Origin: Bordetella genomosp. 1
Lineage (GTDB): Bacteria > Pseudomonadota > Gammaproteobacteria > Burkholderiales > Burkholderiaceae_B
Assembly: GCF_002261335.1 (NCBI RefSeq)
Contig: NZ_NEVL01000003.1
Location: 248,001 to 312,000 of the forward strand
DNA length: 64,000 nucleotides
Direction: 5' to 3'
Each line of letters starts with the position of its first letter. Positions within the stretch are counted from its first letter, which is position 1. Both the position numbers and the translations under genes were made by a program. Of the stretch, positions 1 to 64,000 are shown piece by piece. The notes under the pieces are model-generated. The model was not told where the DNA came from and searched no databases. It saw nothing but the letters and a program-made list of their open reading frames with translations.

Positions 1-80
1 TCGGTTTTCTGCGTTGCCGCGGGGCCGGGGGCGGCCGTAGCCTTGGCGTCATCCCCGGCCCACGCCGGACCCCCAACGCC

Positions 81-2363
81 ATGACGACCGACGTACCCGA
101 GATGACGCAACTGCCTCCCACCGCCGATCTTTCCGTCCAGACCACGCGCTCGCGCGCCGTGGCCGCCCTCATCGCGGATGTCCGCGCGGTGCTGCCCGAC
201 CCGGTGCGCGCCACGCCCGCCCAGCTCGACGCCGCGGCCGCGCTGCTGCGGGGGCTCGCCGGGCGCGCCGAGCTCTTTGCCGCCGAGGCCTTCCCGGTGC
301 ATCCGGAGCGCCCCGGCACGATCTACCGCCTGGCCGAAGACACCGACGGCGCCTACGCCCTGTATCTGTCGCTGGGCGAGGTGGGCAAGGCCCAGCCGCC
401 GCACGATCACACCACCTGGGCCATCATTGCCGGCGTGCGCGGCGACGAGCGCAACGAGGTCTATGCGCGCGCCGCCACCGCCGACCCCGCGCGCGACACG
501 CTGACGCACGTCAGGCGCGTCGACGTGGGCCCCGGCGGCGCGATCGTGCTGCAGCCGCACGACGTGCACACCATCGAACTGATCGGCGACCAGCCCGGCG
601 CGCACCTGCATTTCTATGGCCTGGCGCTCGACCGCCTCGCCGGCCGCGTGGTGTTCGAGAGCAAGGAGGGCGGCACCGTCCGCACCTTCGGCCCGCCCGC
701 CGCGATCTTTCACGCGCTGGTGAGCGCGCAAGAGGTGGAGCGCGCGCTGCGCGGCACCGCCGAGATCGCGCTGCTGGACGTGCGCGAGGCCGGCCGCTAC
801 GCCGAGCGCCACATCCTGGAGGCGGCCAACGCGCCGCTGTGGCGGCTGGAGCAGCGCATCGACCGCCTGGTGCCGCGCCGCAATACGCGCATCGTGGTGG
901 TGGACGAGGACGAATCGCTGGCGCACGAGGCCGCCGGCAAGCTGACCCGGCTGGGCTACACCGACGTCGCCGTGTTGGCGGGCGGGACGCGCGGCTGGGA
1001 AGCCTCGGGCCGCGAGATCTTCTGGGGCACCAACGTGCCCAGCAAGGCCTTCGGCGAAGTGATCGAACACGAGAAGCACACGCCCTGGATCGACGTGGAC
1101 GAGCTCGCCGCGCGCGTGTCGGCCGGCGAGAACATCGTGGTGGTCGACAGCCGCACCACCGAGGAATTCCACAACTTCACGCTGCCGTTCTCGCACAGCC
1201 TGCCGGGCGCCGAGCTGGTCTACCGCATCGGCGAGCTGGCGCCCGACCCCGACACCTTCGTGGTGGTGAACTGCGCCGGCCGCACGCGCTCGATCGTGGG
1301 CGCGCAGACGCTGATCGACGCCGGCATTCCCAACAAGGTGGCGTCGCTGCGCAACGGCACGATGGAATGGCTGATCTCCGGCCGCGAACTGGCCTATGGC
1401 CGTCACGCCGTGCTGCCCGAACCGGGCGCGCAACAGCTGGCGCAGGCGCGCGAACGCGCCCAGACCTTGATCGCCGCCGCGGGCGTGGGCTACGTCGATG
1501 CCACGCAACTGGCCGCCTTCGAGGCCGAAGCGGCCGCGGGCCAGCGCAGCCTCTATCGCTTCGACGTGCGCACCCGCGAGGAATACGAGGCCGGGCACCT
1601 GCCGGGCTGGCGCTGGGCGCCGGGCGGCCAGCTGGTGCAGGCCACCGACGAATACGTGGGCACGCGCCGTTCGCGCGTGGTGCTGGCCGACCATGATGGC
1701 GTGCGCGCCCTCACCACGGCGGCCTGGCTGGCCCAACTCGGCGCGGTCGAGGTCTATCTGTATGCCGCGCCGCTGCAGCCGCTGGCGGCCACGCCCGGCC
1801 TGGCCGCCGCGCCGGTGGCGCTCGAAGTGGGCGCCGAACGCGTCCGGGTGCTGCGTCATCGCGATCCGGCGCCGTCGGTGCGGGCCCAGGCCCTGGCCGG
1901 CTGGCTGGAGGCGGGCGACACGCTGGTCTACGACGTGGACCGCCGCGGCGCCTACGAGCGCGGCCACGTGCGCGGCGCGCACTTCGCCGCACCCGACCGC
2001 CTGCCGGCACTCGTGGCAGGCCACGCGGGCAAGCGCGTGGTGGTCGTGTCGGAGGACGGCGTGCTGGCGCAACTGGTGGCGGCCGAGCTGCATTGGCGCC
2101 TGCGCCGCCAGGACGGCGCGCCCGCGGTGTATGCGCTGACGGGCGGCACGCGGGCCTGGCAGGCCCAGGGCCTGCCGCTGGGCACCGGCGCGGGCGGCGT
2201 GCTGACGGGCGACGACGACCAGGACATCAGCCCCTATCTGCTCGACGACGTGGCCGCACGCAACGCGGGTTTCAAACACTATCTGGACTGGGAGCTGGGC
2301 CTGGTGGCGCAGCTCGAGCGCGCCGGCGCGAGCGACATCAAACTGATCGAGGCCGCGCAATGA
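81..2363 (+). CDS. Cupin (cysteine-dioxygenase-like) fused to four rhodanese domains
   Basis: A 760-residue fusion, probably cytoplasmic because no signal peptide is seen. Residues about 60-200 form a cupin resembling cysteine dioxygenase, with metal-ligand candidates in HDHTTW (about residue 108), QPHDVHT (about 159) and LHFYG. Four rhodanese-like modules follow, at about 213-315, 335-435, 475-575 and 605-710. Only the second has a catalytic-loop cysteine (Cys398 in NCAGRTRS). The equivalent loops of the others carry Asp or Ser (VVDEDES, LADHDG, VSEDG), so they should not form a persulfide. Established knowledge: cysteine dioxygenase oxidises thiols and rhodaneses transfer sulfane sulfur. 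A role in thiol or persulfide turnover is inferred and fits the organosulfur genes downstream. The start is the first ATG of the frame; the upstream context is cut by the window edge. Confidence 0.9.
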   Translation: MTTDVPEMTQLPPTADLSVQTTRSRAVAALIADVRAVLPDPVRATPAQLDAAAALLRGLAGRAELFAAEAFPVHPERPGTIYRLAEDTDGAYALYLSLGEVGKAQPPHDHTTWAIIAGVRGDERNEVYARAATADPARDTLTHVRRVDVGPGGAIVLQPHDVHTIELIGDQPGAHLHFYGLALDRLAGRVVFESKEGGTVRTFGPPAAIFHALVSAQEVERALRGTAEIALLDVREAGRYAERHILEAANAPLWRLEQRIDRLVPRRNTRIVVVDEDESLAHEAAGKLTRLGYTDVAVLAGGTRGWEASGREIFWGTNVPSKAFGEVIEHEKHTPWIDVDELAARVSAGENIVVVDSRTTEEFHNFTLPFSHSLPGAELVYRIGELAPDPDTFVVVNCAGRTRSIVGAQTLIDAGIPNKVASLRNGTMEWLISGRELAYGRHAVLPEPGAQQLAQARERAQTLIAAAGVGYVDATQLAAFEAEAAAGQRSLYRFDVRTREEYEAGHLPGWRWAPGGQLVQATDEYVGTRRSRVVLADHDGVRALTTAAWLAQLGAVEVYLYAAPLQPLAATPGLAAAPVALEVGAERVRVLRHRDPAPSVRAQALAGWLEAGDTLVYDVDRRGAYERGHVRGAHFAAPDRLPALVAGHAGKRVVVVSEDGVLAQLVAAELHWRLRRQDGAPAVYALTGGTRAWQAQGLPLGTGAGGVLTGDDDQDISPYLLDDVAARNAGFKHYLDWELGLVAQLERAGASDIKLIEAAQ

Positions 2364-2614
2364 CGGGCCGCGCTCGCGAGACGGGGCCCGTGGCGGATGC
2401 CTGGGCCCGGCTGCGGCGCGGCTTGCGCCGGCTGCGCCGCCGCGAGTGGGTCAGGTGGGCGCGCCAGCCGGTGTCGTGCTGGTCGGCCGCGCCGTTCGCC
2501 GTGGGACCCGCGCCGGCCGTGCCGCGCGGCGCCCGGCCCCGTTCGGCGACGGACACGTGCTACGCCCGCTTCGACGCGGACGGCGGTTGCCGTTCCGCCT
2601 GCGCCACGGCCTGA
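2360..2614 (+). CDS. Possible small Arg/Ala-rich protein overlapping the rhodanese gene
   Basis: An 84-codon frame whose ATG overlaps the stop of the rhodanese fusion in an ATGA junction, the usual sign of translational coupling here. The product is very Arg/Ala/Pro-rich and has no recognisable domain. Frames of this length arise easily by chance in DNA this GC-rich, and the composition looks like that of a random frame. Only the start/stop overlap argues for it. Confidence 0.18.
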   Translation: MTGRARETGPVADAWARLRRGLRRLRRREWVRWARQPVSCWSAAPFAVGPAPAVPRGARPRSATDTCYARFDADGGCRSACATA

Positions 2615-2810
2615 GGGCCGCGGGCGGCGCGCAGGCCGGGAGGACGAGTCCCGCGCCCGCCGCCGCCGGCGGACCCGGCCGGGTGCGCCGACCGGCGCCC
2701 ATCCCACCCATTTCCTGCCGCCGGCTCCGGCCGGCGGCGTCCGATACGCCATCCCGGCTTGTCACCCCGCGCGGAGCCGTTCCGCGCCATCCGTCCAACA
2801 GGAGTCATGC
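2364..2810. other. Intergenic stretch between the rhodanese fusion and the Mop gene
   Basis: About 450 bases without a convincing gene. The first half is covered by the doubtful 84-codon frame, and the rest holds only overlapping, mutually exclusive GC-artefact frames on both strands. No clear promoter hexamers, terminator or repeat was seen. The Shine-Dalgarno sequence AGGAG of the next gene lies at 2800-2804. Confidence 0.5.
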
Positions 2811-3026
2811 ATGGCCATTCAATCCATCAACGCCCGCAACCAGTTCCGCGGCAAGATCAAGGAGATCGTGCTGGGCTCGGTCGTGTCCGAAGTCGACATC
2901 GACACGCCCGCCGGCATCGTGACCTCGGTCATCACCACCCGTTCGGTCAAGGAGCTGGACCTGCAGGTCGGCACCGAAGTGCTGGCCTTCGTGAAGGCCA
3001 CCGAGGTGTCGGTCGCCAAGCTCTGA
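2811..3026 (+). CDS. Mop-type molybdenum-pterin/molybdate-binding protein (TOBE domain)
   Basis: A 71-residue protein that is a single TOBE/Mop domain. It begins MAIQSINARNQFRGKIKEI and contains the family-typical stretches GSVVSEVDI and VTSVITTRSVKELDL near residues 27-50. Mop proteins are small cytoplasmic molbindins that oligomerise to bind molybdate or molybdopterin, buffering molybdenum for molybdoenzymes. Length (about 70 residues) is normal. The start is fixed by AGGAG seven bases upstream. It stands alone between the rhodanese gene and a convergent redox group, with a hairpin immediately downstream. Confidence 0.88.
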   Translation: MAIQSINARNQFRGKIKEIVLGSVVSEVDIDTPAGIVTSVITTRSVKELDLQVGTEVLAFVKATEVSVAKL

Positions 3027-3044
3027 GCGCGCTTGCAAAACACC

Positions 3045-3069
3045 ACGGGCCGCCTCTCGGGCGGCCCGT
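3045..3069. terminator. GC-rich hairpin between convergent genes
   Basis: Ten-base arms (ACGGGCCGCC / GGCGGCCCGT) around a five-base loop, located just after the Mop gene and just before the stop of the convergent DsbA-like gene. The following T-tract is weak, so it may work as a bidirectional terminator or only as a transcript-end stabiliser. Confidence 0.55.
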
Positions 3070-3087
3070 CGTGCTTGGTGCGCCCGT

Positions 3088-3627
3088 TCAGGCGGCGCGT
3101 TCGAGCTGGCGCGCGACGGCGCCCAGGACCTCGATCAGCGAGCCCGCGTCGCGCTCGCCGTCATAGCGGACGCCGTTGACGAACAGCGCGGGCGTGCCAT
3201 TGACGCCGCTGCGGATGCCGCCCTGGAAGTCGCGCTGGATCCGGCCGTCGAAGCGGCCCGAAAAGGCCTCGTTCAATGCGGCGGCATCCAGCCCGAGGGT
3301 CTGGCCATACGCCATCAGCTCGCGCGGACGCAGGGCCTGCTGGTTTTCGTAGAGCATGTCGTGCGCTTCCCAGAACTTGCCCTGCAGCGCCGCGGCTTCG
3401 GCGAACTCGGCCGCCATCACCGCATGCGGATGCAGCTCGGAGATCGGAAAGTTGCGGAACACGAAGCGCAGCTTGTCGCCCAGCGCCTGCTGCACCTGCT
3501 TGAGCACCGGATAGGCCTCGCCGCAGTACGGGCACTCGTAATCGCCGTACTCGACCAGGGTGACCGGCGCATCGACCGGGCCTTGCAGGTGGTCCGTCGC
3601 ATCGACGGGGTAGATCAGGCGGCTCAT
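3088..3627 (-). CDS. DsbA-family thiol oxidoreductase, probably cytoplasmic
   Basis: A 179-residue thioredoxin-fold protein of the DsbA/FrnE type. The active-site motif CPYC lies at residues 32-35 (YGDYECPYCGEAY), a helical insertion follows, and the cis-Pro region reads NGTPALFVNG. No signal peptide precedes the domain, so it should act in the cytoplasm as a disulfide reductase/isomerase or a detoxifying oxidoreductase. Its ATG overlaps the stop of the upstream peroxiredoxin gene (ATGA), so the two are co-transcribed and probably functionally paired. The frame continues upstream, but the overlap start gives the normal domain length. Confidence 0.85.
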   Translation of the reverse strand: MSRLIYPVDATDHLQGPVDAPVTLVEYGDYECPYCGEAYPVLKQVQQALGDKLRFVFRNFPISELHPHAVMAAEFAEAAALQGKFWEAHDMLYENQQALRPRELMAYGQTLGLDAAALNEAFSGRFDGRIQRDFQGGIRSGVNGTPALFVNGVRYDGERDAGSLIEVLGAVARQLERAA

Positions 3628-4205
3628 CGCTGGGCTCCCGGGATCGATTGCTGCGGGGCAAGGGCGGCGGCGCGCGCGCCGCCTGCGGCCAGTCCGGCCT
3701 GCGCGGGTGGCGGCGCGGTGGCGCCGGCGGCCATGGCATCGAGCGCCTCGAAGATGCCGTCGGCACCCGGATTGATGCCCAGCGGCGAGACATAACTCCA
3801 GCGGATCACGCCATGGGCGTCGATCACGAACAGCGCGCGTTCGCAGATGCCTTCGGCCTCGCGATAGACACCGTAGCTGCGCGCCACCGCGCCCTTGGGC
3901 TCGAAGTCGGCCAGCAGCGGAAAGTGCAGCTTGCGCTGTTCCGCGAAGGCCGCATGGCACCACACCCCGTCCACCGAGATGCCCGCCAGTTGGGCGCCGG
4001 CCCGATGGAACTCGGGCAGGATCTGGTTGTAGAGCGCCATCTGGTCGCCGCACACCGGGCTCCAGTCGGCGGGATAGAAGGCCAGCACCAGCGGGCGGCC
4101 GAGCAGGTCGTCCAGCGAGACCTGCTGGTCCGGCGTGGCCGACAACGTGAAGGGCGGCGCGGCGGTGCCCGCCGGCAATGCAGTCAGGGAATGCGCTTGC
4201 GACAT
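3624..4205 (-). CDS. Peroxiredoxin (AhpC/TSA family)
   Basis: A 193-residue peroxiredoxin that would reduce hydrogen peroxide or organic hydroperoxides with electrons from a thioredoxin-like partner. The peroxidatic cysteine is Cys52 in the motif PADWSPVC. A second cysteine, Cys83 (VDGVWC), could be the resolving residue. The C-terminal 30 residues are a low-complexity Ala/Pro tail. It lies between dps and the DsbA-like gene on the minus strand, and all three point to oxidative-stress defence; the adjacent thioredoxin-fold protein is a plausible electron donor. No OxyR site was recognised. Confidence 0.88.
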   Translation of the reverse strand: MSQAHSLTALPAGTAAPPFTLSATPDQQVSLDDLLGRPLVLAFYPADWSPVCGDQMALYNQILPEFHRAGAQLAGISVDGVWCHAAFAEQRKLHFPLLADFEPKGAVARSYGVYREAEGICERALFVIDAHGVIRWSYVSPLGINPGADGIFEALDAMAAGATAPPPAQAGLAAGGARAAALAPQQSIPGAQR

Positions 4206-4239
4206 GATGGACTCCAGGGTTGCGGCAGGGCAGGGTGGC

Positions 4240-4758
4240 TCAGCGGGCGGCGCGCGTGGTCTCGAACAGGAACCAGCTGCGGCGCTCGGCCTCGTCGATC
4301 CAGTTTTCGATCAGGCTGGCGGTCGCGACGTCGTTGTGTTCTTCGCAGACGGCGTGGGTGGCGCGCAGAAAGCCGGTCAGCTGGCGGTTGTCGTCGGCCA
4401 GTTCGGCCAGCATGTCCTGCGGCGTGACATAGTCGGCGTCGTTGTCGAGCAGGCGTTGCAGGCGCTGGATGTGGCCGATCGAACGCAGCGTGGTGCCGCC
4501 GACCTTGCGGGCGCGTTCGGCGATCGCGTCGGTGGTGGCGTAGATCTCGTCGCCCTGGTCGTCCAGCATCAGGTGGTAGTCGCGGAAGTTGGGGCCGGAC
4601 ATGTGCCAGTGGAAGTTCTTGGTCTTGAGGTAGAGCGCGAACACGTCGGCCAGCAGCGTGGTGAGGGCGGCGGCGATATCCCGGGCGGCGTCGGCGCCCA
4701 GGTCGGTGGGCGTGTTCAGCGGGGCGCGCAGACGGGCTTGCAGCGAGAGGTCGTTCAT
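4240..4758 (-). CDS. dps: Dps ferritin-like DNA-protection protein
   Basis: A 172-residue Dps. The family forms a dodecameric shell that oxidises Fe(II) with peroxide and stores the iron, protecting DNA. The inter-subunit ferroxidase residues are all present with family spacing: His50 (KNFHWH), His62, Asp66, Asp77 and Glu81. The N-terminal tail holds a few Arg residues and could contact DNA. It is the first gene of a minus-strand stress group (dps, peroxiredoxin, DsbA-like), separated from the peroxiredoxin by about 34 bases. The divergent spacer of about 270 bases to the histidine-kinase gene should hold its promoter; no confident hexamers were found. Confidence 0.93.
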   Translation of the reverse strand: MNDLSLQARLRAPLNTPTDLGADAARDIAAALTTLLADVFALYLKTKNFHWHMSGPNFRDYHLMLDDQGDEIYATTDAIAERARKVGGTTLRSIGHIQRLQRLLDNDADYVTPQDMLAELADDNRQLTGFLRATHAVCEEHNDVATASLIENWIDEAERRSWFLFETTRAAR

Positions 4759-5029
4759 GGCGTTTTCCTTCGGTTCGTGGGACGGTCGGGTGGGCGGTCC
4801 CGGCGGGGCCCGGGGGTAGGGAGGCGGGCTGGGCCGCCGGGAGGTGCGCCCTGGAAAACAGAATATCCGTGCGTGAACCCCCGAAAAATCGGCAGATCGT
4901 TTCGCGCACTCATACCTTGGTTTAGGTCACCGTATGCTGCCGTGCGAGTGCGCGGCAGGGATCCTTACCCGATAATGAACGCGCCTGGCCCCACCCCCGC
5001 GCGGGGCCGCCGTTATCCGGAGATCATTC

Positions 5030-6994
5030 TTGTCCACGCCGCCACCGGCCGCGCAACCGTTGCCCGCGCAACCTGTTGCCGCCGCCGTCGATGCCGACGC
5101 CGCGATCGACGCGGGCCCCGCGCCCGCCGCCTGGCGCATCGGCGCGCTGGTGCTCGCCTTCGGCATCTTCCTGGTCGACACCTTCACCACGCTCGAAGGG
5201 GCGGTGGCCGTGCTGTATGTGCTGGCCGTGCTGATGGCCGCGCGCACCGGCAGCCGGCTCGACATCTTCGTGGCGACGGCCGCCAGCGTGATCCTGACCC
5301 TCGTCGCCTATGTCGATTCGCACGGGCTGCACCACGTCGGCGCGCCCACGGTGCGCGGCGTCGTCAGCCTGGCGGCGGTCGGCATCACGGCCTTGCTCGC
5401 GCTCGAGAACCTGCGCGCCACGCGCCGGCTGGCAGCGCAGGCGCGGCTGCTGGACCTCTCGCACGACATGATCTTCGTGCGCGACCGCAAGGGCGTGATC
5501 ACGTTCTGGAACCGCACCGCCGAGGACGTCTATGGCTGGCTCGCCCGCGAGGCCGTGGGCCGCGTGGCCGACGAACTGCTGCAGACCCGTTACGCCGAGC
5601 CGCGCGCCGCCATCGAGGTGGCCCTGATGAGCGCCGGCCGCTGGGACGGCACGCTGCGCCAGGTCACCCGCAGCGGCGCCACGCTGACGCTGGCGAGCCG
5701 CTGGGTGGTGCAGCGCGACCATGCCGGCCGGCCGATGGGCGTGATGGAGACCCACACCGACGTGACCGACCGCGAGGCCGCCCACGCCGCGCTGGTCAAG
5801 AGCGAGCGGCGCTATCGCCGCATGTTCGACGCCACGCGCATCGGCGTGGTGCAGGAAGACTGGCGCGAGGTGCCGGCCGAGCTGGCGCGCATCGCGGCCG
5901 ACGCCGACGGGCTGGCGCGCCATTTCGCCAGCCATCCCGAGGCGGTGCAGCGCATCCGCAGGCGGGTGCGCATCGATGCCGTCAATCCCGCCTTCCTGGC
6001 GATGGTCGGGGCCGGCACGGCGCCCGGCGCCCCGGGCAACGTCGACGAGGTGCTGAGCCCCTCCGACCGCAGCTTCGCCGAGGCGCTCACCGCGTACGCG
6101 CGCGGCGAGCCATTCCATGAGGGCGAGACCGACATGATCCGCGCCGACGGCACGCTGGTGCCGGTGCTGTTCACGATCACCTATCCCGCGCCCGACGATC
6201 CGGAGGGCTGCGTGCTGGTGTTCGTGGTCGACAACACGGAGCGCAAGCACGACCAGGATGCGCTGCTGCAGGCCCAGGCCGAGATCGCGCATGCCGCGCG
6301 CGTGGCCACGCTGGGCGAGCTCACGGCGTCGATTGCGCACGAGGTCAATCAGCCGCTGATGGCGGTGGTGACCAGCGGCGACGCCGCGATGCGCTGGCTG
6401 CGCCGCGATCCGCCCGACCTGCACGAGGTCGAGGTGGGCCTCGAGCGCATCGGCTCGGAGGCGCGCCGCGCCTCCGAGATCGTCAAGCGGGTGCAGGCCT
6501 TCCTGCGCAAGGCGCCGGCCCAGCACGACCGGCTGGCGGCCGGCGCCATCATCGAGGAGGCCGCGCGGCTGGTGGCGCACGAGTTCGCGCGCGAACGCAT
6601 CGAGCTGCGCATCGAGGTGGCGCCCGACCTGCCCGAGGTCGCGGGCGACCGCATCCAGCTGCAGCAGGTGCTGGTCAATCTGATGGTGAACGCGACCCAG
6701 GCCATGGCCGGTCAGGCCGGCCCGCGGCTGCTGTGCGTCACGGCGGCACGGCACGACGACGCGCACCTGGCGATCACGCTCAGCGACACCGGCCCCGGCG
6801 TGGCCCCGGCCGACCGCGAACGCCTGTTCGCGCCGTTCTACACCACCAAGCCCGATGGCATGGGCATGGGCCTGGCGATCTGCCGCAGCACCGTGCAGGC
6901 CCATGGCGGCACGCTCACCCTGAACACGGCGCCCGGCCACGGCGCGGTCTTCCAACTCACGCTCGCGGTGGCCCGCGAAGGAATCCCGGCATGA
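5030..6994 (+). CDS. Membrane-bound PAS-domain sensor histidine kinase (FixL/TodS-like)
   Basis: A 654-residue hybrid of membrane sensor and kinase. Residues 35-120 contain about four hydrophobic segments, then one PAS domain (about 128-240) and a second divergent PAS region (about 260-415). The dimerisation/phosphoacceptor segment has His437 (ASIAHEVNQPL), followed by an HATPase with the G-box region LSDTGPGV and DGMGMGLAIC. The first codon is TTG, supported by GGAG at 5019-5022 and the absence of a nearby in-frame ATG. It overlaps the next response-regulator gene by ATGA, so the pair is a two-component system. The stimulus is unknown; the architecture resembles FixL-type redox/oxygen or aromatic sensors, but no haem-ligand motif was identified. 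Confidence 0.88.
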   Translation: MSTPPPAAQPLPAQPVAAAVDADAAIDAGPAPAAWRIGALVLAFGIFLVDTFTTLEGAVAVLYVLAVLMAARTGSRLDIFVATAASVILTLVAYVDSHGLHHVGAPTVRGVVSLAAVGITALLALENLRATRRLAAQARLLDLSHDMIFVRDRKGVITFWNRTAEDVYGWLAREAVGRVADELLQTRYAEPRAAIEVALMSAGRWDGTLRQVTRSGATLTLASRWVVQRDHAGRPMGVMETHTDVTDREAAHAALVKSERRYRRMFDATRIGVVQEDWREVPAELARIAADADGLARHFASHPEAVQRIRRRVRIDAVNPAFLAMVGAGTAPGAPGNVDEVLSPSDRSFAEALTAYARGEPFHEGETDMIRADGTLVPVLFTITYPAPDDPEGCVLVFVVDNTERKHDQDALLQAQAEIAHAARVATLGELTASIAHEVNQPLMAVVTSGDAAMRWLRRDPPDLHEVEVGLERIGSEARRASEIVKRVQAFLRKAPAQHDRLAAGAIIEEAARLVAHEFARERIELRIEVAPDLPEVAGDRIQLQQVLVNLMVNATQAMAGQAGPRLLCVTAARHDDAHLAITLSDTGPGVAPADRERLFAPFYTTKPDGMGMGLAICRSTVQAHGGTLTLNTAPGHGAVFQLTLAVAREGIPA

Positions 6995-7632
6995 ACCGTT
7001 CCCCGATCCCGGCCCCGGCCGTCGAGCCGCTGGTCATCATCGTCGACGACGAGGCGCCGGTGCGCGACGCGCTCGATTCGCTGTTCCGCTCCGTCGGCCT
7101 GCGCACGATGCTGTTCGCCGCGCCCGCCGAGCTGCTGGCCGCGCGCATTCCGGACACGCCCGGCTGCCTGGTGCTGGACGTGCGCCTGCCCGGCATCAGC
7201 GGACTCGACTTCCAGTCGCAGCTGGCCGGGCAGGGGCTGGACCTGCCGATCGTGTTCATGACCGGCCACGGCGACATCCCCATGACGGTGAAGGCGATGA
7301 AGGCGGGCGCCGTGGACTTCCTGTCCAAGCCGTTTCGCGAACAGGACATGCTGGACGCGGTCACGACGGCGATCGAGCGCGACACCGAGCGCCGCGCCCA
7401 GACCGCCGGCCTGGCCACGCTGCGCGCCGCCTACGACACCCTGACGGCGCGCGAGCGCGAGGTGATGGGGCATGTGGTGTCCGGGCTGATGAACAAGCAG
7501 GTCGCCGGCCTGATCGGCCTGAGCGAGATCACGGTCAAGATCCATCGCGGCAACGTCATGCGCAAGATGGGCGTGCGGTCGCTCGCCGACCTGGTCCGCC
7601 AGGCCCACACGCTGGGCATTTCGCGCACCTGA
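6991..7632 (+). CDS. FixJ/NarL-type response regulator
   Basis: A 213-residue regulator with an N-terminal receiver and a LuxR-type DNA-binding domain. The acidic pocket is VDDE (19-21), the phosphoacceptor is Asp63 (LVLDVRLPG) and the conserved Lys is in LSKPF. The helix-turn-helix lies at about residues 145-205 (LTAREREVMGHVVSG, then NKQVAGLIGLSEITVKIHR). Its start codon overlaps the kinase stop, so it is the cognate partner. A second, stand-alone receiver lies 115 bases downstream. Targets are unknown; the usual role is activation of metabolic promoters. Confidence 0.9.
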   Translation: MNRSPIPAPAVEPLVIIVDDEAPVRDALDSLFRSVGLRTMLFAAPAELLAARIPDTPGCLVLDVRLPGISGLDFQSQLAGQGLDLPIVFMTGHGDIPMTVKAMKAGAVDFLSKPFREQDMLDAVTTAIERDTERRAQTAGLATLRAAYDTLTAREREVMGHVVSGLMNKQVAGLIGLSEITVKIHRGNVMRKMGVRSLADLVRQAHTLGISRT

Positions 7633-7747
7633 ATGGGGCGGCGACAAACCTGTGTATGATTCCTTTCATGGCTGAGAAGGTTCATAACGGAGACTGCCGC
7701 GTTTCGACGCACGTTCGTGCTGCCCGCGGCCTGAAGGACTTTCGTAT

Positions 7748-8113
7748 ATGAATCACGTTCCCACGATAGCGATCATCGACGACGACGATGGCGTGAGGAC
7801 CGCCCTGTCCAGCCTGGTCCGCTCGCTCGGCTACCAGGTGCGCGCCTACGCATCGGCGCCCGATTTCCTCGGCGACGCGACCCTGCGCGAGCCGGACTGC
7901 CTGGTTTCCGACATCCAGATGGCGCCCATGAGCGGCGACGAGCTCCAGCGCGCGCTGAACGCCGCCGGCCGCCATTTCCCGATGATCTTCATGACGGCGT
8001 TCTCGACCGACGCGATGCGCCGGCGCATCCTGGAGGGGGGCGCGCGCGCCTATCTCGAGAAGCCGGTCGACGGCGGCACCATGGCGCGCTGCCTGGCCGA
8101 AGCCCTGGCCTGA
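7748..8113 (+). CDS. Stand-alone receiver-domain response regulator
   Basis: A 121-residue single receiver domain without an output domain. The acidic pocket is IDDDD (10-14), the phosphoacceptor is Asp55 (LVSDIQM), and the conserved Thr/Ser and Lys positions are in FMTAFST and LEKPV. Such proteins act by protein-protein contact or as phosphate sinks. Placement directly after a FixJ-type kinase/regulator pair suggests it competes for or tunes phosphate flow from the same kinase, which is inference. The spacer before it carries no obvious terminator. Confidence 0.85.
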   Translation: MNHVPTIAIIDDDDGVRTALSSLVRSLGYQVRAYASAPDFLGDATLREPDCLVSDIQMAPMSGDELQRALNAAGRHFPMIFMTAFSTDAMRRRILEGGARAYLEKPVDGGTMARCLAEALA

Positions 8114-8274
8114 GCGCGGGCGCCGCGCCGTCGCGGCCCGCCCGCGCGGGCGCGGCGATCCGGCCGGGCGGCCGCAGCCAATTGTCACATCCCTGACGTG
8201 CGCGAGGCGGTATGTTGGTGCTCCCGTGCGCCGCGGCCGGCCGGCGAGGTCGATACGCCGGCCCGGCGTGGCGC

Positions 8275-8304
8275 GTGCGGTACACCTTCGGTGCGGTACC
8301 GCAC
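8275..8304. promoter_or_regulatory. Perfect 14-bp palindrome plus half-repeat upstream of the hydrolase gene
   Basis: GTGCGGTACCGCAC at 8291-8304 is a perfect palindrome. The same GTGCGGTAC occurs as a direct repeat at 8275-8283, 16 bases earlier. The site lies about 115 bases before the start of the alpha/beta-hydrolase gene, in a 303-base gene-free spacer (8114-8416), and looks like an operator for a dimeric repressor or activator. No cognate regulator gene is adjacent, so the binder is unknown. Nothing else was recognised in the spacer. Confidence 0.45.
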
Positions 8305-8416
8305 ATACGTAGGTATAGGGCTGTCGATCCCACCGTAGGATTTCGCGACGCCGCCCGATTCCCTAATCTTGTCTTGCGGTTCTTTTCCACCCAACTCCCT
8401 CTGGAGCAACAAGACC

Positions 8417-9253
8417 ATGAGCACGATCACCACGAAAGACGGCGTCGAAATCTTCTTCAAGGACTGGGGTCCCAAGTCGGCCCAGCCCATTGTGTTCCAC
8501 CATGGCTGGCCCCTGTCGAGCGACGACTGGGATGCCCAGATGCTGTTCTTCCTGGCCCAGGGTTTCCGTGTGATCGCCCATGACCGCCGCGGCCACGGCC
8601 GCTCGGCCCAGGTCAGCGAAGGCCACGACATGGACCACTACGCCGCCGACGCGGCCGCCGTGGCCGAGCACCTGGACCTGCGCAACGCCGTGCACATCGG
8701 TCACTCGACCGGCGGCGGCGAGGTGGCGCGCTACGTGGCCAAGTACGGCCAGCCGCAGGGCCGCGTGGCCAAGGCCGTGCTGGTGAGTGCCGTGCCGCCG
8801 CTGATGCTCAAGACCGCGGGCAATCCCAAGGGCACCCCCATCGAGGTGTTCGACGGCTTCCGCGCCGCGCTGGCCGCGAACCGTGCCCAGTTCTTCCACG
8901 ACGTGGCCTCGGGTCCGTTCTACGGCTTCAACCGTCCGGGCGCCAAGGTGCAGGAGCCGGTTGCGCGCAACTGGTGGCGCCAGGGCATGAACGGCAGCGC
9001 CAAGGCCCACTACGAAGGCATCAAGGCCTTCTCCGAGACCGACCAGACCGAAGACCTCAAGGCCATCACCGTGCCCACGCTGGTGCTGCACGGCGACGAC
9101 GACCAGGTGGTGCCCATCGACGCCTCGTCGCGCCTGTCGGCCGAGCTGCTGAAGAACGGCACGCTCAAGGTCTACGCCGGCTATCCGCACGGCATGCTGA
9201 CGACCCACGCCGAGGTCATCAACGCCGACCTGCTGGCCTTCATCAAGGGTTGA
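8417..9253 (+). CDS. Alpha/beta hydrolase of the non-haem chloroperoxidase/arylesterase group
   Basis: A 278-residue alpha/beta hydrolase that starts directly at the family N-terminus ([18 protein letters not shown]). Visible motifs are the oxyanion-region HHGWPLSS, the arginine-rich HDRRGHGRS, the nucleophile Ser97 in GHSTGGGE, the acid Asp in HGDDDQVVP, and the terminal His in YPHGM. Relatives hydrolyse esters or act as cofactor-free perhydrolases/haloperoxidases in vitro; the physiological substrate is usually unknown. An alternative in-frame start 48 bases upstream is less likely because the family N-terminus and a GGAG-containing leader fit ATG 8417. A strong terminator follows. Confidence 0.9.
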
Positions 9254-9316
9254 GGGCAGGGCGCGGCGGGCCGGGCCGAACCCCCGGCCTGCCCGCCGCG
9301 TCCACCTGCCCTCCAC

Positions 9317-9354
9317 GGGCCCCGCGGCAGCCGCCGCGGGGCCCGCGCGTTTTT
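9317..9354 (+). terminator. Strong rho-independent terminator after the hydrolase gene
   Basis: A perfect 12-base stem (GGGCCCCGCGGC / GCCGCGGGGCCC, 9317-9344) with a four-base loop, followed after six bases by TTTTT at 9350-9354. It lies 64 bases after the hydrolase stop codon. Confidence 0.8.
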
Positions 9355-9447
9355 GGGGTGCAGCGCGGGCGCAGCGCGCGGACGCGGCCGGGTTATGCTC
9401 TGACCAGAGATGCCGCGCGCATCGTTCATCGCAATGGAGTGTGGCCC

Positions 9448-9852
9448 ATGTCCCAGGAATTCGTGCTGGTCAAAACGCTGTTTCCCCCCAAGTCGCTCGC
9501 CAGCATGCAGGAAGACCTGGATGCCACGGTCGACGACTACGCCGATCTGGCCGAGTCGCTGTTTCCCACGCTGGCGTGGGACGAGGCCGTCGAGGACGAC
9601 GATGACGAGACCCTGGCCGAGACCGGCCAGGTCGAGCTGCCCGGGCTGGTGATCGACGTGCGCGCCGACGAGGGCGCGCTGGTGCTGGCCGTGCAGGGGG
9701 AGGGCGAGGCCCTGCAGTCGCTGGCGCGCGGCGTGGCCCACGTCGCCGCGTCGCAGCGCTACGCCATGATCGATGTCGAACGCTCCGCGCTGGTGCCCGC
9801 CGACACGCCCGACATCACCTACACGGCCTGGCGCCGCCAGGCCGGCGGCTGA
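9448..9852 (+). CDS. Hypothetical acidic protein
   Basis: A 134-residue protein not assigned to a family. It is acidic, with an Asp/Glu cluster near residues 47-56 (EAVEDDDDETLAET), and has no signal peptide, membrane segment or cysteine. The C-terminal half (about 65-125) looks like a small alpha/beta fold and contains GVAHVAASQRYAMIDVE. The ATG has a purine-rich leader (GGAGTG). It lies alone between a terminator and the end of the convergent putative type III effector gene. Whether it belongs to the effector region or is housekeeping cannot be told. Confidence 0.6.
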   Translation: MSQEFVLVKTLFPPKSLASMQEDLDATVDDYADLAESLFPTLAWDEAVEDDDDETLAETGQVELPGLVIDVRADEGALVLAVQGEGEALQSLARGVAHVAASQRYAMIDVERSALVPADTPDITYTAWRRQAGG

Positions 9853-9895
9853 GCCTCCGGGGCCGCGCCGTCGCGGCGCGGCGAGCCGGGCGGGG

Positions 9896-11371
9896 TCAGG
9901 GGTTCTGCGCCCAGGTGCGCGCCAGGCTGATGTGCACCTCGGCGCCGCGGCGCTCGATGCCCAGGTCGCCCGCGCCGGCGTTGAGCGCGTTCGCCGCCTG
10001 CTCGGTCGCATCGATGGCCTGCTGCACCTGGGCGGCGAAGGCCGCGTCGCCGGCTTGCTCGGCCTGCGACTTCAGTTGCGACAGCAGGCCGGTGAGCGCG
10101 GGCAGGCCGGCGCGCTTGGCCAGCGTCTCCGCGGTCTTGGCATCGATGGCGCTGAAGCGCGGCGACATGGCCTCGGCCGCCTTGTGCAGGTCCACGAACG
10201 GCGTGTAGACCGTGTTCTTCAGGTGGCCCTTGTACACGTGCTCCTGGCGCACCACGTCGTTGCCGTGCCCGCCCGAGGTGAACTTCGACTTGATCAGGTC
10301 GATGCCATGGCCCACGTTGCGGGACAGCGCGCCGAAGAAGCGGCCGATCGCCGTGCCTGCGTTTTCGTGGCTTTCCTTGCCGCAGAAGAACGGCGGGCAG
10401 CCCACGTGCTCGAATTTCACCAGCAGTTCGCCGCGCGCGCCCGGCCGGCCGCTGCTCATGTCGTGCAGCTTGTCGAACAGCATGGTGCCGCCCTTGCCGG
10501 GCAGCTTGTTCAGGTAGTCTTCGGTGCCACGCTGCTCGGGCTTGCTGGTCGGAATGAAGCCGAACACCGAGTGTTTCGCATCGGCGGCGCTGCGCTCGTT
10601 GAAGTGGGTCGACATGCGCGCGTCGGAGGTGGGCGCGGCCTTCAGGAAGTCATAGATCCGGTTGCCCTCGTCGGGCATCACGATCGACCCGCTGGTCACC
10701 ATGTTGCTGGTCGCCTGCGGATCGGTTGCGTTCACGTCCTGCAGCGCGGCCTGCGCCATCATGTACCAGCCCAGCGCGCGCGTGGTCTCCACGCCGCTGT
10801 GCACGGCGTGGGTCTGGCCATCGCCGCCGGTGACCTGCAGCACGCCCTGCTGCGACGCACCGTTGGCCAGCGCGTCGGCGAGGCGTTCGCCCATGGCGAC
10901 CAGGCCGCGCAGGGTGTCCGGCTGGTTGGCCAGCGGCGAGCCGGTGAACACCGCATGCTCGACCAGCTTGTCGAACACGGTCGCGGGTCCGTTGCCCTGC
11001 TGGTCCAGGATGCTGTTTTCCATGGGCTGGCGCAACGCGGCCAGCATGGCGCCCTGCTGGGCCTCCAGCCCGCGCTCCGAGCGCGTCTCGCGCGCCTGGC
11101 TCGAGAAGATGCCCTCGATGGTGCGGCCGATCGCCTTGAAGGGGGCGGCCAGCGCGCTGAAGAAGTCGCGCGCCGCGCTTCCCTGGTTGAGCAGCTGTTC
11201 GCGCTGCTGGCCGTCGCCGACGTCGATCATCACGCCGTCCAGGGCCTCGCCCTGGCCGCGCACCGCGTTGATCGTGCCATGGCCGGGCGCGTTGTGGTCG
11301 TCGAGCAGGGGCTGGCGCTCGCCCAGGTCCTGGCTTTGCAGCGCGCCCGGGTTGAATCCGTGGATGCTCAT
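9896..11371 (-). CDS. Putative type III secretion effector, unknown activity
   Basis: A 491-residue protein with no Sec signal. It starts 14 bases after the stop of a CesT-type secretion chaperone and shares its Hrp-box-like promoter, which is the main reason to call it an effector. Residues 1-60 are polar and Gly/Asn/Gln-rich, as secretion signals usually are. A more hydrophobic segment at about 68-90 (FFSALAAPFKAIGRTIEGIF) could be the chaperone-binding or membrane-targeting region. The middle (about 230-400) looks globular, with a conspicuous CPPFFCGKESHENAG stretch; the C-terminus is helical and Ala/Gln-rich. No known catalytic motif (CX5R, YopJ triad, ADP-ribosyltransferase, E3 ligase) was recognised. 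The frame runs open far upstream, but the ATG at 11371 follows a proper spacer. Confidence 0.6.
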   Translation of the reverse strand: MSIHGFNPGALQSQDLGERQPLLDDHNAPGHGTINAVRGQGEALDGVMIDVGDGQQREQLLNQGSAARDFFSALAAPFKAIGRTIEGIFSSQARETRSERGLEAQQGAMLAALRQPMENSILDQQGNGPATVFDKLVEHAVFTGSPLANQPDTLRGLVAMGERLADALANGASQQGVLQVTGGDGQTHAVHSGVETTRALGWYMMAQAALQDVNATDPQATSNMVTSGSIVMPDEGNRIYDFLKAAPTSDARMSTHFNERSAADAKHSVFGFIPTSKPEQRGTEDYLNKLPGKGGTMLFDKLHDMSSGRPGARGELLVKFEHVGCPPFFCGKESHENAGTAIGRFFGALSRNVGHGIDLIKSKFTSGGHGNDVVRQEHVYKGHLKNTVYTPFVDLHKAAEAMSPRFSAIDAKTAETLAKRAGLPALTGLLSQLKSQAEQAGDAAFAAQVQQAIDATEQAANALNAGAGDLGIERRGAEVHISLARTWAQNP

Positions 11372-11385
11372 GGCGGTCTCCGGGG

Positions 11386-11859
11386 TCAGGCGCGCTGGCC
11401 GAAGGCGGCCAGGTGGCTGGCGGGCGCCTGGGCGGTTTGCGACAACACGGTTTCGCCCGCAACCACCGCGCGCCAGAAGTTGGCCGTGTCGAGGAAGACG
11501 GCAAGCATCTCCGCCAGGTGGGCCGGCTCGGTGCCCTCCACGGGCAGCCGGGCGCCCAGCACCACGGTGCCGGTGTCGCGCTGTACGCCCAGGGTGGCGC
11601 CGCCGGTACCGGTCCAGAGGTGGTTGGCCTCCAGCAGGAGTCGCTGCACCTCGCCACGGCGGGCATCGTCGGGCGCGCCCAGCGCGGCGTAGAAGGCGAC
11701 GTCGCCCTCGATCGGCTCGTTCACGTCGAGCGGCCGGTACTGGAAGGCGATCACCAGGTCGTCGAGACGGAGTTCCTCGACGTCGGCGAGCCGCTGCGGC
11801 TCGGGCAGGCCCAGATGGCTGGCCAGCCCGGTGAGGAGTTCGGTATAGCGTGCGGTCAT
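11386..11859 (-). CDS. CesT-family type III secretion chaperone
   Basis: A 157-residue small acidic protein with the CesT/SycE-type pattern: an N-terminal helix (YTELLTGLASHLGLP), beta strands (LRLDDLVIAFQYRP), and the signature LLEANHLWTGTGGATLGVQ at about residues 85-105. These chaperones are cytoplasmic dimers that hold an effector's N-terminal segment in secretable form and guide it to the injectisome. The start has GGAGA five bases upstream. It is the first gene of a two-gene unit with the putative effector. No other secretion-apparatus gene lies in the window, so the apparatus must be encoded elsewhere. Confidence 0.82.
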   Translation of the reverse strand: MTARYTELLTGLASHLGLPEPQRLADVEELRLDDLVIAFQYRPLDVNEPIEGDVAFYAALGAPDDARRGEVQRLLLEANHLWTGTGGATLGVQRDTGTVVLGARLPVEGTEPAHLAEMLAVFLDTANFWRAVVAGETVLSQTAQAPASHLAAFGQRA

Positions 11860-11905
11860 GGTGTCTCCGGTGTGAGTGCGGGGCTGGCGCCCCGGCGATA
11901 CCTCG

Positions 11906-11933
11906 TAAGTGACGCCGGCGCCGGGAAGGTTCC
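11906..11933 (-). promoter_or_regulatory. Hrp-box-like ECF-sigma promoter of the chaperone/effector unit
   Basis: Read on the minus strand, GGAACC (complement 11928-11933), exactly 15 bases, then TCACTTA (complement 11906-11912). The known Hrp box, used by HrpL and by the Bordetella type III ECF sigma factor BtrS/BrpL, is GGAACC-N15/16-CCACNNA. The match is perfect in the first half and differs at one base in the second. It lies 46 bases before the chaperone start codon, the expected distance. Confidence 0.7.
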
Positions 11934-12021
11934 ACGGCCGCCGGGCGGGCCGGCGGGAGTTGACCGGCGCGCCCGAGTTCACTAAAACAGCGTGCTTGCC
12001 CCCCCTCATCGGAGAGCGCGC

Positions 12022-12834
12022 ATGTCCACGCACGACGAGCTCTACACCCCCCGCACCAGCCCCGACAATCCCGGCCAGGCCACCCGCTTTCGCGTCAACC
12101 TCACGCGCGACCAGGAGGCCTGGGACGAGGACATCGACCTGAGCGCCATGCTCAAGTCGGTGCTCGACGAGGCCGGCATCGAGACCGTGCGCGGCGACGC
12201 CTGGCTGCGCACCAGCCACGGCTTCTGGCTGCTGCCGCAGATCGCCAGCCTGGAGATCGCCGAGGAGGGCACGGCGCGCACCTCCACCACCATCCAGATT
12301 GCCCACGAGACGCTGGTGCCGCAGGGCTGTTTCGAGTATCAGCACGCCACCAGCCGGGAGGACGTGGCCACCTCGCTCATGCAGGGCCTGTCGCAATGGG
12401 CCCGCACCGACGCGGTCGTGTTGCACGACAGCGCGCGCGAGGCGCTGGAGGATTGCGGCGCCATCACCATCGCCTATCCGGCGGCCGACGCGGACGACAG
12501 CGGCCGGCGCCGCGTCGTGTTCGGCCCGACCTCGCACTATGTCGAGCATCCCGATGCGGAGGTCGATGATGCGCACCCGTTTTGTCCGTGCTGCCTGTTC
12601 ACCAACAGCATCGATGCCTTCAACACGCTGCTCAAGGCGGGCGAGTTCGCGGCCATCCGGCTCTATGCGGCGCGCGACAGCGACGGCGGCGTGAGCGCCG
12701 ACTGCCGCGTCAATGGCGTGGATTTCGAGCCCGGCGCCGAGGCGCTGCGCGCCTACGTGCAGACCTGGCCGGCGCGCGGCCTGGAGTTCCGCAAGCAGCT
12801 GGTGGTGGCGCAGCGCATCGACGGCGCGGCCTGA
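12022..12834 (+). CDS. DUF6348-like hypothetical protein
   Basis: A 270-residue cytoplasmic-looking protein without signal peptide or membrane segment, resembling DUF6348-type proteins. Features are an acidic N-terminus, the stretch STTIQIAHETLVPQGCFEYQH (from about residue 92) and the cysteine cluster HPFCPCCLFTN near residues 190-200. Function is unknown. The start is supported by GGAGA 10-14 bases upstream. It diverges from the type III chaperone/effector unit across a 160-base spacer, so shared regulation is possible. The adjacent cysteines could bind a metal, but the pattern is too short to be diagnostic. Confidence 0.6.
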   Translation: MSTHDELYTPRTSPDNPGQATRFRVNLTRDQEAWDEDIDLSAMLKSVLDEAGIETVRGDAWLRTSHGFWLLPQIASLEIAEEGTARTSTTIQIAHETLVPQGCFEYQHATSREDVATSLMQGLSQWARTDAVVLHDSAREALEDCGAITIAYPAADADDSGRRRVVFGPTSHYVEHPDAEVDDAHPFCPCCLFTNSIDAFNTLLKAGEFAAIRLYAARDSDGGVSADCRVNGVDFEPGAEALRAYVQTWPARGLEFRKQLVVAQRIDGAA

Positions 12835-12986
12835 CGCGGCCCGCGCCGCGCCCCGGCGCACGGCGGCGGAGAAGGGCGGCCCCATCGATACTGAGTCACG
12901 CCAGGCCACGCCACGCCCGGATGGGTCCCTCTGAGCGCCGCGCCGCCGCAGGCCCGGGGAATTCGCCTCCGCATCCCGATCAGCCA

Positions 12987-13004
12987 CCGCATATCATCAT
13001 GCGG
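12987..13004. promoter_or_regulatory. Palindromic element upstream of the organosulfur operon
   Basis: CCGCAT, six bases (ATCATC), ATGCGG: a perfect inverted repeat ending 67 bases before the first gene of the ssu/met operon. A near-copy (14 of 17 bases, all differences transitions) lies at 37701-37717, about 72 bases before the first gene of the second organosulfur operon. A binding site for a common sulfur-starvation regulator is the likely explanation. Confidence 0.5.
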
Positions 13005-13071
13005 AACGAGTATTTTTCGGCCCCGCGCCCGCCTGACAGAATCGCTCCATTCACCCCTCAAGGAACGATTC

Positions 13072-13917
13072 ATGCAGGTGCGACGCAGTTTTCTGAAGCT
13101 GGCCGTGCGCCAGGTGGCGGCCGGCGCCGCGCTGCTCTCGGTGGCCGCGTTCGCGGCGCCCGAGGCGCAGGCCGTGCAGACCCAGGACGGCAAGACCACG
13201 ATCACGGTCGGCATTTCGGTCGGGTCGGCCGAGAAGATCTTCGACGTGGTCAAGCGGGTCGCGGCCAAGGACGGGCTGGAGATCAAGCTGGTCAAGTTCA
13301 ACGACTACCAGCTGCCCAATGCCGCGCTCAATGCCGGCGATCTCGACGCCAACGCCTTCCAGCACAAGCCCTTTCTCGACAACCAGATCAAGGCACGCGG
13401 CTTCGACATCGTGCCGGTCGGCCTGACCGTGACGGCGCCGCTGGGCTTCTATTCGCGCAAGGTCAAGTCGCTCGATGCCCTGCCCGAAGGGGCGACGGTG
13501 GGCATCCAGAACGATCCCTCCAACGGCAACCGCGCGCTGCTGCTGTTGCAGGCCAACAAGCTGATCACGCTCAAGCCGGAGGCCGTGCAGAAAAACACCG
13601 CCACGCCGCTGGACGTGGTGGAGAATCCGCGCAAGCTCAAGCTGGTGGCGCTCGACGCCGCGCAGTTGCCGCGCTCGCTCGATGACCTGACGGCCGCCTC
13701 GATCAACAACGATTACGCCGAGCAGGCCGGCCTGGTGCCGGCGCGCGACGCGATTGCGCGCGAGGCTGCCAACGGCCCCTACGCCAACCTGATCGCCGTG
13801 CGGCGCCAGGACCAGGACAAGCCGTGGGCAAAGCAACTGGTGCGCGCCTACCAGTCGCCCGAGGTGCGCAGCTACATCGAAAGCGAGTTCAAGGGCTCGC
13901 TGGTGCCCGCGTTCTGA
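13072..13917 (+). CDS. MetQ/NlpA-family substrate-binding protein with Tat-like signal
   Basis: A 281-residue periplasmic binding protein of the MetQ family, which binds methionine or related sulfur compounds for a MetNI-type importer. The signal begins MQVRRSFLKLAV, matching the twin-arginine consensus (RRxFLK), with a hydrophobic run and an AQA cleavage site near residue 34; there is no lipobox cysteine, unlike classical MetQ lipoproteins. The body has family hallmarks: [23 protein letters not shown] and [11 protein letters not shown]. It opens the organosulfur operon and is paralogous to the MetQ gene at 20335. Two binding proteins for one MetNI transporter would broaden substrate range (inference). 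Confidence 0.9.
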   Translation: MQVRRSFLKLAVRQVAAGAALLSVAAFAAPEAQAVQTQDGKTTITVGISVGSAEKIFDVVKRVAAKDGLEIKLVKFNDYQLPNAALNAGDLDANAFQHKPFLDNQIKARGFDIVPVGLTVTAPLGFYSRKVKSLDALPEGATVGIQNDPSNGNRALLLLQANKLITLKPEAVQKNTATPLDVVENPRKLKLVALDAAQLPRSLDDLTAASINNDYAEQAGLVPARDAIAREAANGPYANLIAVRRQDQDKPWAKQLVRAYQSPEVRSYIESEFKGSLVPAF

Positions 13918-13933
13918 TCCGGGCCGAACCACC

Positions 13934-14515
13934 ATGACGATTCTGACTTTGGCGGGCAGCCCGTCGCAACGCTCCCGCTCATCGGCGCTGCTGCGCCATG
14001 CCGCCCGCCGGCTCGAAAGCCTGGGCCTGAAGACCTCTGAAATCGGCCTGCACGACATCCCGGCCGAGGATCTGATCGAAGGCCGCTACACCGGCGCCGC
14101 GGCGTCGGCCCTGCGCACGCGGGTCCATGCCGCCAGCGCCGTGCTGATCGCCACGCCGGTCTACAAGGCCTCGTTCGCCGGCGGCCTGAAGGCGGTGCTC
14201 GACCTGCTCGACGAGAAGGCGCTGATCGGCAAGGTCGTGCTGCCGCTCGCCACCGGCGGCAGCCCGGCGCACCTGCTGGCGCTCGAATACAGCCTGAAGC
14301 CGGTGCTGTCGGCGCTGGGCGCGCGCCACATCCTGGCCGGCGTGTACGCCACCGACAAGGAAGTGAGCTTCGATGACAAGGGCCAGGCCCGGATCGAGGA
14401 TGCCGTGCGTGCGCGCCTCGAAGACGCCGTGGAACGGCTGGCCGAGCACGTCGGCCGGCCGACGCCCGCGGTGGACCTCGGCCAGCTTGCCCTGCAGGCG
14501 CGCTTCAGCGTCTGA
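13934..14515 (+). CDS. ssuE: NAD(P)H-dependent FMN reductase SsuE
   Basis: A 193-residue flavodoxin-fold reductase that supplies FMNH2 to the SsuD monooxygenase in sulfonate desulfurisation. Visible motifs are the FMN phosphate-binding start LAGSPSQRSRS at residues 6-16, ATPVYKASFAGGLKAVLD (about 73-90), and PLATGGSPAHLLALEYSLKPVLSALGA, typical of SsuE/MsuE. Length is normal. It starts 16 bases after the first binding-protein gene and 36 bases before ssuA, within one operon. The adjacent ssuD makes the assignment firm. Confidence 0.93.
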   Translation: MTILTLAGSPSQRSRSSALLRHAARRLESLGLKTSEIGLHDIPAEDLIEGRYTGAAASALRTRVHAASAVLIATPVYKASFAGGLKAVLDLLDEKALIGKVVLPLATGGSPAHLLALEYSLKPVLSALGARHILAGVYATDKEVSFDDKGQARIEDAVRARLEDAVERLAEHVGRPTPAVDLGQLALQARFSV

Positions 14516-14551
14516 CCCCCGCGGGCCGCCCGCGCATTCCGGAGGATGTGT

Positions 14552-15538
14552 ATGAAAAGCAGTGTCGCTGTTTCCGCCTCGCGTCTTGGACTGCCGGGCT
14601 GGCTCAAGCAATGCGCCCTGGTGTTCTGCCTGGGCCTGACCGGCGCGGGCGTGGCCCAGGCGCAGGACAAGCCGCGCGAGTTGCGCATCGGCTTCCAGAA
14701 ATACGGCACCCTGACCATCGTCAAGGCGCTGGGCACGCTCGACAAGCGCCTGGGCGAGCAGGGCATCCGGATCACCTGGACCGAGTTCCCGGCCGGTCCG
14801 CAGCTGCTCGAAGGCCTGAACGTCGGTGCGATCGACTTCGGCACGGTGGGCGAGGCGCCGCCGATCTTCGCGCAGGCGGCGGGCGCCGCGCTCGTCTACG
14901 TCGCCAACGAGCCGCCGTCACCCACCAGCGAGGCGCTGCTGGTGCCCCGCGATTCCCCGATCAAGACCGTGGCCGAGCTCAAGGGCAAGCGCGTCGCCCT
15001 CAACAAGGGATCGAACGTGCATTACCTGCTGGTCAAGCTGCTGGAGCAGGCCGGCGTGGCCTACCGCGACGTGGACGTGGCCTACCTCACGCCCTCGGAT
15101 GCGCGCGCCGCCTTCGAGCGCGGCTCGGTCGACGCCTGGGTGATCTGGGATCCGTTCCAGGCCGCGGCCGAGAAACAGCTCGGCGCGCGCGTGCTGGCCG
15201 ACGGCACCGGGGTCGTCAAGAACTACCAATTCTTCCTGGCGGCCAGGCCGTTCCAGGACAAGCATGCCGACGTGATCGACATCGTCATCGACGAGATCCG
15301 CAAGGGCGACGCCTGGGCGCGCGAGCACCAGGCCGAAACGGTGGCGCTGCTCGAGCCCGTGCTGGGCCTGCCGCGCCCGGTGGTGGAACTCGCCGCGAGC
15401 CGCCTGGCCTACGGCATCACGCCCATCACGCGTGAGGTGCTGGCCGAGCAGCAGCAGGTGGCCGACGCCTTCCATGCCCTCAAACTCATCCCCAAGCCGG
15501 TGCAGGTGCAGGACGCCGCGCCGGCCGCCCTGAAATAG
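14552..15538 (+). CDS. ssuA: Aliphatic sulfonate ABC transporter, substrate-binding protein SsuA
   Basis: A 328-residue periplasmic binding protein for alkanesulfonates. A Sec signal with hydrophobic core LVFCLGLTGAGVAQAQ ends near residue 34. The mature part has SsuA/TauA-type motifs: LRIGFQKYGTLTIVKA, FPAGPQLLEGLNVGAIDFGTVGEAPPIFAQAAG and RVALNKGSNVHYLLV. GGAGGA at 14541-14546 favours ATG 14552 over the in-frame ATG 14546 that overlaps it. It delivers substrate to SsuC (16731) and SsuB (21191) of the same operon. Confidence 0.93.
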   Translation: MKSSVAVSASRLGLPGWLKQCALVFCLGLTGAGVAQAQDKPRELRIGFQKYGTLTIVKALGTLDKRLGEQGIRITWTEFPAGPQLLEGLNVGAIDFGTVGEAPPIFAQAAGAALVYVANEPPSPTSEALLVPRDSPIKTVAELKGKRVALNKGSNVHYLLVKLLEQAGVAYRDVDVAYLTPSDARAAFERGSVDAWVIWDPFQAAAEKQLGARVLADGTGVVKNYQFFLAARPFQDKHADVIDIVIDEIRKGDAWAREHQAETVALLEPVLGLPRPVVELAASRLAYGITPITREVLAEQQQVADAFHALKLIPKPVQVQDAAPAALK

Positions 15539-15547
15539 GCCTGCCTC

Positions 15548-16720
15548 ATGGACGTGTTCTGGTTCATTCCCACCCACGGCGACTCGCGCTATCTCGGCAC
15601 CCGCCAGGGCGCGCGCGAGGCCAGCTTCGACTACTTCCGCCAGGTGGCGGTGGCGGCCGACACGCTGGGCTACGACGGCGTGCTGCTGCCGACCGGCCGC
15701 TCCTGCGAAGACGCCTGGGTGGTGGCTTCCAGCCTCATCAGCGCCACGCGCCAGCTCAAGTTCCTGGTGGCGATCCGCCCCGGCGTGAGTTCGCCCCAGT
15801 TCGCCGCGCGCATGGCCGCCACCTTCGACCGGCTGTCCGAAGGGCGCCTGCTGGTGAACGTGGTCACGGGCGGTGATGCCGCGGAGCTCGAAGGCGACGG
15901 CATCTTCGCCAGCCACGACGAGCGCTACGCCATCACCGCCGACTACCTCGACATCTGGCGCGGCATCCTGTCGGCCAGCCACGACGGGGTGGGCTATACC
16001 CATCAGGGCGAACAGCTCACCGCGCGCGACGGCAAGGTGCTGTATCCGCCGGTGCAGAAGCCGTATCCCCCGCTGTACTTCGGCGGCTCCTCCGAGGCGG
16101 CGCACGAATTGGCCGCCGAGCAGCTCGACGTCTACCTGACCTGGGGCGAGCCGCCCGCGGCCGTGGCGGCCAAGATCGCCGACATCCGCAGGCGCGCCGA
16201 GAAGCACGGCCGCACGCTGCGCTTCGGCATCCGGCTGCACGTGATCGTGCGCGAGACGGAGGCCGAGGCCTGGGCGGCGGCCGACCGCCTCATCAGCCAC
16301 CTCGACGACGCCACGGTGCAGGCCGCCCAGAGCGCCTTCGGCCGCATGGACTCCGAGGGGCAGCGGCGCATGGCCGCGCTGCATGGCGGCAGGCTCGACG
16401 ACGGCCAGGGCGGACGCTCGCACCTGGAGGTGTCGCCCAATCTGTGGGCGGGTGTCGGGCTGGTGCGCGGCGGCGCCGGCACGGCGCTGGTGGGCGATCC
16501 GCAGACCGTGGCGGCCCGCATCCAGGAATATGCCGACCTCGGCATCGAGACCTTCATCTTCTCGGGCTATCCGCATCTGGAGGAGTCGTACCGCTTCGCC
16601 GAACTGGTGTTTCCGCTGCTGCCCGGCAAGGCGCGCCAGCGCGAGGCGTCCGGCGCGCTCACCGGGCCGTTCGGCGAGGTGATGGGCACCGAGCTCGTGC
16701 CGCGCCGCGCGGCCGGTTGA
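15548..16720 (+). CDS. ssuD: FMNH2-dependent alkanesulfonate monooxygenase SsuD
   Basis: A 390-residue TIM-barrel flavin monooxygenase of the luciferase-like superfamily. It cleaves the C-S bond of C1/C2-and-longer alkanesulfonates, giving an aldehyde and sulfite. Family landmarks: [17 protein letters not shown] at the N-terminus, [44 protein letters not shown] and [20 protein letters not shown]. Length matches the E. coli enzyme (about 380). It lies between ssuA and ssuC with 9-10-base gaps, so it is co-expressed with its reductase and transporter. A second SsuD-like paralogue lies at 46989. Confidence 0.94.
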
Positions 16721-16730
16721 GGACGCAACC

Positions 16731-17522
16731 ATGACGGGCGCGCAGCCGCAGCTTCGATCCGCCTGGTGGCGCGCCGCGCTGCCCTGGCTCGTGCCGGTGG
16801 GCATCGTGCTGGTGTGGGAGGCCGCGGCCCGCCTGGGCTGGCTCTCCTCGCGCATCCTGCCGGCGCCCGCCGCCGTGGTCGAGGCCGCCTGGAGCCTGGC
16901 GCGCTCGGGAGAACTGTGGGAGCACGTGCGCGTGAGCGCGTTGCGCGCGCTGGTGGGGCTGCTGGTGGGCGCGGGGGCGGGGCTGGCGCTGGGCCTGCTC
17001 AACGGCCTGTCGCGCACCGCCGAGACGCTGCTCGACACGACCCTGCAGATGCTGCGCAACATCCCGGTGCTGGCCCTGATCCCGCTGGTGATCCTGTGGT
17101 TCGGCATCGACGAGAGCGCCAAGCTCGTGTTGCTCGCGCTCGGCGTGTTCTTCCCGATGTACATCAACACGCTGCATGGCCTGCGCGCGGTGGACCCGGC
17201 GTTGATCGAGATGGGCCGCAGCTACGGGCTGCGCGGCTGGACCCTGTTTCGCGACGTGATCCTGCCGGGCGCCTTGCCCGCCATGCTGGTGGGGCTGCGC
17301 TTCTCGCTCGGCCTGGTGTGGGTGATCCTGATCGTGACCGAAACCATCTCCGCGCGCTCGGGCATCGGCTACATGACGATGAACGCGCGCGAGTTTCTGC
17401 AGACCGACATCGTGCTGCTCGGCATCGTGCTGTACGCCTTGCTGGGCAAGGCGGCGGACCTGGTGGCGCGCGCGCTCGAGCGGCGCCTGCTGCGCTGGAA
17501 TCCCGCCTACCAGCCCGCCTGA
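16731..17522 (+). CDS. ssuC: Sulfonate ABC transporter permease SsuC
   Basis: A 263-residue inner-membrane permease with about six transmembrane segments and the cytoplasmic EAA loop at about residues 155-180 (LIEMGRSYGLRGWTLFRDVILPGALP), the contact for the ATPase SsuB. It belongs to the TauC/SsuC branch. It follows ssuD by 10 bases, as in canonical ssu operons. In this genome the partner ATPase gene is displaced downstream behind sfnB and metNIQ. Confidence 0.93.
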   Translation: MTGAQPQLRSAWWRAALPWLVPVGIVLVWEAAARLGWLSSRILPAPAAVVEAAWSLARSGELWEHVRVSALRALVGLLVGAGAGLALGLLNGLSRTAETLLDTTLQMLRNIPVLALIPLVILWFGIDESAKLVLLALGVFFPMYINTLHGLRAVDPALIEMGRSYGLRGWTLFRDVILPGALPAMLVGLRFSLGLVWVILIVTETISARSGIGYMTMNAREFLQTDIVLLGIVLYALLGKAADLVARALERRLLRWNPAYQPA

Positions 17523-17550
17523 CGCCCGCGTCGGCCTTCCGGATGCCGCC

Positions 17551-18786
17551 ATGACCCTGACCGAATCCCTCTATATGGAAAAAATCGAACACGACACCAT
17601 GACCGGCCACCGCGCCGTCGGGCGCGAGCCGGACGTGGCCGCCACGGTCGAAGCCCTGGCGCAGGCGCTGGCGGCCACCGCCGTGGCGCGCGACCAGGCC
17701 GGCGGCCACGCGCACGACGAGCGCGAGCGCATTCGCGCCAGCGGCCTGCTGACGCTGTCGGTGCCGCGCGAGCAGGGCGGGGCGGGCGCGTCCTGGGCCA
17801 CGGTGCTGCGCGCGGTGCGCCGTCTGGCCGAGGCCGACAGCGCGCTGGCGCATCTGTTCGGTTTTCATCATCTGCAGGTGGCCGGCGTGCTGCTCTACGG
17901 CACCCCGGCGCAGCACGATTACTTCCTGCGCCCGACCGTGTCGCGCGCGCTGTTCTGGGGCAATGCGCTCAACCCGCTCGACCGCCGCACCGTCGCGCAG
18001 CGCCGCGGCGAGGGCTTCGTGGTCTCGGGCACCAAGAGCTTCGCCTCCGGCTCCGTGGGCTCCGACCTGCTCACCATCTCGGCCTGGCACGAGCCCAGCG
18101 GCGCGGCGCTGATCGCGGCCGTCCCCACCGACGACCGCGCGGTCACGGTCAACGCCGACTGGGACGCCTTCGGGCAACGCCAGACCGACAGCGGCACCGT
18201 GACCTTCGACCAGCTGGTGCTGGAGCCGATCCAGGTGCTGCAGCGGCCCGACGCGGCGCCCACGCCGCGCGCCACGGTGCGCTCGCAGGTGGCCCAGCTC
18301 ATCATGACCAACCTGTACCTGGGCATCGCGCGCGGCGCGAATGCCGAGGCGGTGCGGTATGTGCGCGAGGAGGCGCGGCCCTGGTTCGACAGCGGTGTCA
18401 CGCGTCATGCCGATGACCCCTATGTGCAGGAGCGCCTGGGCGAGTTCCGCCTGCGCATCCGCGCCGCCGAAGCGTTGGCCGACCAGGCCGCCGAGCGGCT
18501 CGACGACGCGGTGGCGCGCGGCGACGGCGTGAGCGCGGCGATCCGCGGCGAGCTGGCCATCGCCGGCGCCGAAGCCAAGGTCCACGCGCACCGCGCCGCG
18601 CTGGCCATCGGCACCGAGCTGTTCGAGCTCACCGGCGCGCGCTCCACCTCGGCGCGCTACGGCTACGACCGTTACTGGCGCAACGCGCGCGTGCACACGC
18701 TGCACGATCCGGTGGCCTACAAGGTGCGCGACATCGGCCGCTACGCGCTCGACGGCAGCCTGCCCGTGCCCGGCCCCTACAGCTGA
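17551..18786 (+). CDS. SfnB-family acyl-CoA-dehydrogenase-like flavoprotein for sulfur acquisition
   Basis: A 411-residue flavoprotein of the acyl-CoA-dehydrogenase fold, in the branch that includes SfnB and DszC-type FMNH2-dependent oxygenases. Motifs include LAEADSALAHLFGFHH (about 90-105), VSGTKSFASGSVGSD (about 155-170), FGQRQTDSGTVTFD and the C-terminal YDRYWRNARVHTLHDPVAYK. In sulfur operons these enzymes oxidise organosulfur compounds such as sulfones and thiophenes, or assist desulfurisation. It sits between ssuC and metN. The exact substrate is unknown. ATG 17551 is used, although internal methionines at residues 9 and 17 are possible starts. Confidence 0.82.
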   Translation: MTLTESLYMEKIEHDTMTGHRAVGREPDVAATVEALAQALAATAVARDQAGGHAHDERERIRASGLLTLSVPREQGGAGASWATVLRAVRRLAEADSALAHLFGFHHLQVAGVLLYGTPAQHDYFLRPTVSRALFWGNALNPLDRRTVAQRRGEGFVVSGTKSFASGSVGSDLLTISAWHEPSGAALIAAVPTDDRAVTVNADWDAFGQRQTDSGTVTFDQLVLEPIQVLQRPDAAPTPRATVRSQVAQLIMTNLYLGIARGANAEAVRYVREEARPWFDSGVTRHADDPYVQERLGEFRLRIRAAEALADQAAERLDDAVARGDGVSAAIRGELAIAGAEAKVHAHRAALAIGTELFELTGARSTSARYGYDRYWRNARVHTLHDPVAYKVRDIGRYALDGSLPVPGPYS

Positions 18787-18813
18787 TCCCTTTCCCCGCA
18801 ACCGCGAGCCCTC

Positions 18814-19623
18814 ATGACGCACGATTCCCCCAGTTCCACCGTCAGCACCGTGCCGACGCCGGTGATCCGGCTCGACCACGTCAGCAAGTCGTTCCGCATC
18901 AAGGGCACCGCCTTCGATGCGGTGCGCGACGTGTCGCTGTCGATCCGCGCCGGCGACATCTTCGGCCTGATCGGCAAGAGCGGGGCCGGCAAGTCGACCC
19001 TGCTGCGCCTGATCAACCTGCTCGAGCGGCCCGACAGCGGCAGCGTGCAGGTCGATGGCGCCGAGCTCACGCGCCTGTCCAAGCGCGACCTGCGGGCGGC
19101 GCGCCAGCGCATCGGCATGATCTTCCAGCAGTTCAACCTGCTGCAGAACGAAACCGTGTTCGAGAACGTGGCGTTCCCGTTGCGGGTGCACGGCGGCCGC
19201 GGCCGCGACGCGCTGCGCGAGCGGGTCCGGACCTGCCTGGACATCGTCGGGCTGGCCGACAAGGCCGCCAGCTACCCGGCCCAGCTCTCCGGCGGCCAGA
19301 AGCAGCGCGTGGCGATCGCCCGCGCGCTGGCCAGCGAGCCGGCGGTGCTGCTCTGCGACGAGCCGACCTCGGCGCTGGACACCGAAACCACGCGCTCGCT
19401 GCTGGCGGTGCTGCGCGACATCAACCAGCGCCTGGGCGTGACCATCGTCATCGTGACGCACGAGCTGGCCGTGGTGCGGGCGCTGTGCCGCCACGTGGCG
19501 GTGCTGGAGGACGGGCGCGTGATCGAGCAGGCGGAGATCGCCGGGCGCAACGTGCAGCTGCATTCCTCGCTCGGCCGTGAGCTGGTGCGCGAGGCGGACA
19601 ATCCTTACGAGGCGGTGGCCTGA
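18814..19623 (+). CDS. metN: Methionine-type ABC importer ATPase MetN
   Basis: A 269-residue ABC ATPase with Walker A GKSGAGKST (about residue 51), Q-loop FQQFNLL, signature LSGGQKQR, Walker [13 protein letters not shown] and switch His in VTHELAV. The stretch ETTRSLLAVLRDINQRLGVTIVIVTHE is characteristic of MetN. It lacks most of the C-terminal ACT-like regulatory domain of E. coli MetN (343 residues), so feedback inhibition by internal methionine may be absent (inference). It powers the MetI permease that starts one base after its stop codon. Confidence 0.9.
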   Translation: MTHDSPSSTVSTVPTPVIRLDHVSKSFRIKGTAFDAVRDVSLSIRAGDIFGLIGKSGAGKSTLLRLINLLERPDSGSVQVDGAELTRLSKRDLRAARQRIGMIFQQFNLLQNETVFENVAFPLRVHGGRGRDALRERVRTCLDIVGLADKAASYPAQLSGGQKQRVAIARALASEPAVLLCDEPTSALDTETTRSLLAVLRDINQRLGVTIVIVTHELAVVRALCRHVAVLEDGRVIEQAEIAGRNVQLHSSLGRELVREADNPYEAVA

Positions 19624-19624
19624 C

Positions 19625-20287
19625 ATGTGGAATACCTTCGTCGAACTCTGGCCCGAGCTGGTGGTGGCGGTGGGCCAGACCTTCCTGATGCTGGGCATCG
19701 CGCTGGCCGCCTCGCTGCTGCTGGGCGGCCCGCTGGGCATCCTGGTGTTCCTGACCGGCCCCGGCCAGTCGCTCGAACGGCCGCTGCTGCACCGCCTGCT
19801 GGGCTGGACCGTGAACACGGTGCGCTCCTTCCCCTTCATCATCCTGCTGGTGGCGCTGGTGCCGTTCACGCGCACCATCGCGGGCACCTCGATCGGGCCG
19901 GTGGCGGCGGCCGTGCCGCTGTCGTTCGCGGCGATCCCGTATTTCGCGCGGCTGGTCGAGCAGTGCCTGCGCGAGGTGCCGCGCGGCGTGATCGAGGCCG
20001 CGCACGCCTCCGGCGCCTCCGAGCTGCAGATCGTGCGTCGCGTGCTGCTGGTCGAGGCCCGCTCCGGCCTGGTGCTCGCGATCACCGTGCTGGCCGTGAG
20101 CTTCCTGTCGTATTCGGCGGTGGCGGGCGTGGTCGGGGGCGGCGGCATCGGCGACCTGGCGATCCGCTACGGCTACTACCGCTTCCAGACCGACGTGATG
20201 GTGCTCACCGTCGCGATTCTCGTGGTGCTGGTCCAGATCATCCAGATAGCGGGAACGACCGTGGCCCGCCGCATCGACAAGCGTTGA
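19625..20287 (+). CDS. metI: Methionine-type ABC importer permease MetI
   Basis: A 220-residue permease with five to six transmembrane segments. The ATPase-coupling loop is VPRGVIEAAHASGASELQIVRRVLLVEA (EAA motif, about residues 120-147), and the family-typical SYSAVAGVVGGGGIGDLAIRYGYYRF follows. Length and motifs match MetI. It starts one base after metN and is followed by the binding-protein gene, giving the standard N-I-Q order. Substrate may be methionine, its sulfoxide, or another organosulfur compound given the surrounding genes. Confidence 0.92.
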   Translation: MWNTFVELWPELVVAVGQTFLMLGIALAASLLLGGPLGILVFLTGPGQSLERPLLHRLLGWTVNTVRSFPFIILLVALVPFTRTIAGTSIGPVAAAVPLSFAAIPYFARLVEQCLREVPRGVIEAAHASGASELQIVRRVLLVEARSGLVLAITVLAVSFLSYSAVAGVVGGGGIGDLAIRYGYYRFQTDVMVLTVAILVVLVQIIQIAGTTVARRIDKR

Positions 20288-20334
20288 CGCCGATGCAACA
20301 CACTCCCCACGGCAATGCACATCGAGGAAACCCC

Positions 20335-21162
20335 ATGACATATGCAAGCAAGCTGGCCGTGGCCCTGCTGGTGGCCGCGGGATTCACCGCCGCCGCGCAG
20401 GCTGCCGATCCGGACAAGAAGGAGATCGTGTTCGGCGCCACCGCCGGGCCCTACAGCGACCAGATCAAGCTCGGCATCAAGCCGATCCTGGAGAAGCAGG
20501 GCTACACGGTGCGCATCGTCGAGTTCAACGACTACGTGCAGCCCAACTTCGCGCTGGCCCAGGGCGCGCTCGACGCCAACGCGTTCCAGCACATCGTCTA
20601 CCTCAGGAACTTCGCGGCCAAGAACAATCTGCAGCTCTCCGAGCTGGTGAAGGTGCCGACCGCGCCGATCGCGATCTACAGCAAGAAGTACAAGAGCGTG
20701 GACGCCGCGCCGGATGGCGTGACGGTGGCCGTGCCCAACGATCCGACCAACCAGGCGCGCGCGCTGGTGGTGCTGGAGGAGCTGAAGTGGGTCAAGCTCA
20801 AGCCCGGCTACGATCCGCTCACGGCTTCCGAGAAGGACGTGGTGGAGAATCCCAAGAAGATCCGCATCGTGCCGCTCGAGGCCGCGCAGCTGCCGCGCTC
20901 GCTCGACGACACCGATTACTCCTTCATCAACGGCAACTTCGCGCTGGCGTCGGGCCTGAAGCTCACCAGCGCGCTGGCGCTGGAGAAGACCACGCCCACC
21001 TACCAGAACCTGGTGGCCGTGCGCACGGCCGACAAGGATCGCCAGTACGTGAAGGACATCGCCGCCGCCTACCAGTCGCGCGAGTTCCTGGCGGTCACGG
21101 AGAAGTCGTTCGCCGGCTTCGTCAAGACCGATTACCAGCAGCGCCTCGACGCCGCGCGCTGA
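20335..21162 (+). CDS. metQ: MetQ-family substrate-binding protein
   Basis: A 275-residue periplasmic binding protein paired with MetNI. A Sec signal ends near AAAQAADPD (residue 23-24); no lipobox cysteine is present, so the mature protein is probably soluble. Motifs: [31 protein letters not shown] and [26 protein letters not shown] 20335 is chosen over an in-frame ATG 42 bases earlier because GAGGA lies just before it. It is the second MetQ paralogue of the operon, the first being at 13072. Confidence 0.92.
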
Positions 21163-21190
21163 GCGCGTCGCATGCCGCCGGGAGGCCCGG

Positions 21191-22084
21191 ATGTTCCTGA
21201 ACCCGAACGAGTTCGAACTGATGCGCTACCTCGAAGACGAGGCGGCGCGGCGCGACAGCGAACCGCCGCAGCCGGACGGCCGGGCGGCCCATGCCGTGCC
21301 GCCGCCGGTGGGCGTGCAGCTCGCGCGCCTGTCCAAGCGCTACGGCGCGCGCAGCGTGCTCGACGACATCAGCCTGACGATCCGGGCCGGCGAGTTCGTC
21401 GCGGTGGTCGGGCGCAGCGGCTGCGGCAAGAGCACCTTGCTGCGGCTGCTGGCGGGCCTGGAGCGCCCGGACGCGGCGCCCGGCGCGCTGCGCTTCGACG
21501 GGGTGCCGGTGAAAGGCGCCGACCCGCGCGTGCGCCTGATGTTCCAGGAGGCCCGGCTGCTGCCGTGGCGCAGCGTGCTGGCCAATGTGGGATTGGGCCT
21601 GCCGCGCTGGCGCCTCGGGCAGGCGCGTGACGTGTTGCGCGAGGTCGGCCTGGCCGGCCGCGCCGCCGACTGGCCGTCGGCGCTGTCGGGCGGCCAGCGC
21701 CAGCGCGTGGCGCTGGCGCGCGCGCTGGTCCACCGGCCCGGCCTGCTGCTGCTCGACGAGCCGCTCGGCGCGCTGGATGCGCTCACGCGCATCGAGATGC
21801 AGCAGCTGATCGAGGGCCTGTGGCAGCGCGACGGCTTCACCGCCGTGCTGGTCACGCACGACGTGGCCGAGGCCGTGGCACTGGCCGACCGCATCCTGGT
21901 GATCGACGAGGGCAAGGTGGTGTTCGACGAGCGCGTGGCGCTGGCGCGTCCGCGCGCCCGTGGCCATCCGGAGTTTGCCCGCATGGAGGCGCGGGTGCTG
22001 GACGTGATCTTCAAGCGCACGCCCGCGCCGCCACCCGCGCCACCGCCGGTGATCCAGATCCGGCACCTGCGGCTGGCGGTGTAG
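21191..22084 (+). CDS. ssuB: Sulfonate ABC transporter ATPase SsuB
   Basis: A 297-residue ABC ATPase with Walker [10 protein letters not shown] (about residue 77), Q-loop [13 protein letters not shown] typical of SsuB/TauB, signature LSGGQRQR, Walker [17 protein letters not shown] and [14 protein letters not shown]. The N-terminal 40 residues and a Pro-rich C-terminal tail extend beyond the usual 255 residues. It is the last gene of the organosulfur operon and should energise SsuC (16731), from which it is separated by sfnB and metNIQ. Confidence 0.92.
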
Positions 22085-22178
22085 GGCGCGTGCCCCCGAC
22101 GGCGCCGCCGTGACCGACCCGGGCGGCGCTTGCCGCGGCGCCGGGCCGGCCCGTGCATCCTCGATCCAATTTTCCTGC

Positions 22179-22196
22179 GCTGGCGTACAAGCCAGC
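22179..22196. promoter_or_regulatory. Inverted repeat upstream of hyuB
   Basis: GCTGGC, six bases (GTACAA), GCCAGC: a perfect 6-6-6 inverted repeat 68 bases before the hyuB start, in the 180-base spacer after ssuB. It could be an operator, perhaps for the AraC-type regulator at 26171, or a small hairpin separating the two operons. The spacing equals that of the element at 12987, but the sequence differs. Confidence 0.25.
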
Positions 22197-22264
22197 CGGC
22201 CCATCGCTCCCTACGCTTGATGCCTGGCCGGCTGCCATGCCGGCGCACGATCGAGGGGAACACG

Positions 22265-24034
22265 ATGAACGAGCACACTGGCCCCGCCATGACGGTGGAC
22301 CCGATCACGCTGGCCGTGGTCCGAGGCGCGCTGGAGACGGCGCAGCGCGAGATGACGCTGACGCTGGAGAAGACCGGCCGCTCCAGCGTCTTCAACCTGG
22401 CGCACGACTACAGCAACGCGCTGTTCGACCATCTTCCGGAGATGATCCTGCAGGGCCAGGACATCCCGATCCACCTGGGTTCGCTCATCCCCGCCATGAA
22501 GGCCGTGGCCGAGTTCTTCGGCGACGACATCCACGAGGGCGACATCATCTACCACAACGACCCGGTCTACCAGGGCAGCCACATCCTGGACTGCTGCATG
22601 TACAAGCCGGTGTTCCACGAGGGCCGGCTGGTGTTCTGGTCGGTGTGCAAGGGCCACCTCACCGACATCGGCGGACCGGTGCCCGCGGGCTACAACCCCG
22701 ACGCGCGCGAGCTCTATGCCGAGGGCCTGCGGATTCCGCCGGTCAAGCTGTGGGATCGCGGCGTGCGGCGCGACGACGTGATCAACCTGCTGTTGTGCAA
22801 CATGCGCGCGCGGCGCAACCAGGAGGGCGACCTGAACGCGCAGTACGGCGCGTGCCGCGTCGGCGAGCGCCACCTGCACGCGCTGCTGGCCAAGTACGGC
22901 CTGGACACGGTGCAGGCCGCCATCGCCCAGCTCAAGAACATGGCCGACCGCCACATGCGCTCGCTGATCGCCTCGATCCCGGATGGCGTCTATCACGGCC
23001 GCGCCCGGCTCGAGGACGCCGGCCACGGCCACGGCGACATGACGATCTCGGCCGAGGTCACGGTGCGCGGCGAGGGCGTGCACATCCGCATCGACAGCCC
23101 GCCCCAGGTGCCGTACTTCATCAATTCGTATGCCGGCAACTCCATGTCGGGCATCTATCTCGGCCTGATGATGTTCGCCCAGGTCCCGCCGCCGTACAAC
23201 GCCGGCCTGTACCGCTGCGTGACCGTGGACCTGGGCCCGCCCGGGACGCTGTGCAACGCCCGCGAGCCGGCGCCCCACGTCAACTGCACCACCACGCCGA
23301 TGGAGACGCTGACCGACGCGGTGCGGCAGGCCTTCGAGGCCGCGGCGCCGGATCGTGTCACCGCCTCGTGGGGGCATGCCAGCGGCGTCAACATCGCGGG
23401 CGTGGACCCGCGCACCGGCGAGCAGTACGTCACGATGGTGCTGGCCTCGATCATCTCGGGCGCCGGCGCGACCCGACAGATGGACGGCTGGCACGCCTGC
23501 GGGCCGCTGTGCTGCTTCGGCGCGCTGAGCTCGGGCGACGTCGAACTGCTGGAGTACGCCTACCCGATCATCATCCATCGCTACGGCCTGCAGGAGGACA
23601 GCGGCGGGGCGGGGCAGCGGCGCGGCGGCCATGGCACCGTGTGGGAGGTCGAGCCGCTCGGCCACGACATGACCGTGATCGCCTTCGGCGAGGGCCGCCA
23701 GATCCCCACGGGCGGCGCCGCGGGCGCCTACAACAGCCTGCCCGAGCGCAAGCTGGGCCGGCTCGAACATCATCACGCCGACGGCAGCGTGTCGCTGCAC
23801 CGGCAGAACACCATTCTTCATGTGGCGCCCGGTGAGCGCGCGCGCAACGTCAATCCGGGCGGCGGCGGCTACGGCGATCCGTTCAGCCGCGCGCCGCAGG
23901 ACGTGGCGCGCGACGTGCGCGACGGCCTGGTCTCGCGCGAGGCCGCGCAGGCCGAGTATGGCGTCGTGCTCGACGCCCAGGGCCGTCCCGACCTGTCCGC
24001 CACCCACGCGCTGCGCATCCGCGATCCCCGCTAA
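22265..24034 (+). CDS. hyuB: Hydantoinase B/oxoprolinase-type subunit
   Basis: A 589-residue HyuB-family protein, the partner subunit of ATP-dependent amidohydrolases/carboxylases (N-methylhydantoinase, 5-oxoprolinase, acetophenone carboxylase). Landmarks: MTVDPITLAVVRGALETAQREM at the start, EGDIIYHNDPVYQGSHILD, VCKGHLTDIGGPVPAGYNP, and the C-terminal NVNPGGGGYGDPFSR. The usual B-before-A order with an 11-base gap to hyuA supports a heteromeric complex. Substrate cannot be told. It follows the organosulfur operon in the same direction after 180 bases. Confidence 0.88.
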   Translation: MNEHTGPAMTVDPITLAVVRGALETAQREMTLTLEKTGRSSVFNLAHDYSNALFDHLPEMILQGQDIPIHLGSLIPAMKAVAEFFGDDIHEGDIIYHNDPVYQGSHILDCCMYKPVFHEGRLVFWSVCKGHLTDIGGPVPAGYNPDARELYAEGLRIPPVKLWDRGVRRDDVINLLLCNMRARRNQEGDLNAQYGACRVGERHLHALLAKYGLDTVQAAIAQLKNMADRHMRSLIASIPDGVYHGRARLEDAGHGHGDMTISAEVTVRGEGVHIRIDSPPQVPYFINSYAGNSMSGIYLGLMMFAQVPPPYNAGLYRCVTVDLGPPGTLCNAREPAPHVNCTTTPMETLTDAVRQAFEAAAPDRVTASWGHASGVNIAGVDPRTGEQYVTMVLASIISGAGATRQMDGWHACGPLCCFGALSSGDVELLEYAYPIIIHRYGLQEDSGGAGQRRGGHGTVWEVEPLGHDMTVIAFGEGRQIPTGGAAGAYNSLPERKLGRLEHHHADGSVSLHRQNTILHVAPGERARNVNPGGGGYGDPFSRAPQDVARDVRDGLVSREAAQAEYGVVLDAQGRPDLSATHALRIRDPR

Positions 24035-24044
24035 GGAGTCCACC

Positions 24045-26129
24045 ATGCAAGGACAATATCGCCTCGGCGTCGACGCCGGCGGCACGTTCACCGACTTCGT
24101 GCTGGCGGGCCGCGACGGCAGGGTCCGCCTGTTCAAGAGCGCCTCCACGCCCCAGGACGGCACCCGCGCGATCGCGGCCGGGCTGGCCCAGATCGCCGCG
24201 GCCCTGGACCGTCCGGTCGAGGAGATCGTGCGGGACTGCGACCTCTGCATCAACGGCACCACGGTGGCACTCAACGCGCTGATCGAGCTCAAGGGCGTCA
24301 AGGTCGGCCTGCTGTGCACGGCGGGCCACGAGGACAGCATCGAGATCCGGCTGGGCCACAAGGAAGAGGGCTACCGCTACGACGCCGACTATCCGCCCGC
24401 CCCGCAGCTGGTGCCGCGCCAGCTGCGCATGCCGGTGCGCGAACGGGTGCTGGCGGATGGGACGGTCCACCAGCCCCTGAACGAAGACGACGTGCGGGCG
24501 GCCGTCGAGGTGTTCCGGCGCGAGGGCGTGCAGGCGGTGGCGGTGTCGTTCGTCTGGGCCCCGGCCAACGACGCCCACGAGAAGCGCGCGCTGGCGCTGC
24601 TGCGCGAGGCGCTGCCGGGCGTATTCGTGTGCGCCGGCCACGAGGTCTATCCGCAGGTGCGCGAATACACCCGCACCTCGACCACCATCGTCAACGCCTA
24701 CCTGAGCCCGGTGATGGCGCGCTACGTGGCGCGCATCGACGACTATTTCCGCAGCCTGGGCGCGCGCGGCGCGGTGCGTTACTTCCAGTCCAATGGCGGC
24801 CTGGCCGTGGGCGAGATCATGCGCCAGCGCGCGGTCAATGCCATCAATTCCGGGCCCGCGTCGGCGCCGCAGGCGGGGCTGTACGTGGCCGCGCCGTTCG
24901 GCATCGACAACATCATCACGGTGGACATGGGCGGCACGTCGTTCGACATCACGATGGCGCGCGGCGGCCAGACCAACCTCAACCGCAACATCGACTTCCT
25001 GCGCCACCGCATCGGCGTGCCGATGATCCACGTCGAGACGCTGGGCGCGGGCGGCGGGTCGATCGCCCACCTGAACGCCTTCGGCATGCTCGAGGTCGGT
25101 CCGCGCAGCGCGGGGGCGAACCCCGGACCGGCCTGCTACGGGCTGGGCGGCGAGGAGCCCACCGTGACCGACGCCAACATGGCGCTGGGCTACCTGCGCC
25201 CGGACGCCGTGCTGGGCGGCACCATCCGCCTCGATCTGGAACGCGCACGCAGCGCCATCACGCGGGGCGTGGCGCAGCCCCTGGGCCTGACGCTGGCGCG
25301 GGCGGCCTACGGCATCAGCACGCTGGTGAACCTCAACATGGCCAACGGCATCCGCCGCATCTCGATCGAGAACGGCTACGACCCGCGCGACTTCGCGCTG
25401 GTGTGTGCGGGTGGGGCGGCGGGCATGCACATCACCGCGCTGGCCGAGGAGATCGGCAGCCGCAGCGTGCTGGTGCCCAAGATCGCCTCGTGCCTGTGCG
25501 CCTTCGGCCAGGTGATCTCCGACGTCAAGTATCACTTCCTGGCCAGCGCCGTCATGCGCCTGGACGCGCAGGCCGACCTCGAGCGGGTCGATCGCCTGTT
25601 CGACGACATGGCGCAACGCGGCCGCGAACTGCTCGGCGCCGACGGCTTCGCGCCGGAGCGCATCCACCTGGAACGCAAGGTCGAGATGCGATACCAGGGC
25701 CAGATCCACGAGTGCCAGGTCGAGGTGCCGCCCGGCCCCGTCACGGCGGCCACCCTGCGCACGTTGCTGCGCGACTTCCACGCGCGCCACGAGCAGCTCT
25801 ACACCTATTCCGAGCCGCACAGCGTGGTCGAGCTGGTGAACCTGGAGACGATGGCGTCCGGCAGCGTCGACAAGCCCGCGCTGCCGGCGCTGCCCGCGGG
25901 CAACGGCGACCCGTCGGCGGCGCTCACGGACATGCGCGACATGCTGTTCGACGGCGAGGGCCGCTGGACCGCCACGCCGGTCTACGACGGCGCCAGGCTG
26001 CTGGCCGATGACCGGATCGATGGCCCGGCCGTGATCGAGGAGCCCACCACGACGCTGGTGGTGCGGCCGGGCTGGACCGCGCAGCTGCACCGCTCGGGTA
26101 CCTACTTATTGACCCGGGGGCAGGCCTGA
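24045..26129 (+). CDS. hyuA: Hydantoinase A/oxoprolinase-type ATPase subunit
   Basis: A 694-residue HyuA-family protein with an ASKHA-type nucleotide-binding N-terminus (GVDAGGTFTDFVLAG, residues 7-21), INGTTVALNALIE, the second phosphate motif ITVDMGGTSFDI and the late GGAAGMHITALA. The complex uses ATP to activate a cyclic amide or ketone for opening or carboxylation. AAGGAG lies eight bases before the ATG. With hyuB it forms a two-gene enzyme, and an AraC regulator follows in the same direction. Hydantoin, 5-oxoproline and ketone substrates are all possible. Confidence 0.88.
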   Translation: MQGQYRLGVDAGGTFTDFVLAGRDGRVRLFKSASTPQDGTRAIAAGLAQIAAALDRPVEEIVRDCDLCINGTTVALNALIELKGVKVGLLCTAGHEDSIEIRLGHKEEGYRYDADYPPAPQLVPRQLRMPVRERVLADGTVHQPLNEDDVRAAVEVFRREGVQAVAVSFVWAPANDAHEKRALALLREALPGVFVCAGHEVYPQVREYTRTSTTIVNAYLSPVMARYVARIDDYFRSLGARGAVRYFQSNGGLAVGEIMRQRAVNAINSGPASAPQAGLYVAAPFGIDNIITVDMGGTSFDITMARGGQTNLNRNIDFLRHRIGVPMIHVETLGAGGGSIAHLNAFGMLEVGPRSAGANPGPACYGLGGEEPTVTDANMALGYLRPDAVLGGTIRLDLERARSAITRGVAQPLGLTLARAAYGISTLVNLNMANGIRRISIENGYDPRDFALVCAGGAAGMHITALAEEIGSRSVLVPKIASCLCAFGQVISDVKYHFLASAVMRLDAQADLERVDRLFDDMAQRGRELLGADGFAPERIHLERKVEMRYQGQIHECQVEVPPGPVTAATLRTLLRDFHARHEQLYTYSEPHSVVELVNLETMASGSVDKPALPALPAGNGDPSAALTDMRDMLFDGEGRWTATPVYDGARLLADDRIDGPAVIEEPTTTLVVRPGWTAQLHRSGTYLLTRGQA

Positions 26130-26170
26130 TCCAGATTGACGGCTGTGTTTCCGCTCGTGGAGAGAGCCCT

Positions 26171-27133
26171 GTGGACGCCCACTACGACACCGGCCACGTC
26201 GCCGCGCCGGACCGCGCCCGCCACTGGGAGGCCGCCGTCGGCCAGACCTACTTCAGCCTGCAGCTCCAGTTCCAGGATGCCGCGCGCTTCGAGGGCTCGC
26301 TGCATTCCTGGCACCTGGGCGCGCTGTCGCTGTCGCGGCTGGCCTCCTCGCCGCTCTGCTACCGCCGCCTCAAGGCGCACCTGCGCGACAGCACCGATGA
26401 GCAATACCTGATCACCGTGCCGCGCCGCAGCGGCATCCGGTTCGCCCAGGACGGGCGCGAGACGCGCTGCGAGCCGGGCGCCTTCCTGCTCGAGCATGGC
26501 CAGAGTCCCTACGAGTTCTCCTACGGTGCCGACAATGCGCTGTGGGTGCTCAAGGTGCCCGGGGCATTGCTGGCGGGCCGGCTGCGCACCCCGGACCGCT
26601 ATTGCGCGCTCTCGTTCGACGCCACGGGTGGCGCCGGGTGGCTGTTCGCGTCCTATGTCGAGCTGGTCGGCCGGCAGCTCGCGCAGCGCCGCGACGGCGC
26701 CGACGGCGCGACCCGCGAACTGGCGGCGCAGCAGCTGGTCGACCTGCTGGTGTGCTCGGTGCAGGGCGATGCGCGCGTGCTCGCATCGCGCGATTCGGCG
26801 GTGCGGGCCGCGCATCTCTGCCGCATCGAAGACTACGCGCGGCGCCATCTGTGCGATCGCGACCTCACGCCCGACCGGGTGGCGCAGGCCTGTGGCATCT
26901 CCGTGCGCTACCTGCACGCGCTCTATCGCGACGTGGGGCAGACCTTCGGCCAGTGGCTGCAGGGCCAGCGCCTCGAACGCGCCGACCAGGCCCTGCGCGC
27001 CAGCGCCCGGCCGCCCGCGTCGGTGGCGGCGATCGCGCATGCGTGGGGCTTCGCAGACCAGTCCCATTTCACCCGCCTGTTCAAGCGCCGCTACGGCCGC
27101 ACGCCGGGGCAGGCCCGCCGCGCCGCCGACTGA
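26171..27133 (+). CDS. AraC-family transcriptional regulator
   Basis: A 320-residue regulator. The N-terminal cupin-like sensing part (about 30-200) includes TVPRRSGIRFAQDGRETRCEPGAFLLEHGQ; the C-terminal double helix-turn-helix (about 215-318) includes VAQACGISVRYLHALYRDVGQTFGQWL and AWGFADQSHFTRLFKRRYGRTPGQ. The start is GTG, 41 bases after hyuA. The likely target is the hyuBA unit just upstream (inference). The gene ends 10 bases before the stop codon of the convergent permease gene, leaving almost no room for a terminator. Confidence 0.87.
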   Translation: MDAHYDTGHVAAPDRARHWEAAVGQTYFSLQLQFQDAARFEGSLHSWHLGALSLSRLASSPLCYRRLKAHLRDSTDEQYLITVPRRSGIRFAQDGRETRCEPGAFLLEHGQSPYEFSYGADNALWVLKVPGALLAGRLRTPDRYCALSFDATGGAGWLFASYVELVGRQLAQRRDGADGATRELAAQQLVDLLVCSVQGDARVLASRDSAVRAAHLCRIEDYARRHLCDRDLTPDRVAQACGISVRYLHALYRDVGQTFGQWLQGQRLERADQALRASARPPASVAAIAHAWGFADQSHFTRLFKRRYGRTPGQARRAAD

Positions 27134-27143
27134 CGCCGGCAGG

Positions 27144-27944
27144 TCATTCGCGCTCGCCGCGCGCGGCGCCCTCCCAGAACACCACGCGGCGGTGCAGGCG
27201 CCGCATCAGCAGCGAACCGCTGAGCCCGATCACGGCCAGCAGCGCCACGCCGGCAAACATCGTGGCCAGGCTCATGCTCACCGAGGCCGACGCGATCAGA
27301 TAACCCAGGCCGCGCTGCGCGGAAAGGAACTCGCCCACCACCGCGCCGATGAGCGCCAGCGACACGCCGATCTGCAGCCCCGAGAAGATGTCGCCCGCGG
27401 CCGCCGGCAGCTTGACGTGCAGCAGCAGGTAGCGCCGGCTCGCGCAGAACGCGCGGCAGGCGTCGAGCAGCTCGGGATCGGTGCGCTTGACGCCGTTGAT
27501 GGTGTTGACGAACAGCGGGAAGAAGCACACCAGCGCCACCAGCACGACCTTGGACGCCATGCCGAAGCCGAACCACACCAGGATGATGGGCCCGAGCGCC
27601 ACCTTCGGCATGGCCTGCAGGCCGAGGAAGACCGGATAGCAGAAGCGCTCGAAGGTGCGCGACTCCGCCAGCAGCGCGCCCAGCACGATCGCCAGGCCGC
27701 AGCCCAGCACATAGCCGCTGACGGCCTCGGCCAGGGTCGCGCCGATGTGGGGCCAGAGCGAGCCGGTGGCGAAGCCCTGTACCAGCGCGTCGAACACGGC
27801 GGCAGGCCGGGGCAGCAGGTAGTCCGGAATGGCGAACAGCGCGATGGCGCCTTGCCAGAGCCCGAGGATCACGGCGAGGCTGATGAGGGGATAGACCGGG
27901 GCGGGCAACAGCGCGCCGCCGCGGCGGGTGCGGGTATCAGGCAT
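27144..27944 (-). CDS. NitT/TauT-type ABC transporter permease
   Basis: A 266-residue permease with six predicted transmembrane segments and the EAA loop DPELLDACRAFCASRRYLLLHVKLPAAAGDIF (about 155-186). It is in the SsuC/TauC/NrtB branch, whose members import sulfonates, nitrate, pyrimidine precursors or aromatic acids. It is the last gene of the long minus-strand unit and overlaps its ATPase gene by eight bases. The binding protein at 29984 is the probable partner. Confidence 0.88.
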   Translation of the reverse strand: MPDTRTRRGGALLPAPVYPLISLAVILGLWQGAIALFAIPDYLLPRPAAVFDALVQGFATGSLWPHIGATLAEAVSGYVLGCGLAIVLGALLAESRTFERFCYPVFLGLQAMPKVALGPIILVWFGFGMASKVVLVALVCFFPLFVNTINGVKRTDPELLDACRAFCASRRYLLLHVKLPAAAGDIFSGLQIGVSLALIGAVVGEFLSAQRGLGYLIASASVSMSLATMFAGVALLAVIGLSGSLLMRRLHRRVVFWEGAARGERE

Positions 27945-28695
27945 GGGTGAAATGGCGTCGCAGGTGATGGCAGGCGGCGTTGAATTCCGGCAGGCCCAGG
28001 GTGTCGGGATCGCGCGGGCGCGGCAGCGCGGGGCGATAGTCTTCCACGATGCGGCCCGGACGCGGCGACAGCACCAGGATGCGGTCGGCCAGGAACACGG
28101 CCTCGGGAATGCTGTGCGTGATGAACAGCACCGACTTGCGTTGCTGGCTCCAGATGCGCTGCAGCTCCAGCGTGAGCGCCTCGCGCGTGAGGGCGTCGAG
28201 CGCGGCGAAGGGCTCGTCCATCAGCAGCAGCTCGGGGTCGGCCAGCAACATGCGGGCGATGCCCACCCGCTGCTGCATGCCGCCCGACAGCTCGTGCGGA
28301 TAGTTGTCGGCATAGCCGGCCAGGCCCACGAGTTCGAGCAGCTGCGCCGCGCGCGCCTGGGCCGGCGCGGGCGCGAGGCCCAGCGTGGCGGCCGGCAGCA
28401 GCACGTTCTGCCGCACGCTGCGCCAGGGCAGCAGGTTGGGCTTCTGGAACACCACGCCGGTGCGGCGGCTCGGCCCGCTGATCGGCGCGTCGCCCAGCCG
28501 CAGCGTGCCGGCGGTCGGCGCGATCAGGCCGGCCGCCAGCTTGGCCAGCGTGGACTTGCCGCAGCCCGACGGGCCCAGCACGGCGACGAACTCGCCCTGC
28601 GCCAGCGTCAGGTCGATGGGGCCGAGCGCGTCGAGCGCGCCGCGCCGGGTGCGGTAGGTCAGGCTCACGCCCTCCAGGCGCAGGTCCGCGCTCAT
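27937..28695 (-). CDS. NitT/TauT-type ABC transporter ATPase
   Basis: A 252-residue ABC ATPase with Walker A GPSGCGKST (about residue 44), Q-loop FQKPNLLPWRSV, signature LSGGMQQR, Walker B LLLMDEPFAALDALTRE and ITHSIPEAVFLADR. The FxxPxLLPW Q-loop region is typical of taurine/nitrate-type importers. Its ATG overlaps the stop of the BAAT-type hydrolase gene, and its end overlaps the permease gene, so the three are translationally linked. Confidence 0.9.
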   Translation of the reverse strand: MSADLRLEGVSLTYRTRRGALDALGPIDLTLAQGEFVAVLGPSGCGKSTLAKLAAGLIAPTAGTLRLGDAPISGPSRRTGVVFQKPNLLPWRSVRQNVLLPAATLGLAPAPAQARAAQLLELVGLAGYADNYPHELSGGMQQRVGIARMLLADPELLLMDEPFAALDALTREALTLELQRIWSQQRKSVLFITHSIPEAVFLADRILVLSPRPGRIVEDYRPALPRPRDPDTLGLPEFNAACHHLRRHFTHA

Positions 28696-29987
28696 GCGCT
28701 GGCCTCGCGCAGGAAGCGCTGCACGGCCGCCCACGAGGCGCGATTGGCGCGCGCGTTGGCGCTGGCCGTGCCGCCGCCGCTCAGCACCACGCCCGCCACC
28801 GGGTGCGGCTTGGCGATCAGCGTGGCGGGCAGGTTCGGCACGCCGATGGCGTGGCCGGCGTACTGGCAGCGCACGTGTTCGATGGGCCAGGCGTGCTCGT
28901 GCTCGTAGAGCGTCTGCGCCACCTCCTCGGCATAGGCCGTGGACGGCCAGAAGCCGTCGTCGGTGCCGGACACCAGCATCACCGGTCCGGCGATGCGCTC
29001 CACGGGAATGCGGGCGGACGCCACGCTGGGCGCATGGCGATGCGCGCTGACGAACGCGGGCGCCTGGCGCACCGGGCCGGGGCCGGCCTCGCGCGCCTCG
29101 AAGGCGGTCCAGTCGGCCTGCGGGTTGCCGTCCCAGACGGTTGCCAGGGCCTGGCCGCGCCAGGTCCAGGCCGGTTCGCCGGGCTGCTGGCCGGGGCGGC
29201 CGGCACGCAGCGTGCCGTGCACCACCGAGCTGGGCACGTAGGCGATCACCGCGCCCACCAGCTCGGGGAAGCGCGCGCCCAGCAGCAGCGACAGCTCGCC
29301 ACCGCGCGATTGACCGGTGAGGGCGACGAAGCCGCGCGCGGGCGCGAGCTCGGCGTGGATCCAGCGCAGCGCCGCCTCGAAGTACTCGAGCGGCGTGTCG
29401 GAGATGTGATCGGGGCGGCCGGGCGACTTGAAGTAGCCCAGCGCCACGGCGCGATAGCCCTGCGCGGCGTACAGCGCGGCGCGCTGCCGTGCCACGCCGC
29501 CGCCCGAGCCGTTGAAGACCACGATCACCGGGTGCGGGCCGGGGCCGGCCGGGGTGTAGAGCGTGCCGGAGCGTTCGCCGTCGAGCTCCTGGCGCGTCAC
29601 GCCCTCGACCTCGAAGCGCTGCACCAGCGTGGCCGACAGCGTGAGTGCGCCGGCCGTGAGCGTCAGCGCGGTGTGCAGCGGGCCGGTCTCGTCGGACAGC
29701 CGGGCGTCGGTGGGCGGGGACTGGCGCTGCAGCGCCCACACCACCGCCATCGCGTCGGCGCGGCACCAGTCGCCCGCGACCGGCGCCTGCGCGTCCAGGT
29801 CCAGCGTGCCGTCGGCGCCGATCTGGTAGTGCGCCTCGGCCTGCCACAGGCTGCCGTCGGGATGGCGCAGGGTCGCCGCGAGCCGGGCCGGCCCGGGCGG
29901 CAGGCCACGTGCCACGATGCGGCGCGGCACGTCGACCCGCGCGTCGGCCGGCTCGATGCGCAGCTGCGCTTGCGTCGCCTCGCTCAT
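28692..29987 (-). CDS. BAAT-type acyl-CoA thioester hydrolase (alpha/beta hydrolase)
   Basis: A 431-residue protein resembling the acyl-CoA thioesterase/BAAT family. The N-terminal beta-sandwich (about 1-130) is of the type found in bile-acid-CoA:amino-acid N-acyltransferase; the C-terminal hydrolase domain has a nucleophile Ser in LTGQSRGGELSLL (about 245), an Asp in VSGTDDGFWPS, and a His in QYAGHAIGVPN. It could hydrolyse or transfer an acyl group from CoA. Co-location with a CoA ligase and a hotdog thioesterase suggests CoA-ester metabolism of an imported acid. It overlaps both neighbours by four bases. Confidence 0.8.
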   Translation of the reverse strand: MSEATQAQLRIEPADARVDVPRRIVARGLPPGPARLAATLRHPDGSLWQAEAHYQIGADGTLDLDAQAPVAGDWCRADAMAVVWALQRQSPPTDARLSDETGPLHTALTLTAGALTLSATLVQRFEVEGVTRQELDGERSGTLYTPAGPGPHPVIVVFNGSGGGVARQRAALYAAQGYRAVALGYFKSPGRPDHISDTPLEYFEAALRWIHAELAPARGFVALTGQSRGGELSLLLGARFPELVGAVIAYVPSSVVHGTLRAGRPGQQPGEPAWTWRGQALATVWDGNPQADWTAFEAREAGPGPVRQAPAFVSAHRHAPSVASARIPVERIAGPVMLVSGTDDGFWPSTAYAEEVAQTLYEHEHAWPIEHVRCQYAGHAIGVPNLPATLIAKPHPVAGVVLSGGGTASANARANRASWAAVQRFLREASA

Positions 29988-31072
29988 TGCTGGGCCTTGG
30001 CCTGCGCGCGCACGGCGGCGGCGTCGAAGTCGTTGATGCGCGGCAGCAGCGCATTGCTGAAGAGCTTGTCCACCGGCACCTGCGCGGTCGGGTATTCGCC
30101 CGCGTCGGCCATGGCCTGGATGCCGCCCTGGATCGCCTTCAGGTCGTACTGGCCCGGCACGCGCGGTTGGCCGTCGGCGGTGTACAGCACGCGCTTGAGG
30201 CGGCGCGACAGCAGCGTGGTGGCATCCTGCAGCGCACGGGCCTCGTCGCCCTCCGGCTTGGCCTGGGGATTCTGCTGCCAGAAGGCGCGCACGCAGTAGG
30301 TCGGGTTGGCGTCGCAGGCGACCTGACCCTTGGTGTAGGCGCGCGCGAAGCGCACCAGCAGGTCGGGGTTGTCGCGCACCGTGTCGACGTGGGCGATGAA
30401 GCCGTTGCCGGCGGTCTCGCCGAACACCGGCGGGTAGGCAATGCGGCGGATCCGGGTGCCCGACATCTCCAGCATGTCGTTCCAGCTGCTGTTGAAGTTG
30501 AGCGCGTCGACCTGATGGTTGCGCAGGGCCTGGAAGCCGGCCGCGAGCGCGCCCACGGCCACGAAGTCCACGTCCTTGCCCGGCGTGAGGCCGGCAGTGC
30601 GCAGCGCGGCGCGTCCGCCCGGGATCGTGCCCCAGGTCAGCGCGCCCACGCCGATCTTCTTGTTCTTCAGGTCGGCGAGCGACTGGATCGGGCCGTCGGC
30701 CAGCACCGCGAATTCCATGGTGGTCGCGGGCACGCCGTTGTAGAAGTACTGCAGCGGCAGCGCGTCCTTGCCGTTGAAGGTGCTGGAGATGACGGGTTCC
30801 GAGGTCGGGTAGCCCACCGTGACGCGCTTGTTGGCCACCTGCGGCAGCAGCGCGCCCGCGCCCTGGAACACGATGGTCTTCACGTCCAGGTTTTCCTGCT
30901 TGAAGTAGCCCAGCGCCTCGGCGGCCGCGTACGGCGCGCCGTCGTGCACGGCGGGCGGGATCGCCAGGGCCACGGTGAATTCATCGGCGGCCTGCGCGCC
31001 GCCGGCGGCAAGCGCCAGGGCCAGGGCCAGGGTCAGGCGCGCGGGGCGCGGGGACGGTCGGGAAGCTTGCAT
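29984..31072 (-). CDS. NMT1/THI5-like ABC substrate-binding protein
   Basis: A 362-residue periplasmic binding protein. The Sec signal LALALALAAGGAQAADEF ends near residue 29. The fold is that of the NMT1/SsuA-type family (FKQENLDVKTIVFQGAGALLPQVANKRVTVGYPTSEP). Members bind small anionic or aromatic molecules for NitT/TauT-type importers. It is probably the receptor for the permease/ATPase at 27144-28695, with the BAAT hydrolase gene between them. Ligand unknown. Confidence 0.87.
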   Translation of the reverse strand: MQASRPSPRPARLTLALALALAAGGAQAADEFTVALAIPPAVHDGAPYAAAEALGYFKQENLDVKTIVFQGAGALLPQVANKRVTVGYPTSEPVISSTFNGKDALPLQYFYNGVPATTMEFAVLADGPIQSLADLKNKKIGVGALTWGTIPGGRAALRTAGLTPGKDVDFVAVGALAAGFQALRNHQVDALNFNSSWNDMLEMSGTRIRRIAYPPVFGETAGNGFIAHVDTVRDNPDLLVRFARAYTKGQVACDANPTYCVRAFWQQNPQAKPEGDEARALQDATTLLSRRLKRVLYTADGQPRVPGQYDLKAIQGGIQAMADAGEYPTAQVPVDKLFSNALLPRINDFDAAAVRAQAKAQQ

Positions 31073-31111
31073 GGGTCACTCCTGTGTCGCGATGTTCTGT
31101 TTGTGAGGAAT

Positions 31112-32644
31112 TCACGCCGCGGCTTGCGGCTGCACGCGTTCGGCCGCGTCGCGCAGCAGGCTGGCGCGGTCGATCTTGTTGGTGCCCGCCAGCGGCAATG
31201 CCGGCAGGAACCACACGTGGCGCGGATGCTGGTAGGCGGGTGCGTTGGCCAGCGCGTACGCCTTGATGGCCTCGGCATCCGGCTGGCTGCCGGCGCGCGG
31301 CACGATGTAGGCCACGGGCTTGGCGCCCTTGATGTCGTCGTCCACCGGCACCACGCAGGCCTGCTGCACGTCCGGATGGGCTTCGAGCATGCGCTCGACC
31401 TCGCCCGGGTAGATGTTCTCGCCGCCGCAGACGAACATGTCATCGCGGCGGCCCACGAAGGTGTAGAAGCCGTCGGCATCGCGCTGGAACACGTCGCCGG
31501 TGCGGTAGTAGCCGTCGGCCGTGAAGGGCAGCGCCAGGTCGGGGCGGTTGTGATAGCCGCGCATCAGGCCGGGGCTGCGCAGCTCCAGGATGCCGGTGTC
31601 GGGGCCGTCCTGCGGGCCCGGCGCCAGGCGCAGGTCCACCGCGGGATGGGCGTAGCCCACCGACAGCGGCGGCGTGGGCAGGCCGTCCGGGTGGGGGCCG
31701 AACACCACCGGCCCGCCCTCGGTCGTGCCGTAGGCGTTGATCACGCGGGCATTGGGGAAGATGGCGTGGATCTGCGCCAGCAGGCTGGCGCTCACCGGCG
31801 CCGAGCCCATGCGGATCACCCGCACCGAGGTCAGGTCGGTCGAGGCCAGCAGGTCCTGCTCGCGCAGCATCATCGCGATCATGGGCGGCACGGCCGTGAG
31901 CCAGGTGGCGCGATGGCGCTCGATGGCGCGGATGTAGGTGCGCGCGTCGAACTGCGGCAGCAGCACGGCGGTGGCGCGGCACGCCAGCACCAGGAACGCC
32001 AGCGCCAGCGCGTTCATGTGGTAGAGCGGCGCGGCGATCAGGGCGCTTTCGCTTGCGAGCGGTGTGGCGCGTTCGCGGGTGTGCACGGTCCAGCGCTGGC
32101 CCGCGTGCGACAGCCGTACGCCCTTGGGCTTGCCGGTCGAACCCGAGGTGTAGAGCATCAGCGCGATGTCCTCGGCGCCGGGCTGCCACGGCGGCTCGGC
32201 GCCCGGCGCCTGGAATGCCTCCCAGGCGGCGTCGTCGAGCGCCACGGCGGGCACTTGCGGTGGCACCGCGGTCGCCCGCGCGCCGTCATGGAAGACGAGG
32301 CGCGCGCCGCTGTCGCCGATCACATAGGCGATCAGCGCCGGCGGGAACTTGAAGTTCACCGGCACCGCGATCAGGCCGGCGCGCATGATGCCGCACACCG
32401 TGGCCAGATAGCGGGCCGAGTTGGCGGCCAGCACCGCGACCCGCTCGCCCGGCGCGTAGCCGCGCCGGCGCAGGCCCTGGGCGATGCCCTCGGCCTGCGC
32501 GGCGAACTCGGCGTAGCGCACCGGGGTGGCCGCGCCGGCCGCGTCCAGGCCGATCAGCGCGATCAGCCCGTCGTCGGTGGCGCGCGGGTCGCCGGAAAGC
32601 GCGCCCAGGTTGGCGGGCGTTTCGGATCGGGTCGGTGCCGGCAT
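31112..32644 (-). CDS. AMP-dependent acyl-CoA synthetase/ligase
   Basis: A 510-residue ANL-superfamily enzyme that activates a carboxylic acid to its CoA thioester through an acyl-adenylate. Motifs: P-loop YTSGSTGKPKGV (about 165-176), INAYGTTEGGPV (A5 region), YYRTGDVFQRDADGFYTFVGRRDD (A7/A8 hinge) and the C-terminal catalytic lysine region LPLAGTNKIDR. It lies between the hotdog thioesterase gene and a binding-protein gene in the long minus-strand unit, so its substrate is probably the acid imported by one of the two transporters. No signal peptide is present. Confidence 0.9.
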   Translation of the reverse strand: MPAPTRSETPANLGALSGDPRATDDGLIALIGLDAAGAATPVRYAEFAAQAEGIAQGLRRRGYAPGERVAVLAANSARYLATVCGIMRAGLIAVPVNFKFPPALIAYVIGDSGARLVFHDGARATAVPPQVPAVALDDAAWEAFQAPGAEPPWQPGAEDIALMLYTSGSTGKPKGVRLSHAGQRWTVHTRERATPLASESALIAAPLYHMNALALAFLVLACRATAVLLPQFDARTYIRAIERHRATWLTAVPPMIAMMLREQDLLASTDLTSVRVIRMGSAPVSASLLAQIHAIFPNARVINAYGTTEGGPVVFGPHPDGLPTPPLSVGYAHPAVDLRLAPGPQDGPDTGILELRSPGLMRGYHNRPDLALPFTADGYYRTGDVFQRDADGFYTFVGRRDDMFVCGGENIYPGEVERMLEAHPDVQQACVVPVDDDIKGAKPVAYIVPRAGSQPDAEAIKAYALANAPAYQHPRHVWFLPALPLAGTNKIDRASLLRDAAERVQPQAAA

Positions 32645-32659
32645 GCCTGTTGCCTCCGG

Positions 32660-33082
32660 TCAGGCGCGCGGCGTGGCGTAGACGCCGCGGCCGCTGGCCA
32701 CCAGCTTGCCGTCGGCATCGAAGATCTGCGCCTCGGCGACCGACACCGAACCGCCGAACTTGATCACCTTGCCGTGGGCGCGCAGGTCGCCGGGGCCGGC
32801 GGGGCGGTGGTAGTCCACCCGCAGGTCGATGGTCGGCACGCCGCGGCCGGTCTGCGACACCAGGGCCCAGTCGGCCGTGAGGTCGACCAGCGCGGCCAGG
32901 ATGCCGCCGTGGGTGTAGCGCTTCTCGGCGTTCACCACCCACTCCTCGCGCCAGCGCGCGGTGAGCTCGATCTCGCCTTCGCGCACGGCCTGCACTTCGA
33001 GGCCGAGCCATTGGTGGTAGGGGCCGCGCAGCAGGCGGGCCTGGATGTCGGCCGCGGTGGGCAGGGTCTGGGTTTCACTCAT
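32660..33082 (-). CDS. PaaI-type hotdog-fold thioesterase
   Basis: A 140-residue hotdog-fold thioesterase with the PaaI-like core EKRYTHGGILAALVDLTADWAL (about residues 53-74), where the acid and HGG motif form the active site, and IDLRVDYHRPAGPGDLRAHGKV. Members hydrolyse acyl- or aryl-CoA esters to recycle CoA. It is 15 bases upstream of the CoA ligase gene and 19 downstream of the oxidoreductase gene in the same unit. Confidence 0.88.
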   Translation of the reverse strand: MSETQTLPTAADIQARLLRGPYHQWLGLEVQAVREGEIELTARWREEWVVNAEKRYTHGGILAALVDLTADWALVSQTGRGVPTIDLRVDYHRPAGPGDLRAHGKVIKFGGSVSVAEAQIFDADGKLVASGRGVYATPRA

Positions 33083-33101
33083 GATGAGGGTCCTTGCGGG
33101 T

Positions 33102-34118
33102 TCAGGGATTGACGATGACTTTGCCCAGCACTTCGCGGTCGCGGATCAGTGCCAGGCCGGCGGCGGCCTCTTCGAGCGGCAGGCGGCGGTCGATCAGCGG
33201 ATCGATGCGGCCTTCGGCGATGAGCGCGAGCAGGGCCTTGAGGTTGTCGTCGTAGAAGCTGTTGGAGCCCTTGATGTTCAGCTCGAAGCTCCAGACGTAG
33301 CGCAGGTCTTCCTTCGGATCGTGGCCGGCCGTGGCGCCGCAGACCAGCAGCGTGCCGCCGCGCTTGAGGCACTTGAGCGAGGGCACCCAGGTGTCGCCGC
33401 CGGTGAAGTTCACGACCACGTCCACGCCGCCCTCGTTGGTGCGGCGCTGCGGTTTGCCGTATTGGCCGATGGCCCACTTCGAGAAGTCGGTGTCGCGGTA
33501 GTTGATGACGTGGTCGGCGCCCAGCGCCTTGAGCGCGTCGAGCTTGGCGGCGCTGCCGGCGCAGGCGATCACCTCGGCGCCCAGCAGCTTGGCCAGGATC
33601 ACGCTGGCGGTGCCCACGCCGCCGCTGGCGCCGAGGATGAGCACGCGATCGCCCTTGCGCACCGTGTTGTGCGTGACCAGCATGCGGTGCGCGGTGCCGT
33701 ACGCCACCGGCAACGCGGCCGCGGCATCGAAGCCGACCGCGTCGGGCAGTGCGATGAGCTGGGGTTCCGACACGAGGCAGTACTCGGCCATGCCGCCGTC
33801 CAGCATTTCGCCCATCAGGCCCTTGGCGCGGTTCAGCGGGTTGACCAGCACGCGGTCGCCCACCTTCCAGCCGGTCACGCCGGGGCCGACCTCGCTGATC
33901 TCGCCGGCCAGGTCCAGGCCGATCACCACGGGCAGCGGCACCTTGATGCCGGGCATGCCCTGCACGGTGAACACGTCGTGATAGTTGAAAGACGAGGCGC
34001 GCACGCGTATCACCACATGGCCTTCGGTCGCGTTGGGGATGGGCTTGTCGCTCACCACCTTGAGTTGGTCGAGGCCGCCGTGCTCGGACAGCACCAGCGC
34101 TTTCATGGTCTTGCTCAT
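33102..34118 (-). CDS. Zinc-less MDR-type alcohol dehydrogenase/quinone oxidoreductase
   Basis: A 338-residue medium-chain dehydrogenase/reductase. It has the N-terminal GroES-like domain (SSFNYHDVFTVQGMPG) and the NAD(P)-binding motif ILGASGGVGTASVILAKLLGAEVI (about 165-188). The catalytic zinc ligands of true alcohol dehydrogenases are not evident, which favours a quinone-oxidoreductase or crotonyl-CoA-reductase-like enzyme acting on an enone or enoyl-CoA. ATG 34118 gives the standard N-terminus MSKTMKALVL. Confidence 0.87.
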   Translation of the reverse strand: MSKTMKALVLSEHGGLDQLKVVSDKPIPNATEGHVVIRVRASSFNYHDVFTVQGMPGIKVPLPVVIGLDLAGEISEVGPGVTGWKVGDRVLVNPLNRAKGLMGEMLDGGMAEYCLVSEPQLIALPDAVGFDAAAALPVAYGTAHRMLVTHNTVRKGDRVLILGASGGVGTASVILAKLLGAEVIACAGSAAKLDALKALGADHVINYRDTDFSKWAIGQYGKPQRRTNEGGVDVVVNFTGGDTWVPSLKCLKRGGTLLVCGATAGHDPKEDLRYVWSFELNIKGSNSFYDDNLKALLALIAEGRIDPLIDRRLPLEEAAAGLALIRDREVLGKVIVNP

Positions 34119-34162
34119 GTCGATTTCCCGGGTTCGGTTGGTAAAGGAGAGGGGCACGCGCC

Positions 34163-35149
34163 TTACTTGAGCTTCTTCGCGGCCTCGTAGGGGCCGGTCA
34201 CGAAGAGGTCGGCAGGCAGTTCGCCCTTGATCAGCCCGCCCGCGGCAAACACCTCGTGCTGGCGCTTGAGCGTGGCGAGATCGGCGGCCTCGAAGGCCAC
34301 GCGGTTCATGTCGTTCCATTGGGCGGCGTAGATGCGGGCGTCCTCGGCGGGCAGGTTGGCCGACTTCTGCAGGATCTCGACCACCTGGTCGCGATGCGTG
34401 TCGCCCCAGGCCAGCGTGTTGCGCAGGCCGGCGATCACGCGCGCCACCGTGTCGGGATGGGCCTGCACGAACTCCGCGCGCACGGCGCCGATGCCGATGT
34501 AGGGCACCGATTGCGAGCCGGTCAGGCGCTGCCATTCCTGCGCGAACGAGCCCAGGCGCGTGACGTTGAGTTCCTTGAGCTGCGCCACCGTGACCGAGCG
34601 CAGCGCGGCCCCGTCGACCTGTTTCTGCGCCAGGAACTGCGCCAGGCGCGATTCGTTGCCGCCCACCAGCGATAAGTCGTTGGCGCCGATCTTGTGGTTG
34701 CCGGCCAGCACCGCGCCGGCGATCACCGCCACCGAGCTGCCGGCGGGCGACATGCCGATCTTCTTGCCGCGGAACTGGTCGAGCGAGGTGATCGGCGAGC
34801 CTTCGGGCACGACGAACTGCGCGTCGGCCGGCTGGGTGGCCGCGAACACCTTGATCGGCACGCCTTCGGCGGCGCTGCTGAACACGCCCGCGGCCGGGGC
34901 GCCGAAGGCCAGGTCGATCGAGTTCGATGCGAGCGCGCGCAGCGGCGCGTTCACGTCGGGGAAACGCACGAACTCGACGTCCAGGCCCTGGTTCTTCAGG
35001 AAGTCGGTGGCTTCGAGCACCGAGCCGTAGCCCAGGCTCACGCCGCTGCTCCAGTAGCCGATGCGCACCTTGTCGGCGGCGTGGGCGGTGAGCGCGCTCG
35101 CGCCCAGGACGACGGCCGCGGCCGCGCGCAGGAGGGATTTCAATTGCAT
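34163..35149 (-). CDS. SsuA/TauA-like ABC substrate-binding protein
   Basis: A 328-residue periplasmic binding protein. The Sec signal (LLRAAAAVVLGASALTAHAADK) ends near residue 25, followed by an aliphatic-sulfonate/NMT1-type fold (KNQGLDVEFVRFPDVNAPLRALASNSIDLAFGAPAAG). It lies 17 bases downstream of its permease gene (35167) and forms the first of the two importers in this unit. Ligand unknown; it is only distantly similar to the SsuA at 14552. Confidence 0.88.
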   Translation of the reverse strand: MQLKSLLRAAAAVVLGASALTAHAADKVRIGYWSSGVSLGYGSVLEATDFLKNQGLDVEFVRFPDVNAPLRALASNSIDLAFGAPAAGVFSSAAEGVPIKVFAATQPADAQFVVPEGSPITSLDQFRGKKIGMSPAGSSVAVIAGAVLAGNHKIGANDLSLVGGNESRLAQFLAQKQVDGAALRSVTVAQLKELNVTRLGSFAQEWQRLTGSQSVPYIGIGAVRAEFVQAHPDTVARVIAGLRNTLAWGDTHRDQVVEILQKSANLPAEDARIYAAQWNDMNRVAFEAADLATLKRQHEVFAAGGLIKGELPADLFVTGPYEAAKKLK

Positions 35150-35166
35150 GGGGGAACTCCGGTACG

Positions 35167-35964
35167 TCAGTGAGGTTTCCAGCGGAACAGATGGCGTTCC
35201 AGCGGTTTGAGAATGCCGCCCTCGAGCGCGAGCATCAGCGCCACCAGCAGCAGGGTCCAGGCGAACACCTGGTCGGTCTGCACCAGGTCGGCCGCCTGGC
35301 GCAGGCGATAGCCGATGCCGTCGGACGAGCCCAGCGTCTCGGCCACCAGCGACACGCGCCAGCCGAAGCCGAAGGCCAGGCGCGCGCCCGAGAAGAAGTA
35401 AGGCAGGATCGAGGGCAGGTGGATGCGCCACAGGATCTGCGTGCGGGAAAAGCGCAGGCTGCGGGCCAGGTCGACGTGCTGCTTCTCGACGTTGCGCGCG
35501 CCCTGCCACACGTTGGTCAGGATCAGCGGCATCGCCGTCATGAAGACCACGAAGATGGTGGTGGCGTTGGAGATGCCGAACCAGATGATGGCGAACACCG
35601 CCCAGATCGCGGACGACACGGTGTTGGTCACGGCCAGCACCGGTTCGAACACGCGGGCCAGCGCGCGGCTCGAGCCCAGCGCGAGGCCGAGCGGCGTCCC
35701 CACCAGCGCGGCCAGCGCGAAGCCCATGGCGACCCGGTAGGTGGTCATGCCCACGTCGTGGCCGAAGCTGGCGGTCCGGGTCAGGGCCACCAGGGCGCGC
35801 CAGACCTTCTCCGGCCCGGGCAGCACGAAGCTCGGCATGCGCGAGGCGGCAAAGGTCCAGAGCGCCAGGAACACCGCGGCCAGCAGCAGGCGCGTGAGCA
35901 CCAGCCACAGCCAGGCGGGCAGGGCGCGCGGCGGGGTCAGGGTGGAGGCGGAAGCACGGCTCAT
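35167..35964 (-). CDS. SsuC/TauC-like ABC transporter permease
   Basis: A 265-residue inner-membrane permease with about six hydrophobic segments and the EAA loop VEKQHVDLARSLRFSRTQILWRIHLPSILP (about 160-190). It overlaps the ATPase gene by four bases at its start and precedes the binding protein. Together they form a complete NitT/TauT-type importer at the head of the long catabolic unit. Confidence 0.9.
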   Translation of the reverse strand: MSRASASTLTPPRALPAWLWLVLTRLLLAAVFLALWTFAASRMPSFVLPGPEKVWRALVALTRTASFGHDVGMTTYRVAMGFALAALVGTPLGLALGSSRALARVFEPVLAVTNTVSSAIWAVFAIIWFGISNATTIFVVFMTAMPLILTNVWQGARNVEKQHVDLARSLRFSRTQILWRIHLPSILPYFFSGARLAFGFGWRVSLVAETLGSSDGIGYRLRQAADLVQTDQVFAWTLLLVALMLALEGGILKPLERHLFRWKPH

Positions 35965-36737
35965 TGCTGGACTTTCAAACGCAGGCGGCGCGTGGTTTCG
36001 GTGACGTCGGGATCGGTGGGCAGGCGCGGGCGCGGCAGGGTCACCGGCACCACCTCGCGGATGCGGCCCGGGCGCGGTTCCAGGATCACCACGCGGTCGG
36101 CCAGCACCACGGCCTCTTCGACGTCGTGGGTCACGAACAGAATGGTGGCGCCGGTGTCGGCCTGGATGCGCAGCAGCTCCTCGTGCATCTGGCTGCGGGT
36201 CTGCGGATCGAGTTTGGAGAACGGTTCGTCCATCAGCAGCAGGTCGGGGTCGATCACCAGCGTGCGGGCCAGGGCCGCGCGGCTGCGCATGCCGCCCGAC
36301 AGGGTGTGCGGCCAGGCCTGGCCGAAGCCGGCCAGGCCGACGCGCGCGAGCGCGGCCTCGGCGCGTTCGGCGCGTTCACCGCGCGCCATGCGCGTGGTCT
36401 CGAGCCCGAGCGCCACGTTGTCGCGCACGGTGCGCCACGGCAGCAGCCGGTCTTCCTGGAACAGATAGCCGAGCCGCGCATGGCGGTGATAGCGCGCCGC
36501 CGGCTCGCCGGCCAGCGTGATCTCGCCCACGCCGGGCGCCTGCAGGCCTGCGATCAGGTCGAGCAGCGTGCTCTTGCCGCAGCCGGACGCGCCGAGCAGC
36601 GCCACGATTTCGCCGCGGCCGACCTCGAACGAGATATCGCGCAGCACCTCGAGCGAGCCGAAATGCTTGGACAGGCCGGCCACGCGCAGCGCGGCGGGCG
36701 GGGTGGCACCGAGGACGGCGCGGGGCAGGGCGCTCAT
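35961..36737 (-). CDS. SsuB/TauB-like ABC transporter ATPase
   Basis: A 258-residue ABC ATPase: Walker A GASGCGKST, Q-loop FQEDRLLPWRTV, signature LSGGMRSRAALAR, Walker B LLLMDEPFSKLDPQTR and VTHDVEEAVVLADR. The signature has Arg-Ser-Arg instead of the usual Gln-Gln-Arg after LSGGM, a mild variation. Its ATG overlaps the stop of the gntR gene, so regulator and transporter are in one transcript. Confidence 0.9.
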   Translation of the reverse strand: MSALPRAVLGATPPAALRVAGLSKHFGSLEVLRDISFEVGRGEIVALLGASGCGKSTLLDLIAGLQAPGVGEITLAGEPAARYHRHARLGYLFQEDRLLPWRTVRDNVALGLETTRMARGERAERAEAALARVGLAGFGQAWPHTLSGGMRSRAALARTLVIDPDLLLMDEPFSKLDPQTRSQMHEELLRIQADTGATILFVTHDVEEAVVLADRVVILEPRPGRIREVVPVTLPRPRLPTDPDVTETTRRLRLKVQQ

Positions 36738-37462
36738 CGCCAGCTCCCGGGCCCGGTCACCGGAATCGCGGCGCCGGTCTCCGCCAGGCTGGCGTAGAGC
36801 TTCTCCAGCGTCATGGCCTGGAAGGTCTCGATGTGACGGCGCGCAATCAGTTCGACGCGGCGGGCGTCGCCTTCCTCGAAGGCCGCGATCATCGCGTTGT
36901 GATCGTGCTTGATCTCGGGCTTGGTCTTCTGCACGCCGAAGCCCAGCGCCACCAGGCGCGACATCTCGTCCATCAGCCCCGCCAGCGTGCGGTGCAGGCG
37001 TTCGTTGCCGCAGGACGCGGCGATGGCCAGGTGAAAGGCCTTGTTGGCGTCGAGAAAGACGTCGATCTGTTCGTTCAGTTGCAGCACGGGGTGCTGCACA
37101 CGGCAGGCCGCCTCCAGCTCGCGCAGGCGGGCCAGGTCGACCCGGCCGACCGCGAGGCGCGCGGCCAGCGGCTCGAGTTGCGCGCGCAACGTGAACACTT
37201 CCTCCACGTCGCGCAGCGTGATCGGCGCGATCTGGTAGCCCTTGCGCGGCCGCGAACGCACGAATCCTTCCTGCGCCAGGCGCGTGAGCGCGATGCGGCA
37301 GCTGGTCTTGCGGATGTCGTAGGCGGCCATCAGCGTGGGCTCGGTCACGATCGCGCCCGGGGCGAGCCGGCACGAGATCACGTCGCGGCGGATGCGCTGA
37401 TAGGCATCGTCCCCGCTGCTCAGGGCGGCGTCGTCGGAGTCGGGATGGCGAAAAGTGTCCAT
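36734..37462 (-). CDS. GntR/FadR-type transcriptional regulator
   Basis: A 242-residue regulator with an N-terminal winged helix (YQRIRRDVISCRLAPGAIVTEPTLMAAYDIRKTSCRIALTRL, about residues 21-62) and an all-helical FCD ligand-binding domain (about 85-225), whose metal/ligand residues include Asp and His in DANKAFHLAIA and RRHIETF. It heads the roughly 10-kb minus-strand unit and probably controls it in response to the imported substrate or its CoA ester (inference). A 10-base inverted repeat lies about 80 bases upstream of its start. Confidence 0.88.
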   Translation of the reverse strand: MDTFRHPDSDDAALSSGDDAYQRIRRDVISCRLAPGAIVTEPTLMAAYDIRKTSCRIALTRLAQEGFVRSRPRKGYQIAPITLRDVEEVFTLRAQLEPLAARLAVGRVDLARLRELEAACRVQHPVLQLNEQIDVFLDANKAFHLAIAASCGNERLHRTLAGLMDEMSRLVALGFGVQKTKPEIKHDHNAMIAAFEEGDARRVELIARRHIETFQAMTLEKLYASLAETGAAIPVTGPGSWR

Positions 37463-37540
37463 GGGCTGCGCGGTGTGGGATGGGGTTCTGAGCGGCTCAC
37501 CGAGGTCTGCACATCGGCTTACGAATGATTCTAGGTAGGT

Positions 37541-37588
37541 GCACAGCGCAGGCGAACGAAGAAAATCTGCTATGGATATGCGCTGTGC
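37541..37588. promoter_or_regulatory. Ten-base inverted repeat upstream of gntR
   Basis: GCACAGCGCA (37541-37550) and its exact complement TGCGCTGTGC (37579-37588), separated by 28 bases. The arm nearer gntR lies just upstream of a candidate -10 (TAGAAT, minus strand). It could be a pair of regulator sites bridged by one protein, or a hairpin in a leader. GntR autoregulation is a natural guess. Confidence 0.4.
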
Positions 37589-37700
37589 TGACCGGCCCAG
37601 CTGGGCTGCTCACAAAGGGGGGCCCAGGGCCGGCCACGCCGCGCGGCTGCATGGCTCGTCCGCGCGTCTGTCCTTATTACCTGCGCTGCTAAGGCGGGCA

Positions 37701-37717
37701 CCGTATGTCGTCATGCG
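37701..37717. promoter_or_regulatory. Second copy of the organosulfur-operon element
   Basis: CGTAT, six bases (GTCGTC), ATGCG: an imperfect inverted repeat matching the element at 12987-13003 in 14 of 17 bases, all differences being transitions. It ends 72 bases before the first gene of the second desulfurisation operon, against 68 for the first. Confidence 0.5.
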
Positions 37718-37789
37718 CATTTGGTTGTTCGCGCAACCGGGGGGGCTACCTACCATGCAGCCTGATTCTTACAGTCAGGAGCGGGGTTC

Positions 37790-39430
37790 ATGGGGTCGGT
37801 GGCAGTTCATACGCAAGGCGTTGCGGCGACGCGCAGCGGGCAGGGGCGGCGCGTGCGCCGCGTGGTGACGGGTCTGCTGGTGGCGGGCGTGGCGACGGCG
37901 GCGCTGGCCTGGAGCGCGGCCGCACAGGCCCAGGGCAAGCCCAAGGCGGGCGGCACGCTGATCGTGGGCCAGTACCAGGAGCCCACGGTCTACGATCCCA
38001 ACCGCCAGTATTCGTGGGAGACCTATCGGGTCGACAAGCACATCTATGAGTCGCTGCTGGCCGAAGACCTGAGCAAGCCCTACAAGGAAGGTCCGCCGCC
38101 GCTGGTGCCGGCGCTGGCCGAGCAGTGGGAAGTGAGCGCCGATGCGCGCACCTTCACCTTCAAGCTGCGCCAGGGCGTGAAGTTCCACGACGGCACCGAT
38201 TTCGATGCCGAGGCCGTGCGCTTCAACGTGCGCCGCTTCACCGATCCCGCGTTCGAGTTCTACGACGCGCGCGCCGCCGCCACCATGAAACCGGTGTACG
38301 GCAAGCTCGAGGCGCTGAAGGTGCTGGACGCGCACACGGTGCAGTACGTGTTCAGGGAGCCGTTCATCGACTTCCCGCGCCTGCTGCCCCAGGGCAACTA
38401 CGTGTCGGGCATCTTCAGCCCGGCCGCGCTGAAGAAATACGGCCAGGACGGCCTGGCGCTGCACCCGACCGGAACCGGCCCCTTCAAGTTCGTGGAGCGC
38501 GTGCATGGCGAGAAGACCGTGCTGGCGCGCAACGACGCCTGGTGGGGCGGCAAGGCGCCGCTCGAGCGCGTGATCTTCCGCCCGATCCCCGACGAGGCCA
38601 CGCGCCTGTCGGCGCTGCGCTCGGGCGAGATCGACATCCTGACCCGCGTGCCGGCCGATGCCGCCGATGCGCTCGAGCAGGCCGGCTACACGGTGCACGA
38701 CAGCACCACCGCCGGACAGCTGTTCCTGGGCTGGAACTTCCGCAACCCGTTCATCGCCAAGCGTGCGGTGCGCGAGGCAGTCGCGGCCGCGATCGACCGC
38801 GAGGGCCTGGCGCGCAGCATCTTCAAGGGCCGCGCGCAGGCCTCCTACAACATCCTCAACATCGGCAGCACCGGCTACGACCCGGCCCAGAAAGACGTGG
38901 CCTACGATCCGGCGCGGGCGCGCCAGCTGCTCAAGGACGCCGGCTATGCCGAGGGCGAGGTGCAGTTCACCATCATCACCGACGTGGCCAACCAGCCCTC
39001 GATCGAATGGATCCAGCGCGACCTGGGCAAGGTCGGCATCAAGGTGAACGTGATCTCGCAGGAGTGGCTGACCTATTCCAGCAAGCTCGCCAACCTCGCG
39101 CCCGACACCGGCCTGTTCACGATGGAATGGGGCTTCGTCACGCCGTACTGGCTCAAGATCGCCTACGACGGCTACGTCGTGACGCGCGGCGGCGGCGAGA
39201 AGCTGGTGGACCCCGCGCTGGGCCCCGCAATCGCGAAGGCCGCGGCGCAGACCGACGAGCGCGCCGCGATCGCGGCCTGGAAGGAGGCCAACGCCATCGC
39301 CCTGCGCGACGTCGCCTTCCTGCCGCTGGTGACCTTCCGCCTGCACTTCGCCTCGGCCCGGAACGTGCAGGGCTTCAACGTGCCGGCACAGAACTTCTAC
39401 GACCTCTCCAAGGTGTGGCTGCAACCATGA
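37790..39430 (+). CDS. Family-5 (peptide/nickel-type) ABC substrate-binding protein
   Basis: A 546-residue periplasmic solute-binding protein of the DppA/OppA/NikA family. An N-terminal signal with basic residues (RRVRRVVTG) and a hydrophobic core ends at AAQAQ near residue 45. Typical motifs are GGTLIVGQYQEPTVYDPN, FKLRQGVKFHDGTDFDAEAV and GTGPFKFVE. In this operon it is followed by oxygenases for organosulfur compounds, so the ligand may be a sulfur-containing peptide or small organosulfur molecule such as a glutathione or thioether derivative rather than an ordinary peptide. It opens the operon; ATGA overlap with the next gene. Confidence 0.9.
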   Translation: MGSVAVHTQGVAATRSGQGRRVRRVVTGLLVAGVATAALAWSAAAQAQGKPKAGGTLIVGQYQEPTVYDPNRQYSWETYRVDKHIYESLLAEDLSKPYKEGPPPLVPALAEQWEVSADARTFTFKLRQGVKFHDGTDFDAEAVRFNVRRFTDPAFEFYDARAAATMKPVYGKLEALKVLDAHTVQYVFREPFIDFPRLLPQGNYVSGIFSPAALKKYGQDGLALHPTGTGPFKFVERVHGEKTVLARNDAWWGGKAPLERVIFRPIPDEATRLSALRSGEIDILTRVPADAADALEQAGYTVHDSTTAGQLFLGWNFRNPFIAKRAVREAVAAAIDREGLARSIFKGRAQASYNILNIGSTGYDPAQKDVAYDPARARQLLKDAGYAEGEVQFTIITDVANQPSIEWIQRDLGKVGIKVNVISQEWLTYSSKLANLAPDTGLFTMEWGFVTPYWLKIAYDGYVVTRGGGEKLVDPALGPAIAKAAAQTDERAAIAAWKEANAIALRDVAFLPLVTFRLHFASARNVQGFNVPAQNFYDLSKVWLQP

Positions 39431-40389
39431 GCCGCGCCATCCTGTCCCGCCTGCTGCAGGCCGTCCCGCTGTTCTTCGTGATTTCCGTGCTGGTGTTCTT
39501 CATCTCGCACGCCGGCGGGGGCGATCCGATCACCAACGCGCTGGCCAGCACGCTGCCGCAGGAATCGATCGACGCCATCCGCCGCGAGTACGGCCTGGAC
39601 CAGCCGGTCTGGGTGCAGTACCTGCGGTGGCTGCAGCACCTGGCGGCAGGCGACTGGGGCACCTCGCTGGTGCTGCGCACGCCGGTCTACGAGGTGCTGG
39701 GCCGCAGCTTCACCAACACGCTGATCCTGGCCGGCGCCGCCGTGCTGGTGTGCGTGGCGGGCGGGGTGCTGGTGGGCGTGACCAGCGGTCTCAAGCGCGG
39801 CAGCTGGCTCGACAGCGCGACCATGTTCATCATTCAGGTCGGCCACAACTTCCCGGTGTTCTGGTCGGGACTGCTGCTGATCTGGATCTTCGGCGTGCAG
39901 CTGCGCTGGCTGCCGGTCTCGGGCATGTACGACATGCGCGGCGACCACGGCTGGGGCGATCTGCTGCGTCACCTGGTGCTGCCGGCGCTGGCCGCGGCGA
40001 TCATCTCGATGCTGATCCTGGCCCAGCTGGTGCGGGCCCAGGTGATCGAGATCATGGGCTCGGAGTACGTGCGCACGCTGCGCGCGCAGGGCCTGCCGCG
40101 CGGCCACATCCTGCGCCGCCACCTGGGCCGCAACCTGTTGCCGCCGGTGGTGAACATCACCGGCCTGCAGATCGGGTATCTGCTGTCGGGCGTGGTGTTC
40201 GTGGAGAACGTCTTCAACTGGCCCGGCATCGGCACCCAGCTCTACAACGCCGCCGCCGGTCGCGACTATCCCATGATCCAGGCCGGCGTGATGCTGGTCA
40301 CCGGCTGCTTCATCGTGGTGAACCTCGCCACCGACATCATTCTCGACCTACTGAACCCGCGCCTGCGCGGCGCCACGGCCACCGCATGA
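39427..40389 (+). CDS. DppB/OppB-type ABC transporter permease
   Basis: A 320-residue permease with about six transmembrane segments. The first helix is followed by a large periplasmic loop (HAGGGDPITNAL...EYGLDQPVWVQYLRWL) typical of DppB. The ATPase-coupling loop is GSEYVRTLRAQGLPRGHILRRHLGRNLLPP (about 215-245), with VFVENVFNWPGIGTQLYNA near the end. It overlaps both neighbours through ATGA junctions. Confidence 0.92.
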   Translation: MSRAILSRLLQAVPLFFVISVLVFFISHAGGGDPITNALASTLPQESIDAIRREYGLDQPVWVQYLRWLQHLAAGDWGTSLVLRTPVYEVLGRSFTNTLILAGAAVLVCVAGGVLVGVTSGLKRGSWLDSATMFIIQVGHNFPVFWSGLLLIWIFGVQLRWLPVSGMYDMRGDHGWGDLLRHLVLPALAAAIISMLILAQLVRAQVIEIMGSEYVRTLRAQGLPRGHILRRHLGRNLLPPVVNITGLQIGYLLSGVVFVENVFNWPGIGTQLYNAAAGRDYPMIQAGVMLVTGCFIVVNLATDIILDLLNPRLRGATATA

Positions 40390-41264
40390 ACACCCTCACG
40401 ATTTCCGCCACGGCGTCCGTGTCCGCGGGCGCCGGCCGCCGCGCGTGGCGGCGGCTCGCCGCCAACCGGCTGGCGCTGCTCGGCCTGCTGCTCATCGCCG
40501 TCGCCTTGCTCGCCAGCGTGTTCGCGCCCTGGCTCGCACCCTACGATCCCAATGCCGCCACGCCGATGCTGCGCAACGGGCCGCCGGGCACCGACGGCCA
40601 CTGGCTCGGGCTGGACGCGCAGGGGCGCGACATCCTCAGCCGGCTGCTGTGGGGCGGCCGGCCCGCCTTGCTCGCCTCCATCGTGCCGGTCGCGATCTCG
40701 GTACTGCTGGCGCTCGCCGCGGGCCTGCTGGCGGGCTTTTACCGCAATCGCTGGTCGGCGCTCATCATGCGCGTGATCGACGTGCTGTTCGCCTTTCCGA
40801 TGGTGTTGCTCGCCATCGGGCTGGCCACCGCGCTGGGTCCGGGCGGCTGGGCGGTGGGCCTCACCATCGTCTTCTCGGCCACGCCTTACCTCACGCGCGT
40901 GGTCTACGCCGGCGTGCGTGCCGAGCGCGACAAGGACTACGTGGAGGCGGCCCGGGCCTGCGGCGCCACGTCCGCCGACCTGCTGCTGCGCGAGATCCTG
41001 CCCAATGTCGTGAGCGCCGCCGTGGTGTACGGCACCACGCTGGTGGGCGGCATGATCGTGTTCCAGGCCGGGCTCTCGTTCCTGGGCCTGGGCACCCAGC
41101 CGCCGCATGCCGACTGGGGCCGCATGGTCTCGGAGGGCGCGCAGGTGCTGGTGCTGGGCGCGGCCCACGTCGCCACGCTGCCGGCGCTCGTGATCGTGAC
41201 GGTGGCGCTTTCCTTCAACTGGCTCGGCAACGGCCTGCGCGACGTGCTCGACCCGCGCGACTAG
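40386..41264 (+). CDS. DppC/OppC-type ABC transporter permease
   Basis: A 292-residue permease. It has the N-terminal first helix (LALLGLLLIAVALLASVFAPWLAPYDPN), the LGLDAQGRDILSRLLWGGR motif of DppC, coupling loop DKDYVEAARACGATSADLLLREILPN, and the end signature AGLSFLGLGTQPPHADWGRM. It pairs with the DppB-type gene it overlaps and precedes the fused ATPase. Confidence 0.92.
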   Translation: MNTLTISATASVSAGAGRRAWRRLAANRLALLGLLLIAVALLASVFAPWLAPYDPNAATPMLRNGPPGTDGHWLGLDAQGRDILSRLLWGGRPALLASIVPVAISVLLALAAGLLAGFYRNRWSALIMRVIDVLFAFPMVLLAIGLATALGPGGWAVGLTIVFSATPYLTRVVYAGVRAERDKDYVEAARACGATSADLLLREILPNVVSAAVVYGTTLVGGMIVFQAGLSFLGLGTQPPHADWGRMVSEGAQVLVLGAAHVATLPALVIVTVALSFNWLGNGLRDVLDPRD

Positions 41265-41272
41265 GAGCCCGC

Positions 41273-42943
41273 ATGACTGTCCTGACGATTCAAGATCTGC
41301 GCGTCGATTTCACCGCGCCCTCGGGCGAGGTGCAGCCCGCCGTGCGCGGCGTGAGCCTGCACATCGACGCCGGCGAGGTGCTGGCCCTGGTGGGCGAGTC
41401 CGGCTCCGGCAAGAGCGTGACCGCCGCCTCGGTGATGGGGCTGCTGCCGGCGCGCGGCGTGTCGGTGCGCGGTTCGGTGCGCTTCGAGGGCGAGGAGCTG
41501 CTGGGCCGCAGCGAGGCGGGCTTCAACCAGATTCGCGGCCATGGCGTCGGCATCATCTTCCAGAACTCGCTGGCCTCGCTCGACCCCTCGTTCCGGATCG
41601 GCGACCAGCTCACCGAGGCCCTGCGCTTCCGGCAGGGGCTGCGGGGGGCGAGCGCGCGGGCCGAGGCGCTGGCCTGGCTCGAGCGCGTGCGCATCCGCGA
41701 TCCGCTGCGCGTGTTCAAGGCCTATCCGCACGAGCTCTCCGGCGGGATGCGCCAGCGCGTCATGATCGCGCTCGCCATGCTGGGCCGGCCGCGCCTGCTG
41801 ATCGCCGACGAGCCGACCACCGCGCTCGATCCCACCATCCAGAAGGAGATCCTGGAGCTGCTGGCCGACATCAACGTGCGCGACGGCACCGCCATCCTGC
41901 TCATCACGCACGACTTCGGCGTGGTGGCGGCGCTGGCCGACCGCGTGGCGGTGATGCGCGCCGGCGAGATCGTGGAGACCGGCACGACCGAGGCGGTACT
42001 GGCGCGTCCCGCGCATCCGTACACCACCGCGCTGGTCGCCGCCGTGCCCGGCGGGCGCCGCGAGCACCCGGCGGCCGCGGCGCGCGTCGATGGCGTCGAT
42101 GCCACCCCGCTGGTGCAGCTCACGCAGTTGTCGCGCACGTTCACGCTGGGACGGCGTCTGTTCGGACCGGCCCAGACGGTGCAGGCGCTGGCGCCCACCG
42201 ATCTTTCGATCCGGCGCGGCGAAATCCTCGGCCTGATCGGCGAGTCCGGGTCGGGCAAGTCGACGCTGGCGCGGCTCGCCGCCCGTCTGCTCGACCCGAG
42301 CACGGGCCGCCTGACCTTTGCGGGCGCAGACGTGACCGCGCTGAGCGGCGCGGCGCTGGCCCCGCTGCGGCGGCAGGTGCAGGTGGTGTTCCAGGATGGC
42401 GGCGCATCGCTCAATCCGCGCCGCACCATCGGCGCGCAGCTGATCGCGCCGCTGCTGCGCCTGGGCGCGGCGGCCACGCCCGCGCAGGCGCATGCGCGGG
42501 CGGTCGAGGCCCTGGAGCGCGTCGGCCTGGGCGCGCAGCACCTGGCGCGATATCCGCACGAGTTCTCGGGCGGGCAGCGCCAGCGCATCGGCATCGCCCG
42601 CGCGCTCGCGCCCCGGCCCGCCTTCGTGATCCTGGACGAACCCACCTCGGCGCTGGACGTCTCGATCCAGGCCCAGGTGCTGGACCTGCTGCGCGAACTG
42701 CGCCGCGAGCTGTCGCTCACCTATCTGTTCATCGGCCACGACCTGGCGGTGATCGAGTCGCTGTGCGACCGCATCGCCGTGATGGAGCAGGGCCGCATCG
42801 TCGAGGTCTTCGAGCGCAGCGCGCTGCACGACCCCGATCGCCATCCCGCCACGCGCCGCCTGCTCGGTGCCGTCCTGCCGGTGAGCGCGCAGGCCCGGCT
42901 CGGCCGCCGCGATGCCGGGCTCGACCAGCGCGCCGCCGCCTGA
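41273..42943 (+). CDS. Fused DppD-DppF-type double ABC ATPase
   Basis: A 556-residue protein with two complete ATPase domains in one chain, where many peptide importers use two genes. Domain 1: Walker [10 protein letters not shown] (about 43), signature LSGGMRQR, Walker [15 protein letters not shown]. Domain 2: Walker [10 protein letters not shown] (about 325), signature FSGGQRQR, Walker [15 protein letters not shown]. Such fused subunits are known from GsiA- and YejF-type transporters, GsiA being the glutathione importer. That resemblance fits a sulfur-containing substrate but is not proof. Confidence 0.93.
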
Positions 42944-42958
42944 CCCTTTCCTCGCACC

Positions 42959-44320
42959 ATGCCCACCAAGAAGATCATCTACAACGCATTCACCCAGTTC
43001 ACGCTGTCGCACCAGGCCCATGGCCAATGGCGGCGCCAGGAGGCGGCCGCGCAGCGCAACTTCTCGCGGCTCGCGCCGTGGGTGCGGCTGGCCCGCACCG
43101 CGGAGCGCGCCGGGCTGGACACCATCTTCTTCGCCGACACCATCGGCGTGTACGACGTCTATCGCCAGGGCTGGGACACCGCCGCGCGCGAAGGCATGCA
43201 GTTCCCGGCCAACGACCCCGCCAGTCTGATCTCGGCGCTGGCCTACGCCACCGAGCACCTCGGTTTCATCGTGACCAGCTCGATCCTGCAGGATCACCCC
43301 TTCAACTTTGCACGCAAGCTCTCCACGCTCGACCATCTGAGCGAAGGCCGGGTGGGCTGGAACATCGTCACCAGCTACCTCGACAATGCCGCGCGCAACT
43401 TCGGCGCGCCGCGCCTGGAGGCGCACGACGAGCGCTATGCCTGGGCCGAGGAGTACACCGAGGTGGTCTACAAGCTCTGGGAGGCGAGCTGGCAGGACGA
43501 CGCCGTGCGCGCCGACCTGGAGCAGGGCATCTACGCCGACCCGGCCCGCATCCACGCCATCAACCATGCGGGGCCCCGCTACACGGTGGCGGGGCCGCAC
43601 ATGCCGCAGCCCTCGCCGCAGCGCACGCCCTTGCTGGCGCAGGCAGGCGCCTCGGGCGCGGGCCGCGCCTTCGCCGCGCGCCACGCCGAGATGACCTTCC
43701 TGCCGGCGATCACGCCCGCATCCGCCAAGGCCGACATCGCCGACATGAACGCCCGCCTGGTCAAGGCCGGCCGCCGCGCCGGCGACCTCAAGTACGTGGT
43801 GGGCCTGCATCCCATCATCGGCAGCACCGAGGCCGAGGCCAGGCTGCGCTACGAGGAATTCCTGCACTGGCGCAGCGAGCCGGGCTACCTCGCGCATGCG
43901 TCGGGCAGCATCGGCTTCGACCTGTCGGTGATCGACCCCGACACGCCGCTGGCCGACGTGAAGTCGGAGTACGTGCAGGGCGGCATCCGCGCCGTGATCG
44001 ATGCCGAGCCCGACAAGCAGGCCCGCTTCGGAGACGTACTGCGCACCCGCCTGAACAAGGCGGCGCCCGGCACGCCCGAGCAGATCGCCGACACCATCGC
44101 CCAGTGGGTCGAGGCCGGCGTGGACGGCTTCAACCTGATCCCGGTCACGCTGCCCGACTGGTTCGACGTGTTCGCCGACGAGGTCGTGCCGATCCTGCGC
44201 AAGCGCGGTCTGATCCAGTCGCATTACCGCGACGGCACGCTGCGCGAAAAACTCTTCGGCGCGGCGCCCACGCTGCCGGACCGCCATCCGGCCCGCCGCC
44301 TGCGCCCCTGGGCGGCCTGA
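42959..44320 (+). CDS. NtaA/SnaA/DszA-family FMNH2-dependent monooxygenase
   Basis: A 453-residue luciferase-like flavin monooxygenase. The family includes nitrilotriacetate monooxygenase component A, DszA (dibenzothiophene sulfone) and SnaA. Landmarks: RLARTAERAGLDTIFFADTIGVYD, STLDHLSEGRVGWNIVTSYLDNAARNFG, YTEVVYKLWEASW, and TPLLAQAGASGAGRAFAARHAE. It needs reduced FMN from a separate reductase; none is encoded in this operon, so SsuE at 13934 is a candidate donor. It begins 16 bases after the transporter ATPase gene. Confidence 0.9.
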   Translation: MPTKKIIYNAFTQFTLSHQAHGQWRRQEAAAQRNFSRLAPWVRLARTAERAGLDTIFFADTIGVYDVYRQGWDTAAREGMQFPANDPASLISALAYATEHLGFIVTSSILQDHPFNFARKLSTLDHLSEGRVGWNIVTSYLDNAARNFGAPRLEAHDERYAWAEEYTEVVYKLWEASWQDDAVRADLEQGIYADPARIHAINHAGPRYTVAGPHMPQPSPQRTPLLAQAGASGAGRAFAARHAEMTFLPAITPASAKADIADMNARLVKAGRRAGDLKYVVGLHPIIGSTEAEARLRYEEFLHWRSEPGYLAHASGSIGFDLSVIDPDTPLADVKSEYVQGGIRAVIDAEPDKQARFGDVLRTRLNKAAPGTPEQIADTIAQWVEAGVDGFNLIPVTLPDWFDVFADEVVPILRKRGLIQSHYRDGTLREKLFGAAPTLPDRHPARRLRPWAA

Positions 44321-44362
44321 GCGCCACGCCCGACTCTCCTTGACATCGATACAGGATTCCCC

Positions 44363-45586
44363 ATGTCTCACGACGCTCCCACCGACGAATCGCTGGCCGG
44401 GCGCTTCCGCCCGATCTTCGCCCGCATCGCCGAAGGCGCGGCCGAACGCGACCTCAAGCGCGAGCTGGCCCACGAACCGATCCGCTGGCTGGCCGAGGCC
44501 GGCTTTGGCGCCGTGCGCGTGCCGCGCGCATTCGGCGGCCTGGGCGGCTCGGTGGAGCAGCACTACGACCTGTTGATCGAGCTGGCCGAGGCCGACTCCA
44601 ACCTGCCGCAGGCACTGCGCTCGCATTTCGGCTTCATCGAGCGGCTCTACGCCGAGGTCGATCCCGCCCGCCACGAGCCCTGGCTGCGCCGGATCGCGCA
44701 GGGCGCGATCTTCGGCAACGCCACCACCGAGCGCGGCGATCACGCCATCGGCCAGCTCGATACCGTGGTGCGCCAACACGCCGAGGGCTGGCACCTGAAC
44801 GGCGAGAAGTTCTACAGCACCGGCTCGCTGTATGCCGACTGGATCCAGGTGACGGCCCGGCGCGAGGGGCATCCGCCCACGCCGCAGGACCATCAGACCT
44901 TCGTCGTGGTGCCCGCCACGGCCGCCGGCGTGACGCGGGTGGACGACTGGACCGGCTTCGGCCAGCGGCTCTCGGCGTCCGGCACCACCCGCTTCGACAA
45001 CGTGGCGCTGGAGGAAGACCAGATCTTCTCGTACCGCCGCACGGGACCCACGCCCATGACGGCGGTGTTCCAGCTCACCCATCTCGCCACGCTGGCCGGC
45101 ATTGCGCGCGCCATCGTGCGCGACGCGGCGGCGTTCGTGCGGCCGCGCAAGCGCGTGTTCAGCCACGGCGCCGGCCAGGTGCCGGCCGAGGACCCGCTGG
45201 TGCAGCAGATCGTGGGCCAGCTCTCGGCCACCGCGTTCACCGCCACCGCATCGGTGCGGGCCGTGGCGCGCACGCTGGGCGCGGCCGACCGGGCGCGCCA
45301 GCGCGACGGCCAGTTGCCGGCCGACCTGCTCACGCAGGCCGAGCTCGAGACCGCGCAGGCGCAGGTGGGCGTGGTCGACGCGGTGCTGCAGGCCGGCACC
45401 CGCCTGTTCGACGTGGGCGGCGCCTCGGCGCTGCTGGAGGCGCGCGGGCTCGACCGCCACTGGCGCAACGCCCGCACGCTGGCCTCGCACAACCCCACGC
45501 CCTACAAGGCCCGCCTGCTCGGCGACCACGCCATCAACGGCACCGGCCCGGCGTTCTACTGGACCGTCGGCACGCGCGCCGCGTAA
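44363..45586 (+). CDS. SfnB/DszC-like acyl-CoA-dehydrogenase-fold flavoprotein
   Basis: A 407-residue flavoprotein of the acyl-CoA-dehydrogenase fold, in the organosulfur-oxidising branch. Motifs: LIELAEADSNLPQALRSHFGF, LNGEKFYSTGSLYADWI, VDDWTGFGQRLSASGTTRFDN and the C-terminal LDRHWRNARTLASHNPTPYKARLLGDH. It is paralogous in architecture to the flavoprotein at 17551. Lying between two luciferase-like monooxygenases, it probably performs an S-oxygenation or dehydrogenation step in a desulfurisation route. Substrate unknown. Confidence 0.85.
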   Translation: MSHDAPTDESLAGRFRPIFARIAEGAAERDLKRELAHEPIRWLAEAGFGAVRVPRAFGGLGGSVEQHYDLLIELAEADSNLPQALRSHFGFIERLYAEVDPARHEPWLRRIAQGAIFGNATTERGDHAIGQLDTVVRQHAEGWHLNGEKFYSTGSLYADWIQVTARREGHPPTPQDHQTFVVVPATAAGVTRVDDWTGFGQRLSASGTTRFDNVALEEDQIFSYRRTGPTPMTAVFQLTHLATLAGIARAIVRDAAAFVRPRKRVFSHGAGQVPAEDPLVQQIVGQLSATAFTATASVRAVARTLGAADRARQRDGQLPADLLTQAELETAQAQVGVVDAVLQAGTRLFDVGGASALLEARGLDRHWRNARTLASHNPTPYKARLLGDHAINGTGPAFYWTVGTRAA

Positions 45587-45594
45587 GGATTCCC

Positions 45595-46992
45595 ATGGCT
45601 GCAAAACCCCTGATCCTCAACGGCTTCATCATGAACGTGGTGGGCCACGTCTCGGCCGGCCTCTGGCGCCATCCGGCCGATCGCGCCACCGACTACACCG
45701 GGCTGGATTACTGGCTGCACATCGCGCGCCTGCTCGACGAGGCCGGCTTCGACTCGCTCTTCATCGCCGATGCGCTGGGTCAGCTCGACGTGTATCGCGG
45801 CAATGCCGAGACGGCGCTGCGCACGGCGGCCCAGACGCCGGTGAACGATCCGCTGCTGCTGGTGTCCGCCATCGCCGCCGCCACCCGCCATCTCAGCGTG
45901 GGCGTGACGGTGTCGACGACCTACGAGCATCCCTACCTGCTGGCGCGCAAGTTCACCACGCTGGACCACCTGACGCGTGGCCGCGTGGCCTGGAACGTGG
46001 TGACCTCGGTGCTGGAGTCGGCCGCGCGCAACCTGGGCCTGGACACGCAGATGGAGCACGATGAGCGCTACGACCGCGCCCAGGAGTTCCTCGACGTGAC
46101 CTACAAGCTGTGGGAGGGCTCCTGGGAGGACGGGGCGGTGCTGCGCGACCGCGAGCGCGGCGTGCACGTCGACCCGGCCCGGGTGCATCCCATCGGGCAC
46201 GCGGGCAAATACTTCCAGGTGCCGGGCGCGCACCTGAGCGAGCCCAGCGTGCAGCGCACGCCGGTGATCTTCCAGGCCGGCACCTCGCCGCGCGGGCGCG
46301 AGTTCGCGGCGCGCAATGCGGAGGTGGTGTTCCTGGGCGGCGCGCGTCCGGCCGACATCCGCGAAAGCGTGGACGCGATCCGGGCGCGCGCCGTGGCGCT
46401 GGGCCGCGCGCCCGACGCGATCCGCTTCATCACCGCCGTCACCGTCATCACGGCCGCCGGCAGCGCGGCGGCGCACGCGAAGTACGAGGACCTGCTGCGC
46501 TATACCGACGAGGACGCGGCGCTCACGCTGTTCTCGGCCTGGACCGGCGTCGACTGGTCGCGCTATCCACGCGACCATCCGCTCGAATACATCGAAACCA
46601 ATGCCGGCCGCTCGGCGCTGCGCAACTTCACGCGCATCGACGCCGACCGGCGCTGGACGGTCGGCGACGTCGCGCGCTACATCGGCATCGGCGGGCTGCA
46701 CCCGACCTTCGTGGGCGATCCCGTCGAGGTGAGCGACGCGCTGGAACGCTATGCCGACGAGGCCGGCGTGGACGGCTTCAACCTGGCGTATGCCGTGAGC
46801 CCCGGCACCTTCGAAGACTTCGTCACGCACGTGGTGCCCGAGCTGCGCCGCCGCGGCCGCCTGCGCGACGCGCCCGCGCGGCCGCTCACGCTGCGCGAAC
46901 GGCTCCAGGGCGAGGGCCAGCAGCGCCTGCGTGCCGATCACCCCGGCGCGCGCTTTCGCGAGCTGCGCCCGCAGCGCGAGGAGGCGGCATGA
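45595..46992 (+). CDS. Second NtaA/SnaA/DszA-family FMNH2-dependent monooxygenase
   Basis: A 465-residue luciferase-like monooxygenase, homologous to the enzyme at 42959 but clearly diverged. Landmarks: LLDEAGFDSLFIADALGQLDVYRG, TTLDHLTRGRVAWNVVTSVLESAARNLG, VTYKLWEGSWEDGAV and TPVIFQAGTSPRGREFAARNAE. Two such enzymes in one operon suggest successive oxygenations or different chain-length preferences. It starts eight bases after the flavoprotein gene and overlaps the next gene by ATGA. Confidence 0.9.
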   Translation: MAAKPLILNGFIMNVVGHVSAGLWRHPADRATDYTGLDYWLHIARLLDEAGFDSLFIADALGQLDVYRGNAETALRTAAQTPVNDPLLLVSAIAAATRHLSVGVTVSTTYEHPYLLARKFTTLDHLTRGRVAWNVVTSVLESAARNLGLDTQMEHDERYDRAQEFLDVTYKLWEGSWEDGAVLRDRERGVHVDPARVHPIGHAGKYFQVPGAHLSEPSVQRTPVIFQAGTSPRGREFAARNAEVVFLGGARPADIRESVDAIRARAVALGRAPDAIRFITAVTVITAAGSAAAHAKYEDLLRYTDEDAALTLFSAWTGVDWSRYPRDHPLEYIETNAGRSALRNFTRIDADRRWTVGDVARYIGIGGLHPTFVGDPVEVSDALERYADEAGVDGFNLAYAVSPGTFEDFVTHVVPELRRRGRLRDAPARPLTLRERLQGEGQQRLRADHPGARFRELRPQREEAA

Positions 46993-48122
46993 GCATCCAT
47001 CTGCATTGGTATCTGCCGACCAACGGCGACAGCCGCGGCATCACCGGCTCGGGCGACGACTCGCACCGCATCGCCGGCGTGGCGGGCGCGTTTCGCAAGC
47101 CCACGCTGGCCTACCTGAAGCAGGTGGCCGCCGCGGCCGAGAGTCTGGGTTTCGAGGCCGTGCTCACGCCCACCGGCACCTGGTGCGAAGACGCCTGGAT
47201 CGCCACGGCGGCGCTGTCGCAGCATGTCGAGCGGCTGAAGTTCCTGGTGGCGTTCCGCCCCGGCTTCATCTCGCCCACGCTGGCGGCGCACCAGGCGGCG
47301 ACGTTCCAGCGTCTCACCGACGGTCGTCTGTTGATCAACATCGTGACGGGCGGCGACGCGGTGGAGCAGCGCCGCTTCGGCGACCACGCGGATCACGGCC
47401 AGCGCTACGCGCGCACCGGCGAGTTCCTGGAGGTGTTCCGCGGCCTGGGCGCACGCGCCGGCACCGGCCAGCTGCTGGACTTCTCCGGCGAGCACTATCG
47501 CATCGAGGCCGCCCATCTCGATCCCGCCCCGGCCGGCGCGCCGCCGGTGTTCTTCGGCGGCGCCAGCCCGGCCGCCGAGCAGGTCGCGGCGCGCCATGCC
47601 GACGTGTACCTGGCCTGGGGCGAGCCGCCGCAACAGATCGCCGAACGCGTGTCCCGCATGCGCGCGCTGGCGCGCGAGCAGGGCCGCGAGCTGGCATTCG
47701 GCATCCGGCTGCACGTGATCAGCCGCGACACCGAGGCCGCCGCGTGGGCCGAGGCCGACCAGCTCATCGCCGGCATCGCGCCGGAGCGCATCGCCCAGGC
47801 CCAGTCGCTGTTCGGCCGCACCGAGTCCGTCGGGCAGCAGCGCATGACCGCGCTGGTGTCGGGCTGGGAAGCGGGCGCGGACGCCCGCAGGCTGGAGGTG
47901 GCGCCCAATCTCTGGGCCGGCTACGGGCTGGTGCGCGGCGGCGCCGGCACCGCGCTGGTGGGCAGCCACGCGCAGGTGGCCGATCGCATCGCCGAGTATC
48001 AGGCGCTCGGGCTCACGCACTTCATCCTGTCGGGGCAGCCCCACATCGAGGAGGCCTACTGGTTTGCCGAAGGCGCGGGCGCCGAGCTGCAACGGCGCGG
48101 CCTGTGGCGGCCCGCGCGCTGA
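46989..48122 (+). CDS. SsuD-like FMNH2-dependent alkanesulfonate monooxygenase
   Basis: A 377-residue enzyme strongly like SsuD: MSIHLHWYLPTNGDSRGI at the start, LTPTGTWCEDAWIATAAL, LLINIVTGGDAVEQRR, VFFGGASPAAEQVAARHADVYLAWGEPP and [21 protein letters not shown]. It is the terminal step expected for releasing sulfite from a sulfonate made by the upstream oxygenases. It is a paralogue of SsuD at 15548. It is the last gene of the plus-strand operon. Confidence 0.9.
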   Translation: MSIHLHWYLPTNGDSRGITGSGDDSHRIAGVAGAFRKPTLAYLKQVAAAAESLGFEAVLTPTGTWCEDAWIATAALSQHVERLKFLVAFRPGFISPTLAAHQAATFQRLTDGRLLINIVTGGDAVEQRRFGDHADHGQRYARTGEFLEVFRGLGARAGTGQLLDFSGEHYRIEAAHLDPAPAGAPPVFFGGASPAAEQVAARHADVYLAWGEPPQQIAERVSRMRALAREQGRELAFGIRLHVISRDTEAAAWAEADQLIAGIAPERIAQAQSLFGRTESVGQQRMTALVSGWEAGADARRLEVAPNLWAGYGLVRGGAGTALVGSHAQVADRIAEYQALGLTHFILSGQPHIEEAYWFAEGAGAELQRRGLWRPAR

Positions 48123-48185
48123 GCGCGCGGCGTTGCCCGACGCCCGAGGCGGTCCGTCGCGCGGCGGTGCCGTGGCGCGCGGCGC

Positions 48186-48962
48186 TCAGCCGACCGCGTG
48201 CGTGAGGTCTTCCACGTGCACGTGGCAGGCGTCGCCGTCGCTCAGGATGCGCGCCTGCACGCCGTAGGCCTCGCGCAGCCGCGGCGGCACGATCACCTCG
48301 CGCGGCGTGCCGCGCGCCACCAGCCGGCCGGCCTTGAGCAGCAGGGCGTGGTCGGTGTGATTGAGTGCCATGCCGAGATCGTGCAGCACGATCACCGTCA
48401 CCATGCCGCGCGCGCGTGTCTGCTGCGCCAGCAGCCGCATCACGTGGAATTGGTAGTTCAGGTCCAGCGCCGACAGCGGCTCGTCGAGCAGCAGCAGGCG
48501 CGGCGCGCGGATCAGCGCCTGCGCCAGGCCCGCCATCTGGCGTTGGCCGCCCGAGAGCTCGGCGAGCTCGCGATTGGCCAGCGCCGCGATGCCGAGCGAC
48601 TCGAGCAGGCCGATGGCCGGCGCCAGGTGGTCGGGCGCGCGCGAGGCGGTGAGCACGGCTTCCAGCACGGTCATGTGCACACCGGCGGGCAGCGCCTGCG
48701 GCATGTACATCGCGTGGCGGGCGCGCTCGGTCGGGCGTAGCCGGTCGAGCCGTTGCCCGCCCAGCCAGACCTCGCCCGCGGAGAGCGGCACGAGGCCGGC
48801 GAGTGCGCGCAGCAGGGTCGACTTGCCGCTGCCATTCGGCCCGATCAGCGCCGTGACGCTGCCCGCGGCCAGGCCCGCCGCGCTGATGCCGTGCAGCACC
48901 GGGCGGCGGCCGTAGCCGGCGCACAGCTCCGTGATCGAAAGCGCGGCGGGGGTCTGGCTCAT
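48186..48962 (-). CDS. FepC/FecE-type iron-complex ABC transporter ATPase
   Basis: A 258-residue ABC ATPase of the iron-siderophore/haem/cobalamin importer family. Walker A is GPNGSGKST (about residue 40), the family-typical YMPQALPAGVHMTVLEAVL follows, then signature LSGGQRQM and Walker [17 protein letters not shown]. The C-terminal stretch to DGDACHVHVEDLTH contains His/Cys residues. It is the last gene of a minus-strand operon (binding protein, permease, azurin, ATPase), starting seven bases after the azurin stop. Confidence 0.9.
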   Translation of the reverse strand: MSQTPAALSITELCAGYGRRPVLHGISAAGLAAGSVTALIGPNGSGKSTLLRALAGLVPLSAGEVWLGGQRLDRLRPTERARHAMYMPQALPAGVHMTVLEAVLTASRAPDHLAPAIGLLESLGIAALANRELAELSGGQRQMAGLAQALIRAPRLLLLDEPLSALDLNYQFHVMRLLAQQTRARGMVTVIVLHDLGMALNHTDHALLLKAGRLVARGTPREVIVPPRLREAYGVQARILSDGDACHVHVEDLTHAVG

Positions 48963-48969
48963 GACGGCA

Positions 48970-49470
48970 TCACTTCGCGGCGAGCGTGAGCGTGCCGCGC
49001 ATCATTTCGGCGTGCGCCGGGAACGAGCAGTAGTAGGTGTACGACTCGCCGGCCTTGAGACGGCTCACCGGGAAGGTGACCGTGGCGGTCTCGCCGCCGC
49101 CCAGCATCGGCGTCTTGGCCAGGATGCGCGCGTCGTTCGGCACCAGCCAGTCGCCCTGCGGGCCGGCGGCCATGCCGTCGAGCATGACGCGGTCGATGTC
49201 GGCCGTGGTGGTCAACACCCAGTTGTGGCCGGCGTTTTCCTTGCTGTTCTTGCCGGTGTGGATCAGGCGCACGGTGAAGTTCTGGCACGCGGCCGGGATC
49301 TCGATCCTGCTCGGCGAGAACTTCTTGCCGGGCTGGCCCTGGACGTCGACCGCGCAGTCGCGCACCACGGCGGGCGCGTCGTCGGCGGCGGCCGGGGCAT
49401 GGTCGTGGGCCTGGGCGGCTCCGGCGACCAACAGCAGGGGCAGGGCGAGCAGGGTGAAGCGGGACGTCAT
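48970..49470 (-). CDS. Azurin (type 1 copper protein)
   Basis: A 166-residue secreted cupredoxin. The Sec signal ends near residue 21 (VAGAAQA|HDH). The mature part aligns with azurin over its whole length: DCAVDVQG with disulfide Cys39/Cys62, HNWV, DGMAAG, YCSFPAHAEMMRGTLTL. Copper ligands His82, Cys148, His153 and axial Met157 are all present with normal spacing. A short His/Asp/Ala-rich linker precedes the fold. Azurin carries single electrons in the periplasm. It is unusual to find it between the permease and ATPase genes of an iron-complex importer, with gaps of 41 and 7 bases. Confidence 0.93.
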   Translation of the reverse strand: MTSRFTLLALPLLLVAGAAQAHDHAPAAADDAPAVVRDCAVDVQGQPGKKFSPSRIEIPAACQNFTVRLIHTGKNSKENAGHNWVLTTTADIDRVMLDGMAAGPQGDWLVPNDARILAKTPMLGGGETATVTFPVSRLKAGESYTYYCSFPAHAEMMRGTLTLAAK

Positions 49471-49511
49471 GGAGGTTCCTTGGACTACCGGTTGAGAAAG
49501 CGGGGCGTGGT

Positions 49512-50582
49512 TCAGCTTTTGCGCAGCGTGCGCACCACAATGGCCAGAAAGAAGGGGATCCCGACCAGCGAGGTCACGATGCCCACGGGGATCAGCGCGC
49601 CGGGCAGCAGCGTCTTGGATGCGATCGACGCGCCCGACAGGATCAGCGCGCCCGCCAGCGTGCTGCCGGGCAGGTAATAGCGGTGGTCCTCGCCCAGCAG
49701 CAGGCGCGCGATGTGCGGCGCCACCAGGCCCACGAAGCCGATGGTGCCGACGATCGAGACGGCCAGCGCCGTGAGCGCGCTCACGCGCAGCAGGCTCACC
49801 ATGCGCAGCCGCCTGAGGTCGACGCCCAGGCTGGCCGCGCGTTCCTCGCCCAGCCGCACGGCGGTCAGCTGCCACGCGTCGCGGTACGACCACGGCAGCA
49901 CCACGGCCAGCGCGAGCGCGAGCGCGGCGACACTGCCCCAACTGGCGCGGCCCAGGTTGCCCATGGTCCAGAACACGATGCCCTGCAACGCCTCTTCGGA
50001 GGCGATGAACTGCAGCAGCATGATGAGCGCCTGGAACGAATACACCAGCGCGATGCCGAACAGCACCACCCCGAGCGTCGAACCGCCGCGCCAGCGCGCC
50101 ACGCGCTCCAGCAGGGCCACGGCGAGCAGGGCGCTGGTGAACGCGGCCAGCGTCACGGTCCACGCGCCGGGGATGCCGGGCAGGCTGAGGTTGAGCGTGA
50201 TGGCGGCGGCCGCGCCGAATGCCGCGGCGGCCGACACGCCCAGCGTGAACGGACTGGCGAGCGGATTGTTGAGCAGGGTCTGCATCTCCGCGCCGCCCCA
50301 GCCCAGCGCCGCGCCCACCAGCACCGCCATCAGCGCGTAGGGCAGGCGGAAGTCCCACACGATCACGCGCGTGCCGGCGCTCGCCGCGTCGGGATGCAGC
50401 AGGGTGCGCAGCAGGTCCGCGGCGCCCAGGCCGGCGGGGCCGCTGGTCATGTCGGCCGCGAGGCAGGCCAGCAGCAGGGCGGCGAAGCCCAGCAGCCAGC
50501 AGCGGCGGCGTCGTTGCGCGCGCAAATGCACGCGCGCGATCTCCTGGGCCGGCGCGGCCAGGGTGGCGAGGGACGGCGTCAT
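49512..50582 (-). CDS. FecCD-family iron-complex ABC transporter permease
   Basis: A 356-residue permease of the BtuC/FecCD family with about ten transmembrane segments. Motifs: WDFRLPYALMAVLVGAALG, GAEMQTLLNNPLASPFTLGVSAAAAFGAA, GLVAPHIARLLLGEDHRYYLPGSTLAGAL and IPVGIVTSLVGIPFFLAIV. It starts 12 bases after the binding-protein stop. Only one permease gene is present, so it must homodimerise. Confidence 0.92.
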   Translation of the reverse strand: MTPSLATLAAPAQEIARVHLRAQRRRRCWLLGFAALLLACLAADMTSGPAGLGAADLLRTLLHPDAASAGTRVIVWDFRLPYALMAVLVGAALGWGGAEMQTLLNNPLASPFTLGVSAAAAFGAAAAITLNLSLPGIPGAWTVTLAAFTSALLAVALLERVARWRGGSTLGVVLFGIALVYSFQALIMLLQFIASEEALQGIVFWTMGNLGRASWGSVAALALALAVVLPWSYRDAWQLTAVRLGEERAASLGVDLRRLRMVSLLRVSALTALAVSIVGTIGFVGLVAPHIARLLLGEDHRYYLPGSTLAGALILSGASIASKTLLPGALIPVGIVTSLVGIPFFLAIVVRTLRKS

Positions 50583-50594
50583 GCGCAGCCCGGC

Positions 50595-51773
50595 TCAGCG
50601 GCCGGCCGGCGCGGCGCGGCGGGCGCCCGCCCGCGTGCCCGGGTCGGTCCAGTAGGTGCCGGCCACCGGCGCGCTCAGGAAGGTGCCGTAGAGCGTGCCC
50701 AGGTCGGCCTCGGGATCGATGCCGCGTGCACGCGCCGCCTCCGGATGCAGCCAGGTTGCCAGCGCCTCGAGCGCCAGGATGTTGTAGGGCGAGTTGTAGA
50801 ACGCGTGCCACAGGCCGTGCGCGCGGCCCGCTTGCACGGCGTCGAGCTGCTTGATGCCGGGGCGCGACAGCAGCACGTCCAGGCTCGCGGCCGCCGTCTC
50901 GGGCGCCACGCCGGGGCCCGCCAGCAGGCCGGGGCGGCCCGGCTCGCTGCGGCTGCCGGTGGCCACGTACACGTCGGGCTGGTGCGTGAGCAGGAATTCC
51001 AGGCTCACGTCGCCGATCGCGCCCGGCACCACGCCGCGCGCGATGTTCACGCCGCCCGCGGCTTCCACGAGATCGCCCAGGCTGCCGGTGCCGGTGGTGT
51101 GGCAGCACGGCGGCCACACGCCCGCCAGCATCTCCACGAACACGCGCGGCCGTTTGGCCTCGGGCACGGCGGCGGCCAGGTCCTGCACCGCCTTCAGCCG
51201 CCCGGAATAGAAGTCAACATAGGCCTGCGCCTCGGCCGGCCGGTCCACGGCCGCGCCCAGGATCTTCATGCTGGCCACGGTGTTCTGCACCGGGTGCTGC
51301 CGGAAGTCGATGAAGACCACCGGGATGCCGGCCGCCTGCAGGGCCGCCACCATCGGGCTGTTCTTGCCCGGGCCGTGGCCGGCCAGGCCGAAGATCGCGA
51401 CGTCGGGCTGCAGGTCCACGATGCGTTCGGGGCTCACGCTGTCTTCCGAGCTCTTGCCGATCAGCGGCACCTTGGCCGCGCGCGGATAGCTCGTGGTGAG
51501 CTGGGTCCAGGCATAAGGATCCTGCTGCTTGAGCTCGCCCTGCCAGCCCACGATGCGGGCGGTCGGGTCGGCACGGTCCAGCAGCGCCATGGCGAACACG
51601 AAGCGGCCTTCGCCCAGCAGGATGCGCTTGGGATGGTCGGGCACGTCCACCTGCCGGCCGGCGAGGTCGGTCACGGTGCGGGCGGCGGCGGCGCCGGGCA
51701 GCGCGAGGGCGAGCGCCAGCGTGGCGGCGGAGGCGGCCAGCAGGGCGCGCGGGCGGAGGATCGGGTTCGTCAT
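50595..51773 (-). CDS. Iron-siderophore-type ABC substrate-binding protein
   Basis: A 392-residue periplasmic binding protein of the TroA/FepB-like (Peripla_BP_2) type. The Sec signal ends near LPGAAAARTV (residue 31-32), with DLAGRQVDVPDHPKRILL at the start of the mature part, typical of iron-complex receptors. A central GVWPPCCHTTGTGSLGDLVEAAGG with a Cys-Cys pair is unusual and could contact metal. It lacks a lipobox. ATG 51773 places a normal signal at the N-terminus; an upstream in-frame start would add a polar stretch. A two-component system diverges 150 bases away. Confidence 0.87.
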   Translation of the reverse strand: MTNPILRPRALLAASAATLALALALPGAAAARTVTDLAGRQVDVPDHPKRILLGEGRFVFAMALLDRADPTARIVGWQGELKQQDPYAWTQLTTSYPRAAKVPLIGKSSEDSVSPERIVDLQPDVAIFGLAGHGPGKNSPMVAALQAAGIPVVFIDFRQHPVQNTVASMKILGAAVDRPAEAQAYVDFYSGRLKAVQDLAAAVPEAKRPRVFVEMLAGVWPPCCHTTGTGSLGDLVEAAGGVNIARGVVPGAIGDVSLEFLLTHQPDVYVATGSRSEPGRPGLLAGPGVAPETAAASLDVLLSRPGIKQLDAVQAGRAHGLWHAFYNSPYNILALEALATWLHPEAARARGIDPEADLGTLYGTFLSAPVAGTYWTDPGTRAGARRAAPAGR

Positions 51774-51923
51774 GGCGTGCGGAATCGGCGCGGCGGGTGA
51801 GGGGTTGGAACGCGAATGGTTCTTATTGAAACGAGAGTGTGCGTGGGTTAATGTCAACGCAACGTTAAGACCGCCCGCCCTACAATCCGCTCACCTCATT
51901 CTGCCGCCCGCCGCGCCGCCTGC

Positions 51924-52604
51924 ATGCGTATCCTGGTCATCGAAGACGATCCCGCCATCCTGTCCAACGTCGCCGCCTATCTCGGCCGGCGCGGCTATAT
52001 CGTGGATTGCGCCGAAGACGGCCGGCAGGGCTACAGCCTGGCCGCGAGCGGCGAGTTCGACCTGATCGTGCTCGACCTGATGTTGCCGCGCATGGACGGC
52101 TACGACCTGTGCCGGCGCCTGCGCACCGAGGCGCGCTGCGCCACCCCGGTCATCATGGTGACCGCGCGCGACACGCTCGATCACCGCCTCGAAGGTTTCG
52201 ACGCCGGCGCCGACGACTATCTGGTCAAGCCCTATGCGCTGGCCGAGCTGGCGGCACGCATCCACGCGCTGCTGCAACGCAGCCAGGGCAGGGTTGCCGC
52301 GACGGTGCTGCGGGTGGCCGATCTGCGCTGCGACACGGCCACCCTGGAGGTCTCGCGCAACGGCCGCCGCATCCGGCTCGCGCCCGCACCGCTGCGCGTC
52401 CTCACGCTGCTGATGCAGGCCAGCCCGGCGGTGGTGCACCGCAGCCGGCTGGAGGAGGCGCTGTGGCGCGATTCGCCGCCCGACAGCGACAGCCTGCGCA
52501 CCCACATCCACCAGATCCGCCACGCCGTCGACAAGGACGAGGCCGTGCCGCTGGTGCACACCGTACGCGGCATCGGCTATCAGTTGCGCGATGCGGCTGG
52601 CTAG
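51924..52604 (+). CDS. OmpR/PhoB-family response regulator
   Basis: A 226-residue regulator. The receiver domain has acidic pair EDD (7-9), phosphoacceptor Asp51 (IVLDLMLPRMDG) and Lys in LVKPYAL; the C-terminal winged helix (about 130-222) has the recognition region DSLRTHIHQIRHAVD and the wing VHTVRGIGYQLR. It overlaps the kinase gene by 14 bases. It diverges from the iron/azurin operon, so control of that operon in response to a metal or envelope signal is plausible (inference). Confidence 0.92.
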   Translation: MRILVIEDDPAILSNVAAYLGRRGYIVDCAEDGRQGYSLAASGEFDLIVLDLMLPRMDGYDLCRRLRTEARCATPVIMVTARDTLDHRLEGFDAGADDYLVKPYALAELAARIHALLQRSQGRVAATVLRVADLRCDTATLEVSRNGRRIRLAPAPLRVLTLLMQASPAVVHRSRLEEALWRDSPPDSDSLRTHIHQIRHAVDKDEAVPLVHTVRGIGYQLRDAAG

Positions 52605-53895
52605 TCTGCGGCGCGGGCTCGCGCGCAACCTGGTGCTCACCTATGTGCTGCTGGCCCTGCTGGTCGGCGGCCTGCTCACCATCGTGTCGGTCTGGACGGT
52701 GACCGGGCTCGAGGCCCACCTGCAGCGCATCGACATGGGCATGGCGGTCGAGCGCGTCCGCGCGGAGTACCTCTCGGGCCGCGATCCCGGCCGGCCCAAT
52801 CGCTTCTTCCATGGCCAGGCCGGCGGCGCGGCCTTTCCGGAATGGTTGCGCGCGCTACCACCCGGCTTTCACAAGGTCGACCACGACGGCCGCGTCTGGC
52901 ACGCGATGGTCGATGACGACGCCGGCGAGCGCTACATGCTGCTGCGCGACTACACCGATTACGAGCGCAGCCAGCGCGGCTCGCACTGGCTTGCCGTGAT
53001 CGGCATGGCGGGCGGCCTGCTGGTGGCATTTCTGTTGGGGGCGCTGATGATCCGGCGCGTGGTGGCGCCGCTGGGCCGGCTCGCCGCCCAGGTGCAGACC
53101 CGCGCCGCGCAGCCGCCGCGCACCCGGCTGGCGCAGGACTATCCGGCCAACGAGATCGGCGCGCTGGCCGCTGCCTTCGACCAGACCTACAACCAGCTCG
53201 AGCAGGCGCTCGAACGCGAACGGCTCTTCACGGCCGACGTGGGGCACGAGCTGCGCACGCCGCTGATGGCCATCACCAGCTCCTGCGAACTGTTGCGAGA
53301 CGAACCCGGGCTCGCGGCCGCCGACCTGAGTCCGCTGGCGCGCATCGAGCAGGCGGCGGCCGACATGCGGCAGCGCCTGGACGTCTACCTGATGCTGGCG
53401 CGCGGCCGCGACAGCGGCGCGGCCTTCGAGCACGCCAGCGTGCAGCGCGTGGCGCGCGAGCAGGTGGGCGTGTTCCTTGCCATGGCGAACCGGCGCGGCA
53501 CCGCGCTGACGCTGGACGCCGACGGCCCCGCCACCGCCGACTATCCCGTGCCGCTCGTGCGCGCCGTGCTCGGCAACCTGATCCAGAACGCGCTGCAGTA
53601 CGCCGGGCCCGACGCCACGATCCGCGTGCGCGTGCGGGCCGGCAATCCGGCCACCGTGGAAGTGAGCGACGACGGCCCCGGCATCCCGGCCGAACGGCAG
53701 GCCAGCGTGTTCGCGCCCTTCGTGCGCGCCAGCGCGCCGGGCGAGGCGCACAACCTCGGGCTCGGCCTGTCGCTGGTGACGCGGATCTGCGAGCACCAGG
53801 GCTGGTCCGTGACGCTGCAGTCCGAACCGGGTGCGGGCGCAACGTTCCGCATCAGCCTTCCCGCGCCCGAGGACGACGCGCCGCGGGGCGCCTGA
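52591..53895 (+). CDS. Sensor histidine kinase, partner of the OmpR-type regulator
   Basis: A 434-residue inner-membrane kinase: transmembrane segment at about 15-37, a periplasmic sensor loop (about 38-132), a second membrane segment at about 133-153 (HWLAVIGMAGGLLVAFLLGALMI), HAMP-like linker, phosphoacceptor His219 in TADVGHELRTPLMAI, and an HATPase domain with LGNLIQNALQYAGPD, SDDGPGIP and LGLGLSLV. The sensor loop (RFFHGQAGGAAFPEWLRALPPGFH) shows no classical metal-binding motif beyond scattered His. Stimulus unknown. Confidence 0.92.
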   Translation: MRLASLRRGLARNLVLTYVLLALLVGGLLTIVSVWTVTGLEAHLQRIDMGMAVERVRAEYLSGRDPGRPNRFFHGQAGGAAFPEWLRALPPGFHKVDHDGRVWHAMVDDDAGERYMLLRDYTDYERSQRGSHWLAVIGMAGGLLVAFLLGALMIRRVVAPLGRLAAQVQTRAAQPPRTRLAQDYPANEIGALAAAFDQTYNQLEQALERERLFTADVGHELRTPLMAITSSCELLRDEPGLAAADLSPLARIEQAAADMRQRLDVYLMLARGRDSGAAFEHASVQRVAREQVGVFLAMANRRGTALTLDADGPATADYPVPLVRAVLGNLIQNALQYAGPDATIRVRVRAGNPATVEVSDDGPGIPAERQASVFAPFVRASAPGEAHNLGLGLSLVTRICEHQGWSVTLQSEPGAGATFRISLPAPEDDAPRGA

Positions 53896-53988
53896 CGGCG
53901 GGGCCGCAGGCCGCGCTCAGGTGCCCTCGGCGCACGCAGCGCACGCAGCCGCACTGCGCGCAGTCAGGCGCAGTCAGGCACGTTGCGC

Positions 53989-54630
53989 TTACCCGCGCCA
54001 CGGCGAACGGCGGATCGTGCAGCAGAAATTGCCGCGATGGAAGTGCGGATCCTTGTCGGCCAGCACGTCGGCCTTCACATTGCCGAAGGTGGTGTCGGGC
54101 TTGTGCTTGATGCCGTCGTAGAAGGCCTGGATGATGTCTTCCTTGAACTGCGGCGTGCGCGGATGCGCGTGCACCACCGCCTCGCGCTCGTCCTCGCGAT
54201 ACTGGTGGTAGGTGAGGCCCAGCACGTCCATCTCCACGCCCGCCGTCACCAGCGCCACCACCGGATGCATGTGTTCCGGAATGCCCGGCGTCGTGTGCAG
54301 CGCAATGGCGGTCCAGACCAGGTCGATGTCGCGCGGGTCGATGCGGTGCCGGCGCAGGAAGTCGCGCGCGGCATTGGCCCCGTCCACCTCGAAACGCTGG
54401 TCCGGGCTCGCATGGGCGGCGGTCAGGCCCATGTCGTGGAACATCGCGCCGGCGTAGAGCAGCTCGGGGTCGAAGGCGAGGCCACGGTCGCGGCCGGCCA
54501 GCGCACCGAAGTAGTACACGCGCGAGGAGTGGTGAAACAGCAGCGGCGAGGCGGTGTCGCGCACCAGCTCCGTGATTTCGCGGGCCAGCTGGCTGTCGGG
54601 AATGGCGATGCCGCCGATGGATGTGTGCAT
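53989..54630 (-). CDS. HD-domain hydrolase, cyanamide-hydratase-like
   Basis: A 213-residue HD-superfamily metal hydrolase. The N-terminal part has FHHSSRVYYFGAL (about 33-45) and the paired AGAMFHDMGLT (about 61-71), giving the first His and the HD dyad; later His (HTTPGIPEHMHP) complete the metal site. The HSxRVYYFG pattern resembles the cyanamide hydratase/Ddi2 branch. The start follows AGGAG with proper spacing. It diverges from an AraC-type regulator with a PfpI-like domain, which is probably its controller. The real substrate may be another small nitrile/imine or a nucleotide. Confidence 0.82.
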   Translation of the reverse strand: MHTSIGGIAIPDSQLAREITELVRDTASPLLFHHSSRVYYFGALAGRDRGLAFDPELLYAGAMFHDMGLTAAHASPDQRFEVDGANAARDFLRRHRIDPRDIDLVWTAIALHTTPGIPEHMHPVVALVTAGVEMDVLGLTYHQYREDEREAVVHAHPRTPQFKEDIIQAFYDGIKHKPDTTFGNVKADVLADKDPHFHRGNFCCTIRRSPWRG

Positions 54631-54825
54631 GGATGACTCCTGAAGGCAGGGCGCGATCGCGCCCGGATGGAGCCATTCTGGAATCCGTGCGAGGTGGCAA
54701 CAATAGGCGTATAACGTCAGATTCTGCCATTTCGCGCCGAATCCGGACCCGGCCTGGCCTGGCGTCGCCTGGCCTGCCGCTGCGCCAGGACTCAGCGCCC
54801 GCCCCGTCATCCATCGCCCGTTGCC

Positions 54826-55809
54826 ATGCCCGACCCCGCGCCGCTCACGCTTGCCATTCTTGCCTTGCCCGGCGCCCAGTTGCTCGACGTGGCGGGGCCG
54901 CTCGACGTGTTCGCGCAGGCCAACACCGAAGCGGGCCGGGCCGTCTACGCCCTGGAGGTCGTGGCCTGCGACAGCGGGCCGCTGCGCACCTCCTCGGGCG
55001 CGCGCCTGCTGCCCGACCGCGTCGCCGGCCGGGATCCGGCACCGCCGTCGCGGGTCGACACGCTGCTGGTGGCCGGCGCACCCGGCTGCGAGGCCTGGCC
55101 CTTGCCCGCCGCAGCCCGCCGATGGCTGCGCGATACCGCGCGCGACAGCCGCCGCCACGGATCGGTGTGCACCGGCGCCTTCGTGCTGGCCCAGGCCGGT
55201 TTGCTGGCGGGGCGTCGCGTCACGACGCACTGGGCCCTGGCGCAGACCCTCGCCGCGCGCCACCCGGACCTGACGGTCGAGCCCGATGCGCTCTACATCA
55301 AGGACGGGCCGGTGCGCACCGCCGCCGGCGTGACCGCGGGCCTGGACCTGGCGCTCGCCCTGGTCGAGGAAGACCTGGGCGCGGACATCGCGCGGCGCGT
55401 GGCGGCGCAGCTGGTGATGTTCTTCAAGCGGCCGGGCGGACAGCTGCAGTTCAGCCGATCGGGCCAGGCCGAACCGGCCGGCCGGTCGGCCTTGCAGGCG
55501 GTGCAGCGCTGGGTCGCGGCCCATCCCGCGGAGGACCACAGCGTCGCCAGCCTGGCCGCCCGGGCCGGCATGAGCCCGCGCCACTTCGCCCGCTTGTTCC
55601 AGGCCGAGGTCGGTCTGACCCCGGCGGCCTGGGTCGAGCAAGCGCGGGTCGGTGCCGCCCGCGCCCTGTTGGAGACCGGCCGCGAGGCGCCCAAGCAGGT
55701 GGCCGCGCGCTGCGGCTTCGCCAATGCCGACACGCTGCGCCGCGCCTTCGCCCGCCACGTCGGCGTGACGCCCGCCGACTACCGCAAGCGCCACGCGGGG
55801 GGTGAATGA
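54826..55809 (+). CDS. GlxA/FtrA-type AraC regulator with DJ-1/PfpI domain
   Basis: A 327-residue regulator with an N-terminal class-I glutamine-amidotransferase/DJ-1-like domain (about 8-190; LAILALPGAQLLDVAGPLDVFAQ, Cys in SVCTGAFVLAQAGLL and adjacent THWALA) and a C-terminal AraC helix-turn-helix (about 225-322; LAARAGMSPRHFARLFQAEVGLTPAAW and VAARCGFANADTLRRAFARHVGVTPADYR). Members respond to small metabolites and often control amine, arginine or carnitine catabolism. It is divergent from the HD hydrolase gene across a 195-base spacer. Confidence 0.88.
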   Translation: MPDPAPLTLAILALPGAQLLDVAGPLDVFAQANTEAGRAVYALEVVACDSGPLRTSSGARLLPDRVAGRDPAPPSRVDTLLVAGAPGCEAWPLPAAARRWLRDTARDSRRHGSVCTGAFVLAQAGLLAGRRVTTHWALAQTLAARHPDLTVEPDALYIKDGPVRTAAGVTAGLDLALALVEEDLGADIARRVAAQLVMFFKRPGGQLQFSRSGQAEPAGRSALQAVQRWVAAHPAEDHSVASLAARAGMSPRHFARLFQAEVGLTPAAWVEQARVGAARALLETGREAPKQVAARCGFANADTLRRAFARHVGVTPADYRKRHAGGE

Positions 55810-56204
55810 GGGCGGGCGGCGTGGCCCGATTGCGTCCTGGATCCGCGCGGCTTTGGCGGTCGGGCCGGTGCCGCCGGCCGCGCGTCTACTAGCTTGCCGC
55901 GCCGGCCAGGGCGGGCGGCGGGCCAGCCGGGCGTCGGCGCCCGCCTGAGTCGCGCCGGGCGGTAATCCCCCTGCGGCCCGCAGGGCATTTGACCCGGCGC
56001 AAGAACTGTTGCGTAAGCCCCGCAAGTGCCCCGCCACAAGGGCTCGCAACCATACCTATGCATGGATGGCATACGCTAAGATTGACCAGTACTATCGTTT
56101 TCATCGATTGAATTCATTGGAGAGTCAGCACTCTTTCAAGCAATAGTTATCCGCCGTGAGTCATGATGCGCAAGCATTGAGAGCAAACGAAGACTGGAGT
56201 CTGT
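55810..56204. other. Long leader region before the cyclopropane synthase gene
   Basis: About 395 bases without a gene. The first half is very GC-rich; the last 150 bases are visibly lower in GC and probably contain the cfa promoter. TTGACC (56082-56087) and TACTAT (56090-56095) are promoter-like but wrongly spaced relative to each other, so no promoter is assigned. No terminator or repeat was recognised. Confidence 0.5.
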
Positions 56205-57380
56205 ATGCAGCAAAGAGAAGAGTCCCTGGATTTGCCCCCTCAACCCCCGGCCACGCAGGGCAACGCGCCGCCGGAAGTCCTGGTCGATCTGCTGGCGCTC
56301 GCCGATGTGCGGATCAATGGCAATCGCCCCTGGGACATCCGTGTGAATGACCCGCACGTGTACAGCCGCGTGTTTTCCAGCTGGTCGCTGGGATTCGGCG
56401 AGTCGTACATGGATGGCGAGTGGGAGTGCGACCAGCTCGACGAGCTGTTCACCAAGCTCATGACCGCGCACCTCGAAGATGCCGCCGTGGGCCTGTCCAA
56501 GCTGCGCCTGATCGCCGAGGGCCTGCGCCACAAGCTGTTCAATCTGCAATCCAAGGGCCGCGCTTTCGAAGTCGGCGAGCGTCACTACGACGCCGGCAAC
56601 GACGTGTTCGAGGCCATGCTGGATTCGCGCATGATCTATTCGTGCGGCTACTGGGCGAAGGCCGACAATCTCGAACAGGCGCAGTTCGACAAGCTCGACC
56701 TGATCTGCCGCAAGCTCCAGCTCAAGCCCGGCGAGACCCTGCTCGACATCGGCTGCGGCTGGGGCGGTCTCGCCAAGTTCGCCGCCGAGCACTACGGCGC
56801 GCACGTCACCGGCGTCACGGTCTCCAAAGAGCAGCTCGTGCTCGCACAGGAACGCACCAAAGACCTGCCGGTCAAGCTGCTGCTGCAGGACTACCGCGAT
56901 CTCGAAGGCCAGTTCGACAAGATCGTGTCGGTCGGCATGTTCGAACACGTGGGCCCCAAGAATTACCTCACGTACTTCGACACCGTGAAGCGCCTGCTCA
57001 AGCCCGACGGCCTGTTCCTGCTGCACAGCATCGGCCTGGCCTCGATCACCGCCGGCACCGATCCGTGGATCGACAAATACGTGTTCCCCAACGGCAAGCT
57101 CCCGTCGCCCGAACAGATCGCACAGCCCGTCGAGGGTCGCTTCATCATCGAAGACTGGCACAACTTCGGCCAGGACTACGACCGCACGCTGATGGCCTGG
57201 TGGGAAAACTTCAAGGCCGCCTGGCCTCAGCTGAGCCAGCGCTACGACCAGCGCTTCTACCGCATGTGGCAGTACTACCTGCTGTGCTGCGCCGGCTTCT
57301 TCCGCTCGCGCGAAGGCCAGCTCTGGCAACTGGTGCTCACCCATCCGGGCCGCAAGGAGACCTACCGCTCGGTGCGATGA
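56205..57380 (+). CDS. cfa: Cyclopropane-fatty-acyl-phospholipid synthase
   Basis: A 391-residue enzyme that adds a methylene from S-adenosylmethionine across cis double bonds of membrane lipids, hardening the membrane in stationary phase or acid. The N-terminal lipid-contact part has FGESYMDGEWECDQLDELF (about 65-85); the SAM-binding motif is LLDIGCGWGGLAKFAAEHYGA (from about 182), followed by VTGVTVSKEQL and VSVGMFEHVGPKNY. Length matches E. coli Cfa (382). A good terminator follows 37 bases after the stop. Confidence 0.95.
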   Translation: MQQREESLDLPPQPPATQGNAPPEVLVDLLALADVRINGNRPWDIRVNDPHVYSRVFSSWSLGFGESYMDGEWECDQLDELFTKLMTAHLEDAAVGLSKLRLIAEGLRHKLFNLQSKGRAFEVGERHYDAGNDVFEAMLDSRMIYSCGYWAKADNLEQAQFDKLDLICRKLQLKPGETLLDIGCGWGGLAKFAAEHYGAHVTGVTVSKEQLVLAQERTKDLPVKLLLQDYRDLEGQFDKIVSVGMFEHVGPKNYLTYFDTVKRLLKPDGLFLLHSIGLASITAGTDPWIDKYVFPNGKLPSPEQIAQPVEGRFIIEDWHNFGQDYDRTLMAWWENFKAAWPQLSQRYDQRFYRMWQYYLLCCAGFFRSREGQLWQLVLTHPGRKETYRSVR

Positions 57381-57416
57381 GCGCCACCGGCGCGCCAACC
57401 GCTGCCGCACCGACCC

Positions 57417-57445
57417 AGGCCGCCCCGCAAAGGGCGGCCTTTTTC
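57417..57445 (+). terminator. Rho-independent terminator after cfa
   Basis: Stem AGGCCGCC / GGCGGCCT (57417-57424 and 57433-57440) with an eight-base loop, directly followed by a T-run from 57440 on. Confidence 0.85.
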
Positions 57446-57619
57446 ATGGACGGCGGTCTGGTTGCGCGCGCAGCGGTTGCGGGCGCAACCGGGGCGGCGG
57501 GGGGCGCCGGAGCCGGCGGCTACCCCGTGCGGCTGCCGGCATTGGGGTTTCCCTGGGGCGGTTTTGCGGTGTGCCGGGTACGCGGGTTGCGGACGCCGCG
57601 CGGCAGGAGGAACACCGCC

Positions 57620-58288
57620 ATGCGCATCATCGACAGCCTGGTCAGGCTCAACCCCGACGACATGGGCGACGGCCCCGTGCCGTGGCGCCGGTTCAACGGT
57701 GTCCTCTCGGCCGGCTTGCTCGCCGCTGTGCTCGGCGCCGCGCTCAGCACCGGCGCGGCCTGGGCCGAGGGCCCGCGCACCGACCTGCGTGGATACAGCC
57801 TCGGCGGCGTGCGGCTCGGGATGGGCTACCAGGAAGCCATGCAGGCGGCCGCCGGCCACTTCCGCGTGCCGGTCGAATCCTTGCAGCCGGGCCCCACGCC
57901 GTCGCAGAACCCGGGTGCCGGCAGTCAGGTGCCGATGGCATTCACCTATACCCGCGGCGACGAGGTGCTGCGGGTGGCGGCGGTCAAACGCGTGCCGCCC
58001 AGCCCGTCCAACCCCACCGCGGTCACGCAGATCAGCTACGAAATCAAGGGCGACGACCCGGCCCGGGCCCGCTTGCGCGAGGGCGCGGTGCGCCAGTTCG
58101 GCCAGCCGGTGACCCGCCATGGCGACACCTGGATCTGGTGCGACGCGCCGGCCGGCAAGGGCTGCGGCAACGCGGGCGGCCCCGCGCTCACGTCCACCCC
58201 CGGCATGCTGGCGCTGCGCGACCGCGCCTACGAAGAGAAGGCGCGGGGCGCCGCGCGGGGGGATTCGGTGCGCAAGCCTGCGTCCTGA
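57620..58288 (+). CDS. Hypothetical exported protein
   Basis: A 222-residue protein with an unusually long N-terminal region (about 26 residues) before the hydrophobic signal segment LSAGLLAAVLGAALSTGAAWA, with cleavage expected near residue 49. The mature part (about 170 residues) has no recognised family. It contains SLGGVRLGMGYQEAMQAAAGHF, a pattern common in small periplasmic repeat-free proteins, and two cysteines (WCDAPAGKGCG) that could form a disulfide. GGAGG lies seven bases before the ATG. It stands alone between the cfa terminator and the fabV leader. Confidence 0.65.
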   Translation: MRIIDSLVRLNPDDMGDGPVPWRRFNGVLSAGLLAAVLGAALSTGAAWAEGPRTDLRGYSLGGVRLGMGYQEAMQAAAGHFRVPVESLQPGPTPSQNPGAGSQVPMAFTYTRGDEVLRVAAVKRVPPSPSNPTAVTQISYEIKGDDPARARLREGAVRQFGQPVTRHGDTWIWCDAPAGKGCGNAGGPALTSTPGMLALRDRAYEEKARGAARGDSVRKPAS

Positions 58289-58443
58289 GCGCAGGCGAGG
58301 GGAGTGGGGGGGCGTCCCGAGCCCTTGCGGCCGGGAGGCACTGGGGGCGCTGGCCATCAGGCCGGCAGGGCCGATCCAATCGGGCATGGTCGAGCGGGCG
58401 GTGATCCAGGGCGATGGAAGGGGGCACGCGCCCGCGTTTGGCG

Positions 58444-58686
58444 GAGAAGGCGCGCGGCGATCGCTGCGGCGTGTCGCGATGCGAGGCGGTCGCCAGCCCG
58501 GCGCGGGGGCGGGTTCACGTTCCGTGCCGCGGATGCGGCGGGATGCGGGGCGCGACCGGGCGGAGCCGAGAAGGCGCGCGGCGATCGCTGCGGCGTGTCG
58601 CGATGCGAGGCGGTCGCCAGCCCGGCGCGGGGGCGGGTCACGTCCCGTGCCGCGGATGCGGCGGGATGCGGGGCGCGACCGGGCGG
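58444..58686 (+). repeat. Two tandem copies of a 120-bp unit
   Basis: Copy 1 at 58444-58563 and copy 2 at 58568-58686. They differ by one substitution and one missing base over about 120 positions, so the duplication is recent or maintained. Both begin GAGAAGGCGCGCGGCGATCG and end GCGCGACCGGGCGG. A four-base spacer separates them. The unit is upstream of the fabV promoter. Confidence 0.9.
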
Positions 58687-58738
58687 GCTTTGGCCGGGAG
58701 CCACCGGGCCCGGTGCGGGGGGCCGGCTGGCCGCATCC

Positions 58739-58746
58739 TATACAAT
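58739..58746 (+). promoter_or_regulatory. Candidate -10 element of fabV
   Basis: TATACAAT stands out as the only AT-rich hexamer-like site in an otherwise very GC-rich leader, 73 bases before the fabV start codon. No convincing -35 lies at the right distance, so an activator or extended contacts would be needed. Confidence 0.35.
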
Positions 58747-58818
58747 CCCGGCACTCCATCGCCGCGCGTGCGTTTGCGCGCAGGCGACATCAACGACAAG
58801 CATACGAGTGACGAGGCC

Positions 58819-60009
58819 ATGATCATCAAACCCCGCGTGCGCGGCTTTATCTGTGTGACCACCCATCCGACCGGCTGCGCCGCCAACGTGCGCGAACAGG
58901 TCGAATATGTGAAGGCCCAGGGCCCCATTGCGAACGGCCCCAAGAAGGTGCTGATCATCGGCGCGTCCACCGGCTACGGCTTGGCCGCCCGCATCACCGC
59001 CGCCTTCGGCAGCGGCGCCGCCACGCTGGGCGTGTTCTTCGAGCGTCCGGGCGACGACAAGAAGCCGGGCACCGCGGGCTGGTACAACACCGCCGCGTTC
59101 CATGACGTGGCCGAGGCCGAAGGCCTGTATGCCCGCAGCATCAACGGCGACGCCTTCTCCGACGAGATCAAGGCCCAGACCATCGACGCGATCAAGGCCG
59201 ACCTCGGCAAGGTCGACCTGGTCATCTACAGCCTGGCCGCACCGCGCCGCACCCACCCGAAGACCGGCGTGGTCTACAACTCCACGCTCAAGCCCATCGG
59301 CAAAGAGCTGAAGATGCGCGGCCTGGACACGGACAAGGAAGTCATCAAGGAAACGGTCTTGCCGCCCGCTACGCAGCAGGAAATCGACGACACCGTCGCT
59401 GTGATGGGCGGCGAAGACTGGCAGATGTGGATCGACGCGCTGGCCGACGCCGGCGTGCTGGCCCCGGGCGCCAAGACCACGGCGTTCACCTACCTCGGCG
59501 ACACCATCACCCAGGACATCTACTGGAACGGCACCATCGGCGCCGCCAAGAAAGACCTGGACAAGAAGGTGCTGGACATCCGCGCCAAGCTGGCCGCAAC
59601 CGGCGGTGACGCCCGCGTCTCCGTGCTCAAGGCCGTCGTGACGCAGGCCAGCTCCGCCATCCCGGTGATGCCGCTGTACCTGTCGCTGCTCTTCAAGATC
59701 ATGAAAGAGAAGGGCACCCACGAAGGCTGCATCGAACAGCTCTACCACCTGTTCCAGGACGGTCTCTACACCGACAAGCCCCTGCAGGATGACGTCGGCC
59801 GACTGCGCGCCGACCTCAAGGAAATGGACCCCGACGTCCAGGCCAAGGTCACCGCCCTCTGGAACCAGGTCCAGGACGACAACATCTACGAACTCACCGA
59901 CTTCGCCGGCTACAAGGCAGAGTTCCTGCGCCTCTTCGGCTTCGGCATCGACGGCGTGGACTACGATGCCGACGTCAACCCCGACGTCCAGATCCGCAAC
60001 CTCGGCTGA
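58819..60009 (+). CDS. fabV: Enoyl-ACP reductase FabV
   Basis: A 396-residue NADH-dependent enoyl-acyl-carrier-protein reductase of the FabV type, catalysing the last step of each fatty-acid elongation round. Landmarks: [20 protein letters not shown] at the start, nucleotide-binding [14 protein letters not shown] (about 49-62), and the catalytic Tyr-X8-Lys with Tyr235 and Lys244 ([10 protein letters not shown]), exactly the positions known for the Burkholderia enzyme. FabV enzymes are naturally tolerant to triclosan. Length is standard. A strong terminator follows. Confidence 0.96.
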
Positions 60010-60030
60010 CCCCCGCGTCCGCTGAAACAA

Positions 60031-60058
60031 AAAACCGGGCCAAGCGCCCGGTTTTTTT
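60031..60058 (+). terminator. Rho-independent terminator after fabV
   Basis: AAAACCGGGC (60031-60040), five-base loop, GCCCGGTTTT (60046-60055) continuing in a run of seven Ts. A textbook terminator 22 bases after the fabV stop. Confidence 0.92.
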
Positions 60059-60107
60059 ATTTGCCCCGTCGACACCGCCGTCCCCAAAACGGCGCCAGCT
60101 CAACAAT

Positions 60108-60385
60108 GGTGTCAGACTACATTTATCGACGCCACGCTCCCATCCAAAAAGGAGTCAGACTGCATTTTTCGGTATCCCCGGTTCCGCAGAAAAGGAGTCA
60201 GACTGCATTTATCTGTGCGGCAATCAGCGCCGAAAAGGTGTCAGACTGCATTTATCGAGACGCCTACCCCTTCCAAAAAGGTGTCAGACTGCATTTTTCC
60301 GGCGCCCGTCGCACCCAGCAAAAGGTGTCAGACTGAATTTATCAGTGCCCGGCGCCCTTGAAAATTGAGTCAGACTGCATTTATC
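60108..60385 (+). repeat. Seven-copy array of a 20-bp repeat with 43-bp period
   Basis: Copies of GGTGTCAGACTGCATTTATC start at 60108, 60151, 60194, 60237, 60280, 60324 and 60366, i.e. every 43, 43, 43, 43, 44 and 42 bases. Variation is limited to a few positions (GGT/GGA at base 3, TTTATC/TTTTTC near the end, single changes in copies 1 and 6). Most copies are preceded by AAAA, so the conserved unit is about 24 bases and the variable part about 19. The variable segments are GC-rich and unrelated to each other. It follows the fabV terminator directly. Further single copies lie at 61618, 63805 (inverted) and 63854. Confidence 0.9.
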
Positions 60386-60693
60386 CGCCAGGCCGCCGTC
60401 AGGCGGCAATGCCGATCCACTTGGCCCGATAGCCGTCCATTTCAAATCGCGCGTCACAGCCGTTGCCGCGCCCGACGCGTAGTCCTGTCCAACATCGACG
60501 CGAGAGAAGCCGCGGTCCGCGCCGCCGTGTGGGCCCCGCGCACGACCGGCTTCGTTGCGCGGGAAGCGCACTTGGGGCAGGTCGCCGTAAGTTGCGTCAG
60601 TTCGTCGGGGGCCGCCACCGCGTCCGAGGTACTGAGGTCGCCGCCCAACGGTAAGATTCAGTTTTGCTTCGCTTTCAATCCAGGCAGGCTGAA
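60386..60693. other. Spacer between the repeat array and the LysR gene
   Basis: About 300 bases with no gene that can be supported. Short frames exist on the minus strand but run into the repeats and have no family features or ribosome-binding site. A LysR-type gene often has a divergent target here, but none is visible, so the target may have been lost or lies elsewhere. Confidence 0.45.
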
Positions 60694-61602
60694 ATGACCG
60701 ATACCGCCGACATCCGTTTCCTGCTTTCCATCAAGTCCGGCGGCAGCCTGCTCGCCGCAGCGCGCACGCTGGGCGTGACGCCGTCGGCGGTATCACAGCG
60801 TCTGCAGCAGCTCGAGGCACGCGTCGGCGCTCGGCTGGTCGACCGCAGCGCCCGGCGACTGCGGTTCACCGAGGCGGGCGAGATGCTTTGCCGGCGTGGC
60901 GAATCGCTCGTGCGCCAGCTCGATGAACTGCTGCAGGACGTCCACGGCGACCAGTCTGGTCTGGTGGGCCGGCTGAACATCTGCGCGCCGCTGGGCTTTG
61001 GCAGGCGCTACATCGCGCCGCTGGCCGCAGATTTCCAACGCCTGAATCCCCGCGTCGATATCGCGCTCACGCTGTCCGACGAGCCGCTCAGCGCCACCGC
61101 CGGCCGCTTCGACGTCATCGTGCACATCGGCCAGCTGCCGGCCTCCAACCTGATCGGCCACGCCATTGCCCCCAACGCCCGCCTGCTCGTGGCGGCGCCG
61201 GAACTCTTGCGCCGCCACGGCACGCCGCAGACGCCGGAAGACCTCGCCAATCTGCCTTGCATCGTCTTGCGCGAGAACAACGAGGACGTGTCGCTCTGGT
61301 CGTTCACGAAGGGCCGTACCACGCGCAGCGTGCGCGTCAACGCCGCCTTGAGCTGCAACGATGGCGATGTGATCTGGCAATGGGCGGTCGAGGGACGCGG
61401 CGTCATCCTGCGTTCGGAGTGGGACGTCGCCGACGATCTGCGGGCAGGGCGACTGCAACGCCTGTTGCCGGCATGGAAGGCCCCGGACGCAAACGTCGTC
61501 GCGCTCACGCACGACCGCGCGGGGCTGCCGCGGCGCACCCGCGATTTCATGCAGCACCTCCAGGCAGGATTCAAAGGCGCGGTGCCCTGGCGCGTCGCGT
61601 GA
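60694..61602 (+). CDS. LysR-family transcriptional regulator
   Basis: A 302-residue LysR regulator. The winged-helix N-terminus is ADIRFLLSIKSGGSLLAAARTLGVTPSAVSQRLQQLEARVGARLVDR (about 5-51), followed by a co-inducer domain (about 88-295) with GLVGRLNICAPLGFGRRYIAPL. ATG 60694 gives a short N-terminus close to the helix-turn-helix, as is usual for the family; an upstream TTG in frame is less likely. No adjacent target gene is evident. A single copy of the 20-bp repeat lies 16 bases after its stop codon. Confidence 0.9.
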   Translation: MTDTADIRFLLSIKSGGSLLAAARTLGVTPSAVSQRLQQLEARVGARLVDRSARRLRFTEAGEMLCRRGESLVRQLDELLQDVHGDQSGLVGRLNICAPLGFGRRYIAPLAADFQRLNPRVDIALTLSDEPLSATAGRFDVIVHIGQLPASNLIGHAIAPNARLLVAAPELLRRHGTPQTPEDLANLPCIVLRENNEDVSLWSFTKGRTTRSVRVNAALSCNDGDVIWQWAVEGRGVILRSEWDVADDLRAGRLQRLLPAWKAPDANVVALTHDRAGLPRRTRDFMQHLQAGFKGAVPWRVA

Positions 61603-61617
61603 GGCCTCCCCCGGGGA

Positions 61618-61636
61618 GGAGTCAGACTGCATTTAC
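61618..61636 (+). repeat. Isolated copy of the 20-bp repeat
   Basis: GGAGTCAGACTGCATTTA, same orientation as the array at 60108-60385, located 15 bases past the lysR stop codon. The last bases (CGC instead of TC) diverge. Confidence 0.85.
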
Positions 61637-61850
61637 GCGCCGGGCGATGGCTCGGGGCGGCTGGCGCTTGCAACGGTCCGCCGGGATAACCCCGGCCCTC
61701 ACTTTGCGCGTCGACCCGCGGATCAAGCCCAGCCGGACCGCAGTATGCCCGGCGCCACCCCTCCGGTGGCAAGCAGTAACTGCGGAGCTTGGCAATTGCA
61801 ATGCGATTTGCGAGTGCACTCGATGATCCAATTTCGACCTAGCTTTCTGC

Positions 61851-61883
61851 TTGACACCAAACCGACCAACTAGTAGATTGGCT
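61851..61883 (+). promoter_or_regulatory. tetR promoter with overlapping operator
   Basis: A perfect -35 TTGACA (61851-61856), a 17-base spacer and TAGATT (61874-61879) as -10. The spacer and -10 overlap ACCGACCAACTAGTAGATTGG (from 61861). The core ACCGAYCAACTAGT recurs at 62584-62597 before the next gene. Overlap of promoter and site fits autorepression by the TetR protein. The start codon is about 70 bases downstream. Confidence 0.65.
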
Positions 61884-61954
61884 GCCATGTCGACCCCCGA
61901 CTCGGTCCGAGTGCAGAGAACCCGGACGAGCGAAGCAGAAAACTGGATTTACCC

Positions 61955-62539
61955 ATGAGCTTGGATCTTTCCCCCAGAGCACTCGAAATCGTCGAGCAGA
62001 CGAAGCTGCTGCTGGCCGCCGGCGGATATCACGGCTTTAGCTACGCCGACATTTCCGAACGCGTGCGAATTGGAAAGCCCAGCATCCACCACCATTTCCC
62101 GACCAAGGCAGATTTGGTATTGACGGTTGTCGCCCAGCATCGCGCGCAGGCACGGGCAGGCTTGTCGGCATTGGATGGCCATGTGCCGAATCCGCTGGAC
62201 CGTTTGACGGCGTATACCGATTATTGGGCGAAATGCATCGGCGAGGGCACAATGCCGATGTGTATTTGCGCAATGTTGGCCGCTGAGCTCCCCATGATTC
62301 CACAGGCAATCGCCGACGAGGTGCGCGCTTATTTTGGCGAGCTGAACGCGTGGATCGCCGGGGTGCTGGAGAAGGGCAGTGCCGCCGGGCAGTTTCGTCT
62401 GCGCGACACGGCCGACGTGGAGGCGCAGGCATTCATGTCGTCGGTGCATGGCGCGATGCTCACGGCGCGCGCCTATGGCGACCCGAAGGTTTTCGCAACC
62501 ATTTCTCGGGCAGCGATCGGGCAACTGACCACAGCTTGA
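61955..62539 (+). CDS. TetR-family transcriptional regulator
   Basis: A 194-residue TetR regulator. The N-terminal helix-turn-helix is GYHGFSYADISERVRIGKPSIHHHFPTKADLV (about 24-55) and the C-terminal ligand domain (about 75-190) is of the type found beside redox or efflux genes (CICAMLAAELPMIPQAIADEVRAYF). The cysteine pair MCICAM could sense thiols or electrophiles (inference). Lower GC than the surrounding genes suggests recent acquisition. Its operator-like site recurs before the membrane-protein gene downstream, its probable target. Confidence 0.9.
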   Translation: MSLDLSPRALEIVEQTKLLLAAGGYHGFSYADISERVRIGKPSIHHHFPTKADLVLTVVAQHRAQARAGLSALDGHVPNPLDRLTAYTDYWAKCIGEGTMPMCICAMLAAELPMIPQAIADEVRAYFGELNAWIAGVLEKGSAAGQFRLRDTADVEAQAFMSSVHGAMLTARAYGDPKVFATISRAAIGQLTTA

Positions 62540-62582
62540 TGTCTTAGGCGCGCCTCGTGGGCGCGCATATTTTTCGATTCTC

Positions 62583-62605
62583 AACCGATCAACTAGTTGG
62601 TTGTC
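62583..62605. promoter_or_regulatory. Second TetR operator, before the membrane-protein gene
   Basis: AACCGATCAACTAGTTGGTTGTC; the core CAACTAGTTG (62590-62599) is a perfect 10-base palindrome. ACCGAYCAACTAGT is shared with the site over the tetR promoter. It lies 63 bases before the next start codon and 44 bases after the tetR stop, indicating a separately regulated transcript. Confidence 0.65.
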
Positions 62606-62667
62606 AGTGGCTGGTCAAAGCGTGTTTTCGCCAGTGCCCGACACCCTCGACCCTGCAGGAGTTTTCC

Positions 62668-63177
62668 ATGCCTCATCCCATTTCAGCGCTCGGCGCGGCG
62701 CACACCATCGTCAGCCTCATCCCCGCTGTGGTCGGCGCATACAGTTTCGCCCGCTACCGCGGCATCGATACCGCCACGCTGGCGGGAAAAATATATCTGG
62801 GCGGCTTGATCGCGGCCGTTCTCACATCGTTTGGTTTATCGAGCTCAGGCGGGTTCAACGCGGGGCATGCGCTGGGCATTCTGGCCTTGATCTCGGTATT
62901 CGGCGCGCTGGTCATAATGCGAATGCGGGCGTTCTCGCGTTCGCAGGTGTATCTCGCCCAACTGGGATTTTCGTTCAGCTTCTTCCTGATGTGGGTGCCC
63001 GGCATCGCGGAAACGCTGACTCGCCTGCCGCTTGCACATCCCCTGGCCGACGGGCCCCAGGCGCCGCTGGTACGCGGCGCACTCACGGTGTGGTTGGGCC
63101 TGTTCTTGATTGGCGCAATCGCACAGCAATTTTGGCTGCGGTCGCAGCGTCGCATCCGCATCGAAGCAAACCGCTGA
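62668..63177 (+). CDS. Small four-helix membrane protein, unknown function
   Basis: A 169-residue protein with about four hydrophobic segments (about 5-22, 40-57, 65-83 and 100-115, plus a final one near 140-158) and a basic C-terminus (RSQRRIRIEANR). No family was recognised with certainty. AGGAG lies nine bases upstream of the ATG. It carries a TetR operator-like site in its leader and is therefore the likely target of the TetR protein at 61955. Lower GC than the core genes. A role in resistance or transport is possible but not shown. Confidence 0.7.
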   Translation: MPHPISALGAAHTIVSLIPAVVGAYSFARYRGIDTATLAGKIYLGGLIAAVLTSFGLSSSGGFNAGHALGILALISVFGALVIMRMRAFSRSQVYLAQLGFSFSFFLMWVPGIAETLTRLPLAHPLADGPQAPLVRGALTVWLGLFLIGAIAQQFWLRSQRRIRIEANR

Positions 63178-63231
63178 GCCACCCGAGCACCGGTATTCCC
63201 CCTCGATGCGAAATTCAATCTGGAGAGCCTT

Positions 63232-63819
63232 GTGAATACGAGCAGTGTGGAGGCGATTGGAAGACCACGGATCGACACCCTCCAGAATTTCTATCTGGAA
63301 GAGCGCGTGCGTGCGCAGATGCGCGCGGAACGTCGTGAGTACGCGCACGTCGCGGCACGCATGGGTGCGGAGGCCACAGAAGCTGCATGCGTGGCAATGC
63401 CGTTCACAGCACAATCGCAGGCGGGCGAGGGTGCAGGGCCTTCGGTGGACGCGCTGCGAAATGACTTTGCCGCGCACTGTCTGCAACGCGCCATACAGGC
63501 TTTCCATGAACAGCTGGCGCGTCTCGATGCGCGGGCGGCGGAAGTCGACCATGCGGCGCGAGACGAGCAGTCGCTGCTCCAGGCCCGCGCCGCTGCGGCC
63601 CAAGACCTCGGCACCATCGAAGGCCTGTCGCCACTCCAGCCTTACCGGTCCGCGGCAGTTTGGCCTATGCTTTCCACGCCGGCGCCGGAGGCCGTTTTCG
63701 GAAGCGGCGCGTTGCGGGTAACAGCGGTCGACGCCTCCGCCTCGCTGCGTGGAAGCACGGACCGCAGCCCGCGCCCCATGACGCCAGTCGTCGCTGAACA
63801 TCGCAAAAATGCAGTCTGA
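63232..63819 (+). CDS. Hypothetical protein ending in the repeat element
   Basis: A 195-codon frame starting at GTG after a TGGAGAG leader, 54 bases downstream of the membrane-protein gene. The N-terminal 135 residues are polar and probably helical (FYLEERVRAQMRAERREYAHVAARMGAEA, then AIQAFHEQLARLDARAAEVDHAARDEQSLLQARAAAAQ, coiled-coil-like). The last 60 residues look low in complexity. The final codons and the TGA stop lie inside an inverted copy of the 20-bp repeat, so the C-terminus may have been truncated or extended by repeat insertion. No family recognised. Confidence 0.45.
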   Translation: MNTSSVEAIGRPRIDTLQNFYLEERVRAQMRAERREYAHVAARMGAEATEAACVAMPFTAQSQAGEGAGPSVDALRNDFAAHCLQRAIQAFHEQLARLDARAAEVDHAARDEQSLLQARAAAAQDLGTIEGLSPLQPYRSAAVWPMLSTPAPEAVFGSGALRVTAVDASASLRGSTDRSPRPMTPVVAEHRKNAV

Positions 63820-63872
63820 CTCCTTTTCCGCGGCGGCGCGGCAGCCGATTTAAGGTGTCAGACTACAATTTC
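63805..63872. repeat. Inverted pair of the 20-bp repeat
   Basis: An inverted copy (63805-63823, reading GGAGTCAGACTGCATTTTT on the minus strand) faces a direct copy (63854-63872, GGTGTCAGACTACAATTTC) across 30 bases. The arms can pair over about 13 bases with two mismatches, giving a REP/BIME-like hairpin. It closes the right side of the accessory segment. Confidence 0.85.
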
Positions 63873-63930
63873 GGGTCGCGGCGAGGCGCGTGTGGCGCAT
63901 CGCGACGGCAGGCCAACTGCGGCGACGGCC

Positions 63931-63970
63931 TACGCCGCACTACGCCGCTGTACGCCGCAGTGCGCGGCAG
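63931..63970. repeat. Short 10-bp tandem repeat
   Basis: TACGCCGCAC, TACGCCGCTG, TACGCCGCAG and a degenerate TGCGCGGCAG in direct succession. The purpose is unclear; the stretch is too close to the window edge to judge context. Nothing else was seen from 63873 to 64000. Confidence 0.6.
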
Positions 63971-64000
63971 CCCGGGACAATCCCATCATCGATGCCAGAG

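Follow-up and report, generated by a model that had tools for sequence, protein, structure and literature searches.

Between fabV and a LysR-type regulator gene of Bordetella genomosp. 1, a regularly spaced repeat array occupies part of the intergenic DNA. It raises the question of what kind of element consists of short, similar units at a near-constant step, separated by segments that do not resemble each other. The window, that is, the whole stretch of 64,000 nucleotides that was analysed, corresponds to C4:248001-312000 of the genome G000 (5.6 Mb, 7 contigs).

The array and its repeat unit

The left neighbour of the array is fabV (Pfam Enoyl_reductase), with its stop at 60009; by eye, a GC hairpin and a T-run are seen after fabV and before the array. 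The features of the window are listed below, with unit starts given as the starts of the 17-mer GGWGTCAGACTGCATTT.

60105..60385, plus strand: array of seven TIR-type units, intergenic, from fabV to the LysR-type regulator gene
60108..60124, plus strand: unit 1 (17-mer core)
60151..60167, plus strand: unit 2 (17-mer core)
60194..60210, plus strand: unit 3 (17-mer core)
60237..60253, plus strand: unit 4 (17-mer core)
60280..60296, plus strand: unit 5 (17-mer core)
60324..60340, plus strand: unit 6 (17-mer core)
60366..60382, plus strand: unit 7 (17-mer core)
61618..61634, plus strand: single unit, 16 bp past the LysR stop, at the left edge of a stretch of about 11 kb that is absent from the related genome G009
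63807..63823, minus strand: single unit that provides the stop codon of the ORF 63232-63819 (...KNAV*)
63854..63870, plus strand: unit in a divergent pair with the minus-strand unit at 63807, centres 43 bp apart

The first-pass annotation had described seven copies with a period of 43, once 44 and once 42, and the same start-to-start steps (43, 43, 43, 43, 44 and 42) were recovered for the seven same-strand (+) units at 60108-60382. The separating segments had been called unrelated, and the six spacers are indeed mutually dissimilar, with a mean identity of 0.44 compared to a between-cluster background of 0.42, while that of the units is 0.92. The three isolated copies placed by the annotation at 61618, 63805 and 63854 are all present, the second of them at 63807 and on the minus strand, and the lower-GC segment mentioned along with them has a GC content of 0.59-0.64 (four 500-bp bins, 61500-63499) compared with 0.71 in the window overall. 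With at most three mismatches allowed, a 20-mer of the unit has 10 matches in the window, compared to 0 in 100 dinucleotide shuffles.

The repeat unit is about 24 bp long, AAAGGWGTCAGACTGCATTTWTC, and its consensus, derived from the 112 units that two contiguous 400-kb blocks contain when up to three mismatches are tolerated, reads AAAGG[T/A]GTCAGACT[G/A]CA[T/A]TT[T/A][T/C]C, with little information past a few flanking bases. The core, AGTCAGACT, is near-palindromic, in the form of an odd palindrome. Nonetheless, no stable hairpin was found in the four unit strands that were folded (z 1.05, 1.00, -1.19 and 0.22 against shuffles), and a GTAG or CGTC tag is absent from the consensus. The unit contains GGTGTCAG, which differs by one base from the motif GGGGWSAS of the TIRYTs, so that the match requires one mismatch to be allowed. 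The reverse unit ATGCAGTCTGAC (e.g. 63807-63823, minus strand) agrees in 10 of 12 bases with the Neisseria uptake sequence ATGCCGTCTGAA. A structured RNA was discarded as a candidate, since Rfam gave no match at the gathering score across 59000-64000 and the unit is not stably folded, as was a terminator role of the array, since a scan of 59900-60720 found no terminator or promoter.

A dispersed family in the genome

The unit is not confined to this locus. Allowing one mismatch, the 17-mer core is found 365 times in G000 (194 on the plus and 171 on the minus strand; reversed control, 0), and a shorter core gives 363 matches. These copies also occur singly, in convergent pairs and round a transposase gene, which bears out the earlier description of a dispersed element. 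With regard to its distribution, the unit is present in two of the 15 genomes of the genus, G000 and G009 (31 copies, partly variant), and absent from the other 13 when the 17-mer core is searched with one mismatch allowed. Of the 61 genomes covered by the search of relatives, the other 59 have 0-6 matches each to the shorter core, with 0-4 for the controls.

The annotation had also suggested mapping the copies relative to gene ends. In the two 400-kb blocks, the 112 units fall into only 25 clusters and almost all lie outside predicted genes: two of the 112 (at most three mismatches) are centred within a predicted gene, one of them overlapping the transposase stop codon, and four more in-gene matches have four mismatches each. 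These counts depend on a crude, home-made gene caller, which yields coding fractions of 0.88 and 0.86 in the two blocks. When single four-mismatch matches are left out, 13 of the 15 clusters located between tandem genes are closer to the 3' end of a gene.

Spacing and orientation of the units

The spacing was analysed in a sample of 287 units (279 with at most three mismatches) drawn from the two contiguous 400-kb blocks, both known to hold units and one of them round the window, and from smaller unit-holding loci. Near-palindromic matches on both strands (distance 4, 42 pairs) were resolved to single units before counting. Centre-to-centre distances of 43 or 44 bp account for 118 of the 227 neighbour pairs within 130 bp. 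By orientation, this step is found in 60 of 89 ++ pairs, 41 of 78 -- pairs, 16 of 48 +- pairs and one of 12 -+ pairs; most neighbours in G000 are therefore on the same strand, and 48 of the 227 pairs are convergent. When the sample is restricted to the two 400-kb blocks, a distance of 43/44 bp separates 51 of 87 pairs, compared to 1.6 expected under a uniform distribution. As just four of the 16 convergent pairs in these blocks show the step, the case for its independence of orientation comes chiefly from the chosen loci and the Achromobacter pairs described below.

The first-pass annotation had proposed that a regular step puts the copies on one face of the DNA, as a candidate platform for a multivalent protein. 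The 43/44-bp step, common in same-strand and convergent neighbours when measured from centre to centre, is in line with this idea, whereas the second step of 25/26 bp, at which units abut (26 of 227 pairs), does not amount to full helical turns. Moreover, same-strand steps of 48-49 bp (three cases) are found, beside steps of 24-27 bp, in the few loci of G009 that were read. Strict helical phasing was rejected, given that the 25/26-bp steps do not fit it.

Clusters are mostly inward-facing: among the 39 that contain both strands, 27 are strictly of the form +..+-..-, compared to a mean of 5.4 and a maximum of 14 in 2000 shuffles. Certain convergent pairs are duplicates of each other (C2:27504/27715 and C2:343211/349969, along with C4:524479/524715 in two copies of one cluster). 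Whole clusters are also apparently duplicated at C3:308644/308800 (156 bp), C3:455434/455684 (250 bp) and C2:27458/27669 (211 bp), and such duplications appear to be a second scale of local amplification.

A RAYT-type transposase gene between inverted units

A profile search with Y1_Tnp (PF01797) detected one gene in the genome, at C4:319673, and a protein search located it at C4:319640-320335 (232 aa), 7.6 kb from the end of the window. Its product, a domesticated transposase, matches the NCBIfam family REP_Tyr_transpos (REP-associated tyrosine transposase) with 82.7 bits (cut-off 80) as well as Pfam Y1_Tnp. The Y1 transposase flanked by the unit that the annotation had advised looking for was thus found, with three plus-strand units upstream (left) and four minus-strand units downstream (right), all at the 43/44-bp step. 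Furthermore, the frame of the transposase terminates inside the first downstream unit (...PRKENAV*), like that of the ORF at 63232-63819 in the window (...KNAV*). With inverted copies of the unit on either side of a RAYT-type gene, the suggestion of REP elements with a RAYT was right in kind; the unit itself is of the TIR type and not a hairpin REP.

The residues N60, H61, H63, Y121 and N125 are invariant in an alignment of 22 proteins, comprising the G000 protein together with 21 relatives selected by hand among the 110 loci L040-L149. A C-terminal extension is common to the transposase and its relatives, and no HTH family of Pfam matches the C-terminal part of the transposase. Out of the residues of the GTAG region in the E. 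coli protein that are named in PMC6006769 (W94, Q95, E100, H101 and R104), W94 alone is conserved in the G000 protein, a comparison for which the alignment was read by eye.

A distant RAYT-like paralogue with 30% identity is encoded at C3:207161-207715, and matches with 28-32% identity to the transposase are found in all 14 other genomes of the genus. In 13 loci of this distant type (L057-L069, from the genus and from other genera), no 11-mer occurs more than three times. The C3:207161 type looks like a conserved, repeat-free domesticated relative.

Related transposase loci

The flanks of 36 loci were compared, namely the G000 locus and 35 relatives hand-picked from the 110 that had been fetched. 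Flanking inverted repeats scoring at least 14 are present at 21 of them (the G000 locus and 20 of the 35 relatives), all of which carry a GGGGWSAS-like motif with one mismatch allowed, while one of 720 shuffled flank pairs reaches this score. No inverted repeat at the threshold was found at the other 15 loci, three of which have a sub-threshold GGGGWSAS-like repeat.

The closest named relatives among the matches listed are from two Achromobacter genomes, with a transposase that is 59% identical. Their flanking unit, AAATAAGGTGTCAGACTACGTTTTT, is a version of their own that is found round the transposase and elsewhere, in 35 and 19 copies (controls, 3 and 1). Out of these 54 copies, 28 form 14 convergent pairs, ten of which are at 43 or 44 bp from centre to centre and the other four at 38, 39, 39 and 45 bp. 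In two further genomes, the RAYT-type locus L056 (G040) has three plus and three minus units, with steps of 27 and 46 bp and of 44 and 30 bp, and the RAYT-type locus L042 (G046) has three units at one end. Given L056 and L042, multi-unit transposase ends are not unique to G000. The genome G001 encodes a partial transposase (51% identical) at a contig end and has no units. Conversely, no close transposase copy was found by protein search in G009, with its 31 units; gene and repeats therefore do not track one to one.

Spacers and array growth

Thirty-three same-strand arrays contain at least two lattice spacers each. In 25 of them spacer identity is below 0.55, with a mean of 0.43 compared to 0.42 between clusters, and the units are about 0.94 identical. 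Five arrays, as a group, have spacer identities of 0.58-0.72 and three reach 0.88-0.95. Two of the latter, C1:90253 (0.88) and C4:456494 (0.95), have fully or almost identical spacers in succession and are therefore recent tandem duplications of the period; for the third, C4:524519, the comparison is between the two copies of a cluster that has been duplicated. In the array upstream of the transposase, the spacers are at 0.42 and the units at 1.00. Duplication followed by drift, with the units kept, explains this series. Insertion of units at a fixed distance is also compatible with the 25 low-identity arrays. In the window array the spacers are at background, so tandem duplication is not demonstrable there and units inserted stepwise at a constant distance would fit equally well.

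Neighbouring units share variants above chance at two of three variable sites (0.86 vs 0.75 and 0.78 vs 0.68, both more than 2 sd), with 0.70 vs 0.64, about 1.2 sd, at the third; these figures include the recently duplicated arrays. The sharing at two sites leans towards local descent over global homogenisation. A model in which unit and spacer move between arrays as a cassette was rejected because spacer sharing between clusters is near the column-shuffled null. Pairs matching in at least 13 of 19 bases number 41 of 5209 (null mean 23.5, maximum 36 in 40 shuffles) and those matching in at least 14 of 19 number eight (null mean 4.6, maximum 8 in 40 shuffles), which leaves a small excess that is larger against plain within-spacer shuffles.

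The spacers have a GC content of 0.75, higher than that of the intergenic DNA of the two blocks (0.66 and 0.63), and a weak position-specific composition. In 50 non-redundant spacers of the 43-bp class, G or C occupies position 7 of the 19 (the first being 0) in 48 cases and position 8 in 45; these positions are midway between unit centres, and the spacers are otherwise unrelated. With regard to folding, 71 non-redundant spacers were no better than their shuffles (mean z of 0.02 with RNA and -0.15 with DNA parameters).

History of the locus

Within the genus, a long match to the locus is otherwise found in G009 alone (fabV 86% identical), and the comparison is between one genome per species. 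The gap between fabV and the LysR gene measures 260 bp without units in G009 and 685 bp in G000. In addition, about 11 kb are missing in G009, from after the LysR gene (unit at 61618) to the four units downstream of the transposase. This comparison implies that the array and the transposase segment were either gained in G000 or lost in G009. The segment, 61593-64000 and on to C4:~320486, encodes a TetR regulator, ORFs without assignment and the RAYT-type gene; its window part has a GC content of 0.63. TIR units are found on its two edges and look like its boundaries. Five G009 unit loci were also compared with the sampled parts of G000, and two were matched, one with units in both genomes in different arrangements and the other with units in G009 and none at the G000 counterpart.

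Origin of the array and alternative explanations

The array is probably one cluster of the dispersed TIR family that belongs to a RAYT-type Y1 (HUH) transposase, present in a single copy and of the TIRYT, group 1 or subclass 2.1 kind. The transposase would recognise the unit and spread it, probably via single-stranded DNA by analogy with other Y1 enzymes. Arrays may then lengthen locally by tandem duplication of one 43/44-bp period, made up of a unit and a spacer of about 19 bp, after which spacers would drift while units and step are retained, either because only intact, correctly spaced units are still recognised or because units are re-copied. Counting against this reading, gene and repeats do not track one to one in G001 and G009, 15 of the 36 loci lack an inverted repeat at the threshold, and just four of the 16 convergent pairs in the blocks are at 43/44 bp. 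Conjectural host roles would be a 3'-end or insulating function and a binding platform.

A bolder and rather unlikely version has the arrays as multi-site transposition ends, where RAYT protomers bind cooperatively to near-palindromic units 43/44 bp apart, the complex selects the spacing, and clusters of n plus and m minus units are miniature non-autonomous elements with multi-site ends. No such design for Y1 transposases was met in the passages of the RAYT and TIRYT literature compared. With low probability, the units could instead be operator-like sites of a nucleoid or regulatory protein of the host, whose multivalent binding keeps unit and spacing, with the transposase having its own sites there. 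This would suit the 25 of 33 arrays in which unit cores are kept at about 94% identity and spacers are at chance similarity, a step that is often equal in both orientations when measured between AGTCAGACT centres, and a unit without a stable hairpin. It fits poorly with units that flank the transposase gene in inverted orientation and occur in only two of 15 genomes of the genus, with the differences in arrangement seen at three syntenic places of G000 and G009, and with the 25/26-bp step (26 of 227 pairs), which would present another helical face.

The agreement with ATGCCGTCTGAA, at 10 of 12 bases in a by-eye comparison, could point to a system resembling DNA uptake sequences. This Neisseria sequence has 1,474 canonical copies in one meningococcal genome according to the text of PMC3868556, whereas in the two blocks the 112 units are gathered in 25 clusters, with two in predicted genes. 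In addition, 13 of the 15 genomes of the genus lack the unit, which is linked to a transposase; the likeness is probably a coincidence and the reading very improbable. An equally small probability is given to a plain minisatellite, in which neutral tandem duplication is unconnected with the transposase: two arrays have identical or near-identical successive spacers, yet units remain alike after spacer similarity is gone, and unit and step recur in many separate clusters that usually face inwards. Least probable of all is a CRISPR-like array with acquired spacers, which the first-pass annotation had already discounted. Regular repeats and unrelated spacers recall such an array, but the unit is also found singly, in convergent pairs and round a transposase gene. 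No match to Cas1 was obtained in the G000 genome, with the control matching in nine of 14 genomes; the spacers, which at 19 bp are too short for sensitive BLAST, gave no match to phages and one match to plasmids, at E=1. CRISPR was discarded on the lack of a Cas1 match and the genome-wide dispersal of the unit.

Comparison with known systems

RAYT-like genes with inverted repeats have been described as TIRYTs or TIRtrons with the motif GGGGWSAS, and their TIR families include single, paired and grouped genomic copies (Di Nocera et al. 2013, PMC3733652, main text). G000 shows their features, namely a Y1 gene with HUH and Y---NP motifs, inverted-repeat flanks, the motif with one mismatch and, as in some TIRtrons, a dispersed family. 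As in the TIRtrons of that text, a RAYT-like Y1 gene lies between GGGGWSAS-like inverted repeats belonging to a dispersed repeat family; unlike in its descriptions, G000 has several units per gene end (three and four) and a frequent 43/44-bp step. The family exceeds 360 copies in G000; copy numbers of TIRtron families are given in Figure 9 of PMC3733652. In the text of Quentin et al. 2018 (PMC6006769), TnpA subclass 2.1, the second largest, is matched to RAYT group 1 and probably corresponds to TIRYTs. The G000 gene resembles this group in its Y1 core, HUH and Y---N motifs, C-terminal extension and lack of a gene-adjoining hairpin REP, whereas the extension is described as HTH-like in subclass 2.1 and has no HTH-family match in Pfam in G000. 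No data on TIRYT mobility or binding are reported in the passages compared from PMC3733652 and PMC6006769.

The GTAG or CGTC tag with a hairpin that characterises GTAG-REPs and REPtrons is lacking in the G000 unit. The REPs of Pseudomonas fluorescens SBW25 are GTAG-type hairpin REPs and belong with other RAYT groups. In that strain, REP arrays on a single strand and at even spacings of 71-184 bp have been described, and the G000 family resembles its repeats in having non-autonomous doublets in inverted order as well as tandem arrays of regularly spaced units on one strand (Bertels and Rainey 2011, PMC3116915, main text). In the ordered REPIN clusters described there, the flanks are repeated too, whereas most G000 spacers are unrelated. 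With regard to the doublet layout, convergent pairs comprise 48 of 227 pairs in G000, where most neighbours are on the same strand, and 28 of 54 copies in Achromobacter.

Multi-unit gene ends and an inward-facing 43/44-bp lattice are without description in the passages of the TIRYT and RAYT literature compared, and a literature text search with six unit strings gave, among the matches listed, none on the subject by title. TIRYTs make up a considerable part of the RAYT superfamily, and a genome in which more than 360 well-defined units accompany one such gene, in arrays at various stages of spacer decay, is a naturally favourable system for studying TIRYT target recognition, the multiplication of TIRYT repeats and the survival of intact units on a fixed step after their spacers have diverged. 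The array thus belongs to a mobile-element repeat family of a known kind, as TIRYTs and evenly spaced REP arrays are described in the texts of PMC3733652, PMC6006769 and PMC3116915, and it has an unusual regularity of layout; what is notable is the size of the family together with its inward-facing arrangement at a 43/44-bp step.
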